DNA of 64,000 bases. Source: Pseudomonadota bacterium (lineage in GTDB: Bacteria > Pseudomonadota > Gammaproteobacteria > Steroidobacterales > Woeseiaceae). Below the pieces are notes generated by a model. The model was not told where the DNA came from. It ran no database searches and saw nothing but the letters and a program-made list of their open reading frames with translations. A program made the position numbers and the translations under genes. The stretch covers positions 1 through 64,000 of the forward strand of contig JAQCGO010000007.1 of assembly GCA_027618995.1 (NCBI GenBank). The letters run 5' to 3'. Positions 1 through 64,000 of this stretch are shown here, in pieces. The first letter of the stretch is position 1, and every line of letters begins with the position of its first letter.

Positions 1-400
1 CACTCCTTCAATCTCCTGCCGAACCGCGGCAGGTAGAGGGTTACACGTGGGTCACTTTTAGATGCAAATCTACATGACTTTGTTCACGATCCAACGATCC
101 GTATGGTACGAGTGTTGTTGGCGCAGTTCCGTGAACTGGTTCGTGCCCCGGAGGGACAACCGTGACAAGTGTCAAGAACCGAGCAAATAGTCCGTTTTTG
201 GGGGTTTTCGCGCTGCGACGGCTACGCCATTGCGGCCACAAGCCCAGGCTCGCTATGATCGCCAGCCTGGACCCGACGGACCAGCGGCGTTTTGCCCCTG
301 AATTGCCACATTTCCCGCAGCGATCGGACAGCTTCATCCTTACTAATAGAATGGGCGGACAATGCCGCTGGACGCTATTGATGCGGAGACACGGATAGAC
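1..400. promoter_or_regulatory. Intergenic region upstream of mrcA with candidate promoter
   Basis: I see no convincing gene here. On the plus strand CGGACA (325-330) and TAGAAT (347-352), 16 nt apart, make a plausible sigma-70 promoter for mrcA; transcription would begin near 359, favouring the mrcA start at 401 over 362. On the minus strand an AGGAG lies 9 nt before a GTG formed by the complement of bases 1-3, so a divergent gene may begin at the left edge. In related bacteria mrcA is often divergent from pilMNOPQ, but nothing here confirms that. Confidence 0.4.
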
Positions 401-2989
401 ATGCAGCAGACAAGCAAATCGCAGCGCAAGACAGGCCGGCGGGGACACCGGCGGCTGTGGCGGGCGCTGATCCTGACTGCAGGCCTCGGCGGCGCGATCA
501 CGGTCGGTGGCATCGCCGGCGTCATCGGCGCTTATTACTATGTGTCGCCGGCCCTACCCGCCGCCGAAGCGATCCGCGAGATACCGCTGGAAGTGCCGCT
601 GCGCATCTTCAGCCGCGACGGCTACCTGATCAGCGAAGTCGGTGAACGCAAACGAATCCCCGTTACCTACGAGGACGTCCCCGCGCATGTCGTGGCAGCG
701 TTCGTAGCGGCCGAGGACCGGCGCTTCTTTGTGCACCACGGAATCGATTATCGCGGCGTGATGCGTGCCGTGGTGCAGCTGGTATTAACCGGCGAGATAT
801 CCGGTGGCGGCAGTACGTTGACACAGCAGCTGGCGCGATCGTATTTCCTGTCGCTTGAGCAGTCGTTTGCTCGAAAAATGCGAGAGGCGTTTCTTGCGTA
901 CCGGATCGAGCAGGAGTTCAGCAAAGAGCAGATCATGACGTTCTTTCTGAACAAGATGTTCTTCGGCCAGCGCGCGTACGGCGTTGCCGCCGCATCGCAG
1001 GTCTACTTCAACAAAAACCTTAGGGACATCAGTATTGCCGAAGCCGCAACCCTTGCCGGAGTTCTGCCGGCACCGTCGCGCAAGAATCCTGTTACAGATC
1101 CCGTGGAAGCGACAGTGCGCCGCGGCTACGTGCTTGGTCGTATGCTCGAGCTCGACTACATAGATACACGCGAATATGAAGCAGCAATGGCCGAGCCGAT
1201 GGTGTCGAGCCTGTATGGCGCTGCGATCGAACTCAATGCCGATTACGTAGCGGAAATGGTGCGTCGCGACATGCTGAATCGCTTCGGCAGTGATGCATAC
1301 ACGGCCGGCTACCAGGTGGTCACCACGCTCGACTCGAGGTTACAAAGAGCCGCCAACTACGCACTGCGAAATGGCCTGCTCGGATACACTCGTCGTCGCG
1401 GCTACGGCGGGCGGCTCACAAATCTCGCATTGACGGCGGAAACCATCGCGAGCCCGTTGAACGACTGGCCGATTGATGCGCAGGACCTGATGCGGCAGTC
1501 CGCACCTGGTGGCTTGTCGGTGGCCGTGGTCAGCGCCGTGAACCCGGATAATAGTGTGGGGATTGTCCTCGCCGATGGCACGCGCGACCTGCTGCCGTGG
1601 GCGGGCCTGAGTTGGGCGAAGCCTTTTATCGACCGGCAAACCACCGGCGAGCCGCCACAGTCTGCGACGGATGTGCTCGCCGTTGGCGATCTCATTCACA
1701 TCATGCCAACGACCGCCGGCACCTGGGCGCTCGCAGAAGTCCCTGAGGTTCAGGGCGCCATCGTTTCGGTCGACCCGATGGACGGCGCCATCAGCAGCCT
1801 TGCCGGCGGCTTTGATTTTGCGCTGAGCAAATTCAATCGAGCGGTGCAGGCGTATCGGCAGCCCGGCTCGGCGTTCAAGCCGTTCATTTACTCTGCCGCA
1901 CTCGAATACGGCAGTACGGCGGCCACCGTCATACTCGATACGCCGGTGGTCATCAGCTCATCAGAGCTTGAGGCGGTCTGGCGACCGACCGAGTACTCAG
2001 GTCGCTTTTACGGCCCTACTCGCGTTCGCGAAGCGCTGGTTCGATCGATGAACCTGGTGTCCGTGCGTTTGCTGTTGTTTGAGACCGGCATTGGAAATGC
2101 ACTTCGGCACATCGCGAAATTTGGTTTCAGCGATGCGGCGCTGCCAAGGAATGGTTCGCTTGCGCTGGGCGCCGGCTCCTTGTCGCCGCTCGACCTCGTA
2201 CAGGGCTACGCCGTGTTTGCCAACGGCGGCTACGGCGTCAAGCCCTATGTTGTCGACGCGATATATGACGCGACAGGCGAGCTGCAGTATCGCGCCAACC
2301 CCCTCATCGTCTGCCCGCAATGCCTCGCTCTGCCGGATCCCGACGCGCCGCAGCCCGGCGAAGTAGAAACCGGCGCGACCGAGTCGCTGGAATTCCTGTC
2401 CGACAACGCGCTTGAATGTCGAGCCAACGCCAGCACCGATCCGGATTTGTTCGCTGAGGTGAATGCGGCGCCCATGGTGATCAGCGAACAGAACGCGTTC
2501 CTGATGCAGGACATGATGCGTGATGTCATCCGGCGCGGCACAGGCCGACGCGCATTGGCACTCGGTCGCAGAGACCTGTCCGGCAAAACCGGTACGTCGA
2601 ATGATTTTCGCGATGCGTGGTTCGCCGGGTTCAACTCCGACCTCGCCGCGGTTGCCTGGGTCGGCTACGACGATGACCTGCCGCTGGGCCCCGGGGAGGA
2701 GGGCTCGCGAACGGCGTTGCCGCTCTGGATCGACTTCATGCGCATCGCGCTGCGCAACGTGCCGGAAAACCAGATGCCGATGCCCGCCGGCATCGTGTCC
2801 GTACGCATCGACAGCACGACCGGCTGCCCTGCCCGCGCCGGCCAACAAAACGCGATTTTCGAAATGTTTCGCGAAGGCCACGTCCCGACCTGCACCGCCG
2901 CCGACCTGCCTGACATCTTCAATGACGCCTCCGGCACCGACTCGACAACAAGCGACGAAGAGGTTAAGGGCGACGAGTCGTTGTTCTGA
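401..2989 (+). CDS. mrcA: Penicillin-binding protein 1A (bifunctional glycosyltransferase/transpeptidase)
   Basis: Class A PBP that polymerises and cross-links peptidoglycan at the outer face of the inner membrane. A short basic cytoplasmic tail is followed by one membrane anchor (about residues 23-47). The GT51 domain shows EDRRFF-x-H-x-G near residue 105 and GGSTLTQQLAR shortly after. The transpeptidase shows SAFK near residue 490 (catalytic Ser), SMN near 550 and SGKTGTS near 728. At 862 aa it has the usual PBP1A length. An in-frame ATG at 362 would add 13 residues; 401 fits the candidate promoter and has GGAG at 385-388. The next gene begins 4 nt after the stop, so the two may be co-transcribed. 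Confidence 0.95.
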   Translation: MQQTSKSQRKTGRRGHRRLWRALILTAGLGGAITVGGIAGVIGAYYYVSPALPAAEAIREIPLEVPLRIFSRDGYLISEVGERKRIPVTYEDVPAHVVAAFVAAEDRRFFVHHGIDYRGVMRAVVQLVLTGEISGGGSTLTQQLARSYFLSLEQSFARKMREAFLAYRIEQEFSKEQIMTFFLNKMFFGQRAYGVAAASQVYFNKNLRDISIAEAATLAGVLPAPSRKNPVTDPVEATVRRGYVLGRMLELDYIDTREYEAAMAEPMVSSLYGAAIELNADYVAEMVRRDMLNRFGSDAYTAGYQVVTTLDSRLQRAANYALRNGLLGYTRRRGYGGRLTNLALTAETIASPLNDWPIDAQDLMRQSAPGGLSVAVVSAVNPDNSVGIVLADGTRDLLPWAGLSWAKPFIDRQTTGEPPQSATDVLAVGDLIHIMPTTAGTWALAEVPEVQGAIVSVDPMDGAISSLAGGFDFALSKFNRAVQAYRQPGSAFKPFIYSAALEYGSTAATVILDTPVVISSSELEAVWRPTEYSGRFYGPTRVREALVRSMNLVSVRLLLFETGIGNALRHIAKFGFSDAALPRNGSLALGAGSLSPLDLVQGYAVFANGGYGVKPYVVDAIYDATGELQYRANPLIVCPQCLALPDPDAPQPGEVETGATESLEFLSDNALECRANASTDPDLFAEVNAAPMVISEQNAFLMQDMMRDVIRRGTGRRALALGRRDLSGKTGTSNDFRDAWFAGFNSDLAAVAWVGYDDDLPLGPGEEGSRTALPLWIDFMRIALRNVPENQMPMPAGIVSVRIDSTTGCPARAGQQNAIFEMFREGHVPTCTAADLPDIFNDASGTDSTTSDEEVKGDESLF

Positions 2990-2993
2990 GCGC

Positions 2994-3608
2994 ATGGCCC
3001 GCGAATCATCAAACGGCGATGATCGGGACCGGCGAGTGCTCGCACAGGAAGCCGCTCGCATCATCGTGGACCAGGGCATCCGCGACTACCGCGTTGCCAA
3101 GATCAAGGCCGCCGAACGCCTTGGCATGAACACTCACGGCGCCCTGCCCGGCAATGCCGAGATCGAGCGGGCCGTCACTGATCATCTGTTGTTGTTCAGC
3201 GGCGACGCTCACACACAATTGTTGGCGGATCTGCGCCGTGCGGCGGTAGCCGCGATGACCCTGCTGGCAGAGTATTCGCCACGGCTTGTTGGTCCGGTTC
3301 TGGCCGGCACGGCCGATGACAACTCGGTGATCAACCTGCACCTGTTCGCCGACAGCCCGGAGGCGGTCGCGATGTTTCTCGACGGTGAGAATATTCCCTG
3401 CCAACTCTATGAGCGGCGCCTGAAAGGGCGCCGTGGCCGCGACGTCAGGCCGGATGCGTATGCGGGTTTCGCGTTTGTCCACGGAGGCGAATCAATAGAG
3501 GCGACGGTGTTTCCGGTCGACGGCATTCGCCAGGCGCCGATCTCGCCGATCGACGGCAATCCCATGCAGCGTGCCGACCTTAAAGCGGTCAGAGCCCTTT
3601 TAGAATAA
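2994..3608 (+). CDS. Conserved hypothetical protein, weakly nucleotidyltransferase-like
   Basis: 204 aa, soluble, no signal peptide or membrane segment. I do not recognise a named family. The N-terminal third is a charged helical region (EAARIIVDQGIRDY). A central segment near residues 105-118 (GTADDN, then an alternating hydrophobic strand NLHLF) loosely resembles the GS...DxD core of minimal nucleotidyltransferases, but the acidic pair is not canonical, so this is only a suggestion. It starts 4 nt after mrcA, implying translational coupling. It ends 22 nt before the convergent gltA; a small hairpin (GCCCTT 3594-3599 / AAGGGC 3607-3612) overlaps its stop and may help end transcription. Confidence 0.7.
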   Translation: MARESSNGDDRDRRVLAQEAARIIVDQGIRDYRVAKIKAAERLGMNTHGALPGNAEIERAVTDHLLLFSGDAHTQLLADLRRAAVAAMTLLAEYSPRLVGPVLAGTADDNSVINLHLFADSPEAVAMFLDGENIPCQLYERRLKGRRGRDVRPDAYAGFAFVHGGESIEATVFPVDGIRQAPISPIDGNPMQRADLKAVRALLE

Positions 3609-3630
3609 GGGCCCTGACCCCGACAGGCAG

Positions 3631-4923
3631 TTAGCGCTGGTCGATACCGACGTAGCTGCGTTCTTTTGGGCCGGTATAGAGCTGTCGCGGACGGCTGATT
3701 CGAGCGGCCGGGTCGGCGATCATTTCCCGCCAGTGCGCGGTCCAGCCCACCGAGCGTCCAATCGCGAACATCACGGTGAACATCGACGTAGGAATACCGA
3801 GCGCGCGATAGATGATGCCCGAGTAGAAATCGACATTTGGATACAGGTTCTTCTCGATGAAGTACTCGTCTTTCAGTGCGACCTGCTCCAGCTCGAGAGC
3901 CAGATCGAACATGGGATTGTCGCTCCTGCCCAGGTGCTTCAAAACCTTGTAGCACATGTCGCGAATGATGGTCGCGCGTGGATCAAAGTTCTTGTACACA
4001 CGGTGCCCAAAGCCCATGAGCCGGAACGGATCATTCTTGTCCTTGGCTTTGGCGACGAACTTTGGAATCTGGCTGGCATCGCCAATTTGCGTCAGCATCT
4101 TCAACACCGCCTCATTCGCACCACCGTGCGCCGGGCCCCAGAGCGCGGCTACTCCCGCTGCAATCGCTGAGTAGGGATTGGCGCCCGAACTGCCGGCCAT
4201 GCGCACCGTGGAAGTCGAACAGTTTTGTTCGTGGTCCGCGTGCAGGATGAATAACAGGTCGAGCGCCTCGGCTGCGATCGGGCCAATCTGGTACGGCTCG
4301 GCCGGGACCGCGAACAACATATGCAACAGGTTCTCGCAATAGTTCAGGTTGTTGCGCGGATACATGAACGGCTGACCAATATTCAGCTTGTAGGCTGCGG
4401 CCGCGATGGTTGGCAGTTTGGCCAGGATGCGATGGGCAAAAATGTCGCGATGCTCGGGATTCTTCGCATCCATCTCGTTGTGGTAGTAAGCCGACATTGA
4501 GCCAACCACGGCGGACAACATGGCCATCGGATGCGCGTCGTAACGAAAGCCCTTGAAAAAGGCCAGCATGCCTTCGTTCAACATTGTGTGCGTGCGAATG
4601 GTGTTGTCGAATTTTTCGAGCTCACTGGCGGTAGGCAACTCGCCGTGCAGCAGCAGGTACGATACTTCAATGAAATTCGACTTCGCCGCGAGCTGTTCCA
4701 CGGGGTAGCCGCGGTACATGAGAATGCCCAGCTCACCATCGATATAGGTGATATCGGACTCGCAGCTGCCAGTCGCGCGGTAACCGGGGTCGTAGGTGAA
4801 AACGCCCTGCTCTTGATAGAGAGCGCTGATGTCGATGACATCAGGGCCTACTGATCCCTTGCGGACGGGCAAAGTGGTTACTTTGCCGTCGGGGCCGGTC
4901 AGTCGGAATGCATCCTCGGTCAT
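3631..4923 (-). CDS. gltA: Citrate synthase (type II, hexameric form)
   Basis: Condenses acetyl-CoA and oxaloacetate to citrate, the entry step of the TCA cycle. 430 aa, the size of the proteobacterial hexameric enzyme. Diagnostic blocks are [14 protein letters not shown] near residue 230, a [11 protein letters not shown] block with the first catalytic His, GFGHRVYK near 303-312 with the second, and the [14 protein letters not shown] block carrying the catalytic Asp. The C-terminal region keeps [13 protein letters not shown]. The ribosome binding site (AGAGGA) sits inside a long leader hairpin (4925-4978), which could control translation. rpmE lies upstream on the same strand. Confidence 0.97.
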
Positions 4924-4924
4924 T

Positions 4925-4978
4925 GTTGTCCTCTTGCTATGGTTCGCGGCTGTTCATGCGAGCATAGCAGAGGGCAAC
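4925..4978 (-). promoter_or_regulatory. Long hairpin sequestering the gltA ribosome binding site
   Basis: On the minus strand the arms at 4978-4963 and 4941-4925 pair over 15 base pairs with one bulged A and one C/A mismatch, enclosing a 21-nt loop. The 3' arm contains the gltA Shine-Dalgarno (GAGGA) and ends 1 nt before the ATG, so the folded form would hide the RBS. The rpmE stop (4985) lies 6 nt upstream of the hairpin, and there is no U-tract, so simple rho-independent termination is less likely. Function is inferred from the pairing only. Confidence 0.5.
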
Positions 4979-4984
4979 GGTTTG

Positions 4985-5191
4985 CTAGGAGCTGATCCCG
5001 TACTTGCGGCGGAACTTGTCAACGCGGCCGCCGGTGTCAACGATCTTCTGCTTGCCGGTATAGAACGGATGGCAGGACGAGCACACTTCTACAGAGAGGT
5101 CTTCCGCAAGCGTCGAACGCGTGCTGAACTCGTTGCCGCAGCTACAGGTCACTTTGATCTCGCTGTAGTTAGGATGGATGTCGGCTTTCAT
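4985..5191 (-). CDS. rpmE: Ribosomal protein L31 (zinc-binding form)
   Basis: 68-aa large-subunit protein. It starts [12 protein letters not shown], has two CxxC-type cysteine pairs (CSCG near residue 16 and CSSC near 37) expected to bind zinc, and has the typical [13 protein letters not shown] segment. An in-frame extension upstream to 5353 exists but is not family-like, and the ATG at 5191 follows GGAG at 5 nt. The cysteine-containing form is the zinc-replete paralogue; a cysteine-free YkgM copy, if any, is not in this window. A candidate promoter lies at 5234-5262. Confidence 0.96.
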
Positions 5192-5233
5192 CGATGCTCT
5201 CCGGTTGCACGCCTTGGTGCTAAAAGGGCGCGT

Positions 5234-5262
5234 AATATAAACGCATGCGGGCGGGGCCGCAA
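5234..5262 (-). promoter_or_regulatory. Candidate sigma-70 promoter of rpmE
   Basis: On the minus strand TTGCGG (complement of 5257-5262) and TATATT (complement of 5234-5239) are separated by 17 nt. The -10 matches the consensus at five of six positions; the -35 matches at three. It lies about 45 nt upstream of the rpmE ATG. Prediction from sequence only. Confidence 0.45.
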
Positions 5263-5283
5263 GCCCTGCGCGGGCTGCGGGCC

Positions 5284-5318
5284 TTATCCACAGATCCTGT
5301 GGATAACTCTGTGGAAGA
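5284..5318. promoter_or_regulatory. Inverted pair of perfect DnaA boxes
   Basis: TTATCCACA at 5284-5292 and its reverse complement TGTGGATAA at 5298-5306 are both perfect DnaA boxes, separated by 5 nt and nearly forming a 23-bp palindrome with GATC in the centre. A degenerate third box (TGTGGAAGA, 5310-5318) follows. They sit in the spacer between rpmE and hemW, next to an AT-rich stretch (about 5340-5480). DnaA binding is established for such boxes; the role here is unknown. Confidence 0.65.
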
Positions 5319-5510
5319 AAATTGAGTGGATCACCTAAGGTGCGGATTTTCAACGAAGCGCATCAATTTGCCTATTTTGTGTTCATTTTGATATTTGTTT
5401 TATAAACAAAAGGTTAAGAGCGCTTCCGGACAAGCAAAGTGAATAGTGGTCGCTCTTGTACTGAAAATATAGGCTTACCCTGCCTTTGTGCATAAAGCCC
5501 CTGTCACGAT
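5319..5510. other. AT-rich spacer between the DnaA boxes and hemW
   Basis: This spacer is clearly more AT-rich than its surroundings, especially 5340-5405 (runs such as GTTTTATAAACAAA). I find no ORF, terminator or tRNA in it. Transcription of both neighbours runs leftward, so it lies between the hemW stop and the rpmE promoter. It could be a DNA-unwinding stretch associated with the adjacent DnaA boxes or simply upstream promoter DNA. Confidence 0.5.
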
Positions 5511-6656
5511 CTAGGGCAAAAACTCCGCCTGCAGGTCATTCAGGAAACGCAGGCCGAGCCCACTGGCACGCCAAAACCCGCTTACCGGCTCCTCCATGAG
5601 TCCACGATTGCTGACGGCCAGCAGGCGTTCGGACAGCACTTCTGCCGGCAGCCCGGTCCGGCTCGTGAACAGGCCCAGTTCGAAGCCGTGCGTCAGTCGC
5701 AATGCGTTGAGCATGAATTCGAACACGAGTTCGCGCTCGTCAAGGGCGGACAGGACAGCGACCGCCTCGCCGGATTCGAGTGCCTGCATGTAGCCCAGCG
5801 GATTGGCTTTTTTCGCATAACGCCAGATGCCCGCGCTGTCGGTGATCTTGCCGTGAGCCCCGGCGCCCGCCGCGAGGTAATCGCCGAACGACCAGTAATT
5901 CAGGTTGTGGCGGCAGGTCTGCCCGTTGCGTGCATAGGCGGATACCTCGTATTGCTCAAAGCCGTGCTCGATGAGCAGTGCCTGGCCTGCCGCCTGGATG
6001 TCGGCGGAAAGATCGTCCGATGGCATATGCGGCGGCGGCCGCGAATGAAATACCGTGTTTGGCTCCAGCGTCAGCTGATACCAGGACAGGTGCGACGGTC
6101 GCAGCGCGAAGGCCGCCCGCAGATCGGCCATTGCGCCGTCGATATCCTGCCCGGGCAGGCCGAACATGAGATCAATATTGAGGTTCGCAAATCCGGCTGT
6201 GCGGGCCGCGTCGACCGCACGCGCTGTGTCGTCCACCGAATGAATGCGACCAAGCTTTGTGAGCATTACCGCATCGAAGCTCTGTGCGCCGATCGACAGC
6301 CGGTTGATACCTGCGGCGCGATAGCCCTCCGGATCGCCGCACTCGACGGTACCCGGATTCGCCTCCATTGTTATTTCGAGGTCGGCGCCGAGCTCAAAGC
6401 GTGCACGGATACCCGATAGCAGCTGGTCGATATCGGCCGGCGGAAACAGGCTCGGCGTGCCGCCGCCGAGAAAGATACTGGTCAGCGGTCGGCCGGCCGC
6501 GCGACCTGCTTCCACATCGAAGTCCGCGAGCAGCGCTGCGATATAACGTGCGCGGGGCGCATCGGTGCCCGCCGTGTGCGAATTGAAATCACAATACGGG
6601 CACTTGCGCACGCACCAGGGAAGGTGCACGTACAGGGCAAGTGGCGGCATGCTCAT
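5511..6656 (-). CDS. hemW: HemW radical SAM heme chaperone (coproporphyrinogen oxidase-like)
   Basis: 381-aa radical SAM protein. The N-terminus ALYVHLPWCVRKCPYCDF carries the CxxxCxxC cluster motif; GGGTPSLFP and the SIGAQS block follow, as in HemN/HemW. HemW lacks the N-terminal extension of true HemN and is thought to insert heme into respiratory enzymes; the length fits HemW. Its ATG overlaps the rdgB stop by 4 nt, so it is the last gene of rph-rdgB-hemW, a common proteobacterial arrangement. Confidence 0.93.
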   Translation of the reverse strand: MSMPPLALYVHLPWCVRKCPYCDFNSHTAGTDAPRARYIAALLADFDVEAGRAAGRPLTSIFLGGGTPSLFPPADIDQLLSGIRARFELGADLEITMEANPGTVECGDPEGYRAAGINRLSIGAQSFDAVMLTKLGRIHSVDDTARAVDAARTAGFANLNIDLMFGLPGQDIDGAMADLRAAFALRPSHLSWYQLTLEPNTVFHSRPPPHMPSDDLSADIQAAGQALLIEHGFEQYEVSAYARNGQTCRHNLNYWSFGDYLAAGAGAHGKITDSAGIWRYAKKANPLGYMQALESGEAVAVLSALDERELVFEFMLNALRLTHGFELGLFTSRTGLPAEVLSERLLAVSNRGLMEEPVSGFWRASGLGLRFLNDLQAEFLP

Positions 6657-7234
6657 TGGCGGGCTTTGATCTGCCGTGCGAGCACAGCCAGCGCCTTGCC
6701 GCGATGACTGCGACGGTTTTTCTCCTCGGCGCTGAGCTCGGCGGAACTAACGCCAAGCGCCGGATCAATGAATACGGGATCGTAGCCAAACCCGCCGGTA
6801 CCGTGGCGTTGCCGCGCGATGACGCCGCGCCAGCTGCCTTCAGCGATAAGCGCATCATCGTCGTCCGGCCTCACCAGGCAGGCGACGCAATGAAACGCGG
6901 CGCCGCGATCGGCGTCCGCAACGTTGGCCATTTCGTGCAGCAGCTTGTCGATGTTTTCCGCGTCGCTGGCGTTTGCTCCGGCGTACCGTGCGGAGTGCAC
7001 GCCGGGTCTGCCGTCCAGCGCATCGACAACCAGGCCCGAGTCGTCGGCAATGGCGGGAAGGCCACTGAGTATCGCGGCATGCCGTGCCTTGATCAGCGCG
7101 TTAGCGACAAACGTCGCACCGTTTTCGTCGGCATCGGGAATGGCAAAGTCGGACTGTGGCAGCACGCTGAAGTTGAGTTCGCCGAGTATCCGCGCCAACT
7201 CACGCAACTTGCCCGGGTTGCTGCTTGCCATCAC
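6653..7234 (-). CDS. rdgB: XTP/dITP diphosphatase (house-cleaning nucleotide pyrophosphatase)
   Basis: Hydrolyses dITP, XTP and ITP to monophosphates to keep them out of nucleic acids. 193 aa, family-typical. Shows ASSNPGKLREL at the N-terminus, ADDSGLVVDALDGRPGVHSARY in the middle and GTGGFGYDPVF near the C-terminus. The annotated start is GTG at 7234 with AGGA just upstream; ATG at 7231 is equally possible. The natural N-terminus of the family (M-x-x-I-V-x-A-S) would need a CTG four codons upstream, overlapping the rph stop. It lies 8 nt after rph. Confidence 0.94.
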   Translation of the reverse strand: MMASSNPGKLRELARILGELNFSVLPQSDFAIPDADENGATFVANALIKARHAAILSGLPAIADDSGLVVDALDGRPGVHSARYAGANASDAENIDKLLHEMANVADADRGAAFHCVACLVRPDDDDALIAEGSWRGVIARQRHGTGGFGYDPVFIDPALGVSSAELSAEEKNRRSHRGKALAVLARQIKARQ

Positions 7235-7242
7235 GATCCTGT

Positions 7243-7959
7243 TCAGCGCTGCAAGGCCTCGTTCTGCGCGACGATGATTTCGCCGATGCCCTTGCGGGCG
7301 AGCGCGAGCATGGCGCCGAGCTCGGCGTCACTGAATGCATGACCTTCGGCCGTGCCCTGCACTTCGATGAATCGTCCAACATCGTTCATGACGATATTCA
7401 TGTCGGTTTCCGCTTCCGAGTCCTCGGGATAATCCAGGTCCAGCACGGGTGTCCCGTTGTAAACGCCGACAGAGACCGCAGCGACCTGTCCGTGGAGCGG
7501 ATTTTTCTTGATTGTTTTTGCCGTATGCAGTTTCTGCAATGCGATCGACAATGCGACGTAGGCACCGCTGATTGCGGCGGTGCGCGTACCACCATCGGCC
7601 TGGATTACATCGCAGTCCAGCGTCACCGTCCGTTCGCCGAGCGCGCTTAGATCAACGACGGCACGCAGCGACCTGCCGATCAGGCGCTGGATTTCCAGCG
7701 TGCGGCCGCTTTGCTTGCCCTGCGCGGCTTCGCGACCGGTACGCGTATTGGTCGCCCGCGGCAACATCCCATACTCGCCGGTCACCCAGCCACCACCCTT
7801 GCCGCGCAACCATGGCGGCACGCGCCCTTCGACGCTCGCCGTGCACAGGACCCGCGTATCGCCGAACTCGGCCAGCACGCTGCCCTCGGCGTGGCGTGTG
7901 AAATCGGGGGTAAAGCGCACGATTCGCATCTGATCGGCGGCGCGGCCACTTGGGCGCAT
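7243..7959 (-). CDS. rph: Ribonuclease PH
   Basis: Phosphate-dependent 3'-5' exoribonuclease that trims tRNA 3' ends. 238 aa, full length (not the truncated K-12 type). Starts [12 protein letters not shown]; key blocks are [35 protein letters not shown] and the [19 protein letters not shown] phosphorolytic-site segment. First gene of the rph-rdgB-hemW operon. ATG at 7959 follows AAGGAG. Confidence 0.96.
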
Positions 7960-8014
7960 TTTGTTCTCCTTAGGTTTTCGAGGTTAGTGCCCTCCAGGAC
8001 CCTGACCCCTGTGT

Positions 8015-8761
8015 TCAGGGCCCGAGCCAGCGCAGCGCGGTTCCGGTTGTATTGTCGCTATAGGGTGAATTGGCCCGCAGCGCCTGCAAGCTCAGGTCCT
8101 TGAGATTCTCCGTCAGGTTCTCGTCGCGCGCGTGCGCGATCTGCGCCATGTCGGAGTCCGTCAGCCCCGACCAGAGTCCGTCGGAGCACGCCAGCAACAC
8201 ATCACCGGGCTGCAGGGTCTTCTTGTCTGTAATGCTCATGTCCGGCACGGCCGCATCGCCGCCAATACAGCACTCAACGAAATTGCGCATCGGATGATCG
8301 AGTGCTTCCTCTTCCGTTATCGCCCCTTCCTGAATCAACACCTCGACGTGACTGTGATCGCGCGAACGTGACAAAACTTCGCCACCGCGTAACTGGTAGA
8401 TGCGACTGTCGCCGATGTGCGCCCAAAAGGTGCCGCCCTCCTGTACCAGGCAGACCGCGCAGGTTGCACGCGGGCGGAAATCGACGGCAACATCACGACC
8501 GAGTCGCACAACCGCGTCGTGCGCGCGCGACAATGCCATATAGAGAAAACCCTGCGGATCGAAGAGCGGCAGGGTCGATTCCATGAACATGTCCTGTACG
8601 GACTTCAATCCGGTCTCGGCGGCACGTGCTCCATCCGAGTGGCCGCCCATACCGTCGAATACAAGCATCAGTGCCGCGTGCTCGGAAACGACGACGGCAG
8701 CCCGGTCCTGATTGTCGGAACGGTCACCCAACGCGGAGACTTTGGCGTATTCGATTTGCAT
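8015..8761 (-). CDS. PP2C-family serine/threonine protein phosphatase
   Basis: 248 aa from ATG at 8761 (MQIEYAKVSALGDRSDNQDR), the usual PP2C start; an in-frame extension to 8836 is probably not translated. PP2C metal-site motifs are all present: GDRSDNQDR (residues 12-20), VFDGMGGHSDG, and ACSDGLWSGL with the second-site Asp. Cytosolic, no membrane segment. It probably reverses serine/threonine phosphorylation, as in PrpC/Stp1 proteins, but no partner kinase is in the window. It is divergent from yicC. Confidence 0.9.
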   Translation of the reverse strand: MQIEYAKVSALGDRSDNQDRAAVVVSEHAALMLVFDGMGGHSDGARAAETGLKSVQDMFMESTLPLFDPQGFLYMALSRAHDAVVRLGRDVAVDFRPRATCAVCLVQEGGTFWAHIGDSRIYQLRGGEVLSRSRDHSHVEVLIQEGAITEEEALDHPMRNFVECCIGGDAAVPDMSITDKKTLQPGDVLLACSDGLWSGLTDSDMAQIAHARDENLTENLKDLSLQALRANSPYSDNTTGTALRWLGP

Positions 8762-8850
8762 GTGTTTATCGCTGTTTACTGACGGCGGCCATGCTGCCAT
8801 GAAATAATCGCGGCGGGCGTGACTGGTGCTACACAAACTGGAGATTGACG

Positions 8851-9717
8851 ATGTTACACAGTATGACAGGCTTTGCGCGACAGTCTGCCGAAACGGCTTT
8901 CGGCACCCTGAGCTGGGAGTTGCGTGCCGTCAACCATCGCTATCTCGAGGTGCAATTTCGCCTGCCGGACGAGCTGCGTCCCAAGGAGCAGGTTTTCAAG
9001 CAACAGATCAGTGCGGCGCTCAATCGCGGCAAAGTCGATGGCGGCCTGCACTTGCAACGCGCCAATGCACGGCAGGGCGACCTGCGGATCAATATGGAGT
9101 TGGTCAAACTGATTGGCCAGCGCGCGGCCGAAGTTGCCGCCAATCTGTCAGCGGCGGCGCCTTTGAATCCGCTCGATGTCCTGCGCTGGCCAGGCGTTAT
9201 CGCAGAGACGGAGTTCGACGCCGAGCCATTGATGGCCGCGGCATCAGAATTGCTCGACGAGACCCTCGCGGCATTGGCAGGCATGCGCGCCAGCGAAGGA
9301 GAACGCATAGCGGCGATGCTGATATCGCGCTGCGATGACATCGCTGGGATTGCGGCGAGCGTGCGCGAACGTATGCCGGACATTCTGCTCGCGGTGCGGG
9401 ACAAACAACGCGAGCGTATTGAACGTCTCGATGTCGCGGCTGATCCCGCGCGTCTCGAGGTAGAGCTCGCACTCGTTGCGCAGAAGCTCGACGTGGACGA
9501 GGAACTGGATCGGCTCGACAGCCACCTGACCGAGATTCGCGAGGCATTGACGAGCGGCGAGCCGGTCGGTCGGCGGCTCGATTTTCTCATGCAGGAACTG
9601 AACCGCGAAGCCAACACACTGGGCTCAAAGTCAGCCGACGCGCAAACGACCAAAGCAGCGGTTGAGCTCAAGGTGTTGATCGAGCAGATGCGCGAACAGA
9701 TACAAAACGTCGAGTGA
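8851..9717 (+). CDS. yicC: YicC family endoribonuclease
   Basis: 288 aa. Starts MLHSMTGFARQ, the invariant family N-terminus, and ends with the conserved block GRRLDFLMQELNREANTLGSKS and a terminal helix. YicC was long unassigned; the E. coli protein is reported as an endoribonuclease contributing to small-RNA decay. The ATG at 8851 is preferred to the TTG at 8845 because GGAG (8840-8843) is well spaced. gmk starts inside its last codons, giving the common yicC-gmk-rpoZ-spoT order. Confidence 0.93.
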   Translation: MLHSMTGFARQSAETAFGTLSWELRAVNHRYLEVQFRLPDELRPKEQVFKQQISAALNRGKVDGGLHLQRANARQGDLRINMELVKLIGQRAAEVAANLSAAAPLNPLDVLRWPGVIAETEFDAEPLMAAASELLDETLAALAGMRASEGERIAAMLISRCDDIAGIAASVRERMPDILLAVRDKQRERIERLDVAADPARLEVELALVAQKLDVDEELDRLDSHLTEIREALTSGEPVGRRLDFLMQELNREANTLGSKSADAQTTKAAVELKVLIEQMREQIQNVE

Positions 9718-9725
9718 CCGGACTC

Positions 9726-10349
9726 ATGGCTGATTCACCATCGCGCCTGTTTGTTTTTGCGGCTCCGTCCGGAGCCGGCAAGACGACGCTCGTGCATGCG
9801 ATGGTTCAGCACTACCCGGACTTGCGCTTTTCGGTTTCTTACACGACGCGCCTGCCACGCAGCAACGAGACCGACGGTGTGAATTACTTTTTCGTCAGCC
9901 GCGATGAGTTCGAGAAACTGCGTGCAGCAGGCGAATTGCTCGAATGGGCGACCGTGTTCGACAACCTGTACGGCACCAGCCGCGAACAGGTTGAGAAAAT
10001 TCTTGGCGACGGTCACAACGTGTTGCTCGAAATCGACTGGCAGGGCGCGCGCCAGGTAAGCGAGTCCATGCCGAAATGCGTCACCGTTTTCATCCTGCCG
10101 CCGTCACTGACCGAACTCGAACGGCGGCTGCGTGACCGCCGCACCGATAGCGAGGCCATTATTGCGCGCCGCCTGCGGGACGCTATCAGCGATATGCAGC
10201 GCTGGGACGAGTTCGACTACGTCATCATCAATGACAGGCTCGACCGGGCGGTCGCCGATCTCGATGCCGTCTTTGCGGGTCGCGGCGACGCCCAGTCCGT
10301 TGACAATGCCGCGCTACGCGCCAGGATCGTCGCAATCCTTGGTTTATAA
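9726..10349 (+). CDS. gmk: Guanylate kinase
   Basis: Phosphorylates GMP to GDP with ATP. 207 aa from ATG 9726; a GTG at 9714 would add 4 residues and overlap the yicC stop. P-loop APSGAGKTTLV lies near residue 13, the GMP-binding segment SYTTRLPRSNETDGVNYFF follows, and LLEIDWQGARQV and the LRDRRTDS lid are conserved. It sits beside spoT; GMK is a known (p)ppGpp target in several bacteria. Confidence 0.96.
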   Translation: MADSPSRLFVFAAPSGAGKTTLVHAMVQHYPDLRFSVSYTTRLPRSNETDGVNYFFVSRDEFEKLRAAGELLEWATVFDNLYGTSREQVEKILGDGHNVLLEIDWQGARQVSESMPKCVTVFILPPSLTELERRLRDRRTDSEAIIARRLRDAISDMQRWDEFDYVIINDRLDRAVADLDAVFAGRGDAQSVDNAALRARIVAILGL

Positions 10350-10425
10350 CTGTTTGGAATAAGCCGTTGTGAGGCTACCCGAATAAAGGCTACCTTAGCG
10401 GCCGCATTCACTTGGGAGCCCCAAC

Positions 10426-10707
10426 TTGGCCAGAATTACCGTTGAAGATTGCCTGGACAACATCGAGAACATATTTGAAATGGTGCTGGTCGCCGCCAAG
10501 CGTGCGCGCCGCGTCGCACACGGTGCCGAGCCCATGGTCGAGTTTGAGAACGACAAACCAACCGTCGTTGCCCTGCGTGAGATTGCGGCGGGCCTTGTTA
10601 CGCCAGCTATCCTGACCGAGATCGAGATTCCAAAGGCCAGCGAGTACATGCCGCCCGAGGTCATGGATGATGACCTGCCGTTGTGCGGTATCTCGATAGG
10701 CGACTGA
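10426..10707 (+). CDS. rpoZ: RNA polymerase omega subunit
   Basis: 93 aa, [10 protein letters not shown] start and the [11 protein letters not shown] / [14 protein letters not shown] core of omega. It assists assembly of beta-prime and forms part of the ppGpp-binding site. The start is TTG at 10426 with GGGAG at 10414-10418; no in-frame ATG is available at the conserved position. The C-terminal tail is longer and more acidic ([10 protein letters not shown]) than in E. coli. It lies between gmk and spoT, the classic order. Confidence 0.95.
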
Positions 10708-10772
10708 TTCACGGCCAACTCCGGCCCGCCCCGGCAGCGACAGCTTCCCGCTGACGCGGGTATGATCGGGGC

Positions 10773-12929
10773 ATGGATTACGCCGCAGCATTACTAACCA
10801 AATTGCCGGGTGCGTCGCGCCGCGACCTCGGCTTGCGCGATTTGCTCGACACCCTTGAGGTTTACCTGCCGAAAGAACAGGTCGACATGATCATGCGCGC
10901 GTATACGTTTGCTGCAGCGGCACACCGCGGCCAGACGCGCAAGACCGGCGAGCCCTACATTTCGCACCCGGTGGCTGTTGCCCAAGACCTGGCCGACATG
11001 CGGCTCGATGCGCAGGCGATCGCGGCAGCGATCCTGCACGACGTCGTCGAGGATACGGCCGTCAGCCTCGCCGATATCGAAAAGGATTTCGGCCCTGATG
11101 TTGCCGCACTCGTCGATGGGGTAAGCAAGCTCGACCAGATTGAGTTTCACAGCCGCGCCGAAGCGCAAGCCGAAAGTTTTCGCAAGATGATACTGGCGAT
11201 GATCGAGGATATTCGCGTCATCCTCGTCAAGCTGGCCGACCGCCTGCATAACATGCAGACGCTGGACGCCATGCCCGCCGCCAAGAAAGCCCGCATCGCC
11301 CGCGAAACGCTGGATATCTATGCGCCGATCGCCAACCGGCTCGGCATCAATCGCTTCAAAGTTGAGCTCGAGGATCTCGGTTTTCGCTATCTGTATCCGT
11401 TTCGCTACCGCGTGCTGAACAACGCGTTACAGCGCTCCAGAGGCAGCCAGAAGCCATTCGTCAAACGTATCTCGGACGAGATTGAAGCGACCCTGGCTAC
11501 CGAGGAGATCCAGGGTGAAGTAGTAGGCCGCGAAAAACATCTGTACAGCATCTATAAAAAGATGGCGGAGAAAAAACGTTCCCTGAACGAAGTGGTCGAT
11601 GTCTACGGTTTCCGGATCGTGGTTGAAGATGTGAACACCTGTTACCAGGTGCTCGGACTCGTACACAGCCTGTATAAACCCATGCCGGGCCGCTTCAAGG
11701 ATTACATCGCGATTCCGCGCGTCAATGGCTACCAGTCCCTGCATACCACACTGTTCGGGCCGAACGGCTTGCCGCTCGAGGTCCAGATTCGCACCCGTGA
11801 CATGCATCGTGTCGCCGAATCCGGCGTCGCATCGCATTGGCAATACAAGGCGGACGAGAAGTCGGATGCAACACCGCAACGGCGGGCGCGCGAGTGGCTG
11901 AAGAATCTCGCCGAACTGCAAAGATCGGGCACCTCGGAGGAGTTCCTCGAGAGCGTCAAGGTCGACCTGTTCCCGGACAAGATTTACGTGTTCACCCCAA
12001 CCGGTGACATCATGCCGTTACCGAAAGGGTCCACCACGGTGGATTTTGCCTATGCCGTGCACACCGACATCGGCGATCGCTGCGTCGCGACAAAGATTGA
12101 CCGCAACCTCGTGCCGCTGCGCACACAGCTACAGAACAGCCAGACGGTCGAGATAGTGACTAGCCGCGACGCCAAACCAAATCCCAACTGGCTGACCTTC
12201 GTCCGGACTGCCAAGGCCAGGACCGCGATCCGCCATCACATGAAAACCATGCGCACGAGCGAATCGACGGATCTCGGCAGACGCCTGCTCGACCAGTCGC
12301 TCAAGGACCTCGGCTCATCCGTGCGCAAGCTCGGCAAAGTCCGCATGAAAACTGCCATCGGAGAACTCGGCCTCGGTAGCAACGACGAATTGTTTGAACA
12401 GATCGGCCTCGGCGAGCGACTGGCACCGCTGGCGGCCCGTTTTCTTATGGGTGCCGACCAGGCGGGCAAACCCGGAGTTGGCCAGGCAAGCCTTGTTATT
12501 GCCGGGACCGAAGGGATGGTCGTCAGTTACGCGCGCTGTTGCCTGCCGATCCCGGGCGACGACGTCATGGGTTACCTGAGCTCGGGACGCGGCGTCGTCA
12601 TTCACCGTAACCAGTGCGGCAACCTCGCTATTTTCCGCAAGCAACCGGAAAAGTGGATCGCGGTCGGCTGGGAGGACGAAATCGACCGCGAATTCTCCAG
12701 CCAGATTTCAGTTGATACGCGCAACAAACCCGGCGTACTCGCCGAAGTTGCCTCGACCATTGCCGATAACGGCTCGAATATCGAACAGGTATCAGTCCTG
12801 GGGCGACATGAAGACTGCTCGGTACTTTCATTTGTATTGCAGGTGCGCAACCGTCAGCACCTCGCACAAATCATGCGTGCCGTACGCAAGATGTCGAATG
12901 TACTGCGCGTATCACGCGATTGCGCGTAA
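10773..12929 (+). CDS. spoT: Bifunctional (p)ppGpp synthetase/hydrolase SpoT
   Basis: 718-aa long RelA/SpoT homologue controlling the stringent response. The HD hydrolase domain shows [16 protein letters not shown] and HDVVEDT near residues 88-95, so hydrolase activity is expected. The synthetase region has [13 protein letters not shown] and [23 protein letters not shown] domain ([19 protein letters not shown]), a conserved-cysteine segment ([12 protein letters not shown]) and a C-terminal ACT domain ([16 protein letters not shown]) follow. No catalytic motif is missing. ridA follows 31 nt downstream. Confidence 0.97.
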
Positions 12930-12960
12930 CGCCAACTTACAAGGGAGCGGCAGCAAGACA

Positions 12961-13341
12961 ATGAGCAAGCAATCCATACATAGCGACCAGGCACCGGCCG
13001 CGATCGGCACATACTCACAAGCGATCCGGGTTGGCGATCTGGTCTTTTTGTCCGGGCAGATACCGCTTGATCCGGCGACGATGGAGGTTGTCGCTGGTGA
13101 TTTCGAAGCGCGCGCCCGACGCGTGTTCGACAATCTTCGCGCGGTGGCTGAAGCGGCCGGCAGCGATCTCGACCACGTCGTCAAGCTGACCGTTTTTCTG
13201 ACCGACCTGAGCAACTTTGCCACCGTCAACCGCGTCATGCAGGACTACTTCACCGAACCATTTCCGGCGCGTGCCGCCGTCGGCGTCGCGGCGTTGCCGA
13301 AAGGGGTCGACGTCGAGGCCGATGCGATCCTCGCGGTCTGA
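12961..13341 (+). CDS. ridA: RidA family reactive enamine/imine deaminase
   Basis: 126 aa. Hydrolyses reactive 2-aminoacrylate-type intermediates made by PLP enzymes. Family signatures are [24 protein letters not shown] near the N-terminus, the central [12 protein letters not shown] strand, and [19 protein letters not shown]-like sequence with the catalytic Arg at the C-terminus. ATG at 12961 follows GGGAGCGG about 12 nt upstream. The spoT-ridA-recG order is widespread in gammaproteobacteria. Confidence 0.95.
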
Positions 13342-13346
13342 AGCAT

Positions 13347-15428
13347 TTGGCCTTGCCTGGTCTCGCTGCGCCGCTCACTGAGCTCAAGGGCGTTGGGCCG
13401 GCACTCGCGGTCAAGCTCGAGCGGCTCGGCCTGTTTCGCATCGAGGACTTGTTGTTCCTGCTGCCGCTGCGTTACGAAGATCGCACACAGCGGGTCAAGC
13501 TTGGCGCACTCGAAGTCGGCGAGCGTTGCCTGGTCAGCGGTGAGGTGCAACTCGCAGAAACTGTTTTTCGCGGTCGCCGCAACCTGCTGGTGCGTATCAG
13601 CGATGGCAGCGGCCAGCTGACCCTGCGTTTTTTTCATTTTTCGCGACAGCAACAGGCGCAATTTCTGCGTGGTATCGGTGTCAGTTGTTTCGGCGAGGTG
13701 CGAAAAGGGCCGATCGGGCTGGAGATGGTGCATCCCGAGTATCGGCTACTGCGTGGCGAGCAGGGCTCCGCCAGCAACGACACCCTGACACCGATCTACG
13801 CGGGCACGGAAGGCGTGCAACAAGGACGGATTCGCAGCCTCACCGATCAGGCCCTGCACATCATGGCGGCAGCACCACCGCAGGAACTGCTGCCGGATGC
13901 CGTCAAACAGAAGCTCGCCGTGCCCGAGCTCGCTGCAGCGATTCGCTACCTGCACCGACCGCCGCCTGATGCCGATGTCGCCGCGATCATGGCCGGCAAA
14001 CATCCCTGCCAGCGGCGGCTGGCCTTTGAGGAGTTGCTGGCGCACTACATGAGCCTGCGCAATTTGCGCGAACTCGCACGCAGCGAAAACGCGATCGCAC
14101 TCCGCGACGGTGATGCGCTGATCACGAAGTTTATGCAATCCCTGCCTTTCGAATTAACCACCGCGCAGCGGCGTGTCATTACCGAAATCCTGGCAGATCT
14201 GAAGTCACCGCATCCCATGATGCGGCTGATTCAGGGCGATGTTGGTTCGGGGAAAACGGTGGTCGCCGCGGTCGCCTGTTTGCGGGCCGTCGGTTCCGGG
14301 CTACAGGCCGCGATCATGGCACCGACCGAATTGCTGGCCGAACAGCATTGGCGAAGTTTCAGTACGTGGCTGGAACCGCTGGGGCTGCGGCCGGCCTGGT
14401 TGAGCGGCAGTCAACGAGCAGCCGCACGGCATGAATCGCTTGCTGCCATAGCCGACGGCAGTGCCGGACTCACGATTGGCACGCATGCCCTGTTTCAGGA
14501 AGGCGTCAGATTCCGCCAACTGGCACTGGTGGTGATCGACGAACAACATCGTTTCGGCGTACACCAGCGCGTCGCACTGCGCGAAAAAGGTGTGTCCGAA
14601 CAAGGCTACCCACATCAGCTGGTGATGACGGCAACACCGATACCGCGGACGCTGGCGATGGCGGCCTATGCCGATCTCGACACATCGATCATCGACGAGT
14701 TGCCGCCTGGCAGGCAGCCCGTACAGACCGTCGCATTGCCGGAGACACGTCGCGAGGAAGTTATCGAGCGCGTGCGCGCTGCCTGTCGGGCGGGCCAGCA
14801 GGCCTACTGGGTGTGCCCGCTCATCGAGGAATCGGAAATACTGGACTATGAAGCCGCCGCGGCAAGTTACGCGATGCTGGGCGAGGCGCTGCCTGACGTG
14901 CGTGTCGGGCTTGTGCACGGCCGCATGCGCTCCGCCGAGAAAGAGCTTGGTATGCGTGCGTTCAACAACGGCACCATTCAATTACTGGTCGCGACCACCG
15001 TGATCGAGGTTGGCGTCGATGTGGCCAATGCCAGCCTGATGATTGTCGAAAACGCGGAGCGCATGGGTCTCTCGCAGTTGCATCAGTTACGGGGGCGGGT
15101 GGGTCGTGGCAAGGTGCAGAGTCATTGCGTGTTGCTGTACAAGCCGCCGCTCGGGCAGCTTGCTCGCAGCCGCCTTGCCGTACTGCGCGACAGCAACGAT
15201 GGCTTCGTCGTCGCGCAACGCGATCTGGAATTACGCGGCCCGGGCGAATTGCTCGGTACGCGACAGACCGGCCTGCCTGACTATCGCATCGCCAACCTGG
15301 TCCGTGATGCAGAGCTGATGCCAGAGGTCCAGCTGGCCGCTGAATCCATTCGACAAAGTTCACCGGCCATCGCCGCCGCAATTGTGCGGCGCTGGCTGGG
15401 CGACGCGGGGCGCTACGGAAAGGTCTGA
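13347..15428 (+). CDS. recG: ATP-dependent DNA helicase RecG
   Basis: 693-aa branch-migration helicase that reverses stalled forks and processes recombination intermediates. An N-terminal wedge domain (LKGVGPALAVKLERLG helix-hairpin, then OB fold) precedes the SF2 core: Walker A GDVGSGKTVVAA, DEQH box VIDEQHRFGVHQR, ATPIPRTLAM and motif VI LRGRVGRGK. The start is taken as TTG at 13347, six bases after the ridA stop; the RBS is weak and a second TTG lies two codons on. Confidence 0.95.
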   Translation: MALPGLAAPLTELKGVGPALAVKLERLGLFRIEDLLFLLPLRYEDRTQRVKLGALEVGERCLVSGEVQLAETVFRGRRNLLVRISDGSGQLTLRFFHFSRQQQAQFLRGIGVSCFGEVRKGPIGLEMVHPEYRLLRGEQGSASNDTLTPIYAGTEGVQQGRIRSLTDQALHIMAAAPPQELLPDAVKQKLAVPELAAAIRYLHRPPPDADVAAIMAGKHPCQRRLAFEELLAHYMSLRNLRELARSENAIALRDGDALITKFMQSLPFELTTAQRRVITEILADLKSPHPMMRLIQGDVGSGKTVVAAVACLRAVGSGLQAAIMAPTELLAEQHWRSFSTWLEPLGLRPAWLSGSQRAAARHESLAAIADGSAGLTIGTHALFQEGVRFRQLALVVIDEQHRFGVHQRVALREKGVSEQGYPHQLVMTATPIPRTLAMAAYADLDTSIIDELPPGRQPVQTVALPETRREEVIERVRAACRAGQQAYWVCPLIEESEILDYEAAAASYAMLGEALPDVRVGLVHGRMRSAEKELGMRAFNNGTIQLLVATTVIEVGVDVANASLMIVENAERMGLSQLHQLRGRVGRGKVQSHCVLLYKPPLGQLARSRLAVLRDSNDGFVVAQRDLELRGPGELLGTRQTGLPDYRIANLVRDAELMPEVQLAAESIRQSSPAIAAAIVRRWLGDAGRYGKV

Positions 15429-15450
15429 CATTGGGCTAAACTGACGCCGC

Positions 15451-16350
15451 ATGAAAAAGCTTCTCACTGATCTGTTACCACGCGGCGTCATCACGCAGTT
15501 GCGCAATTACGCGAAGCTCATGCGCATCGATAAGCCCATCGGTATATGGCTGTTGCTTTGGCCCGTGTTGTGGGCGTTGTGGCTGGCGGGTGAAGGCCAT
15601 CCCGACCAGGGATTGTTTGTCGTCTTCGTGGTCGGCGTTTTCGTCATGCGCTCGGCGGGCTGCGTGCTCAACGACTATGCCGATCGCAATATTGATCCGT
15701 ATGTTGAGCGGACGCGTACGCGACCGATCGCTTCGGGTGCAGTGGCACCGATTGAGGCGCTGATTCTGTTTGCGGCACTGGGCCTGATCGCCATTGGCCT
15801 TGCAACTTTGCTGAACAAGCCCGCGCAGCTACTCGCCATCGCCGCCGCTGCGCTGACCATCATTTATCCGTTCGTGAAACGCTTCGTATCGATTCCGCAG
15901 TTTGTCCTCGGTGCCGCTTTTGGCTGGGCCGTGCCGATGGTCTTTGCGGCACAGACCGGCGCAACATCGCAGCTCGCATGGCTGGTGTTCGGCGTGGCGC
16001 TGGTATGGGCCGTTGTCTACGATACTTTTTACGCCATGGTAGATCGCAAGGACGACGTCAAACTTGGCGCCAAGTCCACCGCTATCCTGTTCGGTGAGGT
16101 CGACCTTTTTGTCGTCGCCGGCTTGCAGGTGTTGATGCTGGTCGGGCTAGTGCTGGTCGGGTTGCGGGCAGCGCTGGGATTCTGGTTCTACGCATCGGTC
16201 GCCTTCGCCGCCTGTCTGATGGCCTATCACCTCTGGCTGGCACGAGACCGGCAACCGGCCGGCTGTTTCGCCGCCTTCCTGCACAATCACTGGATCGGCC
16301 TTGTGGTGTTCGGCGGCATCGTTATGCACTACACCTTCAACCCCGTATAG
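15451..16350 (+). CDS. ubiA: 4-hydroxybenzoate octaprenyltransferase
   Basis: 299-aa multi-pass membrane prenyltransferase attaching the polyprenyl tail to 4-hydroxybenzoate in ubiquinone synthesis. Shows the first Asp-rich motif NDYADRNIDP near residue 73, followed by RTRTRPIASGA, and the second YDTFYAMVDRKDD near 190. About eight hydrophobic helices are visible. The paralogous heme O synthase in this window (23588) has a different first motif, so the two are not confused. Convergent with comF, 15 nt between stops. Confidence 0.95.
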   Translation: MKKLLTDLLPRGVITQLRNYAKLMRIDKPIGIWLLLWPVLWALWLAGEGHPDQGLFVVFVVGVFVMRSAGCVLNDYADRNIDPYVERTRTRPIASGAVAPIEALILFAALGLIAIGLATLLNKPAQLLAIAAAALTIIYPFVKRFVSIPQFVLGAAFGWAVPMVFAAQTGATSQLAWLVFGVALVWAVVYDTFYAMVDRKDDVKLGAKSTAILFGEVDLFVVAGLQVLMLVGLVLVGLRAALGFWFYASVAFAACLMAYHLWLARDRQPAGCFAAFLHNHWIGLVVFGGIVMHYTFNPV

Positions 16351-16365
16351 AAGTCCGGGTCGGGG

Positions 16366-16998
16366 TCAGGTGCGAGCCACCGCGAGTACACTGACCTTCG
16401 CCGCTCCTGCGGCGAGCGCCGCCTGCGCAAGTTCGCGGCAGGTTGCCCCGGTAGTAATGACGTCATCCATGATCAGCACGTGTCGTGACGGCGCTGAACG
16501 CCGAGCCGCGAATGCCGCACGAAGGTTGGCGCTCCGTGCCTCGGCCTCGAGTCCGGACTGATACGGCGTTGCCCGACGGCGGCGGATGTTGCAGAGCATC
16601 GGCAACCCAGTGCTCGACTGTAATGCTGCGCACAACTCCACCGCCTGGTTGAAGCCGCGCTGCGCGTGCCTGCGCCAGTGCAGCGGCACCGGCAGCAGGG
16701 CATCGATATCATCCGGCAGGTCGCGCATGACACGTGCCAGCAGCACCGCGAATGCCGGCACGTAGTCGAGTCGACGTCGGAACTTGAGCGCCTTGAGTGC
16801 AGCATCGACAGGAAACGCATAGTCGAACAACGCCGCGGCCACCTCGAACGGCGGCTCATGTTCGGTGAACAACTCGGCACGCCAGGGCAGGTCGTCCAGG
16901 CAGCCCGCGCAAATGTACGGCAGATGGGTAGAGCAACGCGTGCCGCAAAAAACACAGTTATGCGACAGCAAAAGTTGTGCAACACGTTGCAGGATCAT
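16366..16998 (-). CDS. ComF family protein (phosphoribosyltransferase-like)
   Basis: 210 aa. The N-terminus carries a four-cysteine zinc-ribbon-like segment (CVFCGTRC...CAGC, residues 16-35). The C-terminal half has the PRPP-binding loop VLIMDDVITTGATCREL near residue 165, the type I phosphoribosyltransferase signature. ComFC proteins are needed for natural transformation in some bacteria; enzymatic activity is not established. It is divergent from bioC, as in xanthomonads and other gammaproteobacteria. Confidence 0.9.
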   Translation of the reverse strand: MILQRVAQLLLSHNCVFCGTRCSTHLPYICAGCLDDLPWRAELFTEHEPPFEVAAALFDYAFPVDAALKALKFRRRLDYVPAFAVLLARVMRDLPDDIDALLPVPLHWRRHAQRGFNQAVELCAALQSSTGLPMLCNIRRRRATPYQSGLEAEARSANLRAAFAARRSAPSRHVLIMDDVITTGATCRELAQAALAAGAAKVSVLAVART

Positions 16999-17079
16999 CG
17001 TGGCATTGTGCCGGCTGCATCGTCGCGTCGCGCCCGGCTAAACTGCACGATTCGCAGACAAAACTGGTAACGTGCGCCG

Positions 17080-17949
17080 ATGCATCCGGCGAATTACAAA
17101 CCGACTCTTCGCGCACACGATGTGCGCCGCAGATTCGACCGTGCCGCCGACGGCTTTGATGAATTTGACTTCGTGCATACGGTAACGCGCGACGGTCTGC
17201 TGGCGCGGCTGGCGCCGATGCTGGTCGACGCCAGGACAGTGGTCGACCTTGGCTGCGCGACCGGCGCGGCGTACGAGCCCTTGCGCCAGCGCTTTCGCGG
17301 CGCGCACATAGTTGCAGTCGATTTTTCGCCTCGCATGTTGCGCCGCGCCGCCCGTCGACGTGGCTGGTTTTCGAAGTATTCCTTGTTGCAGGCCGATGCG
17401 ACCGCGATTCCGCTGGCGGATCAGAGCGTGGACGTCGTGTTCTGCAATCAGCTGCTGCCGTGGATCTCGGATGCGGCCGCGCTGTTCGCCGAAGTGGGCC
17501 GCATACTGCGTGAGAATGGCCTGTTTCTGTTTGCCGCGCTTGGGCCAGACAGTCTTGTCGGGCTGCGTAATGCCTGGCAGGCCGTTGACGCCGGGCCCCA
17601 CGTGAGCTTCTTTCCGGACATGCACAACCTCGGTGATGCCGCGGTGCGGGCGGGCCTGCGCGACCCGGTGCTCGACGTCGACAGGCTCAGTGTGACCTAT
17701 ACCGATGCCGCGGCCCTGTTCCGCGACCTTACCGGCAGCGGCGCGCGTAACAGCCTGGCCGGCCGGCTCCCGTCGCTGACCAGCAAGCAGCGTTTCCAGC
17801 GCATGACCGAGGCGCTGCCGCAGGCAGGCGGCGACCGCCTTATCGAGCTCGATCTGGAGCTGGTTTACGGGCATTGCTGGGGTTCCGGCCCGCGGCCACG
17901 GGACGGCGAGTTTCACGTCGCGGTCGACCGAATCGGTCGACGATCGTAA
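17080..17949 (+). CDS. bioC: SAM-dependent methyltransferase, BioC-like (malonyl-ACP O-methyltransferase)
   Basis: 289 aa. The class I methyltransferase core begins with VVDLGCATGAAY (motif I, near residue 49; GCATG in place of the common GCGTG), then AVDFSPRML, and LLQADATAIPLADQSVDVVFCNQLLPW, typical of BioC. The N-terminal VRRRFDRAADGFD is also a BioC hallmark. BioC methylates malonyl-ACP to start pimelate synthesis for biotin. Other bio genes are absent here, so assignment rests on sequence and on the comF/bioC/cox context. Confidence 0.8.
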   Translation: MHPANYKPTLRAHDVRRRFDRAADGFDEFDFVHTVTRDGLLARLAPMLVDARTVVDLGCATGAAYEPLRQRFRGAHIVAVDFSPRMLRRAARRRGWFSKYSLLQADATAIPLADQSVDVVFCNQLLPWISDAAALFAEVGRILRENGLFLFAALGPDSLVGLRNAWQAVDAGPHVSFFPDMHNLGDAAVRAGLRDPVLDVDRLSVTYTDAAALFRDLTGSGARNSLAGRLPSLTSKQRFQRMTEALPQAGGDRLIELDLELVYGHCWGSGPRPRDGEFHVAVDRIGRRS

Positions 17950-18115
17950 GGTGTTGTTAATTAAAATATAACTGTTCGGCCCTGGCGCTTGGCAGAATTG
18001 CATGGCCAGAGTTGTTTCAGTAAACTTCGCAGGCTGTTTTGTCGGCGCATCAGCCTGATTGCCGACAACCGGAAACAGATGCGGCTCATGGCTGGGCCCG
18101 CAGGATGATCAAGCA
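17950..18115 (+). promoter_or_regulatory. Leader of the cytochrome oxidase operon
   Basis: This 166-bp gap begins with an unusually AT-rich stretch (17957-17971) containing TATAAC, a possible -10 with no good -35 at the right distance. It is the only gap large enough to hold a promoter for the cox genes downstream. No small gene or terminator is evident. Confidence 0.3.
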
Positions 18116-18904
18116 ATGATTCGAAAACTTTTTCTCAGCGTACTCGGCCTGGTCTGGGCGAGTGCGGCAAGCGCCGACTTCGCGCTGAATATGCGCGAAG
18201 GCATCACGGAACTCAGCACCGAAACCTACGCGCTCCACATGCTCGTGTTCTGGGTATGTGTCGGCATCGGCGTCGTCGTCTTTGGCGTCATGCTTGTTTC
18301 GCTGTTCCTGCATCGCAAGTCGCGTGGTGTGAAACCGGCCAGCTTTTCGCATAGCACCACTGCGGAAGTGATCTGGACCATCATTCCGTGCCTGATCCTG
18401 CTGTTCATGGCCGTGCCGGCCGCCGAGACCATGATCAAGCTCGAAGACTCGCGCAATCCGGACATGTCGATTGTCATTACCGCTCACCAGTGGCGCTGGC
18501 ATTACAAGTATCAGGACGAGGGCATCGAGTTTTACTCGAGCCTCGCATTGCCGAGCATGCAGGCACGCATAAAAAACTCCGGCGTCGATCCGTTCAGTGT
18601 CGACAACTACCTGCTCGAGGTCGATCGGCCGCTGGTCGTACCGCGCGGCGCGAAGGTTCGCGTGCTGCTGACATCCAATGACGTCGTGCACGCCTGGTGG
18701 GTCCCTGATCTTGCGATCAAAAAAGACGCCGTTCCGGGCATGGTCAATGAAACGTGGTTCCGCGCCGATGTGGCGGGCACCTATCGCGGCCAGTGCGCCG
18801 AGTTGTGTGGCAAGGATCACGGCTATATGCCGGTGGTTGTCGAAGTACTTGAGGCGGATGCTTATGCGGCCTGGATCGCAGCTCGCACCGGGAGTAACGA
18901 ATAA
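18116..18904 (+). CDS. coxB: Cytochrome c oxidase subunit II
   Basis: 262 aa. A signal peptide (residues 1-22, ending SAASA) is followed by two membrane helices and a periplasmic cupredoxin domain. The CuA site is complete: His in VVHAWWVPDL, then CAELCGKDHGYM near residue 226, which supplies two Cys, Glu, His and Met. There is no C-terminal heme c domain, so it is an aa3-type rather than a caa3-type subunit. ATG at 18116 has AGGA about 12 nt upstream; an in-frame extension to 18059 lacks signal-peptide character. It overlaps ctaD by 1 nt. Confidence 0.96.
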   Translation: MIRKLFLSVLGLVWASAASADFALNMREGITELSTETYALHMLVFWVCVGIGVVVFGVMLVSLFLHRKSRGVKPASFSHSTTAEVIWTIIPCLILLFMAVPAAETMIKLEDSRNPDMSIVITAHQWRWHYKYQDEGIEFYSSLALPSMQARIKNSGVDPFSVDNYLLEVDRPLVVPRGAKVRVLLTSNDVVHAWWVPDLAIKKDAVPGMVNETWFRADVAGTYRGQCAELCGKDHGYMPVVVEVLEADAYAAWIAARTGSNE

Positions 18905-20472
18905 TGGCTGATCACGGTCCCGCCAAGGGCTTTACCCGCTGGTTGTACACCACGAATCATAAGGACATCGGCACGATGTACCTTATTTTCAGCCTGACCA
19001 TGTTTTTCATCGGCGGTTCGATGGCCCTCGTGATTCGCTCGGAGTTGATGACCCCGGGGCTGCAGTTCGTGCATCCGGAATTCTTCAACCAGATGACCAC
19101 GATGCATGCGCTGATCATGGTGTTTGGCGCGGTCATGCCCGCATTCGTCGGCCTGGCCAACTGGATGATTCCGCTGATGATCGGCGCGCCGGACATGGCG
19201 CTACCACGCATGAACAACTGGTCATTCTGGATCCTGCCGGTTGCCTTCGGCATCCTGCTCTCGACACTGTTGATGGACGGCGGCGCACCGGCTGGCGGCT
19301 GGACCATGTACCCGCCACTAGTGCTGCAAACGGGCGACGCGTTTCCGTTCCTGATTTTCTCCGTACACCTGATGGGTATCAGCTCGATCATGGGCGCGAT
19401 CAATATCATCGTGAGCATCCTGAACATGCGCGCACCAGACATGTGGCTCCTGAAAATGCCGATGTTCGTCTGGACCTGGCTGATCACGGCCTATTTGCTA
19501 ATCGCGGTCATGCCCGTGCTGGCAGGTGCGGTGACGATGTTGTTAACCGACCAGTTCTTCGGCACCAGCTTTTTCCTGGCGGCCGGCGGTGGCGACCCCG
19601 TGATGTTCCAGCATATTTTCTGGTTCTTCGGCCACCCTGAGGTCTACATCATGATCCTGCCGGCGTTCGGCGTGGTGTCCGAGATCATCCCGACGTTTGC
19701 GAGGAAACCGCTGTTCGGACACGACTCAATGGTGTACGCGGCATCCTGTATCGCCTTCCTGTCGTTCATCGTCTGGGCGCACCACATGTTCACGGTCGGC
19801 ATGCCGTTGTCAGGCCAGCTGTTTTTCATGTTCGCTACGATGCTGATCGCGGTGCCGACCGGCGTAAAAATATTCAACTGGGTTGCAACCATGTGGGGCG
19901 GCGCGATGACTTTCGAAACGCCGATGCTGTTTTCGCTCGCATTCGTATTCCTGTTCACCATCGGCGGTTTTTCGGGCGTGATGCTCGCGATTGTGCCGGC
20001 CGACATCCAGTATCACGACACTTATTTCGTGGTTGCCCACTTTCACTACGTATTGGTGCCGGGCTCGATCTTTGGCCTGTTCGCGGCCTGCTATTACTGG
20101 CTGCCTAAGTGGACCGGTCACATGTACAACGAGACGGCCGGCAAGCTGCACTTCTGGGCCTCGACGATCTTCGTCAACCTGACGTTTTTCCCGATGCATT
20201 TTCTTGGGCTCGCAGGAATGCCGCGGCGTATTCCTGACTATTCCACCCAGTTTGCCGACTTCAATACCATGGCTAGCATCGGCGCGATTGGCTTTGGGCT
20301 TTCGCAGCTGATTTTTGTTTACGTGCTGCTGACCGTGAAGAAAGGCGCGAAGGCCACGGACCGGGTCTGGGAGGCGCCGCGTGGTCTCGAGTGGACCGTG
20401 CCGTCGCCGGCGCCCTATCACACCTTCGACACGCCGCCGGTGAAACGCGTTACGCAGGAGTCGTTCCAGTGA
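18904..20472 (+). CDS. ctaD: Cytochrome c oxidase subunit I
   Basis: 522-aa, 12-helix heme-copper oxidase subunit. Starts in RWLYTTNHKDIGTMY. FFGHPEVYIMILPAFG holds the CuB His and the cross-linked Tyr, followed by WAHHMFTVGM (two CuB His) and FHYVLV (heme ligands). This is a type A aa3 oxidase that reduces O2 and pumps protons. Its stop overlaps a 31-codon ORF (20469) that would be missed by length filters. Confidence 0.97.
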   Translation: MADHGPAKGFTRWLYTTNHKDIGTMYLIFSLTMFFIGGSMALVIRSELMTPGLQFVHPEFFNQMTTMHALIMVFGAVMPAFVGLANWMIPLMIGAPDMALPRMNNWSFWILPVAFGILLSTLLMDGGAPAGGWTMYPPLVLQTGDAFPFLIFSVHLMGISSIMGAINIIVSILNMRAPDMWLLKMPMFVWTWLITAYLLIAVMPVLAGAVTMLLTDQFFGTSFFLAAGGGDPVMFQHIFWFFGHPEVYIMILPAFGVVSEIIPTFARKPLFGHDSMVYAASCIAFLSFIVWAHHMFTVGMPLSGQLFFMFATMLIAVPTGVKIFNWVATMWGGAMTFETPMLFSLAFVFLFTIGGFSGVMLAIVPADIQYHDTYFVVAHFHYVLVPGSIFGLFAACYYWLPKWTGHMYNETAGKLHFWASTIFVNLTFFPMHFLGLAGMPRRIPDYSTQFADFNTMASIGAIGFGLSQLIFVYVLLTVKKGAKATDRVWEAPRGLEWTVPSPAPYHTFDTPPVKRVTQESFQ

Positions 20473-20564
20473 CTATCAGCAACCGCCGCACGGCACTCTA
20501 TCTTGCTGCAGTCGCAGTGACCTTTTACCTCGGATTCATCCTGCTTGGTGTGTTGCGCGCCTGA
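20469..20564 (+). CDS. Very small single-helix membrane protein, cytochrome oxidase small assembly protein type
   Basis: A 31-codon ORF starting GTG inside the ctaD stop (4-nt overlap) and ending 4 nt before ctaG. The product is VTISNRRTALYLAAVAV then a hydrophobic run ending GVLRA: a short positive N-terminus and one membrane helix. Single-helix proteins of about 30-40 aa occur at this exact place, between subunit I and Cox11, in other proteobacterial cox operons and are annotated as cytochrome oxidase small assembly proteins. Tight spacing on both sides supports a real gene. Confidence 0.75.
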   Translation: MTISNRRTALYLAAVAVTFYLGFILLGVLRA

Positions 20565-20568
20565 ACCC

Positions 20569-21114
20569 ATGGCCGATTCGTCGCCACCGGCATCCAATCG
20601 CTCGCTGACCGGACAGCTCATCCTGTGCGCCGTGGCGATGTTTGCTTTCGGTTTTGTGCTGCTGCCACCCTTATACAGGGTGTTCTGCGATATCACCGGA
20701 TTCGGTGGCCGTGGCAACGACAGCCCCATGGTGGTCGCTGAGGCGCCGGACCTGTCGCGCAGAATACGCATCGAGTTTGTCGCTACCGTCAACAACTATG
20801 GGCCCTGGCAGTTTGAGCCGACCGTGGAAAGCATGACCGTGAATCCCGGGCAGATGTATTACGCGACGTTCAACGCAATCAACCTTAGCGATGAGGCGCG
20901 CACTGGCCAGGCAGTGCCGAGCATTGCGCCGGTCGTTGCAAGCCAGCATTTCCAGAAGATCGAGTGTTTTTGCTTCGTGTCGCAGGAATTTACCGGCAAG
21001 GAAAGTCGCGCGTTGCCCTTGCAGTTCATCGTCAGCCCGGATCTGCCCGAGTATGTCGACACCATTACGCTGTCGTATACCTATTTTGAGAGTAACTATG
21101 TCACACGCAGATGA
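20569..21114 (+). CDS. ctaG: Cytochrome c oxidase assembly protein CtaG/Cox11
   Basis: 181 aa. One N-terminal membrane helix (about residues 12-33) anchors a periplasmic domain. The copper-binding CFCF motif (KIECFCFVSQEF) is present near residue 131, and FEPTVESMTVNPGQ is typical of Cox11. It delivers copper to the CuB site of subunit I. The 3' end overlaps the start of ctaE by 17 nt. Confidence 0.95.
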   Translation: MADSSPPASNRSLTGQLILCAVAMFAFGFVLLPPLYRVFCDITGFGGRGNDSPMVVAEAPDLSRRIRIEFVATVNNYGPWQFEPTVESMTVNPGQMYYATFNAINLSDEARTGQAVPSIAPVVASQHFQKIECFCFVSQEFTGKESRALPLQFIVSPDLPEYVDTITLSYTYFESNYVTRR

Positions 21115-21964
21115 TCGTTATTACGTGCCGCACGGCAGCCACTGGCCAATAGTCGGTTCCGTCGGGCTGTTGTTCCTGATGGTTGGCGTGTCCAACTGGT
21201 TGAACGGCGCCGACGCCGGCTTCTGGGTCATGATGGGTGGCGTCGCCGTTATCGTGTTCATGCTGGTCGGTTGGTTCGGCACCGTCATCGGTGAGAGCGT
21301 CGGCGGCCTGTACAACGCACAGGTCGACAAGTCATTTCGTATGGGCATGTTCTGGTTCATTTTCTCTGAAGTGATGTTCTTCTGCGCTTTCTTTGGCGCA
21401 CTTTTCTATGCGCGCAACATGTCGATCCCCTGGCTCGGTGGCGCCAGCAATAATTTCTTTACCAACGTGCTGCTCTGGAATAGTTATGAAAGTTCCTGGC
21501 CGTCAAACGGCCCCGGCAAGATCGGTGGCGATTACGAGGTCATGGGTCCGTTCGGGCTGCCGCTCATCAACACGGTGATCCTGATTACGAGCAGTATCAC
21601 GGTCACCATCGCGCATCACGCGCTGCTCGCGGGCCAGCGCAAGATCCTGTCGACCTTCCTTGCGCTGACCTTCCTGCTTGGCTTTGTTTTCGTCTACCTG
21701 CAGGGAGTCGAGTACATCGAAGCCTACGAGCACCTGAACCTGAAGCTGACGACCGGCATTTATGGTTCGACGTTCTTCATGCTGACCGGCTTTCACGGAA
21801 TGCACGTGACGATCGGCGCGATCATGCTGACGATCATCTGGCTGCGCGTCGTCAAGGGTCACTTCACACCGAAGAATCACTTCGCTTTCGAGGCGGTCGC
21901 CTGGTACTGGCACTTCGTGGATGTCGTCTGGGTGGGCTTGTACGTCTTCGTCTATTGGATGTAA
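21098..21964 (+). CDS. ctaE: Cytochrome c oxidase subunit III
   Basis: 288-aa membrane protein. Starts MSHADDRYYVPHGSHWPI; conserved FSEVMFFCAFFGALFY and FHGMHVTIGAI, and a C-terminal WYWHFVDVVWVGLYVFVYW that ends subunit III proteins. The ATG at 21098 lies within ctaG (17-nt overlap); the frame extends further upstream but only as a ctaG shadow. A REP-like inverted pair begins 6 nt after the stop. Confidence 0.95.
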   Translation: MSHADDRYYVPHGSHWPIVGSVGLLFLMVGVSNWLNGADAGFWVMMGGVAVIVFMLVGWFGTVIGESVGGLYNAQVDKSFRMGMFWFIFSEVMFFCAFFGALFYARNMSIPWLGGASNNFFTNVLLWNSYESSWPSNGPGKIGGDYEVMGPFGLPLINTVILITSSITVTIAHHALLAGQRKILSTFLALTFLLGFVFVYLQGVEYIEAYEHLNLKLTTGIYGSTFFMLTGFHGMHVTIGAIMLTIIWLRVVKGHFTPKNHFAFEAVAWYWHFVDVVWVGLYVFVYWM

Positions 21965-21969
21965 TCAAA

Positions 21970-22042
21970 CCGTGGGAGGCCGCCATGCGGGCAACAGATA
22001 AGTCGCGGGCGCGAAAATCGCCCGCATGGCGGCCTCCCACGG
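21970..22042. repeat. Inverted pair of REP-like units (BIME-like)
   Basis: A perfect 23-bp inverted repeat: left arm 21970-21992, right arm 22020-22042, 27-nt loop. Each arm is itself partly palindromic around GCATGGC and carries CTCCCAC on one side. A related single unit is at 27671-27692 (GCGGGCATGGCCCGC plus CTCCCAC) and a degenerate one at 50714-50734. This is the pattern of REP sequences spread by RAYT transposases. It lies between convergent ctaE and the DUF2909 gene and could also end transcription. Confidence 0.75.
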
Positions 22043-22069
22043 AACTCTCCCACGAATCTAAGGCGTGAT

Positions 22070-22246
22070 TCAACCCAGGTAGTAGGACGCGACAAGGAAC
22101 ATGATCAACAGCAACGAAAGCGCAACCCGCACTTTCAAAGCCTTGAGCATGCGCGGAGAATCATGTTCTTCGCGCGACAAGTGATAGAGGCCGGTGCCGA
22201 GACTGGCGACAATGGCGAGCAACAGAATGATGACAACAATTTTCAC
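22070..22246 (-). CDS. Twin transmembrane protein, DUF2909 type
   Basis: 58-aa ORF with GTG start at 22246. Two hydrophobic helices (VVIILLLAIVASLGTGLY and VALSLLLIMFLVASYYLG) flank a charged loop HLSREEHDSPRMLKALKVR. This architecture and sequence match DUF2909 twin-membrane proteins usually found beside SURF1 in cox clusters. Here it is antisense to the oxidase genes and divergent from the SURF1 gene, again typical. Function is unknown but the constant location suggests a role in oxidase assembly. Confidence 0.85.
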   Translation of the reverse strand: MKIVVIILLLAIVASLGTGLYHLSREEHDSPRMLKALKVRVALSLLLIMFLVASYYLG

Positions 22247-22280
22247 TGCGAATCCTTAGCAGGCAGGCGGGAAGTATAAC

Positions 22281-23009
22281 GTGAAGCAGAGCAGCGATAA
22301 GCCGATGCCCGGGTGGCTGCCGTTTGTCATTGGCTTTGCGCTGGTCGTGCAGTTCGCGGCACTTGGCGGGTGGCAGATCAGCCGCGGCCTCGAGAAGCGG
22401 GCCGAACAGGAGCTGTTTTCCGACGACGCGGGCTTCACCGCCTGGGATGCCGGCATGGGCGTGCGACCGTACCAGCGTCTGCGGGTATCCGGCCGGTTCG
22501 ATACGGAGCACCAGTTCCTGCTCGACAACATCATTCTCAACAGCCGCTACGGCTATTACGTAGTGACTCCGCTCATCCTCGGCGCAGACAATGGCGTCTT
22601 GCTTATGAATCGTGGCTGGATCGAGAAGGCCACAGGCGGCGTCGCTCCGGTTTTGCCCGCGATCGATGCCGCAGCACTGACGGTACGCGGTCGTGCCGGT
22701 TCGCTGCCGCGGGCCGGTTACAAGATGGGCGCCGCCATCAGTCCCGGCTCTGCCTGGCCGAAACTCGCGGTGTATCCAACGATCGCCGAGATTTCAGCCG
22801 AGCTTGGCCAAAACGTGTTGCCATTTGTGCTGTTGCTGGAACCCGACGATGAGCATGGATTTGTGCGCTACTGGGTACCGGAGGAAATGGGCCCGGGCCG
22901 ACATTTTGCGTATGCCCTGCAATGGTTCGTGATGGGCGCCGTTCTGGCGGCGCTGCTCGTCTGGCATTGGCGTCGCCGCCGTGCCGGGCGCGGAATTGCT
23001 CATGACTGA
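22281..23009 (+). CDS. SURF1 family cytochrome oxidase biogenesis protein
   Basis: 242 aa with two membrane helices, one at each end (about residues 12-30 and 213-230), enclosing a periplasmic domain. SURF1 signatures are GGWQISRGLEKR, YGYYVVTPLIL and VLLMNRGWI. It assists heme a insertion into subunit I. GTG start at 22281, divergent from the DUF2909 gene; the 34-nt gap between them probably holds no complete promoter. Overlaps the next gene by 8 nt. Confidence 0.92.
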   Translation: MKQSSDKPMPGWLPFVIGFALVVQFAALGGWQISRGLEKRAEQELFSDDAGFTAWDAGMGVRPYQRLRVSGRFDTEHQFLLDNIILNSRYGYYVVTPLILGADNGVLLMNRGWIEKATGGVAPVLPAIDAAALTVRGRAGSLPRAGYKMGAAISPGSAWPKLAVYPTIAEISAELGQNVLPFVLLLEPDDEHGFVRYWVPEEMGPGRHFAYALQWFVMGAVLAALLVWHWRRRRAGRGIAHD

Positions 23010-23577
23010 TGCACGCCCCAGGTCGGCTCGTCTCCAACTCACGTTAATTGCCGTGGTCTTCTTCGGCCCGTTGCTGGTTGCCGCCTGGATGTACTACGGC
23101 GGGCATTTCGCTCCTGCCGCGCGCGGCAGCAACCATGGCGCACTGCTCGAGCCCATCGTCAATTTGCGCGAGGCTTTGCCGGAGTCTGAGTTACTTGTAC
23201 AGGGCGATGGGCGCTGGATGCTGTTGTTTGCGCATGACTCCTATTGTGCTGCCGCCTGCCGCGATGCCCTGCACACCCTGCGCCAGGGACGACTCATGCT
23301 TGGCAAGGACCAGGACCGGCTGGTTCGCGGCTTCTTGCACGGCGATATGCCGCCCGATAAAGTGTTCCTCGCTGCCGAGCATCAAGGGCTTATCACGACG
23401 CAGGACACGCGTCTTGCGGATCTGCTGCAAAACAAAAAGCCCAGCGAGCTCGCGGAGGGCGGCTATTTTCTGCTCGACCCGCTCGGAAATCTCGTCATAT
23501 ATTTTCGGCCGGATATTGATCCGTCAGAAATGATTACTGACATAAAACACCTGCTGCGCTTGTCGCACATAGGCTAG
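23002..23577 (+). CDS. Membrane-anchored thioredoxin-like protein of the cox cluster (function unknown)
   Basis: 191 aa, one N-terminal membrane helix (residues 11-30) and a periplasmic domain. A cysteine pair CAAAC in [17 protein letters not shown] (near residue 80) and a C-terminal [15 protein letters not shown] strand resemble the SCO1/thioredoxin fold, but the SCO CxxxCP motif and distal His are not evident. Proteins like this lie between SURF1 and heme A/heme O synthase genes in other gammaproteobacteria. A copper or redox role is plausible but unproven. ATG at 23002 overlaps the SURF1 3' end. Confidence 0.75.
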
Positions 23578-23587
23578 TGGAACCCGC

Positions 23588-24487
23588 ATGAGTGCGAATT
23601 TAGAGACCTACCTTGACTGGCGTGACTACTACGAGCTGACCAAGCCGCGGGTCGTCATGCTGATCGTATTTACCGCGATCGTCGGCATGTTTCTGGCCGT
23701 ACCCGGCTGGCCCGGCGCGACCGCGCTGTTGTTTGGCACGCTGGGCATAGGTCTGGCCGCATCGTCGGCCGCCGTGTTCAACCACATTCTCGATGCGCGT
23801 ATTGATATACACATGCTGCGTACACGTGGCCGTCCACTGCCACAGGGTCGGGTCACCGAGCGCGCCGCGCTGCGCTTTGCGACCTTCCTCGGCGCAGTCT
23901 CAATGTTCATTTTGTGGTTCATCGTCAACCCGCTCACCGCTGTGCTGACGTTCGCCTCGCTGATTGGTTATGCGGTGGTGTACACGGTTTTTCTGAAACG
24001 CGCGACGCCGCAGAACATTGTCATCGGCGGTGCCGCCGGTGCCGCACCGCCCGTGCTCGGCTGGACAGCCGTGAGTGGCGAGGTGCACAGCAGCGCCTTG
24101 CTGTTATTCCTGATCATCTTTGTCTGGACGCCGCCGCACTTCTGGGCCCTCGCAATCGCTCGCAAGGACGAGTACGCCAAGGTTGGAATTCCGATGTTGC
24201 CGGTCACGCACGGCGAGGCGTACACGCGGCTTAATATTCTTTTCTATACGATCCTGCTCGTGCTGATTACGATCGTCCCGTACCTGACCGGCATGAGTGG
24301 TGTGATTTACCTTTGCGCCGCCCTCGTGCTCGATGTCACCTATCTCTATTACTCGATCCAGATGTGGCGTGACCCCGATGATCTCGAGCTGCCCATGAAA
24401 TCGTTCAAATTCTCGATTTCCTATCTGGGCTTCCTGTTTGCCGCCCTGTTGATCGATCATTACTTCCTGATCCAGATCAGCATCTAG
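23588..24487 (+). CDS. ctaB: Heme O synthase (protoheme IX farnesyltransferase)
   Basis: 299-aa UbiA-superfamily membrane enzyme that farnesylates heme b to heme O. The family motif appears as [22 protein letters not shown] near residue 60-80, with [17 protein letters not shown] and the [11 protein letters not shown] segment further on. It starts 10 nt after the preceding gene. The heme A synthase gene ctaA, which normally sits between them, is missing here. It is the last recognisable cox gene of the cluster. Confidence 0.95.
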
Positions 24488-24551
24488 TCCGGGCGAAACT
24501 GCCAACCGCATCCTTGTAGCCACGCGACTGCGCGCTACACTCGGCAGCATC

Positions 24552-25091
24552 ATGAGTGCCGCGGACAACAACCTGGCCTTCGAGCGACTGGTGCGACCGC
24601 ACTTCGACCGCCTGTACCGGCTGGCCTGGCGGCTGGCCGGCAGCAAAGCGGAAGCCGAGGACCTGTTCCAGGAGTTGCTGTTGAAAGCCTACGGGCAACT
24701 CGATCAGCTGGTGACCGTCGATCAGCCAGGCGCCTGGCTCAGCCGCGTAATGTACAACCTGTTTATCGATGAGCGGCGCCGTTTCAGAAGGCACCGCATG
24801 CGAACGGTGGAAGAGGGTGAGCTTCCCGGCGATGGCCTGGCTGGCATGGCCGGTTCCGGCGATCCGGCTATGGATAGCCAGCGATGGGAGACGATTCGCT
24901 GCCTGGACCGGGCCCTTGCAAAGCTCAGTGACGAGCACCGCGTGGTCGTCTTATTGCACGATACCGAGGGTTACAAAATTGAATAAATTCAAGAACTTAC
25001 CGGGATCCCGGTCGGAACGATCAAGTCGCGCCTGCACCGCGCCCGGGCGCGCCTGCGCGAGATACTCGAAAAAGATGGAACCCTTTCCTGA
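24552..25091 (+). pseudogene. ECF RNA polymerase sigma factor interrupted by an in-frame TAA
   Basis: The first ORF (24552-24983) has sigma region 2 (FERLVRPHFDRLYRLAWRL, EDLFQELLLKAYGQL, AWLSRVMYNLFIDERRRFRR) and the start of region 4 (LAKLSDEHRVVVLLHDTEGYKIE). It then stops at TAA (24984-24986). The same frame continues with IQELTGIPVGTIKSRLHRARARLREIL to TGA at 25089-25091, exactly the missing DNA-binding helix of region 4.2. One G-to-T change would restore GAA (Glu). As written, the protein lacks its -35 recognition helix. The anti-sigma candidate follows 35 nt later. Confidence 0.88.
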
Positions 25092-25126
25092 GCCCGGGCG
25101 TGTAAGGGATCAAGCAGGACAAAATC

Positions 25127-25690
25127 ATGCATAACGACGACCACAACGTACAACGCCAGGATCAGGACGATCCGCAGATCCAGGCACTGTTAAAGGACTA
25201 CCCGATGCCACATGCCACCACAGGTTTTTATGATCAGGCACTGGCCCGCGCAACCCACAAGGGCTCGCAACGGCAGCGCAATCGCTGGGTGTTGACCGGC
25301 TTCGGCAGCGCGGTCGCCGCGGGCCTCGCACTCTGGTTGCTTGGCAACACACTGCTGACCACGCCGGCACCATCGGTAACGAACGAGGCTCTGAGCGCGG
25401 CGATTCCGGGTATCAGCATGACGCTCGAAGAGCCGCGCACCGTCAACCTGGTATTTGCGTCCGCGGCCGCACTGGATGTTGCGACGCTTACGGTGACGCT
25501 GCCTGCCGGAGTTGAGCTCGCCGGCTTCCCGGGGCAAAGCGAGGTTAGCTGGGAAACAAGTCTTAGCGCCGGCCGAAATTTGCTGCCCCTGACGTTAATT
25601 GCACTGACACCTGTTGGTGGTGAGTTGCTGGCACGACTCGAACATGAGGATCGTGAGCGGCTGTTCCGCCTGCAAGTAAATATTTCTTAA
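25127..25690 (+). CDS. Putative membrane anti-sigma factor
   Basis: 187 aa. A polar, acidic N-terminus (about 50 residues; HNDDHNVQRQDQDDPQIQALL) would face the cytoplasm, one membrane helix follows (RWVLTGFGSAVAAGLALWLLG, about 53-75), and a periplasmic domain rich in beta strands (NLVFASAAALDVATLTVTLP) completes it. There is no zinc-binding HxxxCxxC motif. The function is inferred from position directly after an ECF sigma factor and from topology. No named family recognised with certainty. Confidence 0.65.
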   Translation: MHNDDHNVQRQDQDDPQIQALLKDYPMPHATTGFYDQALARATHKGSQRQRNRWVLTGFGSAVAAGLALWLLGNTLLTTPAPSVTNEALSAAIPGISMTLEEPRTVNLVFASAAALDVATLTVTLPAGVELAGFPGQSEVSWETSLSAGRNLLPLTLIALTPVGGELLARLEHEDRERLFRLQVNIS

Positions 25691-25703
25691 CCGGAGTACG
25701 ACC

Positions 25704-26159
25704 ATGAAACGAACTAAACTGTTTTTTGCGAGCCTGGCGCTGACATGGGCGGCGTTGCTGCCAGCCACCGCGACTGCGGGTGATCTCGACGACCTCGAGG
25801 TGACGATGGAAGTCGTTGACGACATCAACGACGTCGACGATGTCATCGCAGAGATGCGCGGCCCCGACGGCGATGGTGCCGATGAGAGTGACGACCGTGA
25901 AGACAGTGATGACCGCGAGGATGGTGGTGACCGCGAAGACGGCCGCGACGAGGATCACGACGGAGACGACGACCACGAGTCCGAGAAGGAGTTCGAGGAC
26001 CACGAAGATGATTTCTCCGAGGACGACGACTTCAACGAGGAAGATGAAGACTTCGGCGACGAGGACGACTTCGAGGAAGGCGAGGACGTCGACGATGATG
26101 AGCACGACGAGGAAGAGGAAGACGACGATGACATGGACGATGGGGCCGAGATAGACTAA
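25704..26159 (+). CDS. Extremely acidic exported protein (Asp/Glu-rich)
   Basis: 151 aa with a clear signal peptide (residues 1-26, MKRTKLFFASLALTWAALLP, cleavage near ATATAG). The mature chain starts with a short ordinary segment (DLDDLEVTMEVVDDINDVDDVIAEM) and then becomes an almost uninterrupted run of Asp and Glu with a few Gly, Arg, Phe and His. Early units repeat as DDREDSDDREDGGDREDG. Such chains are usually disordered and may bind calcium or other cations. RBS GGAG, start ATG, and a strong terminator right after the stop support a real gene. Function unknown. Confidence 0.8.
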   Translation: MKRTKLFFASLALTWAALLPATATAGDLDDLEVTMEVVDDINDVDDVIAEMRGPDGDGADESDDREDSDDREDGGDREDGRDEDHDGDDDHESEKEFEDHEDDFSEDDDFNEEDEDFGDEDDFEEGEDVDDDEHDEEEEDDDDMDDGAEID

Positions 26160-26175
26160 AACCCGCAAAAAGCCC

Positions 26176-26213
26176 AAAAACCCCCTGACTGTAACGCTCT
26201 CAGGGGGTTTTTT
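26176..26213 (+). terminator. Rho-independent terminator after the acidic-protein gene
   Basis: A 13-bp stem (26176-26188 with 26200-26212, core CCCCCTGA/TCAGGGGG), an 11-nt loop and six T (26208-26213). This is the best intrinsic terminator in the window. It ends the sigma/anti-sigma/acidic-protein transcript, so the TPR-barrel gene downstream probably has its own promoter. Confidence 0.9.
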
Positions 26214-26271
26214 ATGCGCCACGTCATAGTTTTGCCGGGCGAATTGTCGGTAACCTTACATCAGACATAAC

Positions 26272-27668
26272 GTGCATTTGGGAGCATGGGCCATTCGCAT
26301 AAGGAATTACATCAGGCAACGCAGGCTGAGACGCAGCGCTGCGACGCTGGCAGCGTGTTTGTTTCTCGTGCCGCTGCAAAGCCATGCGTTGACCGCAAGC
26401 GAAGTTTTCGCCGACGGCAATCGTTTGTTTCGCGACGACCTGTACTGGGCCGCGTTGCTGCGCTATCGCCAGGCCTACGAGGCCGGCATGGACACACCGT
26501 TACTGCACTACAACACGGGTGTTGCGCACTTCAAGGCTGAGCAGCACATCCGTGCACGCACTGCTTTGCTCAAGGCCGTGCAGGATCCCGGCTTGCGAGT
26601 CATTTCACAATACAATCTTGGTTTGAATGCGTATGCGGCCGGCAACGTTGACGAGGCGCTCAACTGGTTCCGCCAGGCGCGCGATCAGGAGCAAAGCAGC
26701 GAGATCAGGCGACTTGCGATCATCGCCATCGCCCGCTTGCAAAGCGAACGAATTGAAAATGATGAATTGCTCGTGCGTGTCGAGAAGCGCAAGGTTGAAC
26801 CGAAGTTCACGGACTTTGATCTCAAGGCCTTCGTCGGTTTCGGCACAGATGACAATGTGTATCGCACGCCCGGGCAGGACTATGTCGATTTCGCCGACCC
26901 GGCATTGCCGCTCGTCACCCCGGAGGTTGTCTCCGGCGCGTTCGTGCCGATCGATATGCAGCTCAAGTACCCAATTAACAGCCTCGAGTTCGAGTCCTTT
27001 TATGCGGCCTCCCGTGTAGCCGGCCGCATATACCAGGACGAAGAACTCGACAATGCCGACGAGTACAGCCATGAACTCAGCTTTGGCAGCTCCTACCGGC
27101 GCAAGGACATGAGTATTTCGTGTTCGCGGCACACGCCCAGTACGAGTTTACGCAAAGCTCTTTGTTGCGGCTCACCGTGGACAGGTACAGCCGGCGCTAC
27201 GGAGATCGGCCCGCGTTCGATCTGGACGGCACCCACGCTATTACCAACCCGACCGTGCGATACGACTATCTCGCGGTGGGCCTCACGGCGCGACAACGCA
27301 TCACGCAGAACATCTGGTTCGGCTTCAACATCGAGCTTACCGATCGCGAGGACCATTATCTCGGCTATAACGATTACAGGCGTGACGAAATTGGCGTTGA
27401 TTTCAGCTGGACACCGAGCCCGCGCTTTCGGTTCGAGGTATCCGGCTATTACCACAACTACGATTACCCCAACGCATTTGCTTTTCACAATCCCGTGACG
27501 GGGATCAAGACGCTCGAGACGGTGCGTAGCAACCTGCTCGCAGAGTTTCGCATGACGCCACACCTGAGCATCAGGGCCGAGGCCGAATTGCGCGAGTCCG
27601 TGTCGACCGATACTCGCATTGGCTACGATCGGAGCTGGTTCTCGCTCGGCGTGACCTGGCAGCAATAG
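26272..27668 (+). pseudogene. TPR plus outer-membrane beta-barrel protein, frameshifted
   Basis: The first frame (26272 onward, GTG start) gives a signal peptide ending QSHA, then TPR-like helices (about residues 40-150: FRDDLYWAALLRYRQAY, ALLKAVQDPGLRVISQYNLG, NVDEALNWFRQAR) and the first barrel strands (GFGTDDNVYRTPGQDYVDF). Near 27105 barrel-like sequence jumps to another frame, which continues (FVFAAHAQYEFTQSSLLRL) to the stop at 27668 with an aromatic-rich C-terminus (WFSLGVTWQQ). Adding one base around 27105 restores a single chain of about 465 aa. The layout resembles TPR-barrel proteins such as the Slam/DUF560 group; the substrate is unknown. Confidence 0.8.
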
Positions 27669-27670
27669 TC

Positions 27671-27692
27671 GCGGGCATGGCCCGCTCCCACA
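27671..27692 (+). repeat. Single REP-like unit
   Basis: GCGGGCATGGCCCGC (6-bp stem, 3-nt loop) followed by CTCCCACA, 2 nt after the stop of the frameshifted barrel gene. It shares GCATGGC and CTCCCAC with the inverted pair at 21970-22042, so it belongs to the same repeat family. Confidence 0.65.
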
Positions 27693-27734
27693 ATTTGCTA
27701 CCATTGCCGGCTCGATTGGCAAACCGGCTGGCAA

Positions 27735-29897
27735 ATGGACGTCACACCGATCCTCGACTCATTGAATGACGCGCAGCGGCAAGCCGTTACTGCGGTTGCC
27801 GGCCCTACTCTCGTTATTGCGGGTGCCGGTAGCGGCAAGACCCGCGTGCTGGTGCATCGGGCTGCGTGGCTGATTGATGTTGAGGGCGTCAGTCCGCAGG
27901 GCGTGCTGGCGGTAACCTTTACCAACAAAGCGGCCGCCGAGATGCGCGGCCGCATTGAAGCCTTGTTGAATATTCCGGTCAGGAACCTCTGGATTGGCAC
28001 CTTTCACGGCCTCGCGCACCGCCTGCTCCGCCGTCACTGGCGTGAAGCAGGGCTGCCGCAGAATTTTCAGATCATTGATTCGGACGACCAGCTTCGACTG
28101 ATAAAGCGCCTGCTTAAGAACCTTGAGATCGACGACAGCTGCTGGGTGCCGCGCGATATCCAGTATTTCATCAATGGCCAGAAAGACGAGGGTCTGCGCC
28201 CCAAACACCTGAACGACGAAGGCGATCCGAGCCGTCGCCAGATGATCGCGCTGTACCAGGCCTACGAAGACGTTTGCGAGCGCGGAGGCCTGGTCGATTT
28301 TGCCGAACTGCTGCTGCGCGCGCATGAGCTCTGGCGCGACAACGCGGACCTGCTCGCGCACTACCAGCGTCGTTTTTCGCACCTGCTGGTCGACGAGTTC
28401 CAGGACACCAACGCCATTCAGTATGCCTGGCTGCGACTGCTCGCCGGCAAGACCGGCATTCCGTTTGTCGTTGGCGATGACGACCAGTCGATCTATCGCT
28501 GGCGAGGCGCGCGGGTCGAACATATTTATCGCTTCCAGAAAGACTTTCCCGGCACCGCCGTGGTCAAGCTGGAGCAGAACTATCGCTCCACGGCGACGAT
28601 CCTGCATGCCGCGAATTCCGTGATCGAGAACAACAGCTCTCGGCTCGGCAAAAAACTCTGGACCGAGGGCGCGGACGGGGAGCCGATCCGTGTCTATGCC
28701 GCCTATAACGAGCGTGATGAATCCGACTTCATCATCGGCCGGCTGCGCGACTGGATCGATCAGGGCAATCTGCGCGCGGAGGCCGCTGTGCTGTATCGCT
28801 CGAATGCACAGTCACGAGTGCTGGAGGAGGGCCTGATCAATGCCGGCATACCCTATCGCGTGTACGGCGGCCTGCGCTTTTTCGAGCGAACGGAGATCAA
28901 GGACGCGCTGGCGTACCTGCGCCTGATTTCGAATCGCAATGACGACAGTTCCTTTGAGCGCGTATTGAACAAGCCGACGCGTGGCATCGGTGCACGCAGC
29001 GCCGATATGATTCGTGCTTACGCCCGCGCCAACGCCTGCCCGCTATGGCGCGCCGCTGGAGCTCTCGCCAGCGACGAATTTAATGGCCGCGCGGCCAATG
29101 CCGCCCACGAATTTCTGAACCTGATTGAAACCCTCGCGCGTGACACCGACGGACTCGACCTGCCCGGCAAGATCGACCATGTCATTCACGCCAGCGGTCT
29201 CATCGACTTTTTCCGCAAGGAGAAAGGTGAAAAGGGTGAGACCCGCATCGAGAACCTGCTGGAATTGGTCAGCGCTGGCGGCGGTTTCGAGCCCGATCCT
29301 GCCGCCGAGATGTCTCCGCTCGATGAGTTCTTGTCGCACGCGGCTCTCGAGGCCGGCGAAGGCCAGGCTGACGCCTGGGATGATTGTGTGCAGCTGATGA
29401 CGATGCACTCGGCCAAGGGCCTCGAATTTCCGCTGGTCTTCCTCTCCGGCATGGAAGACGGCCTGTTTCCACACCAGCGCTCTATTTCCGATCCAAAAGG
29501 GCTCGAGGAAGAGCGGCGGCTTTGTTATGTCGGCATCACTCGTGCGATGCAAACCCTGTACGTGACCTATGCAGAACAACGGCGCCTGCACGGTATGGAT
29601 AGTTTTTCGCAACCGTCGCGATTTGTCGCCGAGATTCCTGATCAGTACATCGAAGAGATTCGGCCGAAGGTACGGGTCTCGAGGCCGACGCGCGCGCCAA
29701 TCGTCGGCCGCACGCCCATCCGCCAGGGGTCGGAGGTCGGCATCCGGCTTGGCCAGCGTGTGCGTCATAAAAAATTCGGCGACGGTATTATTCTCAATTG
29801 CGAGGGCCAGGGAGCACATGCGCGGGTCCAGGTAAATTTTGAGGATGCGGGCACAAAATGGCTCGTTCTGAGCTATGCAAATCTCGATCTGATGTAA
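27735..29897 (+). CDS. uvrD: DNA helicase II UvrD
   Basis: 720-aa SF1A 3'-5' helicase of nucleotide excision and mismatch repair. Motif I AGAGSGKTRVLVHR near residue 30, GTFHGLAHRLLRRHW, DEFQDTN (motif II) near 222, GDDDQSIYRWRGA (motif III), LEQNYRST (IV), MTMHSAKGLEFP (V) and LCYVGITRAM (VI) are all present. The C-terminal tail with VRHKKFGDG and NFEDAGTKWLVLSYANL matches the UvrD Tudor-like end rather than Rep. trkA starts 10 nt later. Confidence 0.96.
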   Translation: MDVTPILDSLNDAQRQAVTAVAGPTLVIAGAGSGKTRVLVHRAAWLIDVEGVSPQGVLAVTFTNKAAAEMRGRIEALLNIPVRNLWIGTFHGLAHRLLRRHWREAGLPQNFQIIDSDDQLRLIKRLLKNLEIDDSCWVPRDIQYFINGQKDEGLRPKHLNDEGDPSRRQMIALYQAYEDVCERGGLVDFAELLLRAHELWRDNADLLAHYQRRFSHLLVDEFQDTNAIQYAWLRLLAGKTGIPFVVGDDDQSIYRWRGARVEHIYRFQKDFPGTAVVKLEQNYRSTATILHAANSVIENNSSRLGKKLWTEGADGEPIRVYAAYNERDESDFIIGRLRDWIDQGNLRAEAAVLYRSNAQSRVLEEGLINAGIPYRVYGGLRFFERTEIKDALAYLRLISNRNDDSSFERVLNKPTRGIGARSADMIRAYARANACPLWRAAGALASDEFNGRAANAAHEFLNLIETLARDTDGLDLPGKIDHVIHASGLIDFFRKEKGEKGETRIENLLELVSAGGGFEPDPAAEMSPLDEFLSHAALEAGEGQADAWDDCVQLMTMHSAKGLEFPLVFLSGMEDGLFPHQRSISDPKGLEEERRLCYVGITRAMQTLYVTYAEQRRLHGMDSFSQPSRFVAEIPDQYIEEIRPKVRVSRPTRAPIVGRTPIRQGSEVGIRLGQRVRHKKFGDGIILNCEGQGAHARVQVNFEDAGTKWLVLSYANLDLM

Positions 29898-29907
29898 ACT
29901 CTCGGCG

Positions 29908-31284
29908 ATGAAAATTCTGATTCTCGGCGCAGGTCAGGTCGGCTCCTCGGCCGCTTATCACCTGTCGCGTGAAGAGGCCAACGAGGTGACCGTCGTCGAC
30001 ATGCGGCCCGACGTACTGCGCGAGCTGCAGGACCGGCTGGATATTCGCACTGTTGTTGGCCATGCCGCCCACCCCGGTACACTCGAACGGGCCGGCGCGC
30101 ACGACGCCGACATCGTCGTCGCGCTGACGGACAGCGACGAAACCAACATGATCGCCTGCCAGGTTGCCTATACGATGTTCCATACGCCAACCAAGATTGC
30201 GCGTATCCGGGCGGCCGAGTACATGGTCGCCAGGGACCTGTTTACTCAGGATTCGATTCCCGTCGATGTTCGCATCAGCCCGGAACAACTCGTTTGCGAG
30301 TACGTCGAGCAGTTGATTCTTTATCCCGGTGCCACACAGGTGCTCGACTTCGCAAATGGCCGGGCGCGCCTCGTCGGCGCGCGCACCGACCGCGATGGCC
30401 TGCTCGTAGGGCAGCGGATCGCAACCCTGAAAGATCATATTCCGAATACCGAGGCACGAATCGCGGCTATCTATCGCAACGGCAAGGCGATGCTGCCGGA
30501 GGGCGATACCGTCATTCAGGAGGGCGACGAGATCTTCTTCATCGCGGATCGCAAGGACATTCGCGTCTTCATGAGTGAGATGCGTCGGCTTGAAGAGCCG
30601 GTGCGGCGCGTGGTCATCGCGGGTGGCGGCAGTATCGGTGTGCGGCTGGCGCTGGCGCTCGAGCAGACCAACCAGGTCAAGATCATCGAACGTGATCCAC
30701 ACCGTGCACGACAGATTTCCGAGCAGCTGAACAAAGCGATCGTGCTGGTCGGTGATGCGGCGAACGAAGAATTGCTGCTGGAAGAGAACATCGACAACGT
30801 CGACGTTTTTTGCGGCCTGACCAATTCGGAAGAGGCCAACATCCTGAGCTCTATGCTCGCCAAGCGACTCGGCGCGCACAAGGTTATGGCGCTGATCAAT
30901 CGCACTTCTTATGTCGACCTCGTTGAGGCCAGCAGCATTGACATTGCGATCTCACCACAACAGATCACGATCGGCTCACTGCTCGCTCATGTGCGCCGCG
31001 GCGACGTCGTCAAAGTACATTCATTGCGGCGCGGGGCGGCCGAAGCGATCGAGGCGATTGCACACGGCGGAAAGGAAGACTCGAAGGTCGTCGGTCGCGC
31101 TATCGAGGAAATTGAGTTGCCGAAAGGCGCTGCCATAGTTGCGCTGGTGCGCGGCGATCAGGTGATTATTGCGCATCACGATACGGTCATCGAGACCGAT
31201 GACCACGTTATTCTGTTCCTGACGGACCGCCGCAAGATCGACCAGCTGGAGTCGTTATTCCAGGTCGGCGTGTCCTTTGTCTGA
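29908..31284 (+). CDS. trkA: Trk potassium uptake system regulatory protein TrkA
   Basis: 458 aa built from two RCK repeats. Each begins with a Rossmann nucleotide motif: KILILGAGQVGSSAA at residue 2 and VVIAGGGSIGVRLA near 235. The two TrkA_C domains end with IFFIADRKD and VILFLTDRRK. It is the cytosolic NAD(H)/ATP-binding gating partner of TrkH, encoded 15 nt downstream. Unusually close to uvrD, which may share its transcript. Confidence 0.96.
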   Translation: MKILILGAGQVGSSAAYHLSREEANEVTVVDMRPDVLRELQDRLDIRTVVGHAAHPGTLERAGAHDADIVVALTDSDETNMIACQVAYTMFHTPTKIARIRAAEYMVARDLFTQDSIPVDVRISPEQLVCEYVEQLILYPGATQVLDFANGRARLVGARTDRDGLLVGQRIATLKDHIPNTEARIAAIYRNGKAMLPEGDTVIQEGDEIFFIADRKDIRVFMSEMRRLEEPVRRVVIAGGGSIGVRLALALEQTNQVKIIERDPHRARQISEQLNKAIVLVGDAANEELLLEENIDNVDVFCGLTNSEEANILSSMLAKRLGAHKVMALINRTSYVDLVEASSIDIAISPQQITIGSLLAHVRRGDVVKVHSLRRGAAEAIEAIAHGGKEDSKVVGRAIEEIELPKGAAIVALVRGDQVIIAHHDTVIETDDHVILFLTDRRKIDQLESLFQVGVSFV

Positions 31285-31299
31285 GCCAAGCGGGCGCCG

Positions 31300-32751
31300 A
31301 TGAACTGGACGGCGATACAGCGAATACTCGGGCTGCTGTTGATGATGTTCAGCCTGACGATGCTGCCACCGGTGATCGTCAGCCTGATATTCGGCGAGGA
31401 CTCCTGGCTGCCGTTCGTTGAGGGTTTTGGCCTGACACTGGCCGCGGGCTTCCTGCTCTGGCTGCCGGTGAATCGTTCGCGCAAGGATCTGCGCTTGCGC
31501 GACGGCTTTCTCGTCGTCGCCGCATTCTGGACCGTACTCGGCACGTTTGGCGCCGCGCCGCTCTATTTCGCCGGTGGTTTGTCGATGTCGGTCACCGATG
31601 CGGTTTTTGAATCCGTTTCCGGCCTCACCACAACCGGCGCGACTGTGCTGACCGGTCTCGACGAATTGCCACGCGCGATCCTGTACTACCGCCAGCAACT
31701 ACAGTGGCTTGGCGGCATGGGTATCATTGTTCTGGCCGTTGCCGTGTTGCCGATGCTCGGCGTCGGGGGCATGCAGCTGTATCGCGCAGAGACGCCGGGC
31801 CCGGTCAAGGACACCAAGCTGACGCCGCGCATCACGCAGACGGCGAAAGCACTCTGGTATGTCTACCTCGCGTTTACGACCGCCTGTGCCCTCAGCTATA
31901 TGGCGGCGGGCATGACCTGGTTCGACGCCTTGTGTCACGCCTTTTCGACCGTGGCGATTGGCGGTTTTTCGACGCACGACCTGAGCATGGGATATTTCAA
32001 CAGCACGGCGATCGATCTGGTCGCTATTGTTTTCATGTTCGCGGCCGGTATCAATTTTTCGCTGCACTTTTATGCCTGGCGTTATGTGTCGGTGCGACAC
32101 TACTCGCAGGACCCCGAGTTTCGCGGCTATATGGTTATCCTGCTCGGCGTGGCGGTACTGGTTATTCTTGGGCTGTTTTACCATGGGACTTTTGCGACGC
32201 CCGGCGAGGCCATCGTGGCCGGCCTGTTCCAGGCTGTATCCATTGCGACCACTACCGGGTTTACCACGGCCAACTACGCGAGCTGGCCCGCCGCGCTGCC
32301 GGTACTGTTGCTCTTTGCGAGCTTCATCGGTGGTTGCGCCGGTTCGACCGCGGGCGGACTCAAGGTCGTGCGCTGGCTGCTGATCTATAAACAAGGCTTG
32401 CGCGAGATCTCCCGGCTGGTGCATCCGAGCGCGGAGATCCCGATCAAGCTGGGCAACAAGGCGGTGCAATCGCGCGTTGTCGAGGCCGTCTGGGGCTTCT
32501 TTTCCGTCTATGTCGTTATCTTCAGCGCCATGATGCTGGCTATGATGGCCACTGGGCTGGATCAGGTCACGGCGTTCTCCGCAATCGCAGCGACGCTCAA
32601 CAACCTCGGCCCGGGTCTCGGCGATGTTGCATCCGGATTCATGACGATCTCCGACCCGAGCAAATGGATCTCGATCGTCGCGATGTTGCTCGGCCGACTG
32701 GAAATATTCACCTTACTGGTGCTGATTACGCCGACTTTCTGGCGCCACTGA
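31300..32751 (+). CDS. trkH: Trk potassium transporter membrane subunit TrkH
   Basis: 483-aa multi-pass channel protein. The four selectivity-loop repeats are visible as SGLTTTGAT, STVAIGGFST, TATTTGF-type (SIATTTGFTTA) and AATLNNLGPGLG; the conserved WLGGMGIIVLAVAVLP and GSTAGGLKVVR segments are typical. It forms the K+ permeation path with TrkA. Confidence 0.95.
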   Translation: MNWTAIQRILGLLLMMFSLTMLPPVIVSLIFGEDSWLPFVEGFGLTLAAGFLLWLPVNRSRKDLRLRDGFLVVAAFWTVLGTFGAAPLYFAGGLSMSVTDAVFESVSGLTTTGATVLTGLDELPRAILYYRQQLQWLGGMGIIVLAVAVLPMLGVGGMQLYRAETPGPVKDTKLTPRITQTAKALWYVYLAFTTACALSYMAAGMTWFDALCHAFSTVAIGGFSTHDLSMGYFNSTAIDLVAIVFMFAAGINFSLHFYAWRYVSVRHYSQDPEFRGYMVILLGVAVLVILGLFYHGTFATPGEAIVAGLFQAVSIATTTGFTTANYASWPAALPVLLLFASFIGGCAGSTAGGLKVVRWLLIYKQGLREISRLVHPSAEIPIKLGNKAVQSRVVEAVWGFFSVYVVIFSAMMLAMMATGLDQVTAFSAIAATLNNLGPGLGDVASGFMTISDPSKWISIVAMLLGRLEIFTLLVLITPTFWRH

Positions 32752-32758
32752 TCCGTCC

Positions 32759-33265
32759 TTGGACAGCGAAGACCGCAACCTGATCGAGCGCTTCAGTGAC
32801 CTGACCGGCAGAGTTACGGCCTGGCTGACGTTGGTCATGGTTGTCACCACGTTCCTCATTGTGGTGCTGCGCTACGTTTTCGCAGCAGGATTTATTTGGC
32901 TGCAGGAGGCGCTGGTCTGGATGCATGCGACCGTTTTCATGGCAGGCGCCGCCTACACGCTGCTGCATGAAGGACATGTTCGGGTCGACGTTTTTTACCG
33001 CGACATAGGTCCACGTAAGCAGGCCTGGGTTGATCTGCTCGGGGTGTTGCTGTTGCTGCTGCCGGTCTGCATTTTTCTGGCGTGGAAGTCCTACGGTTTC
33101 GCAATCACATCCTGGTCGATGCATGAAGCGTCGCGTGAATCCGGTGGCCTGCCCTATCCGTTTCTGCCCATCGTTAAATCCGTTCTGATCGTCATGCCGG
33201 TCACCGTCGCAGCGCAGGGTTTATCGATGCTGTGGCGCTCACTGGTCGTGTTGCGGCGTAACTAG
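32759..33265 (+). CDS. dctQ: TRAP transporter small permease (DctQ type)
   Basis: 168 aa with four predicted membrane helices and the DctQ-like IWLQEALVWMHATVFMAGAAYTL and HVRVDVFYRD signature. The start is TTG at 32759, 7 nt after the trkH stop, with no strong RBS, suggesting coupling to trkH translation. With dctM it forms the membrane part of a tripartite transporter for organic acids or related solutes; the long form (IPLLV...mannitol/chloroaromatic branch) cannot be told from sequence alone. Confidence 0.9.
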   Translation: MDSEDRNLIERFSDLTGRVTAWLTLVMVVTTFLIVVLRYVFAAGFIWLQEALVWMHATVFMAGAAYTLLHEGHVRVDVFYRDIGPRKQAWVDLLGVLLLLLPVCIFLAWKSYGFAITSWSMHEASRESGGLPYPFLPIVKSVLIVMPVTVAAQGLSMLWRSLVVLRRN

Positions 33266-33267
33266 CG

Positions 33268-34641
33268 ATGGAGTGGATACCCCTGTATTTGTTTGTCGCG
33301 GTAATCCTGGTGTTGCTGGCCGGGTTTCCGGTTGCCTTCACGCTGGGCGGCACAGCGCTCATATTTGCGGCGATCGGCGTCGTCACGGGCAACTTCACCG
33401 AAGCGCTGTTGTCGGGGCTGCCCAATCGCATTTTCGGCATCATGGGCAATGAGACGCTGGTGGCGGTACCGCTGTTTGTATTTATGGGCGTCACGCTTGA
33501 GCGCGCGCGCATTGCCGAGGAACTACTCGATACCCTGAGTGCTCTCTTTGGCAGCTTGCGCGGCGGGCTTGGCATATCGGTAACCATCGTCGGTATGCTG
33601 CTTGCCGCGAGTACCGGCATCGTCGGCGCAACTGTCGTCACCATGGGCCTGTTGTCGCTGCCGACGATGCTGCGGCGCGGCTATTCACCGGAGATTGCCA
33701 GCAGCACCATCTGTGCATCCGGCACGCTCGGACAAATCATCCCGCCATCGATCATTCTGGTGATGCTGGGTGACGTCATGTCGACGGCCTATCAACATGC
33801 GCAGCTTGAGCAGGGAATTTATTCGCCCAAGACCGTTTCGGTCGGCGACTTGTTCGCGGGCGCGCTCATCCCGGGATTGTTGTTGGTGCTGCTGTATGTC
33901 CTCTACATCGTTGCCGTGGCGTTTTTCAAGCCGTCGACGATGCCGGCGCACGTGCGCGGTGCTGATGAGAGCGTGACGTTGCGCCAGGTACTGGCCGCGC
34001 TCGCGCCGCCCTTGTTTCTGATATTCGCTGTGCTCGGCTCGATCCTGAGCGGCACGGCGACTCCCACCGAAGCAGCCGGTGTCGGCGCAATGGGCGCGCT
34101 CCTGCTGGCGATCGTGCGTCGGCAACTTAGCTATACGCGTTTGCGCGAAATCATGCAGAGCACGCTGCGCATCAGCAGCATGGTATTCATGATCCTGATA
34201 GGTGCCTCGATATTCTCGCTGGTGTTTCGCGGCTACGGCGGCGATGACGCGGTGCGCGGGGTTCTGGAGTCATTGCCGGGCGGCGTGATTGGCGCCGTAT
34301 TCGTGGTGATGCTCGTGATGTTCCTGCTCGGCTTCGTACTCGACTTCATCGAGATCACGTTTGTCGTCGTGCCCATCGTCGGTCCCGTGCTGCTGGCCAT
34401 GGGCCTCGATCCGGTATGGCTCGGCATCATGTTTGCGATCAACCTGCAGACCTCGTTCCTGACGCCGCCCTTCGGCTTCGCGCTGTTCTATCTTCGCGGC
34501 GTCGCGCCGCCCGAGGTCCGCACGGCGCAAATCTATCGCGGCGTCATCCCCTTCGTGGCCATCCAGTTATTCGCACTTCTGTTAGTCGCACTCTTCCCCG
34601 CACTCGCGACCTGGTTACCTGGCCAGATCTACGGGAACTAA
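33268..34641 (+). CDS. dctM: TRAP transporter large permease (DctM type)
   Basis: 457 aa, about 12 hydrophobic helices. Conserved FPVAFTLGGTALIFA, LLAASTGIVGATVVTMGLLSLP and ASGTLGQIIPPSIILVMLGD are characteristic of DctM, as is FVLDFIEITFVVVPI. It is the Na+-driven permease that accepts ligand from DctP. Starts 2 nt after dctQ. Somewhat longer loop (about residues 170-200) than the short DctM branch. The substrate-binding gene lies beyond on the opposite strand. Confidence 0.94.
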   Translation: MEWIPLYLFVAVILVLLAGFPVAFTLGGTALIFAAIGVVTGNFTEALLSGLPNRIFGIMGNETLVAVPLFVFMGVTLERARIAEELLDTLSALFGSLRGGLGISVTIVGMLLAASTGIVGATVVTMGLLSLPTMLRRGYSPEIASSTICASGTLGQIIPPSIILVMLGDVMSTAYQHAQLEQGIYSPKTVSVGDLFAGALIPGLLLVLLYVLYIVAVAFFKPSTMPAHVRGADESVTLRQVLAALAPPLFLIFAVLGSILSGTATPTEAAGVGAMGALLLAIVRRQLSYTRLREIMQSTLRISSMVFMILIGASIFSLVFRGYGGDDAVRGVLESLPGGVIGAVFVVMLVMFLLGFVLDFIEITFVVVPIVGPVLLAMGLDPVWLGIMFAINLQTSFLTPPFGFALFYLRGVAPPEVRTAQIYRGVIPFVAIQLFALLLVALFPALATWLPGQIYGN

Positions 34642-34648
34642 GTCGTTA

Positions 34649-34720
34649 GCTGAGTGTGGGGTGTTTCCTGCTCACTCGAACTGCCCTTAACTCGATCGCA
34701 GGAAACACCCCACACTCAGC
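34649..34720. terminator. 23-bp perfect inverted repeat between convergent dctM and dctP
   Basis: Arms 34649-34671 and 34698-34720 are perfect reverse complements over 23 bp (core GTGGGGTGTTTCCTG), loop 26 nt. It starts 7 nt after the dctM stop, and its right arm contains the dctP stop. Placement fits a bidirectional terminator, but neither side has a U-tract. The arms do not match the REP-like units elsewhere. Confidence 0.65.
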
Positions 34721-35807
34721 TTCGGATATCGAGATACGCCTGCTCCGTAACTTGCTGCGCGTACGCAGACTTCTCGAGAAACGCATAGTAGGAGTCCGCA
34801 ATGTTTTTCGCCGCGGGATCCTTTGCCACCCATTCGGCAACGATGTCTGCCGTGATTGACTTCAACAGGTTGATGACGTCGCGCGGAAACGGGCGAAGCT
34901 CAACGTCGGGATCATCGATCAGCTGCTCCAGCGCGTAGGCGTTGCCGTGCGTGTATTCCGCCACCATGTCGGTGGTGATCGCCTGGCACGTGGTCTCGAC
35001 AATTGCCTGGAGGTCAGGCGGTAACGAGTCCCACGCCGCCTTGTTGATCATCGTCTCGAGGCCCGGGCCGGGCTCGTGCCAACCGGGGTAGTAATAGTAT
35101 TTCGCCGCTTTGTGCAGGCCGAACGCAACATCGTTGTAGGCACCAACCCATTCGGTCGCGTCGATGGCGCCCGTTTGCAACGAGGTGAAAATTTCTGCGC
35201 CCGGCAGTGTCACCGGTGTACCACCCGCACGACGCAGCACTTCGCCACCCAGGCCGGGAATGCGCATTTTCAGACCCACGAGATCGGCGACGGTGTTGAT
35301 CTCCTTGTTAAACCAGCCACCCATTTGCACGCCCGTGTTACCACAGGGTATCGGCACCAGGTTGAATGGCGCATACAACTCGCGCCACAGGTCCAGCCCA
35401 CCGCCGTAGTACAGCCAGGCGTTGAGCTCGAGGTAGTTCAGACCGAAGGGAATCGACGTGAAAAACTGGGCGGCGTCCAGTTTGCCCTTGTGGTAGTAGG
35501 ACGCATCGTGGCCCATTTCCACCGTTCCGCGACTGACGGCATCGAACACCTCGAAGGCCGGTACCAGCTCGCCGCCGCCGTAGACTTTAATCTTGAGTCG
35601 CCCGCCCGACGCCGCATTAACGCGGCGGGCCAGATTCTCAACGCCCATGCCCATACCCGGATACCTGGGTGGCCACGACGTGACACACGACCATTCGAAA
35701 CGCTCCGCGGAGGGGTTATCGGCTCCACTGCATTCGGTGGCCTGATCGCTGCAGGCCGCAACACCGGCTGCTGCAGCCAGCCCTCCCATAAAATGTCGTC
35801 GCTTCAT
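34716..35807 (-). CDS. dctP: TRAP transporter substrate-binding protein (DctP type)
   Basis: 363 aa. The N-terminus MKRRHFMGGLAAAAGVAAC combines a KRRHF twin-arginine-like motif with a lipobox (GVAAC). The binding-protein body shows WSCVTSWPPRYPGMGMGVENLARRV, ALQTGAIDATEWVGAYNDV-type (SLQTGAIDATEWVG) and LPGAEIFTSL. It captures ligand in the periplasm for DctQM. The WPP and EWVG patterns match the branch annotated for 2-oxoacid/lactate-type ligands, which is a weak inference. An upstream ATG at 35828 is less likely. Orientation opposite to dctQM is unusual. Confidence 0.92.
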   Translation of the reverse strand: MKRRHFMGGLAAAAGVAACSDQATECSGADNPSAERFEWSCVTSWPPRYPGMGMGVENLARRVNAASGGRLKIKVYGGGELVPAFEVFDAVSRGTVEMGHDASYYHKGKLDAAQFFTSIPFGLNYLELNAWLYYGGGLDLWRELYAPFNLVPIPCGNTGVQMGGWFNKEINTVADLVGLKMRIPGLGGEVLRRAGGTPVTLPGAEIFTSLQTGAIDATEWVGAYNDVAFGLHKAAKYYYYPGWHEPGPGLETMINKAAWDSLPPDLQAIVETTCQAITTDMVAEYTHGNAYALEQLIDDPDVELRPFPRDVINLLKSITADIVAEWVAKDPAAKNIADSYYAFLEKSAYAQQVTEQAYLDIRS

Positions 35808-36200
35808 TCGCTGTTCCCGGTAGAGCAAGGCAAGCGCGCTAGTCTATGGGCTCAACCGGGGCTTGCCAACGTCGGCGCCGTTCTCCACTATTACTCGTAA
35901 ATTGGTCGTATGGAAGATCAGCAAACCCATTAATTCTATTTATATTGGAACGTGGGTTTCGTGGTAGACTTTTTGATCGAAAAGGACCCCGATCTGGCGA
36001 CCGGGGTCCAATCCATCCCTGGACCAGCCGTGAACTGTGGGTTCCAGGTTCGCCATCCCTGGCAATTTCTCGCTGCAGATCCCCACGCGACAGCCGGTCA
36101 GGCAAGCGTCTCAGGGCAGCGATCCCACTATGGCTTTCGTATCTCGTTGATGCATTAATAAAGTCCCCCTGACGCACAAATATAGAGAAAGCGCTCGAAA
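35808..36200. other. Divergent intergenic region with hairpin and direct repeats
   Basis: No gene is supported here although short ORFs exist on both strands. It holds a stem-loop (GGACCCCG 35984-35991 with CGGGGTCC 36002-36009, loop 10 nt) followed on the minus strand by TTTT, so it could attenuate or terminate leftward transcription toward dctP. CCATCCCTGG occurs twice, at 36013-36022 and 36053-36062. The part next to dtd is AT-rich. The promoters of dctP and dtd must lie here. Confidence 0.5.
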
Positions 36201-36638
36201 ATGATTGGCCTGCTACAGAGAGTCAGCGAAGCCTCTGTCACCGTTGACGGTACGGTGATTGGCAACATTGGGCGCGGCCTGCTGGTGCTCGTGGCGGTGC
36301 ATCGTGATGACGGCGACGCCGATGTGCTGCGGCTCGCCGAGCGCCTACTCACTTACCGCGTGTTTCCGGATGGCGCAGACCGCATGAATCGAAGTCTCCT
36401 TGATACCGGGCTGGAGCTGATGCTCGTGCCACAATTTACGCTGGCTGCCGATACCACGAAGGGCACACGCGCCAGCTTCACCCGGGCGGCGGATCCGGAC
36501 AAGGGCGCGGCCTTTTTCGAGCAACTCGTCTCAATCTGCGAACAACGCCTGGAAAGAGTTGCAACCGGGCGTTTCGGTGCCAATATGCAGGTCCGCCTGA
36601 CGAATGATGGCCCGGTAACGTTCTGGCTTGAGAGCTAG
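36201..36638 (+). CDS. dtd: D-aminoacyl-tRNA deacylase
   Basis: 145 aa. Removes D-amino acids (and glycine from tRNA-Ala) from mischarged tRNAs. Starts MIGLLQRVSEASVTVDG; conserved FTLAADTTKGTRASFTRAADP block near residues 78-98 and the C-terminal NDGPVTFWLES with the Gly-cis-Pro motif. Full length. tatA follows after 83 nt. Confidence 0.96.
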   Translation: MIGLLQRVSEASVTVDGTVIGNIGRGLLVLVAVHRDDGDADVLRLAERLLTYRVFPDGADRMNRSLLDTGLELMLVPQFTLAADTTKGTRASFTRAADPDKGAAFFEQLVSICEQRLERVATGRFGANMQVRLTNDGPVTFWLES

Positions 36639-36721
36639 CGGGTGTAGCGCTGTGACGCCGGCACGGTATTGTCCGGGGCCGCGGGTTATGATCGTCGTAC
36701 TACTGCAAGAGGAGTTTCGTA

Positions 36722-36958
36722 ATGTTATCAGGCATAAGCTGGCCGCAATTGCTGATCGTGCTGGTCATCGTGCTCGCCATTTTCGGCACCAAGAAGTTTG
36801 GCAATATCGGCGCCGATCTTGGCAAGGCCATTAGGGGATTCAAGGGCGCGATGAGTGACGCCAAAGACGTCAAGGATCAAATTGAGAAAGATCCGGGCAC
36901 GGAAGAAGACGCCAATTTTGACAACACGCCGGTTCAAGAGACCCGCAAAGATTCCTGA
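36722..36958 (+). CDS. tatA: Sec-independent translocase subunit TatA
   Basis: 78 aa. One short N-terminal helix ([19 protein letters not shown]), the hinge FGT, then an amphipathic helix ([19 protein letters not shown]) and an acidic tail: the TatA plan. It oligomerises to form the export conduit for folded Tat substrates. RBS AGAGGAG lies about 7 nt before ATG. First of a tatA-tatB-tatC set. Confidence 0.95.
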
Positions 36959-36969
36959 GCTGTTTTTCT

Positions 36970-37350
36970 ATGTCCGGAGTCAGTTCTGCTGAATTACTTC
37001 TCCTGTTGGTGATCGGGCTGATCGTGCTCGGTCCCAAACGGCTGCCCGAGATTGCACACAAGGTCGGTGGCTGGGTCGGGCAGGCACGCAGAATGACTCG
37101 CGTCATGAAGCGCCAGCTGGAAGAGGAATTAAAAGTCAGCGAGTTCGGCGATATCGGCAACATTGGCGACGCTGGCCAGATAAAAACTACGCCGCCAAAA
37201 AAGCCCGTCGTGCCGGCCGTAAGCAAGGCGGCTGACGGCACAACGACGCCGGACCTTGCCGACCCGGCCCACGACGATGACCTTGTCGCCGACCATATTC
37301 CGCGCGACGACGATGGCTATTCTCCGCTGCATGAAAAAGACAAGGGATGA
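36970..37350 (+). CDS. tatB: Sec-independent translocase subunit TatB
   Basis: 126 aa. Starts MSGVSSAELLLLLVIGLIVLGPKRLPEIA, with the Glu near residue 8 and GPKRLP hinge that distinguish TatB from TatA. The amphipathic helix VGGWVGQARRMTRVMKRQL follows, then a poorly conserved acidic tail. With TatC it forms the receptor for twin-arginine signals. Overlaps tatC by 4 nt. Confidence 0.95.
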   Translation: MSGVSSAELLLLLVIGLIVLGPKRLPEIAHKVGGWVGQARRMTRVMKRQLEEELKVSEFGDIGNIGDAGQIKTTPPKKPVVPAVSKAADGTTTPDLADPAHDDDLVADHIPRDDDGYSPLHEKDKG

Positions 37351-38126
37351 GCGCGGCCACTGAATCTGAGGAGGCGCTCGCCGAGGGCACACTGCTATCG
37401 CACCTGATTGAGTTGCGAAGCCGGCTCGTGAAGATCGCGGCCGCGGTCCTGGTCCTGTTTGCCGTTCTCGTGCCGTTCAACAAAAGTATTTACGAAGCCG
37501 TGTCCGCGCCGCTGTTCGCGGCATCGCCGGGCGTGGAGATGATCATTACCGGCATGGCGGCGCCGCTGCTCGTGCCATTCAAGCTGACCTTTATCGTGGC
37601 GCTGTTTCTCGCCATGCCGGTCGTGCTGTACCAGGTCTGGGCGTTTGTCGCACCCGGCTTGTACAAGAAGGAAAAGCATTTTGCTTTTCCGTTACTGGCC
37701 AGCAGCGTCGTACTGTTCTATGCGGGTATCGCGTTCGCATACTACATCGTGTTCCCGCTGGTCTTCGGCTTTTTCGGCTCGATAGAAATTGATGGCGCTC
37801 CCTGGACGCCCGACATCGCGTCCTATCTCGATTTCATTACGTCCATCGTGCTCGCGTTCGGCGTCGCGTTCGAGGTGCCGATCGCAACCCTGCTGCTCGT
37901 CTGGGCCGGCCTGACCACGCCACAAGCGCTGGCGAAAGCCCGCCCCTATGTGTTCCTCATGGCGTTTGTCGTGGGCATGTTGCTGACTCCGCCCGATGTC
38001 ATCAGCCAGACGCTGCTCGCCATTCCCGTTTACCTGCTGTATGAGGTGGGCATTGTCATGTCGCGCCTGTTCGTCAAAAAAACCACGGCAGAAGCTGAAC
38101 CAGGCACGGATTGGCGGGTCAGGTAG
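37347..38126 (+). CDS. tatC: Sec-independent translocase subunit TatC
   Basis: 259 aa, six hydrophobic helices. Signature LLSHLIELRSRLVKIAAAVL near the N-terminus, the P-[VI]-L-Y-Q-[VI]-W-A-F-[VI]-APGLYKKEKHF motif, and FGVAFEVPIATLLLV with the conserved Glu. It is the twin-arginine recognition core. Possible Tat clients in this window include DctP and the FAD oxidase at 47802. Confidence 0.96.
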   Translation: MSAATESEEALAEGTLLSHLIELRSRLVKIAAAVLVLFAVLVPFNKSIYEAVSAPLFAASPGVEMIITGMAAPLLVPFKLTFIVALFLAMPVVLYQVWAFVAPGLYKKEKHFAFPLLASSVVLFYAGIAFAYYIVFPLVFGFFGSIEIDGAPWTPDIASYLDFITSIVLAFGVAFEVPIATLLLVWAGLTTPQALAKARPYVFLMAFVVGMLLTPPDVISQTLLAIPVYLLYEVGIVMSRLFVKKTTAEAEPGTDWRVR

Positions 38127-38214
38127 AAAGTTACACTTGAGATGGTGTACGGTCGCAATTCAGCGCAAGTCCTCCGCGGGGAGGCAAACAACTCATGAAT
38201 GGAGTGGACCTGGC

Positions 38215-40029
38215 ATGCAGAAATTATTCATTCTGATCATCGCGACAAGCCTGCTTGGCGCGTGCTCGCAACGGCCCAACGATGCAGTCGTCTCGGCCGC
38301 GACGCCGACCGAAACGGCGCAACAATTTATTGATCGCGTAAACACCGAGTACAAAGACTGGTGGCGCGAACTGAACGCCGCCGGTTGGTTACGCGCGACC
38401 TACATCAACGAAGACTCGGGCGTTGTCGAAGCCCTGGCGAACGAACGCTACGCGGCATGGCATACGGCGAAAGTCCGTGAGGCGATGCGCTATGACGGCC
38501 AGGACCTTGAACCGGGCACACGCCGTGCACTGGAGCTGCTCAAGGGCGGCGCGCTCATGGTTGCGCCCGACGACGACGCCAAGCGCAAGGAGTTGTCCAC
38601 GATTCTCACAGACCTTGGCGGCATGTACGGCGCAGGCCGGTATTGCCGCAGCGCTGACGACTGCCTCGACGGCAACGAGCTTGAACTGCGCATGCAGCAG
38701 AGCAAGGATTACGACGAGCTGCTCGAGTACTGGGTTGGCTGGCGCGAGATCGCCAAGCCCATGCGCGCGAAGTACGAACGCTTCGTCGAACTATCCAATG
38801 AAGGCGCGAAAGAGTTTGGCAGCGCCGACCTCGGTGAGCTGTGGCGCAAAAAGTATGACATGAGCCCACAGGAATTCGACGCCGAGACCGCGCGTTTGTG
38901 GGAGCAGGTCAAGCCGCTGTATGACGAGCTGCATTGTCATGTCCGCGCCAAGCTGGGCGAGCACTATGGCGTCGACAAGGTTCCACAGGACGGGCCGATT
39001 CCGGCGCACCTGCTCGGCAACATGTGGGCGCAGGAGTGGGGCTTCATCTACGACCTCATGGAGCCGTATCCCGGCGTGTCGGATCTCGATGTCGATGCCG
39101 CGCTTAAGGCTAAGAATTACTCACCCCAGGAAATGGTGCGCTCAGCGGAAGACTTTTATGTCTCGCTGGGCATGGAACGGCTGCCGGACTCCTTCTGGGA
39201 GCGCTCGCAGTTTTCCAAGCCCGCGGATCGCGACGTTGTGTGTCACGCCAGCGCCTGGAATCTTGATGGCGAGGACGACCTGCGCATCAAGATGTGTATC
39301 AAGCAAACCTACGATGAGTTGCGCGTCATCTATCACGAGCTCGGTCACAACTATTATCAGCGTGCTTATAACCAGCAACCGATGCTGTTCCGTGATGGCG
39401 CGAACGGTGGCTTCCATGAGGCGATCGGCGACGCGGTCACCCTGTCGATGACTCCCGAGTACCTGGCAGAAGTCGGGCTGGTTACTTCGGCCGCGCAATC
39501 CGAACAGGCTATGATCAATCGACAGATGCAGCAGGCGCTCGACAAGATAGCGTTCCTGCCGTTCGGCAAGCTGATTGACGAGTGGCGCTGGCGTGTTTTC
39601 GCGGGCGACGTAACGCCGGAAAACTATAATCAGGCCTGGTGGGACCTGCGCCTCAAGTACCAGGGCGTCGCGCCGCCGGTGCCGCGCAGCGAAGCAGACT
39701 TTGATCCAGGCGCCAAGTATCACGTACCCGGCAACGTGTCGTACACGCGCTACTTCATGGCCCGCATTCTGCAGTTCCAGTTCCAGCGCGCGCTCTGCGA
39801 AGCCGCGGGTTTCGAGGGCCCACTCAATGAGTGTTCGATCTACGGCAGCAAGGAGGCCGGCGCGAAGCTGACCGCCATGCTCGAAACCGGCGCAAGCGTG
39901 CCGTGGCAGGACACGCTCGAGAAACTGACCGGCACGCGCGAAACAGACGCGAGTGCGATCATCGACTACTTCGCGCCACTGATGGTCTATCTCAAGGAAC
40001 AGAACGCGGACCGCAGCTGCGGCTGGTAA
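38215..40029 (+). CDS. M2 family peptidase (angiotensin-converting-enzyme-like), lipoprotein
   Basis: 604 aa. A lipobox signal (LIIATSLLGAC, Cys at residue 17) should anchor it to the cell envelope. The zinc site is IYHELGHNYYQRAY (HExxH near residue 375) with the downstream ligand in FHEAIGDAVTLS. The long ACE-type helical domain (VEALANERYAAWH) and length match bacterial M2 dipeptidyl carboxypeptidases. It probably releases dipeptides from peptide C-termini. The downstream AbgT-type transporter, 53 nt later on the same strand, could import such products. Confidence 0.93.
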   Translation: MQKLFILIIATSLLGACSQRPNDAVVSAATPTETAQQFIDRVNTEYKDWWRELNAAGWLRATYINEDSGVVEALANERYAAWHTAKVREAMRYDGQDLEPGTRRALELLKGGALMVAPDDDAKRKELSTILTDLGGMYGAGRYCRSADDCLDGNELELRMQQSKDYDELLEYWVGWREIAKPMRAKYERFVELSNEGAKEFGSADLGELWRKKYDMSPQEFDAETARLWEQVKPLYDELHCHVRAKLGEHYGVDKVPQDGPIPAHLLGNMWAQEWGFIYDLMEPYPGVSDLDVDAALKAKNYSPQEMVRSAEDFYVSLGMERLPDSFWERSQFSKPADRDVVCHASAWNLDGEDDLRIKMCIKQTYDELRVIYHELGHNYYQRAYNQQPMLFRDGANGGFHEAIGDAVTLSMTPEYLAEVGLVTSAAQSEQAMINRQMQQALDKIAFLPFGKLIDEWRWRVFAGDVTPENYNQAWWDLRLKYQGVAPPVPRSEADFDPGAKYHVPGNVSYTRYFMARILQFQFQRALCEAAGFEGPLNECSIYGSKEAGAKLTAMLETGASVPWQDTLEKLTGTRETDASAIIDYFAPLMVYLKEQNADRSCGW

Positions 40030-40082
40030 GTAGTAGCGCTCCACCGAGTATTACCCGCAAAAATAACAAGAAGGGACCCATT

Positions 40083-41621
<1,539 letters not shown>

Positions 41622-41625
41622 CGGG

Positions 41626-42423
41626 TCAGTCGCCGAGACAGGCGCCGGCGTAGGCCTTGTCTACCTTGGCGTTTTCGAGCTGGCATTCGTTATCATAGGT
41701 GACGCCATCGAGGCCGCAGACGGGTAGAAAATCGCGTGGGCAGTTGCGCCCCTGCGCTTCACAAACACCCGCGTAATCAATGCGCACACCGCGCCGCTCA
41801 GCATGACACGCGTTGCTGTAGGTCAGTTCGTCCGCACCGCAAACCGGCACAAACAGGTTGGGGCAGGGCCGCACGCCACAGATGCCCGGCGTAAACGTGA
41901 CTGCTCCGGCTGCTTCGGCACCACAGGCATTGTTATAGGTCTGGCCATCGTCACCACAGACCGGCGCATAGACCAGCGGGCAGTTCTGCAGATCGCATGC
42001 ACCTTTATGTTGCACCGGAACACGGTTGGCATCCGCCTCATAACGATTCAGGAAGCCCTGGCCATTCATGCCGCAGACCGGTTCTTCGGTCGACGGAAAG
42101 CCATTCGCCGTGCACGCGCCAAGCCCGGCAATTTCGACTCCGGAAAGCTGCGCGAAGCACTCGTTGATGTAGGTGTTGCCATCAACGCCGCACACGGGAT
42201 CAAACTCCTCACCACAGCCGCTATCGGAGGGTTCGCATTGACCGGCCCGCAGAACTTCGACGCCGGCCGCGCCAGCCACGCACGCGTTGCTATAGGTTTG
42301 CTGATCCACACCGCAAACCGGGTTGTAGTCCATGGTGCAGGCCACGGCCTCTACTTGCGCCAGCGCGCCCCGAATCAGGACCGCGATGGCGATAAACGAC
42401 AGTATTCTCAATGTCTGTGTCAT
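41626..42423 (-). CDS. Exported multi-domain Kazal-type protease inhibitor-like protein
   Basis: 265 aa. Signal peptide (MTQTLRILSFIAIAVLIRG, cleavage near ALA) followed by six tandem repeats of about 38 residues, each built around PVCG-x-x-x-x-TY-x-N-x-C and a final Cys. Repeats 1, 2, 4, 5 and 6 are near-canonical; repeat 3 has lost Cys 1, the TY and the N-x-C pair (EEPVCGMNGQGFLNR). Kazal modules inhibit serine proteases through a loop before the second Cys. Likely periplasmic or secreted; a target cannot be read. The ATG at 42423 gives the signal peptide, unlike 42483. Confidence 0.9.
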   Translation of the reverse strand: MTQTLRILSFIAIAVLIRGALAQVEAVACTMDYNPVCGVDQQTYSNACVAGAAGVEVLRAGQCEPSDSGCGEEFDPVCGVDGNTYINECFAQLSGVEIAGLGACTANGFPSTEEPVCGMNGQGFLNRYEADANRVPVQHKGACDLQNCPLVYAPVCGDDGQTYNNACGAEAAGAVTFTPGICGVRPCPNLFVPVCGADELTYSNACHAERRGVRIDYAGVCEAQGRNCPRDFLPVCGLDGVTYDNECQLENAKVDKAYAGACLGD

Positions 42424-42454
42424 CTTCGCTGTCTTTGTTTCGCGTTGTTTGCCA

Positions 42455-43216
42455 TTAGAGTTCGTGTGCCTGACCGGGTTCAACAGAGTTTAACGCCTCA
42501 CTGACGGGTATGAGCTTTACTTTTGACACATCCAGCTCGGCCAGCCTGACCTCAAGAAAACTTAGCGTTTCCGGATGCGGGTGTCCAATCCCGATCGCAA
42601 TACCCTGCCGCCCCGCCAATTGTGTCAGTTTTTCGAACTCGCGCGTCATCGCCTCAGGCGACCGGTCATGGTCCAGAAACACATGTCGACGCGTCGCGGC
42701 AACACCAAACTCGGCGGCGATCTGCAGTGCTACGCTGGCGGCTGTCGTGTAACAGTCAATGAAGAACAGGTCGTTGCGCTCGCTGAGTTCCTGCATCAGC
42801 CAGCGCATGTGGCCCGGGTGACGTGTCAACAAACTGCCACGATGGCTGCTGACGCCAATCGCATACGGCACCGAGGCCAGCGCCGCATCAAAGGCAGCAT
42901 GAAACGCCTCGCGGCTCATGTCGAGAGTAATGCCGCAGGGTTCGTCGGGACCCTCGTGACCGACCGCCTCGAGTGGCAGGTGCAGCAGCACCTCCTTGCC
43001 GAGTTCGTGCGCCGCGCGCGCCAGCAAGGTGCCGCTTGGCGTGTCCGGGAGAATCGCGTAGCTGACGGGCCCCGGCAGATTGAGCGCGCGCTGCCCGGCG
43101 GCAAATTGATAACCGAGATCGTCGATGATGATGGCGATGCGCGGCGTGGCTTGCGCCATCGCGAGACCTGCCGACAACAGCGTGACGATGCCAGCCAGGT
43201 ACCGCCAGCAGATCAT
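42455..43216 (-). CDS. yibQ: Divergent polysaccharide deacetylase family protein (YibQ type)
   Basis: 253 aa with a signal peptide (ending AMAQA). Starts the NodB-like fold with RIAIIIDDLGYQ and has AILPDTPSGTLLARAAHELGKEVLLHLPLE and the C-terminal IGIGHPHPETL. The usual YibQ NNHMGS element appears as SSHRGS here. Deacetylase activity is unproven for the family. It overlaps ctpA by 4 nt and sits in the conserved envC-ctpA-yibQ set near secB-gpsA. Confidence 0.87.
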   Translation of the reverse strand: MICWRYLAGIVTLLSAGLAMAQATPRIAIIIDDLGYQFAAGQRALNLPGPVSYAILPDTPSGTLLARAAHELGKEVLLHLPLEAVGHEGPDEPCGITLDMSREAFHAAFDAALASVPYAIGVSSHRGSLLTRHPGHMRWLMQELSERNDLFFIDCYTTAASVALQIAAEFGVAATRRHVFLDHDRSPEAMTREFEKLTQLAGRQGIAIGIGHPHPETLSFLEVRLAELDVSKVKLIPVSEALNSVEPGQAHEL

Positions 43217-44433
43217 TGTGCGCTGCTGTGCATCACCTGGCGGCCCTGCAAGCGGCCGATTGCCTCGATCAGCTGCGCATCGCGCTCACGATCAATGCCG
43301 CTGCTCAGGCTCAGGTCGGGGAAGCCGTCGGTATCGTCAACCAATACATCCGGTGTAATACCGATTTCGTGGATGGAGTCACCCGACGGCGTAAAATAGC
43401 GCGAGGTCGTCAGCTTGATGGCCCGACCCATCGACAGGGGCACGACGGTTTGCACCAGGCCCTTGCCGAAAGTCGGTGTGCCGACAACGGTCGCACGATT
43501 GTGATCCTGTAGCGCCCCCGCGACGATTTCGGCCGCAGATGCTGAGCCCTTGTTGACCAGGATGACCATCGCTGCACCGTCCAGCACATCGCCACGATGT
43601 GCCGCACGAACGAATCGCGACTCCGCGGTACGGCCTTCGGCCGAAACAATAACGCCGGTGTCGAGAAACAGATCGGAGATATCGATCGCCGCATCAAGAA
43701 CGCCGCCCGGATTATTGCGCAGGTCCAGCACCAGGCCATTGAGCATGCCGCCCTGCGTTTTCTGCAGGTCATCAACGGCCCGGCTTAGCTCCTGGGCGGT
43801 TGAATCGGTGAACTGACTCAGGCGAATGTAACCATAGTTCGGCTGCAGATTTTCGTGATGCACGCTGGCGACGCGAATCAGCTCGCGACGCATTTCATAA
43901 TCGATGGCTTCATCGTCGCGCAAGACAGTGATCGTAATTTTCGAACCCCGCCGCCCACGCATGCCGCTGATGGTGTCCTGCAACCTTTTCGCCTCAACCA
44001 CATTGCCGTCGACGGCAATGATCTGGTCACCGGCGCGAATCCCAGAGCGCGCCGCGGGCGAGCCTGCGATCGGCGTGATAACGCGCACCTTGCCGTCCAC
44101 CTCGGAAACTTCAATGCCGATGCCCGTGTAGCTCCCCGTCGTGCTGATGCGAATATCCCGATACTCGTCGGCGTCCAGATACTGTGAGTGCGGGTCGAGC
44201 TCGCTGAGCATGCCGCGTAATGCGTTTTCCATGAGCACACTGTCATCGATCGGTTCGACATAGTCACTCTTCACCCGCTGAATGACTTCGGCCAGCAGGC
44301 GCGCCTGATCGGGCGACGTGGGGACCTGAACTGACCGCTGTTCGCCGGACAACAGCCTGCCACCGAAAGACAGGCTGAGGCCCATTGCCGTGCCGACAAC
44401 AAGAACCAGAATAGCTCTTGTTTTCAATGACAT
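43213..44433 (-). CDS. ctpA: Carboxy-terminal processing protease, S41 family
   Basis: 406-aa envelope protease. N-terminal signal/anchor (MSLKTRAILVLVVGTAMG), then the conserved helical region, a PDZ domain (about residues 85-165, TGSYTGIGIEVSEVDGKVRV), and the S41 core with the catalytic Ser in KGSASAAEIVAGAL near residue 296 and Lys in FGKGLVQTV near 321. Known members degrade envelope proteins and process peptidoglycan hydrolases or their adaptors, fitting its place next to envC. Start chosen at MSLKTR rather than 4 codons upstream. Confidence 0.95.
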   Translation of the reverse strand: MSLKTRAILVLVVGTAMGLSLSFGGRLLSGEQRSVQVPTSPDQARLLAEVIQRVKSDYVEPIDDSVLMENALRGMLSELDPHSQYLDADEYRDIRISTTGSYTGIGIEVSEVDGKVRVITPIAGSPAARSGIRAGDQIIAVDGNVVEAKRLQDTISGMRGRRGSKITITVLRDDEAIDYEMRRELIRVASVHHENLQPNYGYIRLSQFTDSTAQELSRAVDDLQKTQGGMLNGLVLDLRNNPGGVLDAAIDISDLFLDTGVIVSAEGRTAESRFVRAAHRGDVLDGAAMVILVNKGSASAAEIVAGALQDHNRATVVGTPTFGKGLVQTVVPLSMGRAIKLTTSRYFTPSGDSIHEIGITPDVLVDDTDGFPDLSLSSGIDRERDAQLIEAIGRLQGRQVMHSSAQ

Positions 44434-44514
44434 ATAAGACTCCAAGCGCGTCAGACGAGCCTGACGATAGCATAGCGCTGGCGACGAACCTAGCCGGCCA
44501 GGTCACGTTTCGCG

Positions 44515-45669
44515 CTAATTACCGGGGCGTCTTGTAATCCACTCGCGCGGGTTCAACGGCGCCGCGTCATGCCGAATCTCGAAATACAGTGCCGAGCGGG
44601 CCTGGCCGCCGCTGTCACCGACAGTGGCAATGACGTCACCGGGAGCGACCCAGTCGCCCGTATTTTTCATAGTGGTTTCGTTATAACCATACAGAGTCAT
44701 GTAGCCCTCGCCGTGCTCGACGATCACGAGCAGGCCAAGCCCCGCAAGCCAGTCTGAAAACACCACACGCCCGTGGTAGATGGCGCGCACTTCACGGCCA
44801 CGCGGCGCAGCCAGCACCACACCATTCCACTTCAGTCGATCACTGGCGCGCGGCTGGCCGAAGTCATGCAGCAATGTGCCGGCAACCGGCCAGGTCAGGC
44901 GTCCCTTGTGTGCGCTGAAGGGGTCCTCGGAACTGATCGGATAGTCCGACAGTATGCTGGTCAGTTCGTCGATCAGGCGTGCCAGGTCCTTTTCCTGGGC
45001 CGCCAGCTTTTCAATCTCCTTGCTCTCGTTCGCAAGCCGGCCTTGCACTGTCGCGAGCAGACTGCGGCGCTCTTCCTGAGCGGCGTTCAGCTGGCCAAGT
45101 TCGGCATACCGCTCGCGTGCAAGGCTGGCAAGCCGCGCCTCCTCGGCCGCAATCTGGCTGCTGAGTGTCGCGAGCTCAGTGATGTGGCCGTTCACAATGT
45201 CGATGTTGGCGGCGCGATAGTCGTTGAAGTAACGGTAGTAGCTGAGCAGGCGCCCGAGCGTTGCCGGGTCGCGCTGGCTCAGCATCAGGCGAAAGCGCTC
45301 CTGGCCGCCGCTCATGTACACCGCACGCACCTGCTCCGCGAGTTCGCGCGACTCCGTCGCGAGCTCGGCCTCCCGTTGGTCGATGCGGGCGTCGAGCTCC
45401 GCTTTGCGCTTCGCGCTGTAATCGCGTTCGCGTTCCAGCTCCTTCAGGCGAATGCGCTTTTCCGAAATCTGTACCTCGGCCGATTGCAGTTCGCCGGTGA
45501 CCCGGTCCCGCGAGGCGGCGCTTTTGTCCATGCTGGCTTTTAGGGTGCTGATTTTTTCGCGCACCTCCTCGAGCTCCTGCTCCTTGATCTTGGCCAGCTC
45601 GTCATCCTGAGCCTGCGCGGCTGGTGTGGCCAGCAGCAGCAAGAAAATCAGCGCCAGGAACGGTTTCAT
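44515..45669 (-). CDS. envC: EnvC-like murein hydrolase activator
   Basis: 384 aa: signal peptide (residues 1-20), two long coiled-coil segments (about 22-245, rich in Glu/Arg/Leu heptads) and a C-terminal LytM (M23) domain. In the LytM domain the zinc ligands are lost: the first motif reads WNGVVLAAP instead of H-x-G-x-D and the last reads ALYFEIR instead of HxH. It should therefore activate amidases at the division site rather than cut peptidoglycan itself, as E. coli EnvC does. Confidence 0.93.
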   Translation of the reverse strand: MKPFLALIFLLLLATPAAQAQDDELAKIKEQELEEVREKISTLKASMDKSAASRDRVTGELQSAEVQISEKRIRLKELERERDYSAKRKAELDARIDQREAELATESRELAEQVRAVYMSGGQERFRLMLSQRDPATLGRLLSYYRYFNDYRAANIDIVNGHITELATLSSQIAAEEARLASLARERYAELGQLNAAQEERRSLLATVQGRLANESKEIEKLAAQEKDLARLIDELTSILSDYPISSEDPFSAHKGRLTWPVAGTLLHDFGQPRASDRLKWNGVVLAAPRGREVRAIYHGRVVFSDWLAGLGLLVIVEHGEGYMTLYGYNETTMKNTGDWVAPGDVIATVGDSGGQARSALYFEIRHDAAPLNPREWITRRPGN

Positions 45670-45681
45670 GGTGGCTCAGTT

Positions 45682-45690
45682 TGGTATAAT
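45682..45690 (+). promoter_or_regulatory. Extended -10 promoter for the rhodanese-secB-gpsA operon
   Basis: TGGTATAAT: a consensus TATAAT (45685-45690) with the TG-n extension. There is no good -35 at 17 nt, as allowed for extended -10 promoters. It lies 52 nt upstream of the rhodanese ATG, in the gap divergent from envC. Confidence 0.7.
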
Positions 45691-45742
45691 GCGCGCCTCG
45701 TAACAAGCCACGCGCCGACTCGGGCGACCGAATAAAGAAACC

Positions 45743-46186
45743 ATGGATCAAATCCTCGAATTCACCGGCAATAACACGATGCTGGTGGTCTTACTCATGA
45801 TCAGCTTTTTCGTTCTGATCTTCAGCGAACTTCGCCGCAAGGCCAGTGGCCTGGTTGCGGTCGAACCGATAGCTGCAGTGGCGTTGATCAATAACGATGG
45901 TGTCGTGCTCGACCTGCGCAGCAACGAGGCGTTTTCGCGTGGTCACATCGTCAACGCCAAAAACATTCCTTTTGACGAGCTTGATGCTCACAAGTCGAAG
46001 CTCGAGAAATTCAAGGACAAACCCATCGTCGCCGTTTGTGATGCCGGCATGACATCGAACCGGGCAGTGGCGACACTGCGCGCGTCGGGCTTCGAGTCCG
46101 CCTACGGCCTGAAGGGTGGCATGACAGCGTGGGGGCAAGCCGGCATGCCGGTTGTTACCGCGAAGAAAACCAAGAGCAAAGCGTAA
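45743..46186 (+). CDS. Membrane-anchored rhodanese-like protein (YibN type)
   Basis: 147 aa. One N-terminal membrane helix (about residues 11-27, MLVVLLMISFFVLIFS) and a cytoplasmic rhodanese domain: VVLDLRSNEAFSRGHIVNAKNIPFDEL and the active-site loop VCDAGMTSNRA with Cys near residue 98. Possible sulfurtransferase; E. coli YibN has been linked to protein export and membrane insertion. Directly upstream of secB, the classical arrangement. Confidence 0.92.
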   Translation: MDQILEFTGNNTMLVVLLMISFFVLIFSELRRKASGLVAVEPIAAVALINNDGVVLDLRSNEAFSRGHIVNAKNIPFDELDAHKSKLEKFKDKPIVAVCDAGMTSNRAVATLRASGFESAYGLKGGMTAWGQAGMPVVTAKKTKSKA

Positions 46187-46255
46187 GACGTCCAGAGTTT
46201 TACACGTCCGCCGGCGCACGTGCCGGTTAACCAACATTGAGAACAGGAAAGAGAG

Positions 46256-46732
46256 ATGGCTGAAGAAAAGCAAAAGGGTAATGAGAAGCGGATCGCCGTT
46301 GCCAAGATTTACGTAAAGGATTTCTCATTCGAGTCGCCACAGGCGCCGAAAATTTTCAAATCCGACAAATGGTCTCCGCAAACCAATCTGAATTTGCGCA
46401 GCACGCACACCAGGGTGGATGGCGATTTGCATGAAGTGGTGCTGACCATAACCGTCAATGCCAAGGACGGCGACAAGACCATTTTCCTGGTTGAGATTCA
46501 ACAGGCCGGATTGTTCGAACTATCCGGTTATGACGACGCTGAGCGCGCAGCGATAACCGGCAGTTACTGCCCGGGAATTCTTTTCCCTTACGCGCGCGAA
46601 GCCGTTGCCAGCACCATTCAACGGGGAGGGTTTCCGGAGTTTGTGCTGCAGCCGATCAACTTTGATGCGCTGTATATGCAGTCGCAGAAGCAGGGGGCGG
46701 TAACGTTGGCCTCCACCGAGGAGAAGCACTGA
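46256..46732 (+). CDS. secB: Protein export chaperone SecB
   Basis: 158 aa tetrameric chaperone that holds preproteins unfolded for SecA. Conserved RIAVAKIYVKDFSFESPQAPKIF and the C-terminal PINFDALYMQSQKQ. Strong RBS (AGGAAAGAGAG) before ATG. The stop TGA overlaps the unusual gpsA start, keeping the gene order rhodanese-secB-gpsA. Confidence 0.96.
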   Translation: MAEEKQKGNEKRIAVAKIYVKDFSFESPQAPKIFKSDKWSPQTNLNLRSTHTRVDGDLHEVVLTITVNAKDGDKTIFLVEIQQAGLFELSGYDDAERAAITGSYCPGILFPYAREAVASTIQRGGFPEFVLQPINFDALYMQSQKQGAVTLASTEEKH

Positions 46733-47733
46733 TAGGTACGGCGCGCGCACAGGCCGTCGTCGGCGCTGGTTCCTGGGGAACCGCGCTGGCACTGCAGTTT
46801 GCGCGCAGCGGTTGCGATGTCCGGCTTTGGGGGCGCCATACGGCGCAACAGCAGCAGCTGGCCCGTGACCGTGCCAACGAGCGTTACCTGCCAGGCATCG
46901 CCTTTCCGGATAACTTGTTGCCGGTGACGAGCCTTGCGGAATGTCTAGACGGTGTCCGGGATGTTCTGGTTGCAGTACCGAACCACGGCTTGCGCGAGAC
47001 CCTGGTGGCAATTCGGCCATTCCTTGATGATCAGTCGCGCGTCTGCTGGGCAACCAAAGGATTCGAGCTGCATAGTGGCAAGCTGCCGCACCAGGTGGTT
47101 GCTGAGGAACTTGGTGCCGATCGGTACGTTGCGGTCTTGTCGGGCCCGACCTTCGCCAGGGAAGTTGGCAAACAGCTGCCGACGGCGATGACTGTTGCGG
47201 CCAACGATAGTGCGTTCGCGACCGAACTTGCCGCGGCGTTGTCCGGCAACAACTTTCGCGCCTACACCTCAGACGACATGATCGGTGTCGAGGTTGGCGG
47301 CGCCGTCAAGAACGTGCTCGCCATCGGCGCCGGCATGTCGGATGGCCTCGGCTTTGGCGCCAATGCAAGAATCGCACTGGTCACTCGTGGCCTGGTTGAG
47401 ATGACGCGCCTCGGCGTCGCCCTCGGCGGAAAAAAAGAGACTTTTATGGGCCTGGCCGGCATGGGGGACCTGGTCCTGACCTGTACCGACAATCTCTCCC
47501 GCAACCGCCGCATGGGACTCGCGCTGGCCGGCGGCAAGTCGGTCGGCGAGGCGCAGGCCGAAATTCAACAAGTCGTGGAAGGCGTCATGGCTGCGGAGGC
47601 CGTGCACGAAGTCGCCGCCAAACTCGGCCTAGAGATGCCGATTTGCCACCAGATCTATCGCATTCTCTACGAGGGCGCCCAGCCGCTCGAGGCTGTCGGC
47701 GCCCTGATGGGGCGCGAGCTCACCGCGGAATAG
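46732..47733 (+). CDS. gpsA: Glycerol-3-phosphate dehydrogenase (NAD(P)+), ATA or CTG start
   Basis: 333 aa from codon 46732. Makes sn-glycerol-3-phosphate for phospholipids. VVGAGSWGTALA (NAD motif) near residue 9, CWATKGFE, GPTFAREVG, and GVEVGGAVKNVLAIGAGM with the catalytic Lys are conserved. The frame is open from 46666 but contains no ATG, GTG or TTG before 46915, which is well past the nucleotide-binding motif. The junction reads TGATA where TGATG would be usual, and GAGGAG lies 8 nt upstream, so ATA 46732 (or CTG 46729) appears to be the start, or the base is a sequence error. Confidence 0.92.
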   Translation: MGTARAQAVVGAGSWGTALALQFARSGCDVRLWGRHTAQQQQLARDRANERYLPGIAFPDNLLPVTSLAECLDGVRDVLVAVPNHGLRETLVAIRPFLDDQSRVCWATKGFELHSGKLPHQVVAEELGADRYVAVLSGPTFAREVGKQLPTAMTVAANDSAFATELAAALSGNNFRAYTSDDMIGVEVGGAVKNVLAIGAGMSDGLGFGANARIALVTRGLVEMTRLGVALGGKKETFMGLAGMGDLVLTCTDNLSRNRRMGLALAGGKSVGEAQAEIQQVVEGVMAAEAVHEVAAKLGLEMPICHQIYRILYEGAQPLEAVGALMGRELTAE

Positions 47734-47801
47734 CCATCGCGACAGGCGTATGATCTTCCAGGCTTTACCAGACCAAAAAAACAGAAACGGGGAGATTCAT
47801 C

Positions 47802-49286
47802 ATGCACAGACGCCAGTTTTGCCGTTCAGCACTTGCGGCCAGCATCGCCACCGCTATCCCTCTGCTTCCCGGTTGCGACAGAAAAGCACCCGTAGCCATC
47901 AGCGCCGATACCAGCATCCGCGGCATCTCGCTCGATGGGGTCGAGATCGAACTTGAGAAGGCGGCCATCCGCGAGCTGGGCGAAAGCCTGACCGGCCCCG
48001 TGCTGCTGTCCGGACACTCCGAATACGATGGCGCGCGCAAAATATGGAATGGCATGCATGACAAGCGGCCGGCGTCGATTGCGCGCTGCATGAATTAGGC
48101 CGACGTCAGCAACGCGGTCACCTTTGCGCGCGAGCGCGGACTGCTGACGGCGGTGCGTGGCGGCGGACATAGCTGGCCCGGTAAGTCCGTCTGCGATGAC
48201 GGCATCATGATTGATCTGTCGTTGATGAATACGGTCAGTGCCGATCCGTCGGCGCGGCGCGCACATGCGCGTGGCGGCGCCCTGTTGAACGCGCTGGATA
48301 CCGCAGCGCTCGAACATGGCCTCATTACGACGGCGGGCGTCGTTTCGCACACCAGCGTAGGCGGTTTCACTTTGGGCGGCGGCATGGGGCGACTCAACCG
48401 CAAGTATGGTCTTGCGATCGACAATCTCAGATCGGCGGAGATTGTCACGGCTGATGGCAAGGTTCGGCGTATCAGCGCCGAGCAGGAGCCGGAGTTGTTC
48501 TGGGCAATTCGCGGCGGTGACGGCAATTTTGGCGTGGTCACCGAGTTCGAGTTCGAGCTACACCCGTTCGATCGCAATGTCCTGTCGGGCAACATCGTCT
48601 GGCCCATCGCACAGGCCAGGGATGTGCTCGAGTTTTATGCCGAGTGGTACGCGGGCCTGTCCGATGAACTCTATGTCGGCCCGGCCATGGCCACAATGCC
48701 GGACGGCACCGCCATCATCCTGATGGAGGTCGTCTACAACGGCGACCCGGCCGTCGGCGAGCGTGAAATTGAGTCTTTACGGAAGCTCGGCACGCCACTT
48801 GATGACGGCGTCAAGATGCAGGATTACATGGTGATGCAGACGCAGGAGGACGTGACTTTCGGCCACGGCGTTCGCTCCTATATCAAGAGCGGCATGGTCA
48901 GCGAAATTACACAGGGCCTGATTGACGCGATGCTTAACGCTTATACCAGCGACCCGCGGCTCGCAATGTTTACGCATACTATGGGTGGCGCTGCCAAGCG
49001 CGTCGGAGAACTTGATACGGCGTTTCCGCACCGCAATGCTGAAACGATGATCGGCGTCGGCGGCGGATGGAAAGATGCGACCGACGATGAGTCCGGCATT
49101 GCGCTGTCGCGTGAGTGGTACTCCAGGCTGGAGCCGTTCATGGGCGGCTATTATTCAAACATCGATTTTGATGGCGCGAAGGCGGCCGGAAACTATGGCC
49201 CCGCGTACCAGCGCCTGCAGGCGATCAAGACGCAGTACGATCCCGGCAACCTGTTCCGCCTGAACAGCAATATCGTGCCCGGCTAG
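47802..49286 (+). pseudogene. FAD-dependent oxidoreductase (BBE-like) interrupted by an in-frame TAG
   Basis: The 5' part (47802-48095) has a Tat-like export signal (MHRRQFCRSALAASIATAIP, lipobox LLPGC) and the start of an FAD_binding_4 domain (GPVLLSGHSEYDGARKIWN). It ends at TAG 48096-48098. The same frame continues at once with ADVSNAVTFARERGLLTAVRGGGHSWPG, the FAD-binding loop, through GVVSHTSVGGFTLGGGMGRL to a C-terminal BBE-type end (YQRLQAIKTQYDPGNLFRLN). Together this is one 494-position protein broken at one codon. The substrate is unknown; relatives oxidise sugars, alcohols or alkaloid-like compounds. Confidence 0.87.
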
Positions 49287-49287
49287 A

Positions 49288-49752
49288 TCAGATTCCGCCT
49301 TCGAAACCAAGCTGGCGCCACGCTTCGTAAACAATTATCGCGGCGGTGTTGGACATGTTGAGGCTGCGACTGCCGGCGCGCATTGGCAGCCTTATTCGTT
49401 GCTCTGCGGGCAGTGCATCAAGCAGCTCCCCGGGGAGCCCGCGCGTTTCGGGTCCGAGCAGAAAAGCATCGTGTTCCTGATAGCGAGGCGCATCGTGCCG
49501 CGTCTTGCCGCGAGTGCTGAGTGCAAACACGCGCGGCTGATGTAGCACATCGAGGCAGGCAGCAAGGGTCTTGTGTGTGCTCACTCGTGCGAACTCCCGA
49601 TAGTCGAGACCGGCGCGGCGCAGTTTTTTCTCCTCGAGATCAAACCCGAGTGGCTCGATGAGGTGCAGCGCGACCCCGGTGTTCGCACACAAACGAATGA
49701 CGTTGCCCGTGTTTGGCGGAATTTCCGGCTGGTAGAGAATCAGGCTGAACAT
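49288..49752 (-). CDS. trmL: tRNA (cytidine(34)-2'-O)-methyltransferase
   Basis: 154-aa SPOUT methyltransferase modifying the wobble base of tRNA-Leu. Starts [29 protein letters not shown] and the knot-forming [18 protein letters not shown] are diagnostic. The start MFSLIL (49752) is chosen over an ATG 6 codons upstream because it matches the family. Its stop is 1 nt from the FAD oxidase stop (tail to tail), and it is divergent from pyrD. Confidence 0.95.
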
Positions 49753-49761
49753 TGACGTAGA

Positions 49762-50709
49762 ATGCCGCATCCAATGGCCGGCTCACAAACAAATTCGCTG
49801 CACGTCGACTTCTGCGGTCTGTCGCTGAACTCGCCGATTGTGCTGCTCTCGGGTTGCGTGGGCTTCGGCGAGGAGTATACCCGCGTCAACGGTTTCTCTA
49901 ATGCCGATGTTGGCGCCGTGGTGCTGAAAGGCACGACGCTCGAACCGCGACTTGGCAATCCGGCGCCACGCGTTTACGAGACACCGATGGGTATGCTGAA
50001 TGCGATCGGCCTGCAGAATCCGGGCGTTGCCAAAGTGGTTGAAGAAATTCTTCCCGGGCTCGACTTCAGCGAAACACGTTTCATCGCCAATGTTTGCGGC
50101 TCCACCATAGACGACTACGCGGCGGTCACGCGGCGTTTCGATGATTCGCCTATCGACGCGATCGAGATCAACATCTCCTGCCCGAATATCAAGGAAGGCG
50201 GCGTGCAGTTCGGTAACGTACCTGAAATGTCGGCGCGTGTTGTCGCGGCCTGTCGCGCCCAAACGAACAAGCCCATTATCACCAAGTTATCGCCGAACCA
50301 GACCGACATTCGCGAGAACGCCCGGCTTTGTATTGAGGCGGGCACGGACGCGTTCGCGGTCGTCAACACAGTGATGGGCATGGCCATCGATGTCGAGACG
50401 CGAAAGCCGATCATCGGCAATGTACAGGGCGGCCTGTCCGGCCCGGCCATCAAGCCAATCGCGTTGTTGAAAACGAAACAGGTTTACGAAGTCGCCAGAA
50501 GTCATAACGTGCCGATCATCGGGCAGGGCGGCATCATGACAGCGAACGACGCGCTGGAGTTTCTGCTTGCGGGTGCGACGACGGTCGGCTTCGGAACGGC
50601 GCTGTTCTACGACCCGCTGGTCTGCGCCAGGATCAACGCCGGTATCGCCGATTACCTCAAGCGTCATCGCATGGCCTCCGTCAGCGAGCTGGTCGGCGCG
50701 CTGGTCTGA
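49762..50709 (+). CDS. pyrD: Dihydroorotate dehydrogenase, class 1 (1B-like)
   Basis: 315 aa. TIM-barrel FMN enzyme of pyrimidine synthesis, oxidising dihydroorotate to orotate. The catalytic loop is [12 protein letters not shown], with Cys near residue 139 as in class 1 enzymes; class 2 uses Ser. [20 protein letters not shown] and [17 protein letters not shown] match class 1B PyrD. Class 1B normally needs the PyrK electron-transfer subunit, which is not next to it. An ATG at 49774 is an alternative start. Confidence 0.88.
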
Positions 50710-50713
50710 CGCA

Positions 50714-50734
50714 GTAGGCCGCCATACGGGCGAC
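50714..50734 (-). repeat. Degenerate REP-like unit
   Basis: GTAGGCCGCCATACGGGCGAC resembles the left arm of the inverted pair at 21970-21992 (17 of 21 positions by eye), lying between convergent pyrD and ntrC. No second arm accompanies it. Confidence 0.4.
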
Positions 50735-50739
50735 CGGGT

Positions 50740-52132
<1,393 letters not shown>

Positions 52133-52140
<8 letters not shown>

Positions 52141-53233
52141 GCCGGGACAGATTCAGCGGTATGCGCATGATAAAGACCGTGCGGCCCAGCCGACTCTCGA
52201 ACTCGATCATGCCACCATGCCGGCTGAGCAATTCCTGTGCCGCGGGCAGGCCAAGACCGGTGCCGTCGGGTCGACTGGTGACCAGCGGATAGAAAATCGA
52301 GTCCTGCAGTTCGATCGGAATGCCGGGACCATCGTCCTCAATTTCAATAGAGGCGATGACCCGGTGGCGGGTCTCGCCTATCGTGAAGTTCATGACGGCG
52401 CGGCTGCGCAAGGTAATCGTGCCCTGGCCGTTGAGCGCGGCAATGGCATTGCGCATCAAGTTCAGAATGGCCTGCACAATCTGATCGCGATCCAGGTCAA
52501 TCAGTGGCAACCCGGGGTCGTAGTCACGCCGGATCGTCAGGCTCCAATTGTCTTCCGCCTCGACGAGACGGACCACATACTCAAGCAGCTCATGAACATT
52601 CTGCGGCTCCTTGTTCGTTGGACCGCCCGGGCCCAGCAGGGTATTGACCAGGCCTGCCAGGCGATCGGTTTCACTGATAACAACGTCCGTGTATTCGCGC
52701 TGTTCGGCGCTCGCAAGCTGCCGTGCGAGCAGTTGTGCCGCGCCGCGAATACCGCCGAGGGGATTTTTGATTTCGTGCGCCAGCTGGCGAATCATTTGCC
52801 GTCCGGCGCCGTGCTGAATGAGAAGCGCGTTTTCGCGGGTAATCTGAATGCGGCGTGTTACGTCGGTCATTTCAACCAGCAGCGAGGCGCCGCCGCAGTC
52901 GATCGGTGACACGCGACAATCGACGATGCGGTCGCCCGAATGTGCCTCGTTCCGGCTCAGGCGCATTTCATTGGCGTAATGATCGCCGCTTTGCAGGACA
53001 CGACTGAGGATATCGCGCAGCTCCGGTTCGTCATCGACCAGTTGCAATAAGGATGAGCCGCGCGCGCGCCGCGCGCTGATGCCCAGTATATTTTCGGCGG
53101 CGGGATTAAGGCCGAGGATTAACAGGCTGGAGTCGAGCAGGATGACGCCGGAGTTCAGGCAGTCGAGAATTTTCTGTGCGTTGCTGTCGAGCGTACCGTC
53201 GTCGCCTGCGCGACGCGATCGTCGTTCCGGCGT
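52133..53233 (-). CDS. ntrB: Nitrogen regulation sensor kinase NtrB, apparent ACG start
   Basis: 366 aa from 53233. PAS domain (about 22-140, VILLDSSLLILGLNPAAENIL), H-box LAHEIKNPLGGIRGAAQ with the phospho-His, N-box LNLMRNAIAAL, G-boxes DDGPGIP and GTGLGLPAA. It phosphorylates or dephosphorylates NtrC according to PII state. Between the DUF4124 gene and the PAS domain no ATG, GTG or TTG exists in this frame. The junction reads TAACG where TAATG is usual, with AAGG about 10 nt upstream, so ACG at 53233 is the best start. The only upstream ATG (53476) would add 81 implausible Arg-rich residues. Confidence 0.88.
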
Positions 53234-53760
53234 TAGCGCTTGACCTTGTTCTGTTGCACGTAGAACCGGTTCGGCTGGCTTCGAATCATCAGCTTGCCCG
53301 TGGCATCGATCACTTCCACCTGCAGGTTGTGCACTCCCCGAGCAACTTCGTCGATCGAGAAATTCGTGCCCGACACCATGCGCTCCTCGCCATCGAAGTA
53401 GGCACGAATCTGGTGCCCGTTCTGCAGGCCCGGGCTCACACTCACGCTCACGCTCAGAACGCCCTCTATGTTCCATAGCGTTTCTTCAGCGGCGGGCGTC
53501 GTAATCGCGATGCTTTCGTAACGGAATGCCATCTCTGCGGGCGTGCCTTTGGTCGTCGGGCTCGCAGCGGGTGTGGGGCTGGAAATTCTCGCGCCGGTCG
53601 CGTGCGAGTATTCGGAAATATCGACTCGCTCAGCGCCGTCAACCGGCACATCCGAGTAGTGCACGACGCCCTCGGCATCAGTCCACTTCCATGCGGCATA
53701 GGCCAGCGCCAGGGTGGCGGCAAGCATTCCGGCAAGAATGAATATTGGACGTCTTTGCAT
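53233..53760 (-). CDS. DUF4124 domain-containing protein
   Basis: 175 aa. Signal anchor (residues 1-22) followed directly by the DUF4124 pattern YAAWKWTDAEGVVHYSDVPVDGAERV. A variable linker and a C-terminal beta-sandwich-like region (NGHQIRAYFDGEERMVSGTNFSIDEVARGVHNL) follow, looking like a carbohydrate/Ig-like fold. Function unknown; proteins like this recur between glnA and ntrB in gammaproteobacteria. Its TAA overlaps the proposed ntrB start by 1 nt. Confidence 0.88.
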   Translation of the reverse strand: MQRRPIFILAGMLAATLALAYAAWKWTDAEGVVHYSDVPVDGAERVDISEYSHATGARISSPTPAASPTTKGTPAEMAFRYESIAITTPAAEETLWNIEGVLSVSVSVSPGLQNGHQIRAYFDGEERMVSGTNFSIDEVARGVHNLQVEVIDATGKLMIRSQPNRFYVQQNKVKR

Positions 53761-53839
53761 CGGCTGAGCATAGCAAGTTACGCGGTTTCCGGGCTAGTCG
53801 CCGGGCGGCAAAATGCCGCCCGGTTCACACTTTTCGACG

Positions 53840-55249
53840 TTACAGGCTGTAATACATGTCGAATTCGACCGGATGCGTCGTCATGCGCAGGCGCGTGACG
53901 TTCTGCATCTTCAGACCAATGTAGGCGTCGATCAGGTCGTCTGAGAACACGTCGCCCGCTTTGAGGAAGTCGCGGTTCTTGTCGAGCTCCCGTAGCGCCT
54001 CGTCGAGGGAGAAACAAACCAGCTTGAGGTTCTTCTCCTCCTCCGGAGGCAGATCGTAGAGATCCTTGTCCATTGCATCGCCCGGGTGGATCTTGTTGAT
54101 GATGCCATCGAGGCCGGCCATCATCATCGCGGCAAAAGCCAGGTACGGGTTTGCCATGGAATCCGGGAAACGAACCTCTATGCGCCGACCCTTCGGGCTC
54201 GCCACATACGGAATGCGAATCGACGCCGAGCGATTGCGCGCCGAGTATGCAAGGATCGTTGGTGCCTCAAAGTGGGGCACGAGTCGCTTGTAGCTGTTGG
54301 TCGACGGATTGGTGAACGCGTTTAGCGCCTTGGCGTGCTTGACGATGCCGCCGATGTAGTACAGCGCCGTATCCGACAGGCCGGCATAACCTTCGCCCGA
54401 AAACAGGTTCTTGCCACCCTTGAACAGGGACTGGTGCACATGCATGCCGCTGCCATTGTCGCCAACGAGTGGTTTTGGCATGAAGGTCGCGGTCTTGCCG
54501 TAGGCATGCGCGACGTTGTGAATGGCGTATTTGAGAATCTGTACTTCGTCGGCCTTTTTCACCAGCGTATTGAATTTTACGCCAATTTCGCATTGTCCGG
54601 CCGTCGCGACCTCATGGTGATGCACTTCGGTTTGGACGCCCATGTCCTCAATCGCCAGGCACATGGCAGAGCGCAGGTCATGCAGTGAATCCACGGGCGG
54701 CACCGGGAAGTAGCCGCCCTTGACGCCCGGCCGGTGTCCTGTGTTGGCGCCGTCGTAGCCGCGATTCGTATTCCACGAGCCCTCCTCGGAGTCGATCTTG
54801 TGCCCGATGCGATGCATCGAGTCTTCCCAGGAGACGTGATCAAAAACGAAGAATTCATTTTCCGGACCGAAGTAGGCCGCATCGGCAATACCAGTTGACT
54901 TCAGGTACGCCTCCGCACGAGCCGCGAGCGAGCGCGGGCACCGGCCATAGCCCTGCATCGTCGCAGGCTCGATGACATTGCAGCGCAGGTTCAACGTTGT
55001 TTCTTCAAAGAAAACGTCAATGACCGCCGTGGCAGCGTCGGGCATCAGGATCATGTCGGACTCGTTGATGCCCTTCCAGCCGGCGATTGACGATCCGTCA
55101 AACATCTTGCCGTCCTCAAAAAGGTCGTCGTCGACCGTGTGCGCAGGCACCGTTACGTGGTGCTCCTTGCCGATCGAGTCGGTGAAACGGAAATCGACAA
55201 ATTTGACCTCATGTTCTTTGATAAGGCCGAGTACCTCATTGGGCTTCAT
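53840..55249 (-). CDS. glnA: Glutamine synthetase, type I
   Basis: 469 aa. Condenses ammonia and glutamate to glutamine. Key blocks: [15 protein letters not shown] at the N-terminus, [11 protein letters not shown], the [16 protein letters not shown] region, and [19 protein letters not shown]. The adenylylation Tyr is in [12 protein letters not shown] near residue 398, so GlnE control is expected. The upstream region has a sigma-54 promoter and two NtrC sites. The gene heads glnA-DUF4124-ntrB-ntrC, probably with internal promoters. Confidence 0.97.
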
Positions 55250-55317
55250 TAATCCTTCCTCCGGTGTTCAAACACGAAAAATCGCCCGCCGGCGGCGGGG
55301 CACATGCCATGGTCTGT

Positions 55318-55333
55318 TGCAGGTTGCGTGCCA
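55318..55333 (-). promoter_or_regulatory. Sigma-54 promoter of glnA
   Basis: On the minus strand TGGCACGCAACCTGCA fits the sigma-54 consensus TGGCAC-R-N4-TTGC-W at all positions but one (C for the first T of TTGC). The invariant GG (-24) and GC (-12) are 10 bp apart as required. It lies about 68 nt upstream of the glnA ATG. Confidence 0.88.
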
Positions 55334-55395
55334 GAATGGTGCGTCATGTAACTGATTGTTTTTGCAGTTTTTCTTGGCTCTGGTCTACGGCAATA

Positions 55396-55443
55396 TGCAC
55401 CAAATCGGTGCGCCGGGTCAAATGCGTGCACCGTTTTGGTGCG
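55396..55443. promoter_or_regulatory. Two NtrC binding sites (glnA enhancer)
   Basis: TGCACCAAATCGGTGCG (55396-55412) and TGCACCGTTTTGGTGCG (55427-55443) both match the dyad TGCACC-N5-GGTGCA except the last base. Their centres are 31 bp apart, three helical turns, as in E. coli glnA. They lie about 65-110 bp upstream of the sigma-54 promoter. A weaker half-match (TGCCAGAATGGTGC) overlaps the promoter itself. Confidence 0.88.
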
Positions 55444-55514
55444 ACGTGGTCAGGGGTGCCCCTTTCGTTGATGCCCACGATATACTGCGCGGCCTTGACC
55501 ACCGTGATCGCTGC

Positions 55515-56456
55515 ATGAGCAAGAAAAAAACACGCCCCACCCTCAGTTTTCAGGACCTGATTCTGACGTTGCAGCAGTACTGGGCGGAGCGTGGCTGCGT
55601 GATCATGCAGCCCTACGACATGGCGATGGGCGCGGGCACTTTTCATCCGGCCACCTTCCTTCGCGCCATCGGTCCGGAGCCCTGGAGTGCCGCCTACGTG
55701 CAGCCGTCACGGCGGCCAACCGATGGCCGTTATGGCGACAACCCTTTTCGCCTGCAGCATTACTACCAGTATCAGGTCGCGATCAAGCCATCGCCCGACA
55801 ACCTCCAGGATTTGTACCTCGATTCGCTGCGCGTGATCGGCATCGATACCGCCGTGCATGATGTTCGCTTTGTCGAAGACAACTGGGAATCCCCCTCGCT
55901 CGGCGCGTGGGGCCTGGGCTGGGAGGTCTGGCTCAACGGCATGGAGATAACGCAGTTCACCTACTTCCAGCAGGTCGGCGGACTCGAGTGTCGGCCCGTT
56001 ACCGGCGAGATCACTTACGGGCTCGAGCGGCTTGCCATGTATCTGCAGGACGTGACCAGCATTTACGACATCGTCTGGACCGATGGTCCGCTGGGGCGCA
56101 TCACCTACGGCGACGTCTACCACCAGAACGAGGTTGAGCAATCGCGCTACAACTTCAGCGAGGCGGATGTTGACGACCTGTTTCACACGTTCGACCACGC
56201 AGAACAGGAGGGCATTCGACTTATCGAACTCGAACTCGCCCTGCCCGCGTACGAGCAAATGCTCGTTGCCTCACACACCTTCAACCTCCTGGATGCGCGC
56301 CAGGCGATTTCCGTCAGCGAGCGGCAGCGCTTTATCCTGCGCGTCCGCACCCTTGCGCGCGCCGTCGCTGAGGCGTATTACGCGAGTCGCGAGTCGCGCG
56401 GCTTCCCGATGATCGCATCGGTAGGCGGCAAGAGCGCGCAGGACGTGCAGTCATGA
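55515..56456 (+). CDS. glyQ: Glycyl-tRNA synthetase alpha subunit
   Basis: 313 aa class II synthetase catalytic subunit. Starts near [19 protein letters not shown]; conserved [39 protein letters not shown] (motif 2 region) and [11 protein letters not shown] (motif 3). The ATG at 55515 gives a family-like start; the longer in-frame ORF runs into the glnA control region. Overlaps glyS by 4 nt. The NtrC sites and the glyQ promoter share the same 265-bp gap. Confidence 0.96.
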
Positions 56457-58540
56457 GCAAGGTGCGCGACTTTTTAGTTGAGATTGGAACCGAGGAATTG
56501 CCGCCAAAGGCGTTGCGTTCACTCATGGATGCCTTCGCCGAGAGTCTGGTTGCCGCGATCGACGACGCTCGCCTCGAACATGGCCCCGCGCATCGCTACG
56601 CCAGTCCGCGCCGCCTGGCGGTCATGATCGAAGCGCTCGCCGGTGAGCAGCCGTCACGTCGTGTTACGCAAAAGGGGCCGCCGGTTTCGGTGGCGCTCGA
56701 CGCCAGCGGCAAGCTGACTGCTGCGGGCAGTGCCTTTGCGAAAAAGTGCGGCGTTCTGCCTGCCGACCTTACGCGCACGATTTCGGACAAAGGGGAGTGG
56801 CTTTCCTGCGAGATAATTGAGCGTGGCCAGACGACCGCCGAGCTCTTGCCCGGGCTGGTAGAAGCCGCGCTCGCGGCGCTGCCGATTCCGCGCCGGATGC
56901 GCTGGGGCGATGGCGACGCGGCGTTCGTCCGCCCGGTTCACTGGGTTGTCATGTTGCATGGGGCAACCGTGATCAAGGCCGAAATTCTCGGCATCAAGAC
57001 CGGCAACAAAACTCGCGGCCACCGTTTTATGGCGGGCGCGCCGCTCAGGATTGCGCAGCCGGCCGATTACCTTACCGAGCTGGAGACCTCGGGCCACGTT
57101 CTCGCCGATTTCGAGCAACGTCGTGAGCTCGTGAAGCAGGGCGTAGAGGCCGCCGCCAAAGCCGTGCGCGGAACGGTCGTCGATGGCGAGTCCCTGTATG
57201 ACGAGGTTGCTTCGCTAGTCGAGTGGCCTGTGCCCATCACGGGAAGCTTCGATGCCAGCTATCTCAAGCTGCCGCGCGAGGTTGTCGTGTCCACGCTGAC
57301 CGGCCACCAGCGCTACTTCCCTGTTGCCGACAAGCAAGGCGCTTTGCTGCCGCACTTCATTACCATAGCCAATATCGAGAGCAGTGATCCGCAACAAGTG
57401 CGCCGAGGCAATGAACGTGTTGTGCATCCGCGACTCGCGGACGCGGCCTTCTTCTGGGATAGCGATCGCCGCATCTCGCTCGCGGCACGCCATGATTCCC
57501 TGCGCGAAGTGGTCTATCAACATGGCCTCGGCAGCCTCGCTGACAAGAGCGCGCGGATTGCCGCGCTCGCCAAGTGGATAGCGATGGAGCTTGGCGTCGC
57601 GCCGAACAATGTGCTGCGTGCGGCAATGCTGTCGAAGTGCGACCTGATTTCCGGCCTGGTCGGAGAGTTCCCGGACCTGCAAGGCACGATGGGGCGATAC
57701 TACGCACAGCACGATGGCGAGCCGGATGCTGTTGCCGACGCCATCGGTGAGCATTACCTGCCACGCTTTGCGGGCGATGCGCTGCCCGCGGCTACCGACG
57801 GACAAATTCTGGCGCTGGCCGACCGTCTCGACACGCTGGCCGGCATTTTCAGCGTCGACAAGAAACCGTCCGGAAACCGAGACCCGTTCGGTTTGCGCCG
57901 CGCCGCACTTGGTGTCGTGCGCATCCTGGTCGAGTGCCGACTCGACCTGGACCTGGCCGCGATGATCCGCGTTGCGGCCGAGGCGCAACCGGTTGGCAAG
58001 ATTGGCGCGGCTGACGTGCAAGCTGAGCTCCTCACCTACGTCAGCGAGCGCCTGCGCCGCTATTTTCTCGATCGTGATACGGGCCTCGCCGCCGAGACTT
58101 TCGATGCTGTGCTCGTGCGGGAGCCATCGTCACTCGTGGACTTCGAGTTGCGACTCCTGGCCGTGCAGGCTTTCATCGGCCTGGACTCGGCGTCCAGTCT
58201 CGCGGCAGCAAACAAGCGTATCGCCAACATACTCAAGCAGGCTGGCGAGCCCGGAGCTGCGACAGTGAATGAAAAATTGCTCCGGGAAGATGCAGAGCTT
58301 GCACTTTGGGATGCACTGAAGGCCGCTCGCGATTCCCAGCCGCCGCTGCTTGAGCGTCGCGAGTATACGGCCGCACTGAATGAGCTTGCGAAATTGCGTG
58401 GTGTCGTCGACGCTTTCTTTGATGGCGTCATGGTTATGGCCGATGACAAGGGCGTTCGAAGCAACCGCCTTGCGTTGCTCACAGAATTGCGCGAGCTGTT
58501 CCTGAATGTCGCCGACATTTCGAGACTCGCTGTCGCGTGA
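56453..58540 (+). CDS. glyS: Glycyl-tRNA synthetase beta subunit
   Basis: 695 aa partner of GlyQ in the alpha2-beta2 enzyme. Starts [49 protein letters not shown] and the HD-like domain ([13 protein letters not shown]) are conserved, followed by the C-terminal anticodon-binding DALR-type region ([11 protein letters not shown]). Full length, no lesion seen. Confidence 0.96.
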
Positions 58541-58547
58541 TGTGCCG

Positions 58548-59276
58548 ATGCTGACTCTTCGCTCGCTACTGTTTACCACCTACCTTTTTTTGTTCGCGTT
58601 CGTTGGCGGCGCGGTCGAGTTGCTGATCTTCTGGGCGCCGCACCGTTGGCAATGGGCCGTCGCCAGCGCATGGGCGCACGGCAATCTCTGGGCCGGCAGG
58701 TTTTTTTGCGGCCTCGATGTCGTAACCGAAGGCGCAGAGAATCTCCCGGACCGCGCCAGCGTCGCAATGATCAAGCACACTACGGCGATGGAAACCTATT
58801 GGCAAATCGCGGCACTACCCGCGCAGACCTGGGTGCTGAAGAAAGAGCTGCTCATGATTCCGCTGTTCGGCTGGGGCGTCGGCCTCGTCATGAAACCGAT
58901 CGCTATCGACCGCAAAGCCGGCGCGTCTGCGGTGAAGCAAGTCATCGAACAGGGCCGCAATCGCATCGAGCGCGGCCTGTGGCTGACGATTTTTCCGGAG
59001 GGCACGCGCGTGCCGCCCGGGCAGACTCAGCGCTACGGTATCAGCGGTGCTGCCGTCGCCGTGGAGACCGGCTGCCCGGTGGTGCCGGTCGCTCACAACG
59101 CGGGCGACTTCTGGCCCAAGCGCGGCCTGCGCAAATACCCCGGGCGCATCCGCTTTTGTATCGGCCCACCAATCGACCCGGCCGGTCGCACGCCGAAGGA
59201 AATTAACGCACTCGCGCAGGAATGGATCGAAAACAAAATGCGCGAGATCAGCGCGCTCTATAAAGAACAAAAATGA
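58548..59276 (+). CDS. 1-acyl-sn-glycerol-3-phosphate acyltransferase family protein (PlsC-like)
   Basis: 242 aa with an N-terminal membrane helix (LLFTTYLFLFAFVGGAVELLIFW). The acyltransferase motif I reads KHTTAMETYW, i.e. H-x4-E instead of the textbook H-x4-D, a variant common in this proteobacterial subgroup (SKHQSxWET type). Motif III FPEGTRVPPG and the VPVAHNAGDFWP block are intact. Likely adds the second acyl chain to lysophosphatidate. Start ATG 58548, 7 nt after glyS; overlaps the M28 gene by 4 nt. Confidence 0.9.
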   Translation: MLTLRSLLFTTYLFLFAFVGGAVELLIFWAPHRWQWAVASAWAHGNLWAGRFFCGLDVVTEGAENLPDRASVAMIKHTTAMETYWQIAALPAQTWVLKKELLMIPLFGWGVGLVMKPIAIDRKAGASAVKQVIEQGRNRIERGLWLTIFPEGTRVPPGQTQRYGISGAAVAVETGCPVVPVAHNAGDFWPKRGLRKYPGRIRFCIGPPIDPAGRTPKEINALAQEWIENKMREISALYKEQK

Positions 59277-60916
59277 ACAGACTTATGCTCGTCACCGGTC
59301 TCGCGCTGGCGCTTTGTGCCTGTGGCGAAAAACCTTCCACCGTCGTGGCGTCGACCGATGACGCGCTGGCAACCATTACGCAGCAAGGCATTCACGCTCA
59401 TCTCGAATACCTCGCAAGCGATGCGCTTGAAGGGCGCCTGACCGGCGAGCCAGGCTTCGATCTTGCGGCCAAATATGTCGCCGAACAGTTTGCTGCGATT
59501 GGTCTTGAGCCGGGCGGCACGGAAGGCTGGTACCAGTCCGTACCGTTGCAGAGTTACCTGATCGACACGGCTGCCGCATCGCTCGTTTTGCACCGCGATG
59601 GCGGCGATGTGGCGCTCACGTATCGCGACGACTTCACGATCTCTGGCGACAAGGTCCGCGAGCAAACGCAAGTGCGCGGTGAGCTCGTGTATGTCGGCTA
59701 TGGCGTACACGCACCACAATATGGTTATTCGGACTACGAGGGTATCGACCTCGCGGGCAAGATCGCGGTGTTCTTCGGTGGCGCGCCCGCTGCGCTACCG
59801 AGCGAGATACGCGCGCACTACGCATCGAGTAAGGTCAAGGCGCGCGAGCTGGTGGCGCGCGGTGCCGTTGGTGTGGTGTCGGTGATGACGCGTCACTCGG
59901 AGCAGAGCTACCCCTGGGAGCGCATCGCGAAGAGCGCCGGCACCAAACCGGGCATGACCTGGGTCACCCTGTCGGGCGAGGCCAATGATTATTTTGCCGA
60001 GATCCAGGCGACCGTCATTCTGAGCCCCGACGCCGCGAGATCGCTGTTCGCCGGCACACCGATCGATTTCGATGCGGCGCGCGATGCGAGAGAGGCGTCA
60101 AGCGTCGCGTCCGTGCCGCTCGGGGTCAAGGCGTCGCTGGCAACCCGAACAACGATCGAGCGCCTTGAAAGCCCGAACGTGATCGGCATCCTGCGCGGCA
60201 CCGACCCGGAACTCCGGGATGAATATGTCGTTTACAGCGCGCACCTCGATCACGTCGGGCGCGGCGTCGAGGTCGACGGCGACGATCTCTATAACGGCAT
60301 GTACGACAATGCGCTCGGCACGGCGATCATGATCGAGAGCGCGCGTGCGCTCGCGGCCGCGCCACCACGGCGCTCAATACTGTTTATCGCGTTGACCGGC
60401 GAAGAGAAAGGGTTGCTTGGCTCCGACTATTTTGCGCACTACCCGACCGTGCCGAGTGATTCGATCGTCGCCAACGTCAACATCGACATGCCGCTGTTTC
60501 TGTTTCCGCTCGCCGACATCATCGCTTTCGGTGCGGAGAATTCATCACTGGGGCCGGTTGCCGCAGCAGCCGCGAGTGCCGAGGGCTTAGTGCTGACGCC
60601 CGATCCGGTGCCCATAGAAAATATCTTCGTGCGCAGCGACCAGTACTCGTTTGTAAAAAAGGGCATTCCGGCGATTTATCTCGACCCCGGTCCGACCTCA
60701 ACTGACGACAGCATCGACGGCGCAGCGATCACCACGGCCTTCCGCCGCACCCACTACCACCAGCCCTCCGACGACCTGTCGCAGCCGATCGACTGGGATT
60801 CTGCAGTTCGCTTTACCCGCGCCAATACGCGCATCGGCTGGAGCATCGCCAATGACGATGCCCGGCCAAGCTGGAACGAGGGTAATTTCTTCGGTGAGAT
60901 GTTCGCGCCGAAGTAA
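59273..60916 (+). CDS. M28 family zinc aminopeptidase with PA domain, lipoprotein
   Basis: 547 aa. Lipobox signal (LVTGLALALCAC). A PA-like inserted domain (about residues 135-260: GYGVHAPQYGYSDYEGIDLAGKIAVFF) precedes the peptidase core: zinc ligands in YSAHLDHVG near residue 323, NGMYDNALGTA, the catalytic Glu in ALTGEEKGLLGSDYF, and a final His in RTHYHQPSDD. Similar to periplasmic leucyl-type aminopeptidases. Convergent with the M13 gene, 3 nt between stops. Confidence 0.92.
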   Translation: MNRLMLVTGLALALCACGEKPSTVVASTDDALATITQQGIHAHLEYLASDALEGRLTGEPGFDLAAKYVAEQFAAIGLEPGGTEGWYQSVPLQSYLIDTAAASLVLHRDGGDVALTYRDDFTISGDKVREQTQVRGELVYVGYGVHAPQYGYSDYEGIDLAGKIAVFFGGAPAALPSEIRAHYASSKVKARELVARGAVGVVSVMTRHSEQSYPWERIAKSAGTKPGMTWVTLSGEANDYFAEIQATVILSPDAARSLFAGTPIDFDAARDAREASSVASVPLGVKASLATRTTIERLESPNVIGILRGTDPELRDEYVVYSAHLDHVGRGVEVDGDDLYNGMYDNALGTAIMIESARALAAAPPRRSILFIALTGEEKGLLGSDYFAHYPTVPSDSIVANVNIDMPLFLFPLADIIAFGAENSSLGPVAAAAASAEGLVLTPDPVPIENIFVRSDQYSFVKKGIPAIYLDPGPTSTDDSIDGAAITTAFRRTHYHQPSDDLSQPIDWDSAVRFTRANTRIGWSIANDDARPSWNEGNFFGEMFAPK

Positions 60917-60919
60917 GCC

Positions 60920-62938
60920 CTACCAGATTTTTACGCGCTGCTCCGGTGGCAGGTACAGCGCGTCGCCTTCCTTTACGTCGAAGGCTTCGTAGAACTCGGG
61001 CACATTCCGGACCGCGCCGTTCGCGCGGTACTCGGATGGAGCGTGCGGATCGGTTGCGATGCGGCGCCGCAATTCCTCGTCGCGGTAGATGCGCCGCCAG
61101 ACCTGCGCATAACCGAGGAATACGCGTTGCACGCCTGTCATGCCGTCAATCACTGGCGGCTCTTTGCCACCCAGTGACATCTGGTAGGCCAGGAGGCCGA
61201 TACTGATACCGCCCAGGTCGCCAATGTTTTCGCCCAGCGTGAATTCACCGTTGACCTGCAGGTCCTCGAACGGCGCGAATTCGTTGTACTGCGCGACCAG
61301 CTTGTCGGTGCGCTTCTTGAACTCGGCGCGGTCCGCGTCGGTCCACCAGTTGCGCAGCTTGCCGTCGCCATCGAAGGTGCTGCCCTGGTCGTCGAAGCCA
61401 TGGCCTATTTCGTGGCCGATCACGGCGCCGATTGCTCCGTAATTGACCGCATCGTCCGCCTCAAGATTGAAGAACGGTGGCTGCAAGATCGCCGCGGGAA
61501 ACACGATCTCGTTGAGCGCCGGGCTGTAATAGGCATTCACGGTCTGCGGCGTCATGCCCCATTCGGCGCGATCGACCGGTCCGCCGTGCCGATTCAATTG
61601 CCGTTGTTGTTCGGCCTCGGCGGCGCGCAACAGGTTACCGAACAGGTCGTCCGCCTCGATCTCCAGCATCGAATAATCGCGCCAAACGTCGGGGTAGCCG
61701 ATTTTGGGTGTGAATTTCGAGAGCTTGCGCAGGGCTTCCGCTTTGGTCGCGTCGCTCATCCAGTCGAGCTCGCGGATACTTTTTTCGTAGGCGTTGATCA
61801 GGTTTACAACCAGGGCCTCCATGCGCTCTTTGGCCTCGGGCGGAAAATGCTTGGCAACGTAAACTTTACCAACCACCTCGCCGAGGTTGCCGCTGACCAG
61901 CGCAGTGCCGCGTCGCCACATTTCCTGTTGCTCTTCCGTACCGGACAGTGCTTTGCCAAAAAATTCAAACTCCTCCCGATCGAGTTCCTCCGTCAGAATC
62001 GTCGCTGATGCACCCAGGGCGCGCCAGGTCAGATAGGTTTTCCAGGTCTCCATGTCCGTAGCGCGAATGATGGTGTCGAGTTGGCCGAGGTAATCTTTCA
62101 TGTACAGCACGACGCTATCGATCTCCGGTATACCGAATTCCTCCAGGTACCCGTCCCAGGCGAATTGCGGCATGGTCTCGGCAAGTGCCTCGCGCACCAC
62201 GGTCTGGTAATTTTTGGCGCGGTTACGCGCCTCTTCCTTGCTCATCTGCTTTTCGGCGAGCTGTGTTTCCAGCGCCATGATGGTGTCGGCCGCGGCTGCG
62301 CCGTCCGGCAGGCCGGCCAGATCAAACATTTTCGCGATATGGCTAACGTATGCCGTTCGGAGGCTCGTTGAGCGCTCGTCCTGCAGGAGGTAGTACTCAC
62401 GATCCGGCAGGCCGAGGCCGCCCTGCGTAATGATCATCGAGTAGCGGGTCGGGTCATTCCAGTCGACCAGCTGCTGCAGATCCATCGGCATGCTCACGCC
62501 ATAAATACTGCCGCGCGCAAAGTAGCGTGTGATCTCATCGTGGCTCGACAGTGCCTTGATTCTCGCAAGCTCCGGCTGCAGCGGCTCCAGCCCGCGCGCG
62601 TTGCGCGCCTCAAGATCGAGATATGACTTGTACAGATCGCCGACTTTCTGTTCGTCGCTGCCTTTCGCAAAGTCTCCCGTGGCAGACTCTTCAATGATCG
62701 CCTTGATATTTTCCTGCGCTTCATCGGCAAGAATAACGAATCCGCCGTAATTTGATTTGTCCGCGGGGATCTCGGTCTCGTCCAGCCATTTGCCATTCAT
62801 GTAGCGAAAAAAGTCGTCGCCGGGCCTGGTGCTGGTGTCCATGTAGTGCGTGTCGATGCCCGAGCTCAGCGTTTCCGGCTCTGGCGCACACGCGGACGCG
62901 AGGAATAGCGCCGTGGCGCCAAGAAATAATTTGTACAT
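60920..62938 (-). CDS. M13 family metallopeptidase (neprilysin/PepO-like), lipoprotein
   Basis: 672 aa. Lipobox signal (MYKLFLGATALFLASAC). Zinc site IGHEIGHGFDDQG near residue 510, the substrate-positioning NAYYSPALNEIVFPAAIL upstream and GENIGDLGGISIGL downstream. The C-terminus ends with the family pattern LPPEQRVKIW. Endopeptidase of small peptides in the envelope. The start at 62938 has an excellent RBS (GGGGAG, 6 nt from ATG); the in-frame ATG at 62983 is not needed. Confidence 0.94.
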   Translation of the reverse strand: MYKLFLGATALFLASACAPEPETLSSGIDTHYMDTSTRPGDDFFRYMNGKWLDETEIPADKSNYGGFVILADEAQENIKAIIEESATGDFAKGSDEQKVGDLYKSYLDLEARNARGLEPLQPELARIKALSSHDEITRYFARGSIYGVSMPMDLQQLVDWNDPTRYSMIITQGGLGLPDREYYLLQDERSTSLRTAYVSHIAKMFDLAGLPDGAAAADTIMALETQLAEKQMSKEEARNRAKNYQTVVREALAETMPQFAWDGYLEEFGIPEIDSVVLYMKDYLGQLDTIIRATDMETWKTYLTWRALGASATILTEELDREEFEFFGKALSGTEEQQEMWRRGTALVSGNLGEVVGKVYVAKHFPPEAKERMEALVVNLINAYEKSIRELDWMSDATKAEALRKLSKFTPKIGYPDVWRDYSMLEIEADDLFGNLLRAAEAEQQRQLNRHGGPVDRAEWGMTPQTVNAYYSPALNEIVFPAAILQPPFFNLEADDAVNYGAIGAVIGHEIGHGFDDQGSTFDGDGKLRNWWTDADRAEFKKRTDKLVAQYNEFAPFEDLQVNGEFTLGENIGDLGGISIGLLAYQMSLGGKEPPVIDGMTGVQRVFLGYAQVWRRIYRDEELRRRIATDPHAPSEYRANGAVRNVPEFYEAFDVKEGDALYLPPEQRVKIW

Positions 62939-63001
62939 TTTGCTCCCCTGTTTTTGCCACGGCCGGGCCGCGGTTCTATTCATAGACTCGCATCGCTGCG
63001 C

Positions 63002-63406
63002 TTAGTTTCCGCCGTCCACTAGCGGGCTGAGCGCGGTCAGCTCGGCGACATCGTTTTCGCTTAACGCAAAGATCTTGTGGATGCGGCAGCCTCTTATGGT
63101 ATCAAAGCGCGCCCGTACCGCATTCCGGTCGGAGCGGACGTCGGCGACGACCGGGTGCTCTGTCAGTTCGGAACAGACACGTGTGAATTCGACGAGATAC
63201 GCTTCGCGCCGGCCATTGTAGATGACGAATTTTTCATCCAGCTCAGACCAGTGGTCGTGACTGCTGCTGCGCAGAGAGTCCAGCTCGGGCAGCTTGTGTA
63301 TCTCGATGTAGTCGTAGATCGCCTGCTCCATGCCTGCGCGCTCTACGGTTTCCGGCGCGGCACAGGCGGCCAGCAGCAGAACTGTGACACCACTGACACG
63401 AAGCAT
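63002..63406 (-). CDS. DUF6491-type lipoprotein
   Basis: 134 aa. Lipobox (VTVLLLAACAAPE, Cys at about residue 15). The mature part has ELDEKFVIYNGRREAYLVEF, a VCSEL cysteine and a second Cys in RGCRIHKIFALSENDVAEL, a pattern I associate with DUF6491. Function unknown. It begins within the stop codon of the GST gene (TAATG), so the two are translationally coupled. Confidence 0.8.
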   Translation of the reverse strand: MLRVSGVTVLLLAACAAPETVERAGMEQAIYDYIEIHKLPELDSLRSSSHDHWSELDEKFVIYNGRREAYLVEFTRVCSELTEHPVVADVRSDRNAVRARFDTIRGCRIHKIFALSENDVAELTALSPLVDGGN

Positions 63407-64000
63407 TAGCGACGTTCCTCGTCGTACATGCGGCCAATGAATGCGGTCGCGCGCGGATACGTTTCGATCCAGCGCTCGATATCCGCCCGCATGGCTCCAG
63501 GCAGGCGGTTGCGTGCCACGCGGCTTGCCTGCGCCATCCCACCGCCATAATTGTCCGGCTGCAGCCATAATCCGGAAAGCGCCGCAAACGTGATGTCGAC
63601 GTAGTTGATCTCATCGCCGCCAAGTATCGACTTCCTGCCGTCGGCGACGCGGGTATTGATATCACCGAGCAATGTGTCGATGTGGCGCACCGCTTTCTCA
63701 TAGTGCTCATCGTTGAGCGCGAAGATGCGTTGCAAGAAGAGCCGGCTTAGCGGGTACAACGGCCGCATAACGACGCGTTGCCACCAGGGCACGCGCGGGT
63801 GGTTCGCGCCCCACATGTGCAGGAAGATGTCCTTTTCCAGCAACAGGTGTGAGTAGACCCAGATCTGCAAATCGACGCCGTAGCGGTCCAGAGTTTTCTC
63901 CAGCTCGAGGCGCTCCGGCGTGGTTGCAAGAAATGCCGCCCGATCACCCAGCCGCGCGCCGTATTCTCCCCACAGAAATCGAAGGATCTCCGGCGAGTGG
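63406..64000 (-). CDS. Glutathione S-transferase family protein, 5' end beyond the window
   Basis: The visible 197 codons are open to the right edge, so the N-terminal thioredoxin-like domain start is missing. The segment near the edge (PEILRFLWGEYGARLGD) looks like the end of the N-terminal domain, and the C-terminal helical domain includes VRHIDTLLGDINTRVADGRKSILGGDEINYVDITFAAL, the GST-C N-capping-box motif (Y-V-D-I-T). The function could be detoxification or a non-catalytic role. It ends in the start codon of the DUF6491 gene. Confidence 0.82.
   Translation of the reverse strand, partial: HSPEILRFLWGEYGARLGDRAAFLATTPERLELEKTLDRYGVDLQIWVYSHLLLEKDIFLHMWGANHPRVPWWQRVVMRPLYPLSRLFLQRIFALNDEHYEKAVRHIDTLLGDINTRVADGRKSILGGDEINYVDITFAALSGLWLQPDNYGGGMAQASRVARNRLPGAMRADIERWIETYPRATAFIGRMYDEERR

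What the first reader, a model, noticed from the sequence alone, without database searches (positions are those of the whole stretch)
24552..27668. Candidate undescribed locus: ECF sigma, membrane anti-sigma, hyperacidic exported protein, TPR-barrel outer-membrane protein
Between the cox cluster and uvrD, four genes read in one direction: an ECF sigma factor, a one-helix anti-sigma candidate, an exported protein that is mostly Asp/Glu, and a TPR plus beta-barrel protein. The first three share a transcript ended by a strong terminator; the fourth follows 60 nt later. A plausible reading is an envelope or cation-sensing module in which the acidic chain binds calcium or other cations and the barrel exports or displays it. 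The association is seen; the function is inference.
Basis: partly seen in the sequence, partly recalled or inferred. Interest (0 to 1): 0.75.

Follow-up and report, generated by a model that had tools for sequence, protein, structure and literature searches.

The report
Widespread operon for disordered exported protein
A four-gene unit, first seen in a marine-sediment bacterium, recurs across many gammaproteobacteria: a gene switch, its membrane brake, a small exported protein with a fixed head and a wildly variable charged tail, and an outer-membrane barrel that may export or hold it.

Summary
The four genes are really there, between ctaB and uvrD of a Woeseiaceae genome. In this assembly the sigma gene has an in-frame stop and the barrel gene a frameshift; relatives have intact copies. 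The association is not chance. All four genes occur together in 69 of 80 named loci (4 more are cut by contig ends; 7 lack sigma and anti-sigma). In 40 loci from 26 families of Gammaproteobacteria, found through the anti-sigma gene, sigma is present in 39, gene 3 in 40 and a barrel in 39. The constant part is gene 3 plus barrel: 78 of 78 Woeseiaceae-type loci that reach upstream, including the seven without the sigma pair.

Acidity is not the family trait. Gene 3 is an exported protein with a conserved head of about 30 residues and a hypervariable, low-complexity, mostly charged tail; poly-Asp/Glu is the Woeseiaceae form.

Best reading: the TPR-barrel is a dedicated outer-membrane exporter or anchor for gene 3, with the sigma pair as a separable switch. 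Shown: anatomy, conservation, core pair. Inferred: disorder, export, signalling. Calcium binding was not tested. Nine literature searches listed no description.

The parts
24514..24541 (+). possible promoter of the sigma operon (TTGTAG - 16 nt - TACACT)
   Evidence: read; the dyad CTTGT-N18-TACA occurs upstream of sigma in 16 of 69 Woeseiaceae-type loci, commonest dyad in the shuffled set 4 of 69; weak, as the loci are related
24552..25091 (+). ECF-type sigma factor gene, interrupted in this assembly by an in-frame TAA at 24984-24986
   Evidence: no stop at this place in the relatives printed (L068 gave no line)
25127..25690 (+). membrane anti-sigma candidate: short N-terminal part without zinc-finger motif, hydrophobic helix, beta-sandwich domain (residues 94-187)
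25704..26159 (+). gene 3: exported protein with conserved head (DDLEVTMEVVDD...IAEMRGPD), acidic low-complexity middle and conserved C-terminal stretch (DDFEEGEDVDDD)
26176..26212 (+). intrinsic terminator after gene 3
   Evidence: z -4.2; a hairpin with T tail in 53 of 69 related intergenic regions
26219..26256 (+). conserved non-coding element, possible promoter of the barrel gene (CCACGTCATAGTTTT-N17-TAACCT)
   Evidence: 18-mer with at most 4 mismatches in 59 of 68 related intergenic regions against 0 of 68 shuffled; found in 6 of 7 loci without sigma; the strict pattern has one match in this genome, this one
26272..27668 (+). TPR plus outer-membrane beta-barrel gene, broken by a frameshift near 27115 in this assembly
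   Evidence: one open frame in 78 of 80 related loci, the other two cut by contig ends; model of the homologue in L075

Best explanation
Gene 3 and gene 4 are a cargo and its dedicated outer-membrane machine. Gene 3 is exported to the periplasm, stays largely unfolded, and is recognised by its short conserved head, which looks like two beta-strand segments. The TPR domain of gene 4 or the beta-sandwich domain of the anti-sigma factor binds the head, and the barrel passes the charged tail to the cell surface, or holds it there. The sigma/anti-sigma pair switches expression; the barrel has a conserved upstream element of its own that persists where the sigma pair is lost. SHOWN: gene content, order, conservation, head motif, the core pair surviving loss of the sigma pair, predicted TPR plus 16-strand barrel. 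INFERRED: that gene 3 is disordered, that the barrel moves or holds it, which domain reads the head, what the sigma factor transcribes, what signal releases it, and what the tail does outside.
For: Gene 3 lies upstream of the barrel in 78 of 78 Woeseiaceae-type loci with upstream sequence and downstream of the anti-sigma gene in 40 of 40 loci from 26 families (30 by pattern, 10 by reading, of which L199 only loosely fits; the pattern hits 5 of 800 other ORFs). Seven genomes in which the anti-sigma protein was not found, by a query that rang in 28 of 36 same-genus genomes, keep gene 3 and barrel. Barrel-anchored search: L221 and L223 have gene 3 and a strong barrel with no sigma or anti-sigma in the 3.2 kb upstream. 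The barrel model has TPRs and 16 strands at mean pLDDT 90; Foldseek ranks the cellulose exporter BcsC first, E 1.0e-10, almost tied with FadL, 1.5e-10; the exopolysaccharide exporter PelBC is among the VIA rows at Z 18.4. PF04575 (Slam/T11SS barrel) is matched at E <= 0.01 by 1 of 51 and 5 of 34 members. A second small exported ORF of the same kind lies next to gene 3 in L188 and L216.
Against: No direct evidence of export. Most barrels do not match PF04575. TM-scores to BcsC are low (0.35), FadL and porins score as well in Foldseek, porins lead the VIA list (Z up to 19.9) and BcsC is not among its 50 rows; so the fold does not show export. T11SS cargo with known structure have a C-terminal 8-stranded barrel (PMC8406197, PMC12282271, passages), which gene 3 shows no sign of. 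Tail charge and barrel charge do not correlate (rho 0.004 in 69 Woeseiaceae-type, -0.15 in 26 wide loci). Distance-matrix coevolution in 54 loci does not single out a partner for the head (partial r 0.24 anti-sigma, 0.19 barrel, 0.18 TPR, 0.16 sigma). L215 has sigma, anti-sigma and gene 3 but no barrel nearby, and in L213 other genes lie between gene 3 and barrel. L222, with 510 nt upstream of a strong barrel, shows no gene 3. No ECF-type promoter was found upstream of the sigma genes.
Confidence: 0.45

Rival explanations
1. Sensor reading: gene 3 and the barrel are the input of the sigma switch. The charged tail threads into or across the barrel and reads the state of the surface (cations, polycations, damage); when it is displaced, the head binds the beta-sandwich domain of the anti-sigma factor and releases sigma. 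It would work like RcsF threaded through outer-membrane barrels (recalled), but feeding an ECF factor.
For: Each of the 40 wide anti-sigma loci read has gene 3 beside it. The anti-sigma protein carries a conserved beta-sandwich domain (block pLDDT 87-96) able in principle to pair with a short strand such as DVTMEV. The head-to-anti-sigma partial correlation is nominally the highest (0.24), but not distinct.
Against: Gene 3 and barrel persist in seven genomes where no close anti-sigma relative was found, so they probably do something besides signalling to it. The barrel's upstream element persists there too (6 of 7).
Confidence: 0.25
2. Other-cargo reading: the barrel exports or imports something else (a polysaccharide or a solute such as a fatty acid) and gene 3 is a periplasmic polyelectrolyte accessory, for example a chaperone or ion buffer.
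For: Foldseek's best matches are BcsC and FadL, with AlgE, porins and PelBC below; PF10082 (putative porin 2) is matched by 26 of 51 and 23 of 34 members; PelB_C is matched by the barrel of L066 (2.1e-4, below its cut-off).
Against: The flanking genes I searched for and found around the Woeseiaceae-type loci are ctaB, uvrD and trkA; I saw no polysaccharide synthase, but made no full annotation. A fixed partner with a conserved head is unusual for a general porin (general knowledge).
Confidence: 0.2
3. Neighbourhood without joint function: an old operon kept together by position, with gene 3 a low-complexity filler.
For: Gene 3 middle and tail are hypervariable and low in complexity.
Against: Conserved order in 26 families and a conserved head and C-terminal stretch in an otherwise free sequence.
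Confidence: 0.04

Closest known systems
Type 11 secretion system (Slam/NilB/HrpB, PF04575)
   Same: N-terminal TPR domain plus outer-membrane barrel encoded beside an exported partner protein; PF04575 matches in a minority of members
   Different: 16 strands in the Woeseiaceae model against 14 for T11SS (PMC8406197, passage); gene 3 shows no C-terminal 8-stranded barrel; sigma/anti-sigma pair in the operon, while the word sigma has no occurrence in the main text of both T11SS papers
TPR-barrel exopolysaccharide exporters (BcsC, PgaA, PelB)
   Same: TPRs plus a 16-strand barrel; BcsC ranks first in Foldseek, nearly tied with FadL; PelBC is among the VIA rows (Z 18.4)
   Different: fewer TPRs than BcsC or PelB (recalled for those two); no polysaccharide synthase noticed among the neighbours; small exported protein as constant partner
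ECF sigma / zinc-finger (ZAS) anti-sigma pairs
   Same: sigma2-sigma4 factor followed by a candidate one-helix membrane protein; zf-HC2 in 14 of 34 aligned members
   Different: the window's own anti-sigma has no zinc-finger match and carries a beta-sandwich domain
Cell-surface signalling systems (FecA-FecR-FecI type; recalled)
   Same: outer-membrane barrel, membrane anti-sigma and ECF sigma encoded together
   Different: 16-strand TPR barrel, not a 22-strand plugged TonB receptor; extra gene 3

Membership tests
ECF sigma factors | sigma region 2 and region 4 only, about 180 aa | tested here: met
   Sigma70_r2 2.1e-13 and Sigma70_r4_2 5.9e-17 in 179 aa, read through the in-frame stop
ZAS-type anti-sigma factors | cytoplasmic zinc-finger domain (zf-HC2) | tested here: not met
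   no match in the window protein; present in 14 of 34 aligned members and in the two diverged loci scanned, L063 and L066
ZAS-type anti-sigma factors | binds and inhibits its sigma factor | not testable with these tools
   only gene order and the highest distance correlation between two separate genes, partial r 0.57
Type 11 secretion system | PF04575 barrel | tested here: inconclusive
   no match in the window pieces; 1 of 51 Woeseiaceae-type and 5 of 34 wide members at E <= 0.01
Type 11 secretion system | 14-strand barrel | tested here: not met
   16 strands in the model of the L075 homologue; barrels of other families were not modelled
Type 11 secretion system | N-terminal TPR domain | tested here: met
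Type 11 secretion system | cargo with C-terminal 8-stranded beta-barrel | tested here: not met
   gene 3 has no Pfam or NCBIfam match and a low-complexity charged C-terminus; it was not modelled
BcsC/PgaA/PelB exporters | TPRs plus 16-strand barrel | tested here: met
   similarity to BcsC and PelBC, not distinct from FadL and porins
BcsC/PgaA/PelB exporters | encoded with a polysaccharide synthase | tested here: inconclusive
   flanks searched only for ctaB, uvrD and trkA; no full annotation made
FecIRA-type cell-surface signalling | 22-strand TonB-dependent receptor with plug | tested here: not met
   16 strands and no such family among those listed for 51 members

The most novel reading that the evidence does not exclude
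An undescribed surface system spread over many gammaproteobacterial families: a dedicated TPR-barrel displays or secretes hypervariable, disordered polyelectrolyte proteins recognised by a short beta-strand head, and the same head reports export status to an ECF switch through the anti-sigma beta-sandwich domain. It would be a secretion route whose cargo needs no folded targeting domain.
Probability: 0.25. Interest if true: 0.82.

Novelty: new variant of a known kind. Interest (0 to 1): 0.63.

Why it matters
If right, an undescribed envelope system exists in many gammaproteobacterial families, including the Woeseiaceae, a group described as globally distributed in marine sediments (PMC7451513, start of abstract in the search listing). 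It couples an ECF switch to a fast-evolving protein that may form part of the cell surface. It also offers a clean test of whether TPR-barrel proteins can move cargo with no folded targeting domain; one T11SS paper raises the possibility of unknown targeting domains for its cluster 3 (PMC12282271, passages).

Tried and rejected
Acidity as the family trait: rejected; tails vary from acidic to mixed charge or Pro/Arg-rich. Chance neighbourhood: rejected. Old pseudogene operon: not supported; window versus L075 dN/dS is about 0.10-0.12 for sigma and both barrel pieces, against 0.15 for the anti-sigma gene and 0.04 for uvrD, with dS near 1, so the two lesions are recent or assembly errors; reads were not available. 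Charge matching of tail and barrel: no correlation; lumen estimate from strand parity near neutral, 21 K+R against 18 D+E. Coevolution by distance matrices: no partner of the head singled out. ECF autoregulation: GGAAC-type promoter upstream of 0 of 37 wide sigma genes, 1.6 expected; three other patterns also near expectation. Barrel element as target of this sigma: not supported, as it persists without sigma. Rfam on 24300-27900: no match. Plasmid records, one wide barrel as query, for a named host outside Woeseiaceae: no match.

Frequency: the class draw gave 44 of 370 genomes, but a phylum draw with the same profile at E <= 1e-8 gave only 4 of 299, the window's own included, the other three from one genus of the same class. 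The share therefore depends on the draw; the make-up of the phylum draw was not shown in full, so absence from other classes is not claimed. Two weak anti-sigma matches, L069 and L070, show no module. A Woeseiaceae-head profile of 28 residues finds gene 3 in only 6 of 40 wide loci at E < 1; of its 12 best hits among 1864 ORFs, 9 lie at gene 3 and two more (L196, L217) are longer frames that by their coordinates end there; one is unrelated. PDB sequence search with the barrel profile: the 60 rows shown of 91 are TPR proteins or matches to the TPR part. BcsC is not among the 50 VIA rows. A paper on Woeseiales transcripts mentions an ECF factor called SigV at one site (PMC7451513, passage); whether it is this gene is unknown.
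Full report
Where it is. The window belongs to a 2.54 Mb, 97% complete draft genome in 76 contigs. The related records returned by a named genome scan are mostly titled Woeseiaceae, Woeseia, Gammaproteobacteria or Proteobacteria, so I take the host to be a Woeseiaceae bacterium; this is inferred. The locus lies between ctaB (23588-24487) and uvrD (27735-29897), followed by trkA (gene names are mine from the sequences).

What is in the window. Sigma gene 24552-25091: sigma regions 2 and 4, with an in-frame TAA at 24984-24986 that removes the second half of region 4. Anti-sigma candidate 25127-25690: helices at 14-23, 34-51 and 64-74, the last in low-confidence surroundings, and a beta-sandwich at about 94-187 (block means of pLDDT 87-96), which VIA aligns best to beta-sandwich domains of complement proteins, protein 4.2 and transglutaminases (Z up to 10.0, rmsd 2.3, 92 residues). 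That is a common kind of fold and says nothing of function. Gene 3, 25704-26159: 151 aa, 50% Asp+Glu. A strong terminator follows. Then come a conserved element (26219-26256) and the barrel gene, whose C-terminal two-fifths are in another frame. Neighbouring ctaB, uvrD and trkA are full-length ORFs. Related barrels are single open frames in 78 of 80 loci, the other two being cut by contig ends. dN/dS of the broken genes against L075 is 0.10-0.12, so the lesions are recent or are assembly errors. I could not decide between these.

Is the association real? Step 1, same genus: the anti-sigma protein was found in 28 of 36 same-genus relatives and 3 of 23 genomes of the same order. In 26 of 26 long regions around the close matches, sigma, anti-sigma, an acidic ORF, TPR-barrel and uvrD occur in that order. 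Step 2, named loci found with the barrel alone (best 80 of 93): all four genes in 69 of 80 (68 by script, L150). Two loci (L085, L147) are cut to the barrel, two (L120, L134) are partly cut, and seven (L098, L104, L121, L122, L124, L133, L141) lack sigma and anti-sigma. Gene 3 is present in all 78 with upstream sequence (in L133 about 0.6 kb before the barrel). The seven genomes gave no match to the window anti-sigma and with the profile only two marginal ones, E 9e-4 and 4e-3; their completeness was not told. Step 3, the class, searched with the anti-sigma profile: 44 of 370 Gammaproteobacteria genomes match at E <= 1e-4, some of them weakly. I fetched 40 loci, from 39 genomes and 26 families, 25 of them other than the window's own. 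Sigma lies upstream in 39; in the fortieth, L203, the anti-sigma gene sits at a contig end. A small exported protein with the head motif lies downstream in 40: 30 by a pattern, 8 more by reading, 2 more by reading (L199 only loosely). The pattern hits 5 of 800 other ORFs of the same loci. A TPR-barrel follows in 38 by profile (in L213 after intervening genes); L191 has a TPR-less barrel, seen by reading; L215 has none nearby. Two further loci from a phylum draw, L237 and L238, also have all four. That draw gave only 4 of 299 genomes, so frequency depends on the sample. Step 4, the reverse search with the wide barrel profile: 53 of 370 genomes at E <= 1e-15. I read 16 barrel regions from it. 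L230 and L236 have the whole module. Of six strong barrels without an anti-sigma match, L221 and L223 have gene 3 and no sigma or anti-sigma in the 3.2 kb upstream; L224 has gene 3, then the contig ends; L222 shows no gene 3 in its 510 nt of upstream sequence; L226 starts 40 nt into its contig; L225 has a masked stretch upstream. Eight weak barrels (L227-L229, L231-L235, E above 1e-35) showed no gene 3 by pattern, L227 having almost no upstream sequence; I take them for other TPR-barrels.

What gene 3 is. In Woeseiaceae-type loci the head is strongly conserved: of 61 aligned, V at position 0 in 58, T in 57, M in 56, V at position 4 in 54, then M in 56, G in 56 and P in 55 (rows without the anchor pattern were dropped, 61 of 69 kept, so these counts lean towards the pattern). 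The middle varies in length and composition; a C-terminal stretch of the type DFEEGEDVDEDxFDE recurs in many. In L121 and L124 the protein is much less acidic but keeps both ends. In other families the head reads like DDVTIQVIES...IELP, and the tails are repeats such as SMDDREDS, DDAQDEK or NDSRDDA, or Pro/Arg-rich runs. So the defining feature is the head plus a hypervariable polar tail. Disorder is inferred from composition only; gene 3 was not modelled. Homology of the heads across families rests on position, pattern and a modest profile test (6 of 40 loci at E < 1, 9 of the 12 best hits at gene 3).

What the barrel is. The L075 homologue (80% and 82% identical to the two window pieces) was modelled at mean pLDDT 90: TPR helices at 42-162 and 16 strands at 180-545. 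Foldseek ranks BcsC first (E 1.0e-10, TM-score 0.35), nearly tied with FadL (1.5e-10), with porins, AlgE and PelBC below; VIA lists porins first (Z up to 19.9) and PelBC at 18.4, BcsC not among the 50 rows. So the fold fits a TPR-barrel exporter but does not prove one. Pfam at E <= 0.01: PF10082 in 26 of 51 Woeseiaceae-type and 23 of 34 wide members; PF04575 (Slam/T11SS) in 1 of 51 and 5 of 34.

Regulation. A hairpin with T tail lies between gene 3 and the barrel in 53 of 69 loci, and an 18-mer element in 59 of 68 against 0 of 68 shuffled. The element is found in 6 of 7 loci without sigma (no shuffled control in that call), so it is unlikely to depend on this sigma factor. A strict form of it had 4 matches in 16 genomes: three lie in this locus (G000, G005, G008), and the fourth, in G007, is identical to the site in L104. 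It therefore looks private to the barrel gene. No ECF-type promoter was found upstream of the sigma genes. The sigma regulon is unknown.

Mechanism. I commit to a cargo/exporter pair under a separable sigma switch (0.45). A sensor role for the same parts (0.25) and a barrel serving another cargo (0.2) remain open. The steps shown and inferred are marked under best explanation. Results against: no charge matching, no distinct coevolution partner, little PF04575 support, no sign of a C-terminal barrel in gene 3, a fold not distinct from porins.

Known or not. Nine searches of the paper library (lists capped at 8 to 20 rows) listed no description of this operon. The two T11SS papers (abstract and passages) do not use the word sigma in their main text. 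An ECF review (passages) has one mention of TPRs, as an extension of sigma factors themselves. The library lacks most subscription papers and all bioRxiv preprints. The large ECF reclassification paper (recalled) was not read, so this sigma group may already have a number there.

Noticed in passing
window 26219-26256; L071-L150 upstream of the barrel: A long conserved non-coding element sits between gene 3 and the barrel, with 16-17 nt between its two blocks in the copies I compared, and persists where the sigma pair is lost.
   Followed up: partly
L076, L077, L080, L081, L130 (sigma genes; also L033, L039, L041, L043): The sigma frame has no ATG, GTG or TTG between the preceding stop and the conserved start of the protein (113-aa ORF only); another start codon may be used.
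   Followed up: no
G026:C33, G026:C29, G031:C39, G016:C68, G034:C103, G014:C2 (L060, L062-L064, L067, L068): Several same-genus genomes hold a second or third, diverged copy of the module, with Ser-Asp-Glu repeats or an Arg/Pro-rich gene 3.
   Followed up: partly
L188 and L216: A second small exported ORF of the gene 3 kind lies next to gene 3.
   Followed up: no
L052 / L089, gene 3: The acidic tail contains a run of N in the record (X in the translation), so such tails may be hard to assemble.
   Followed up: no
window 24984-24986 and near 27115: Two lesions within 2.2 kb of one operon, not seen in the relatives examined, while selection on the pieces looks normal.
   Followed up: partly
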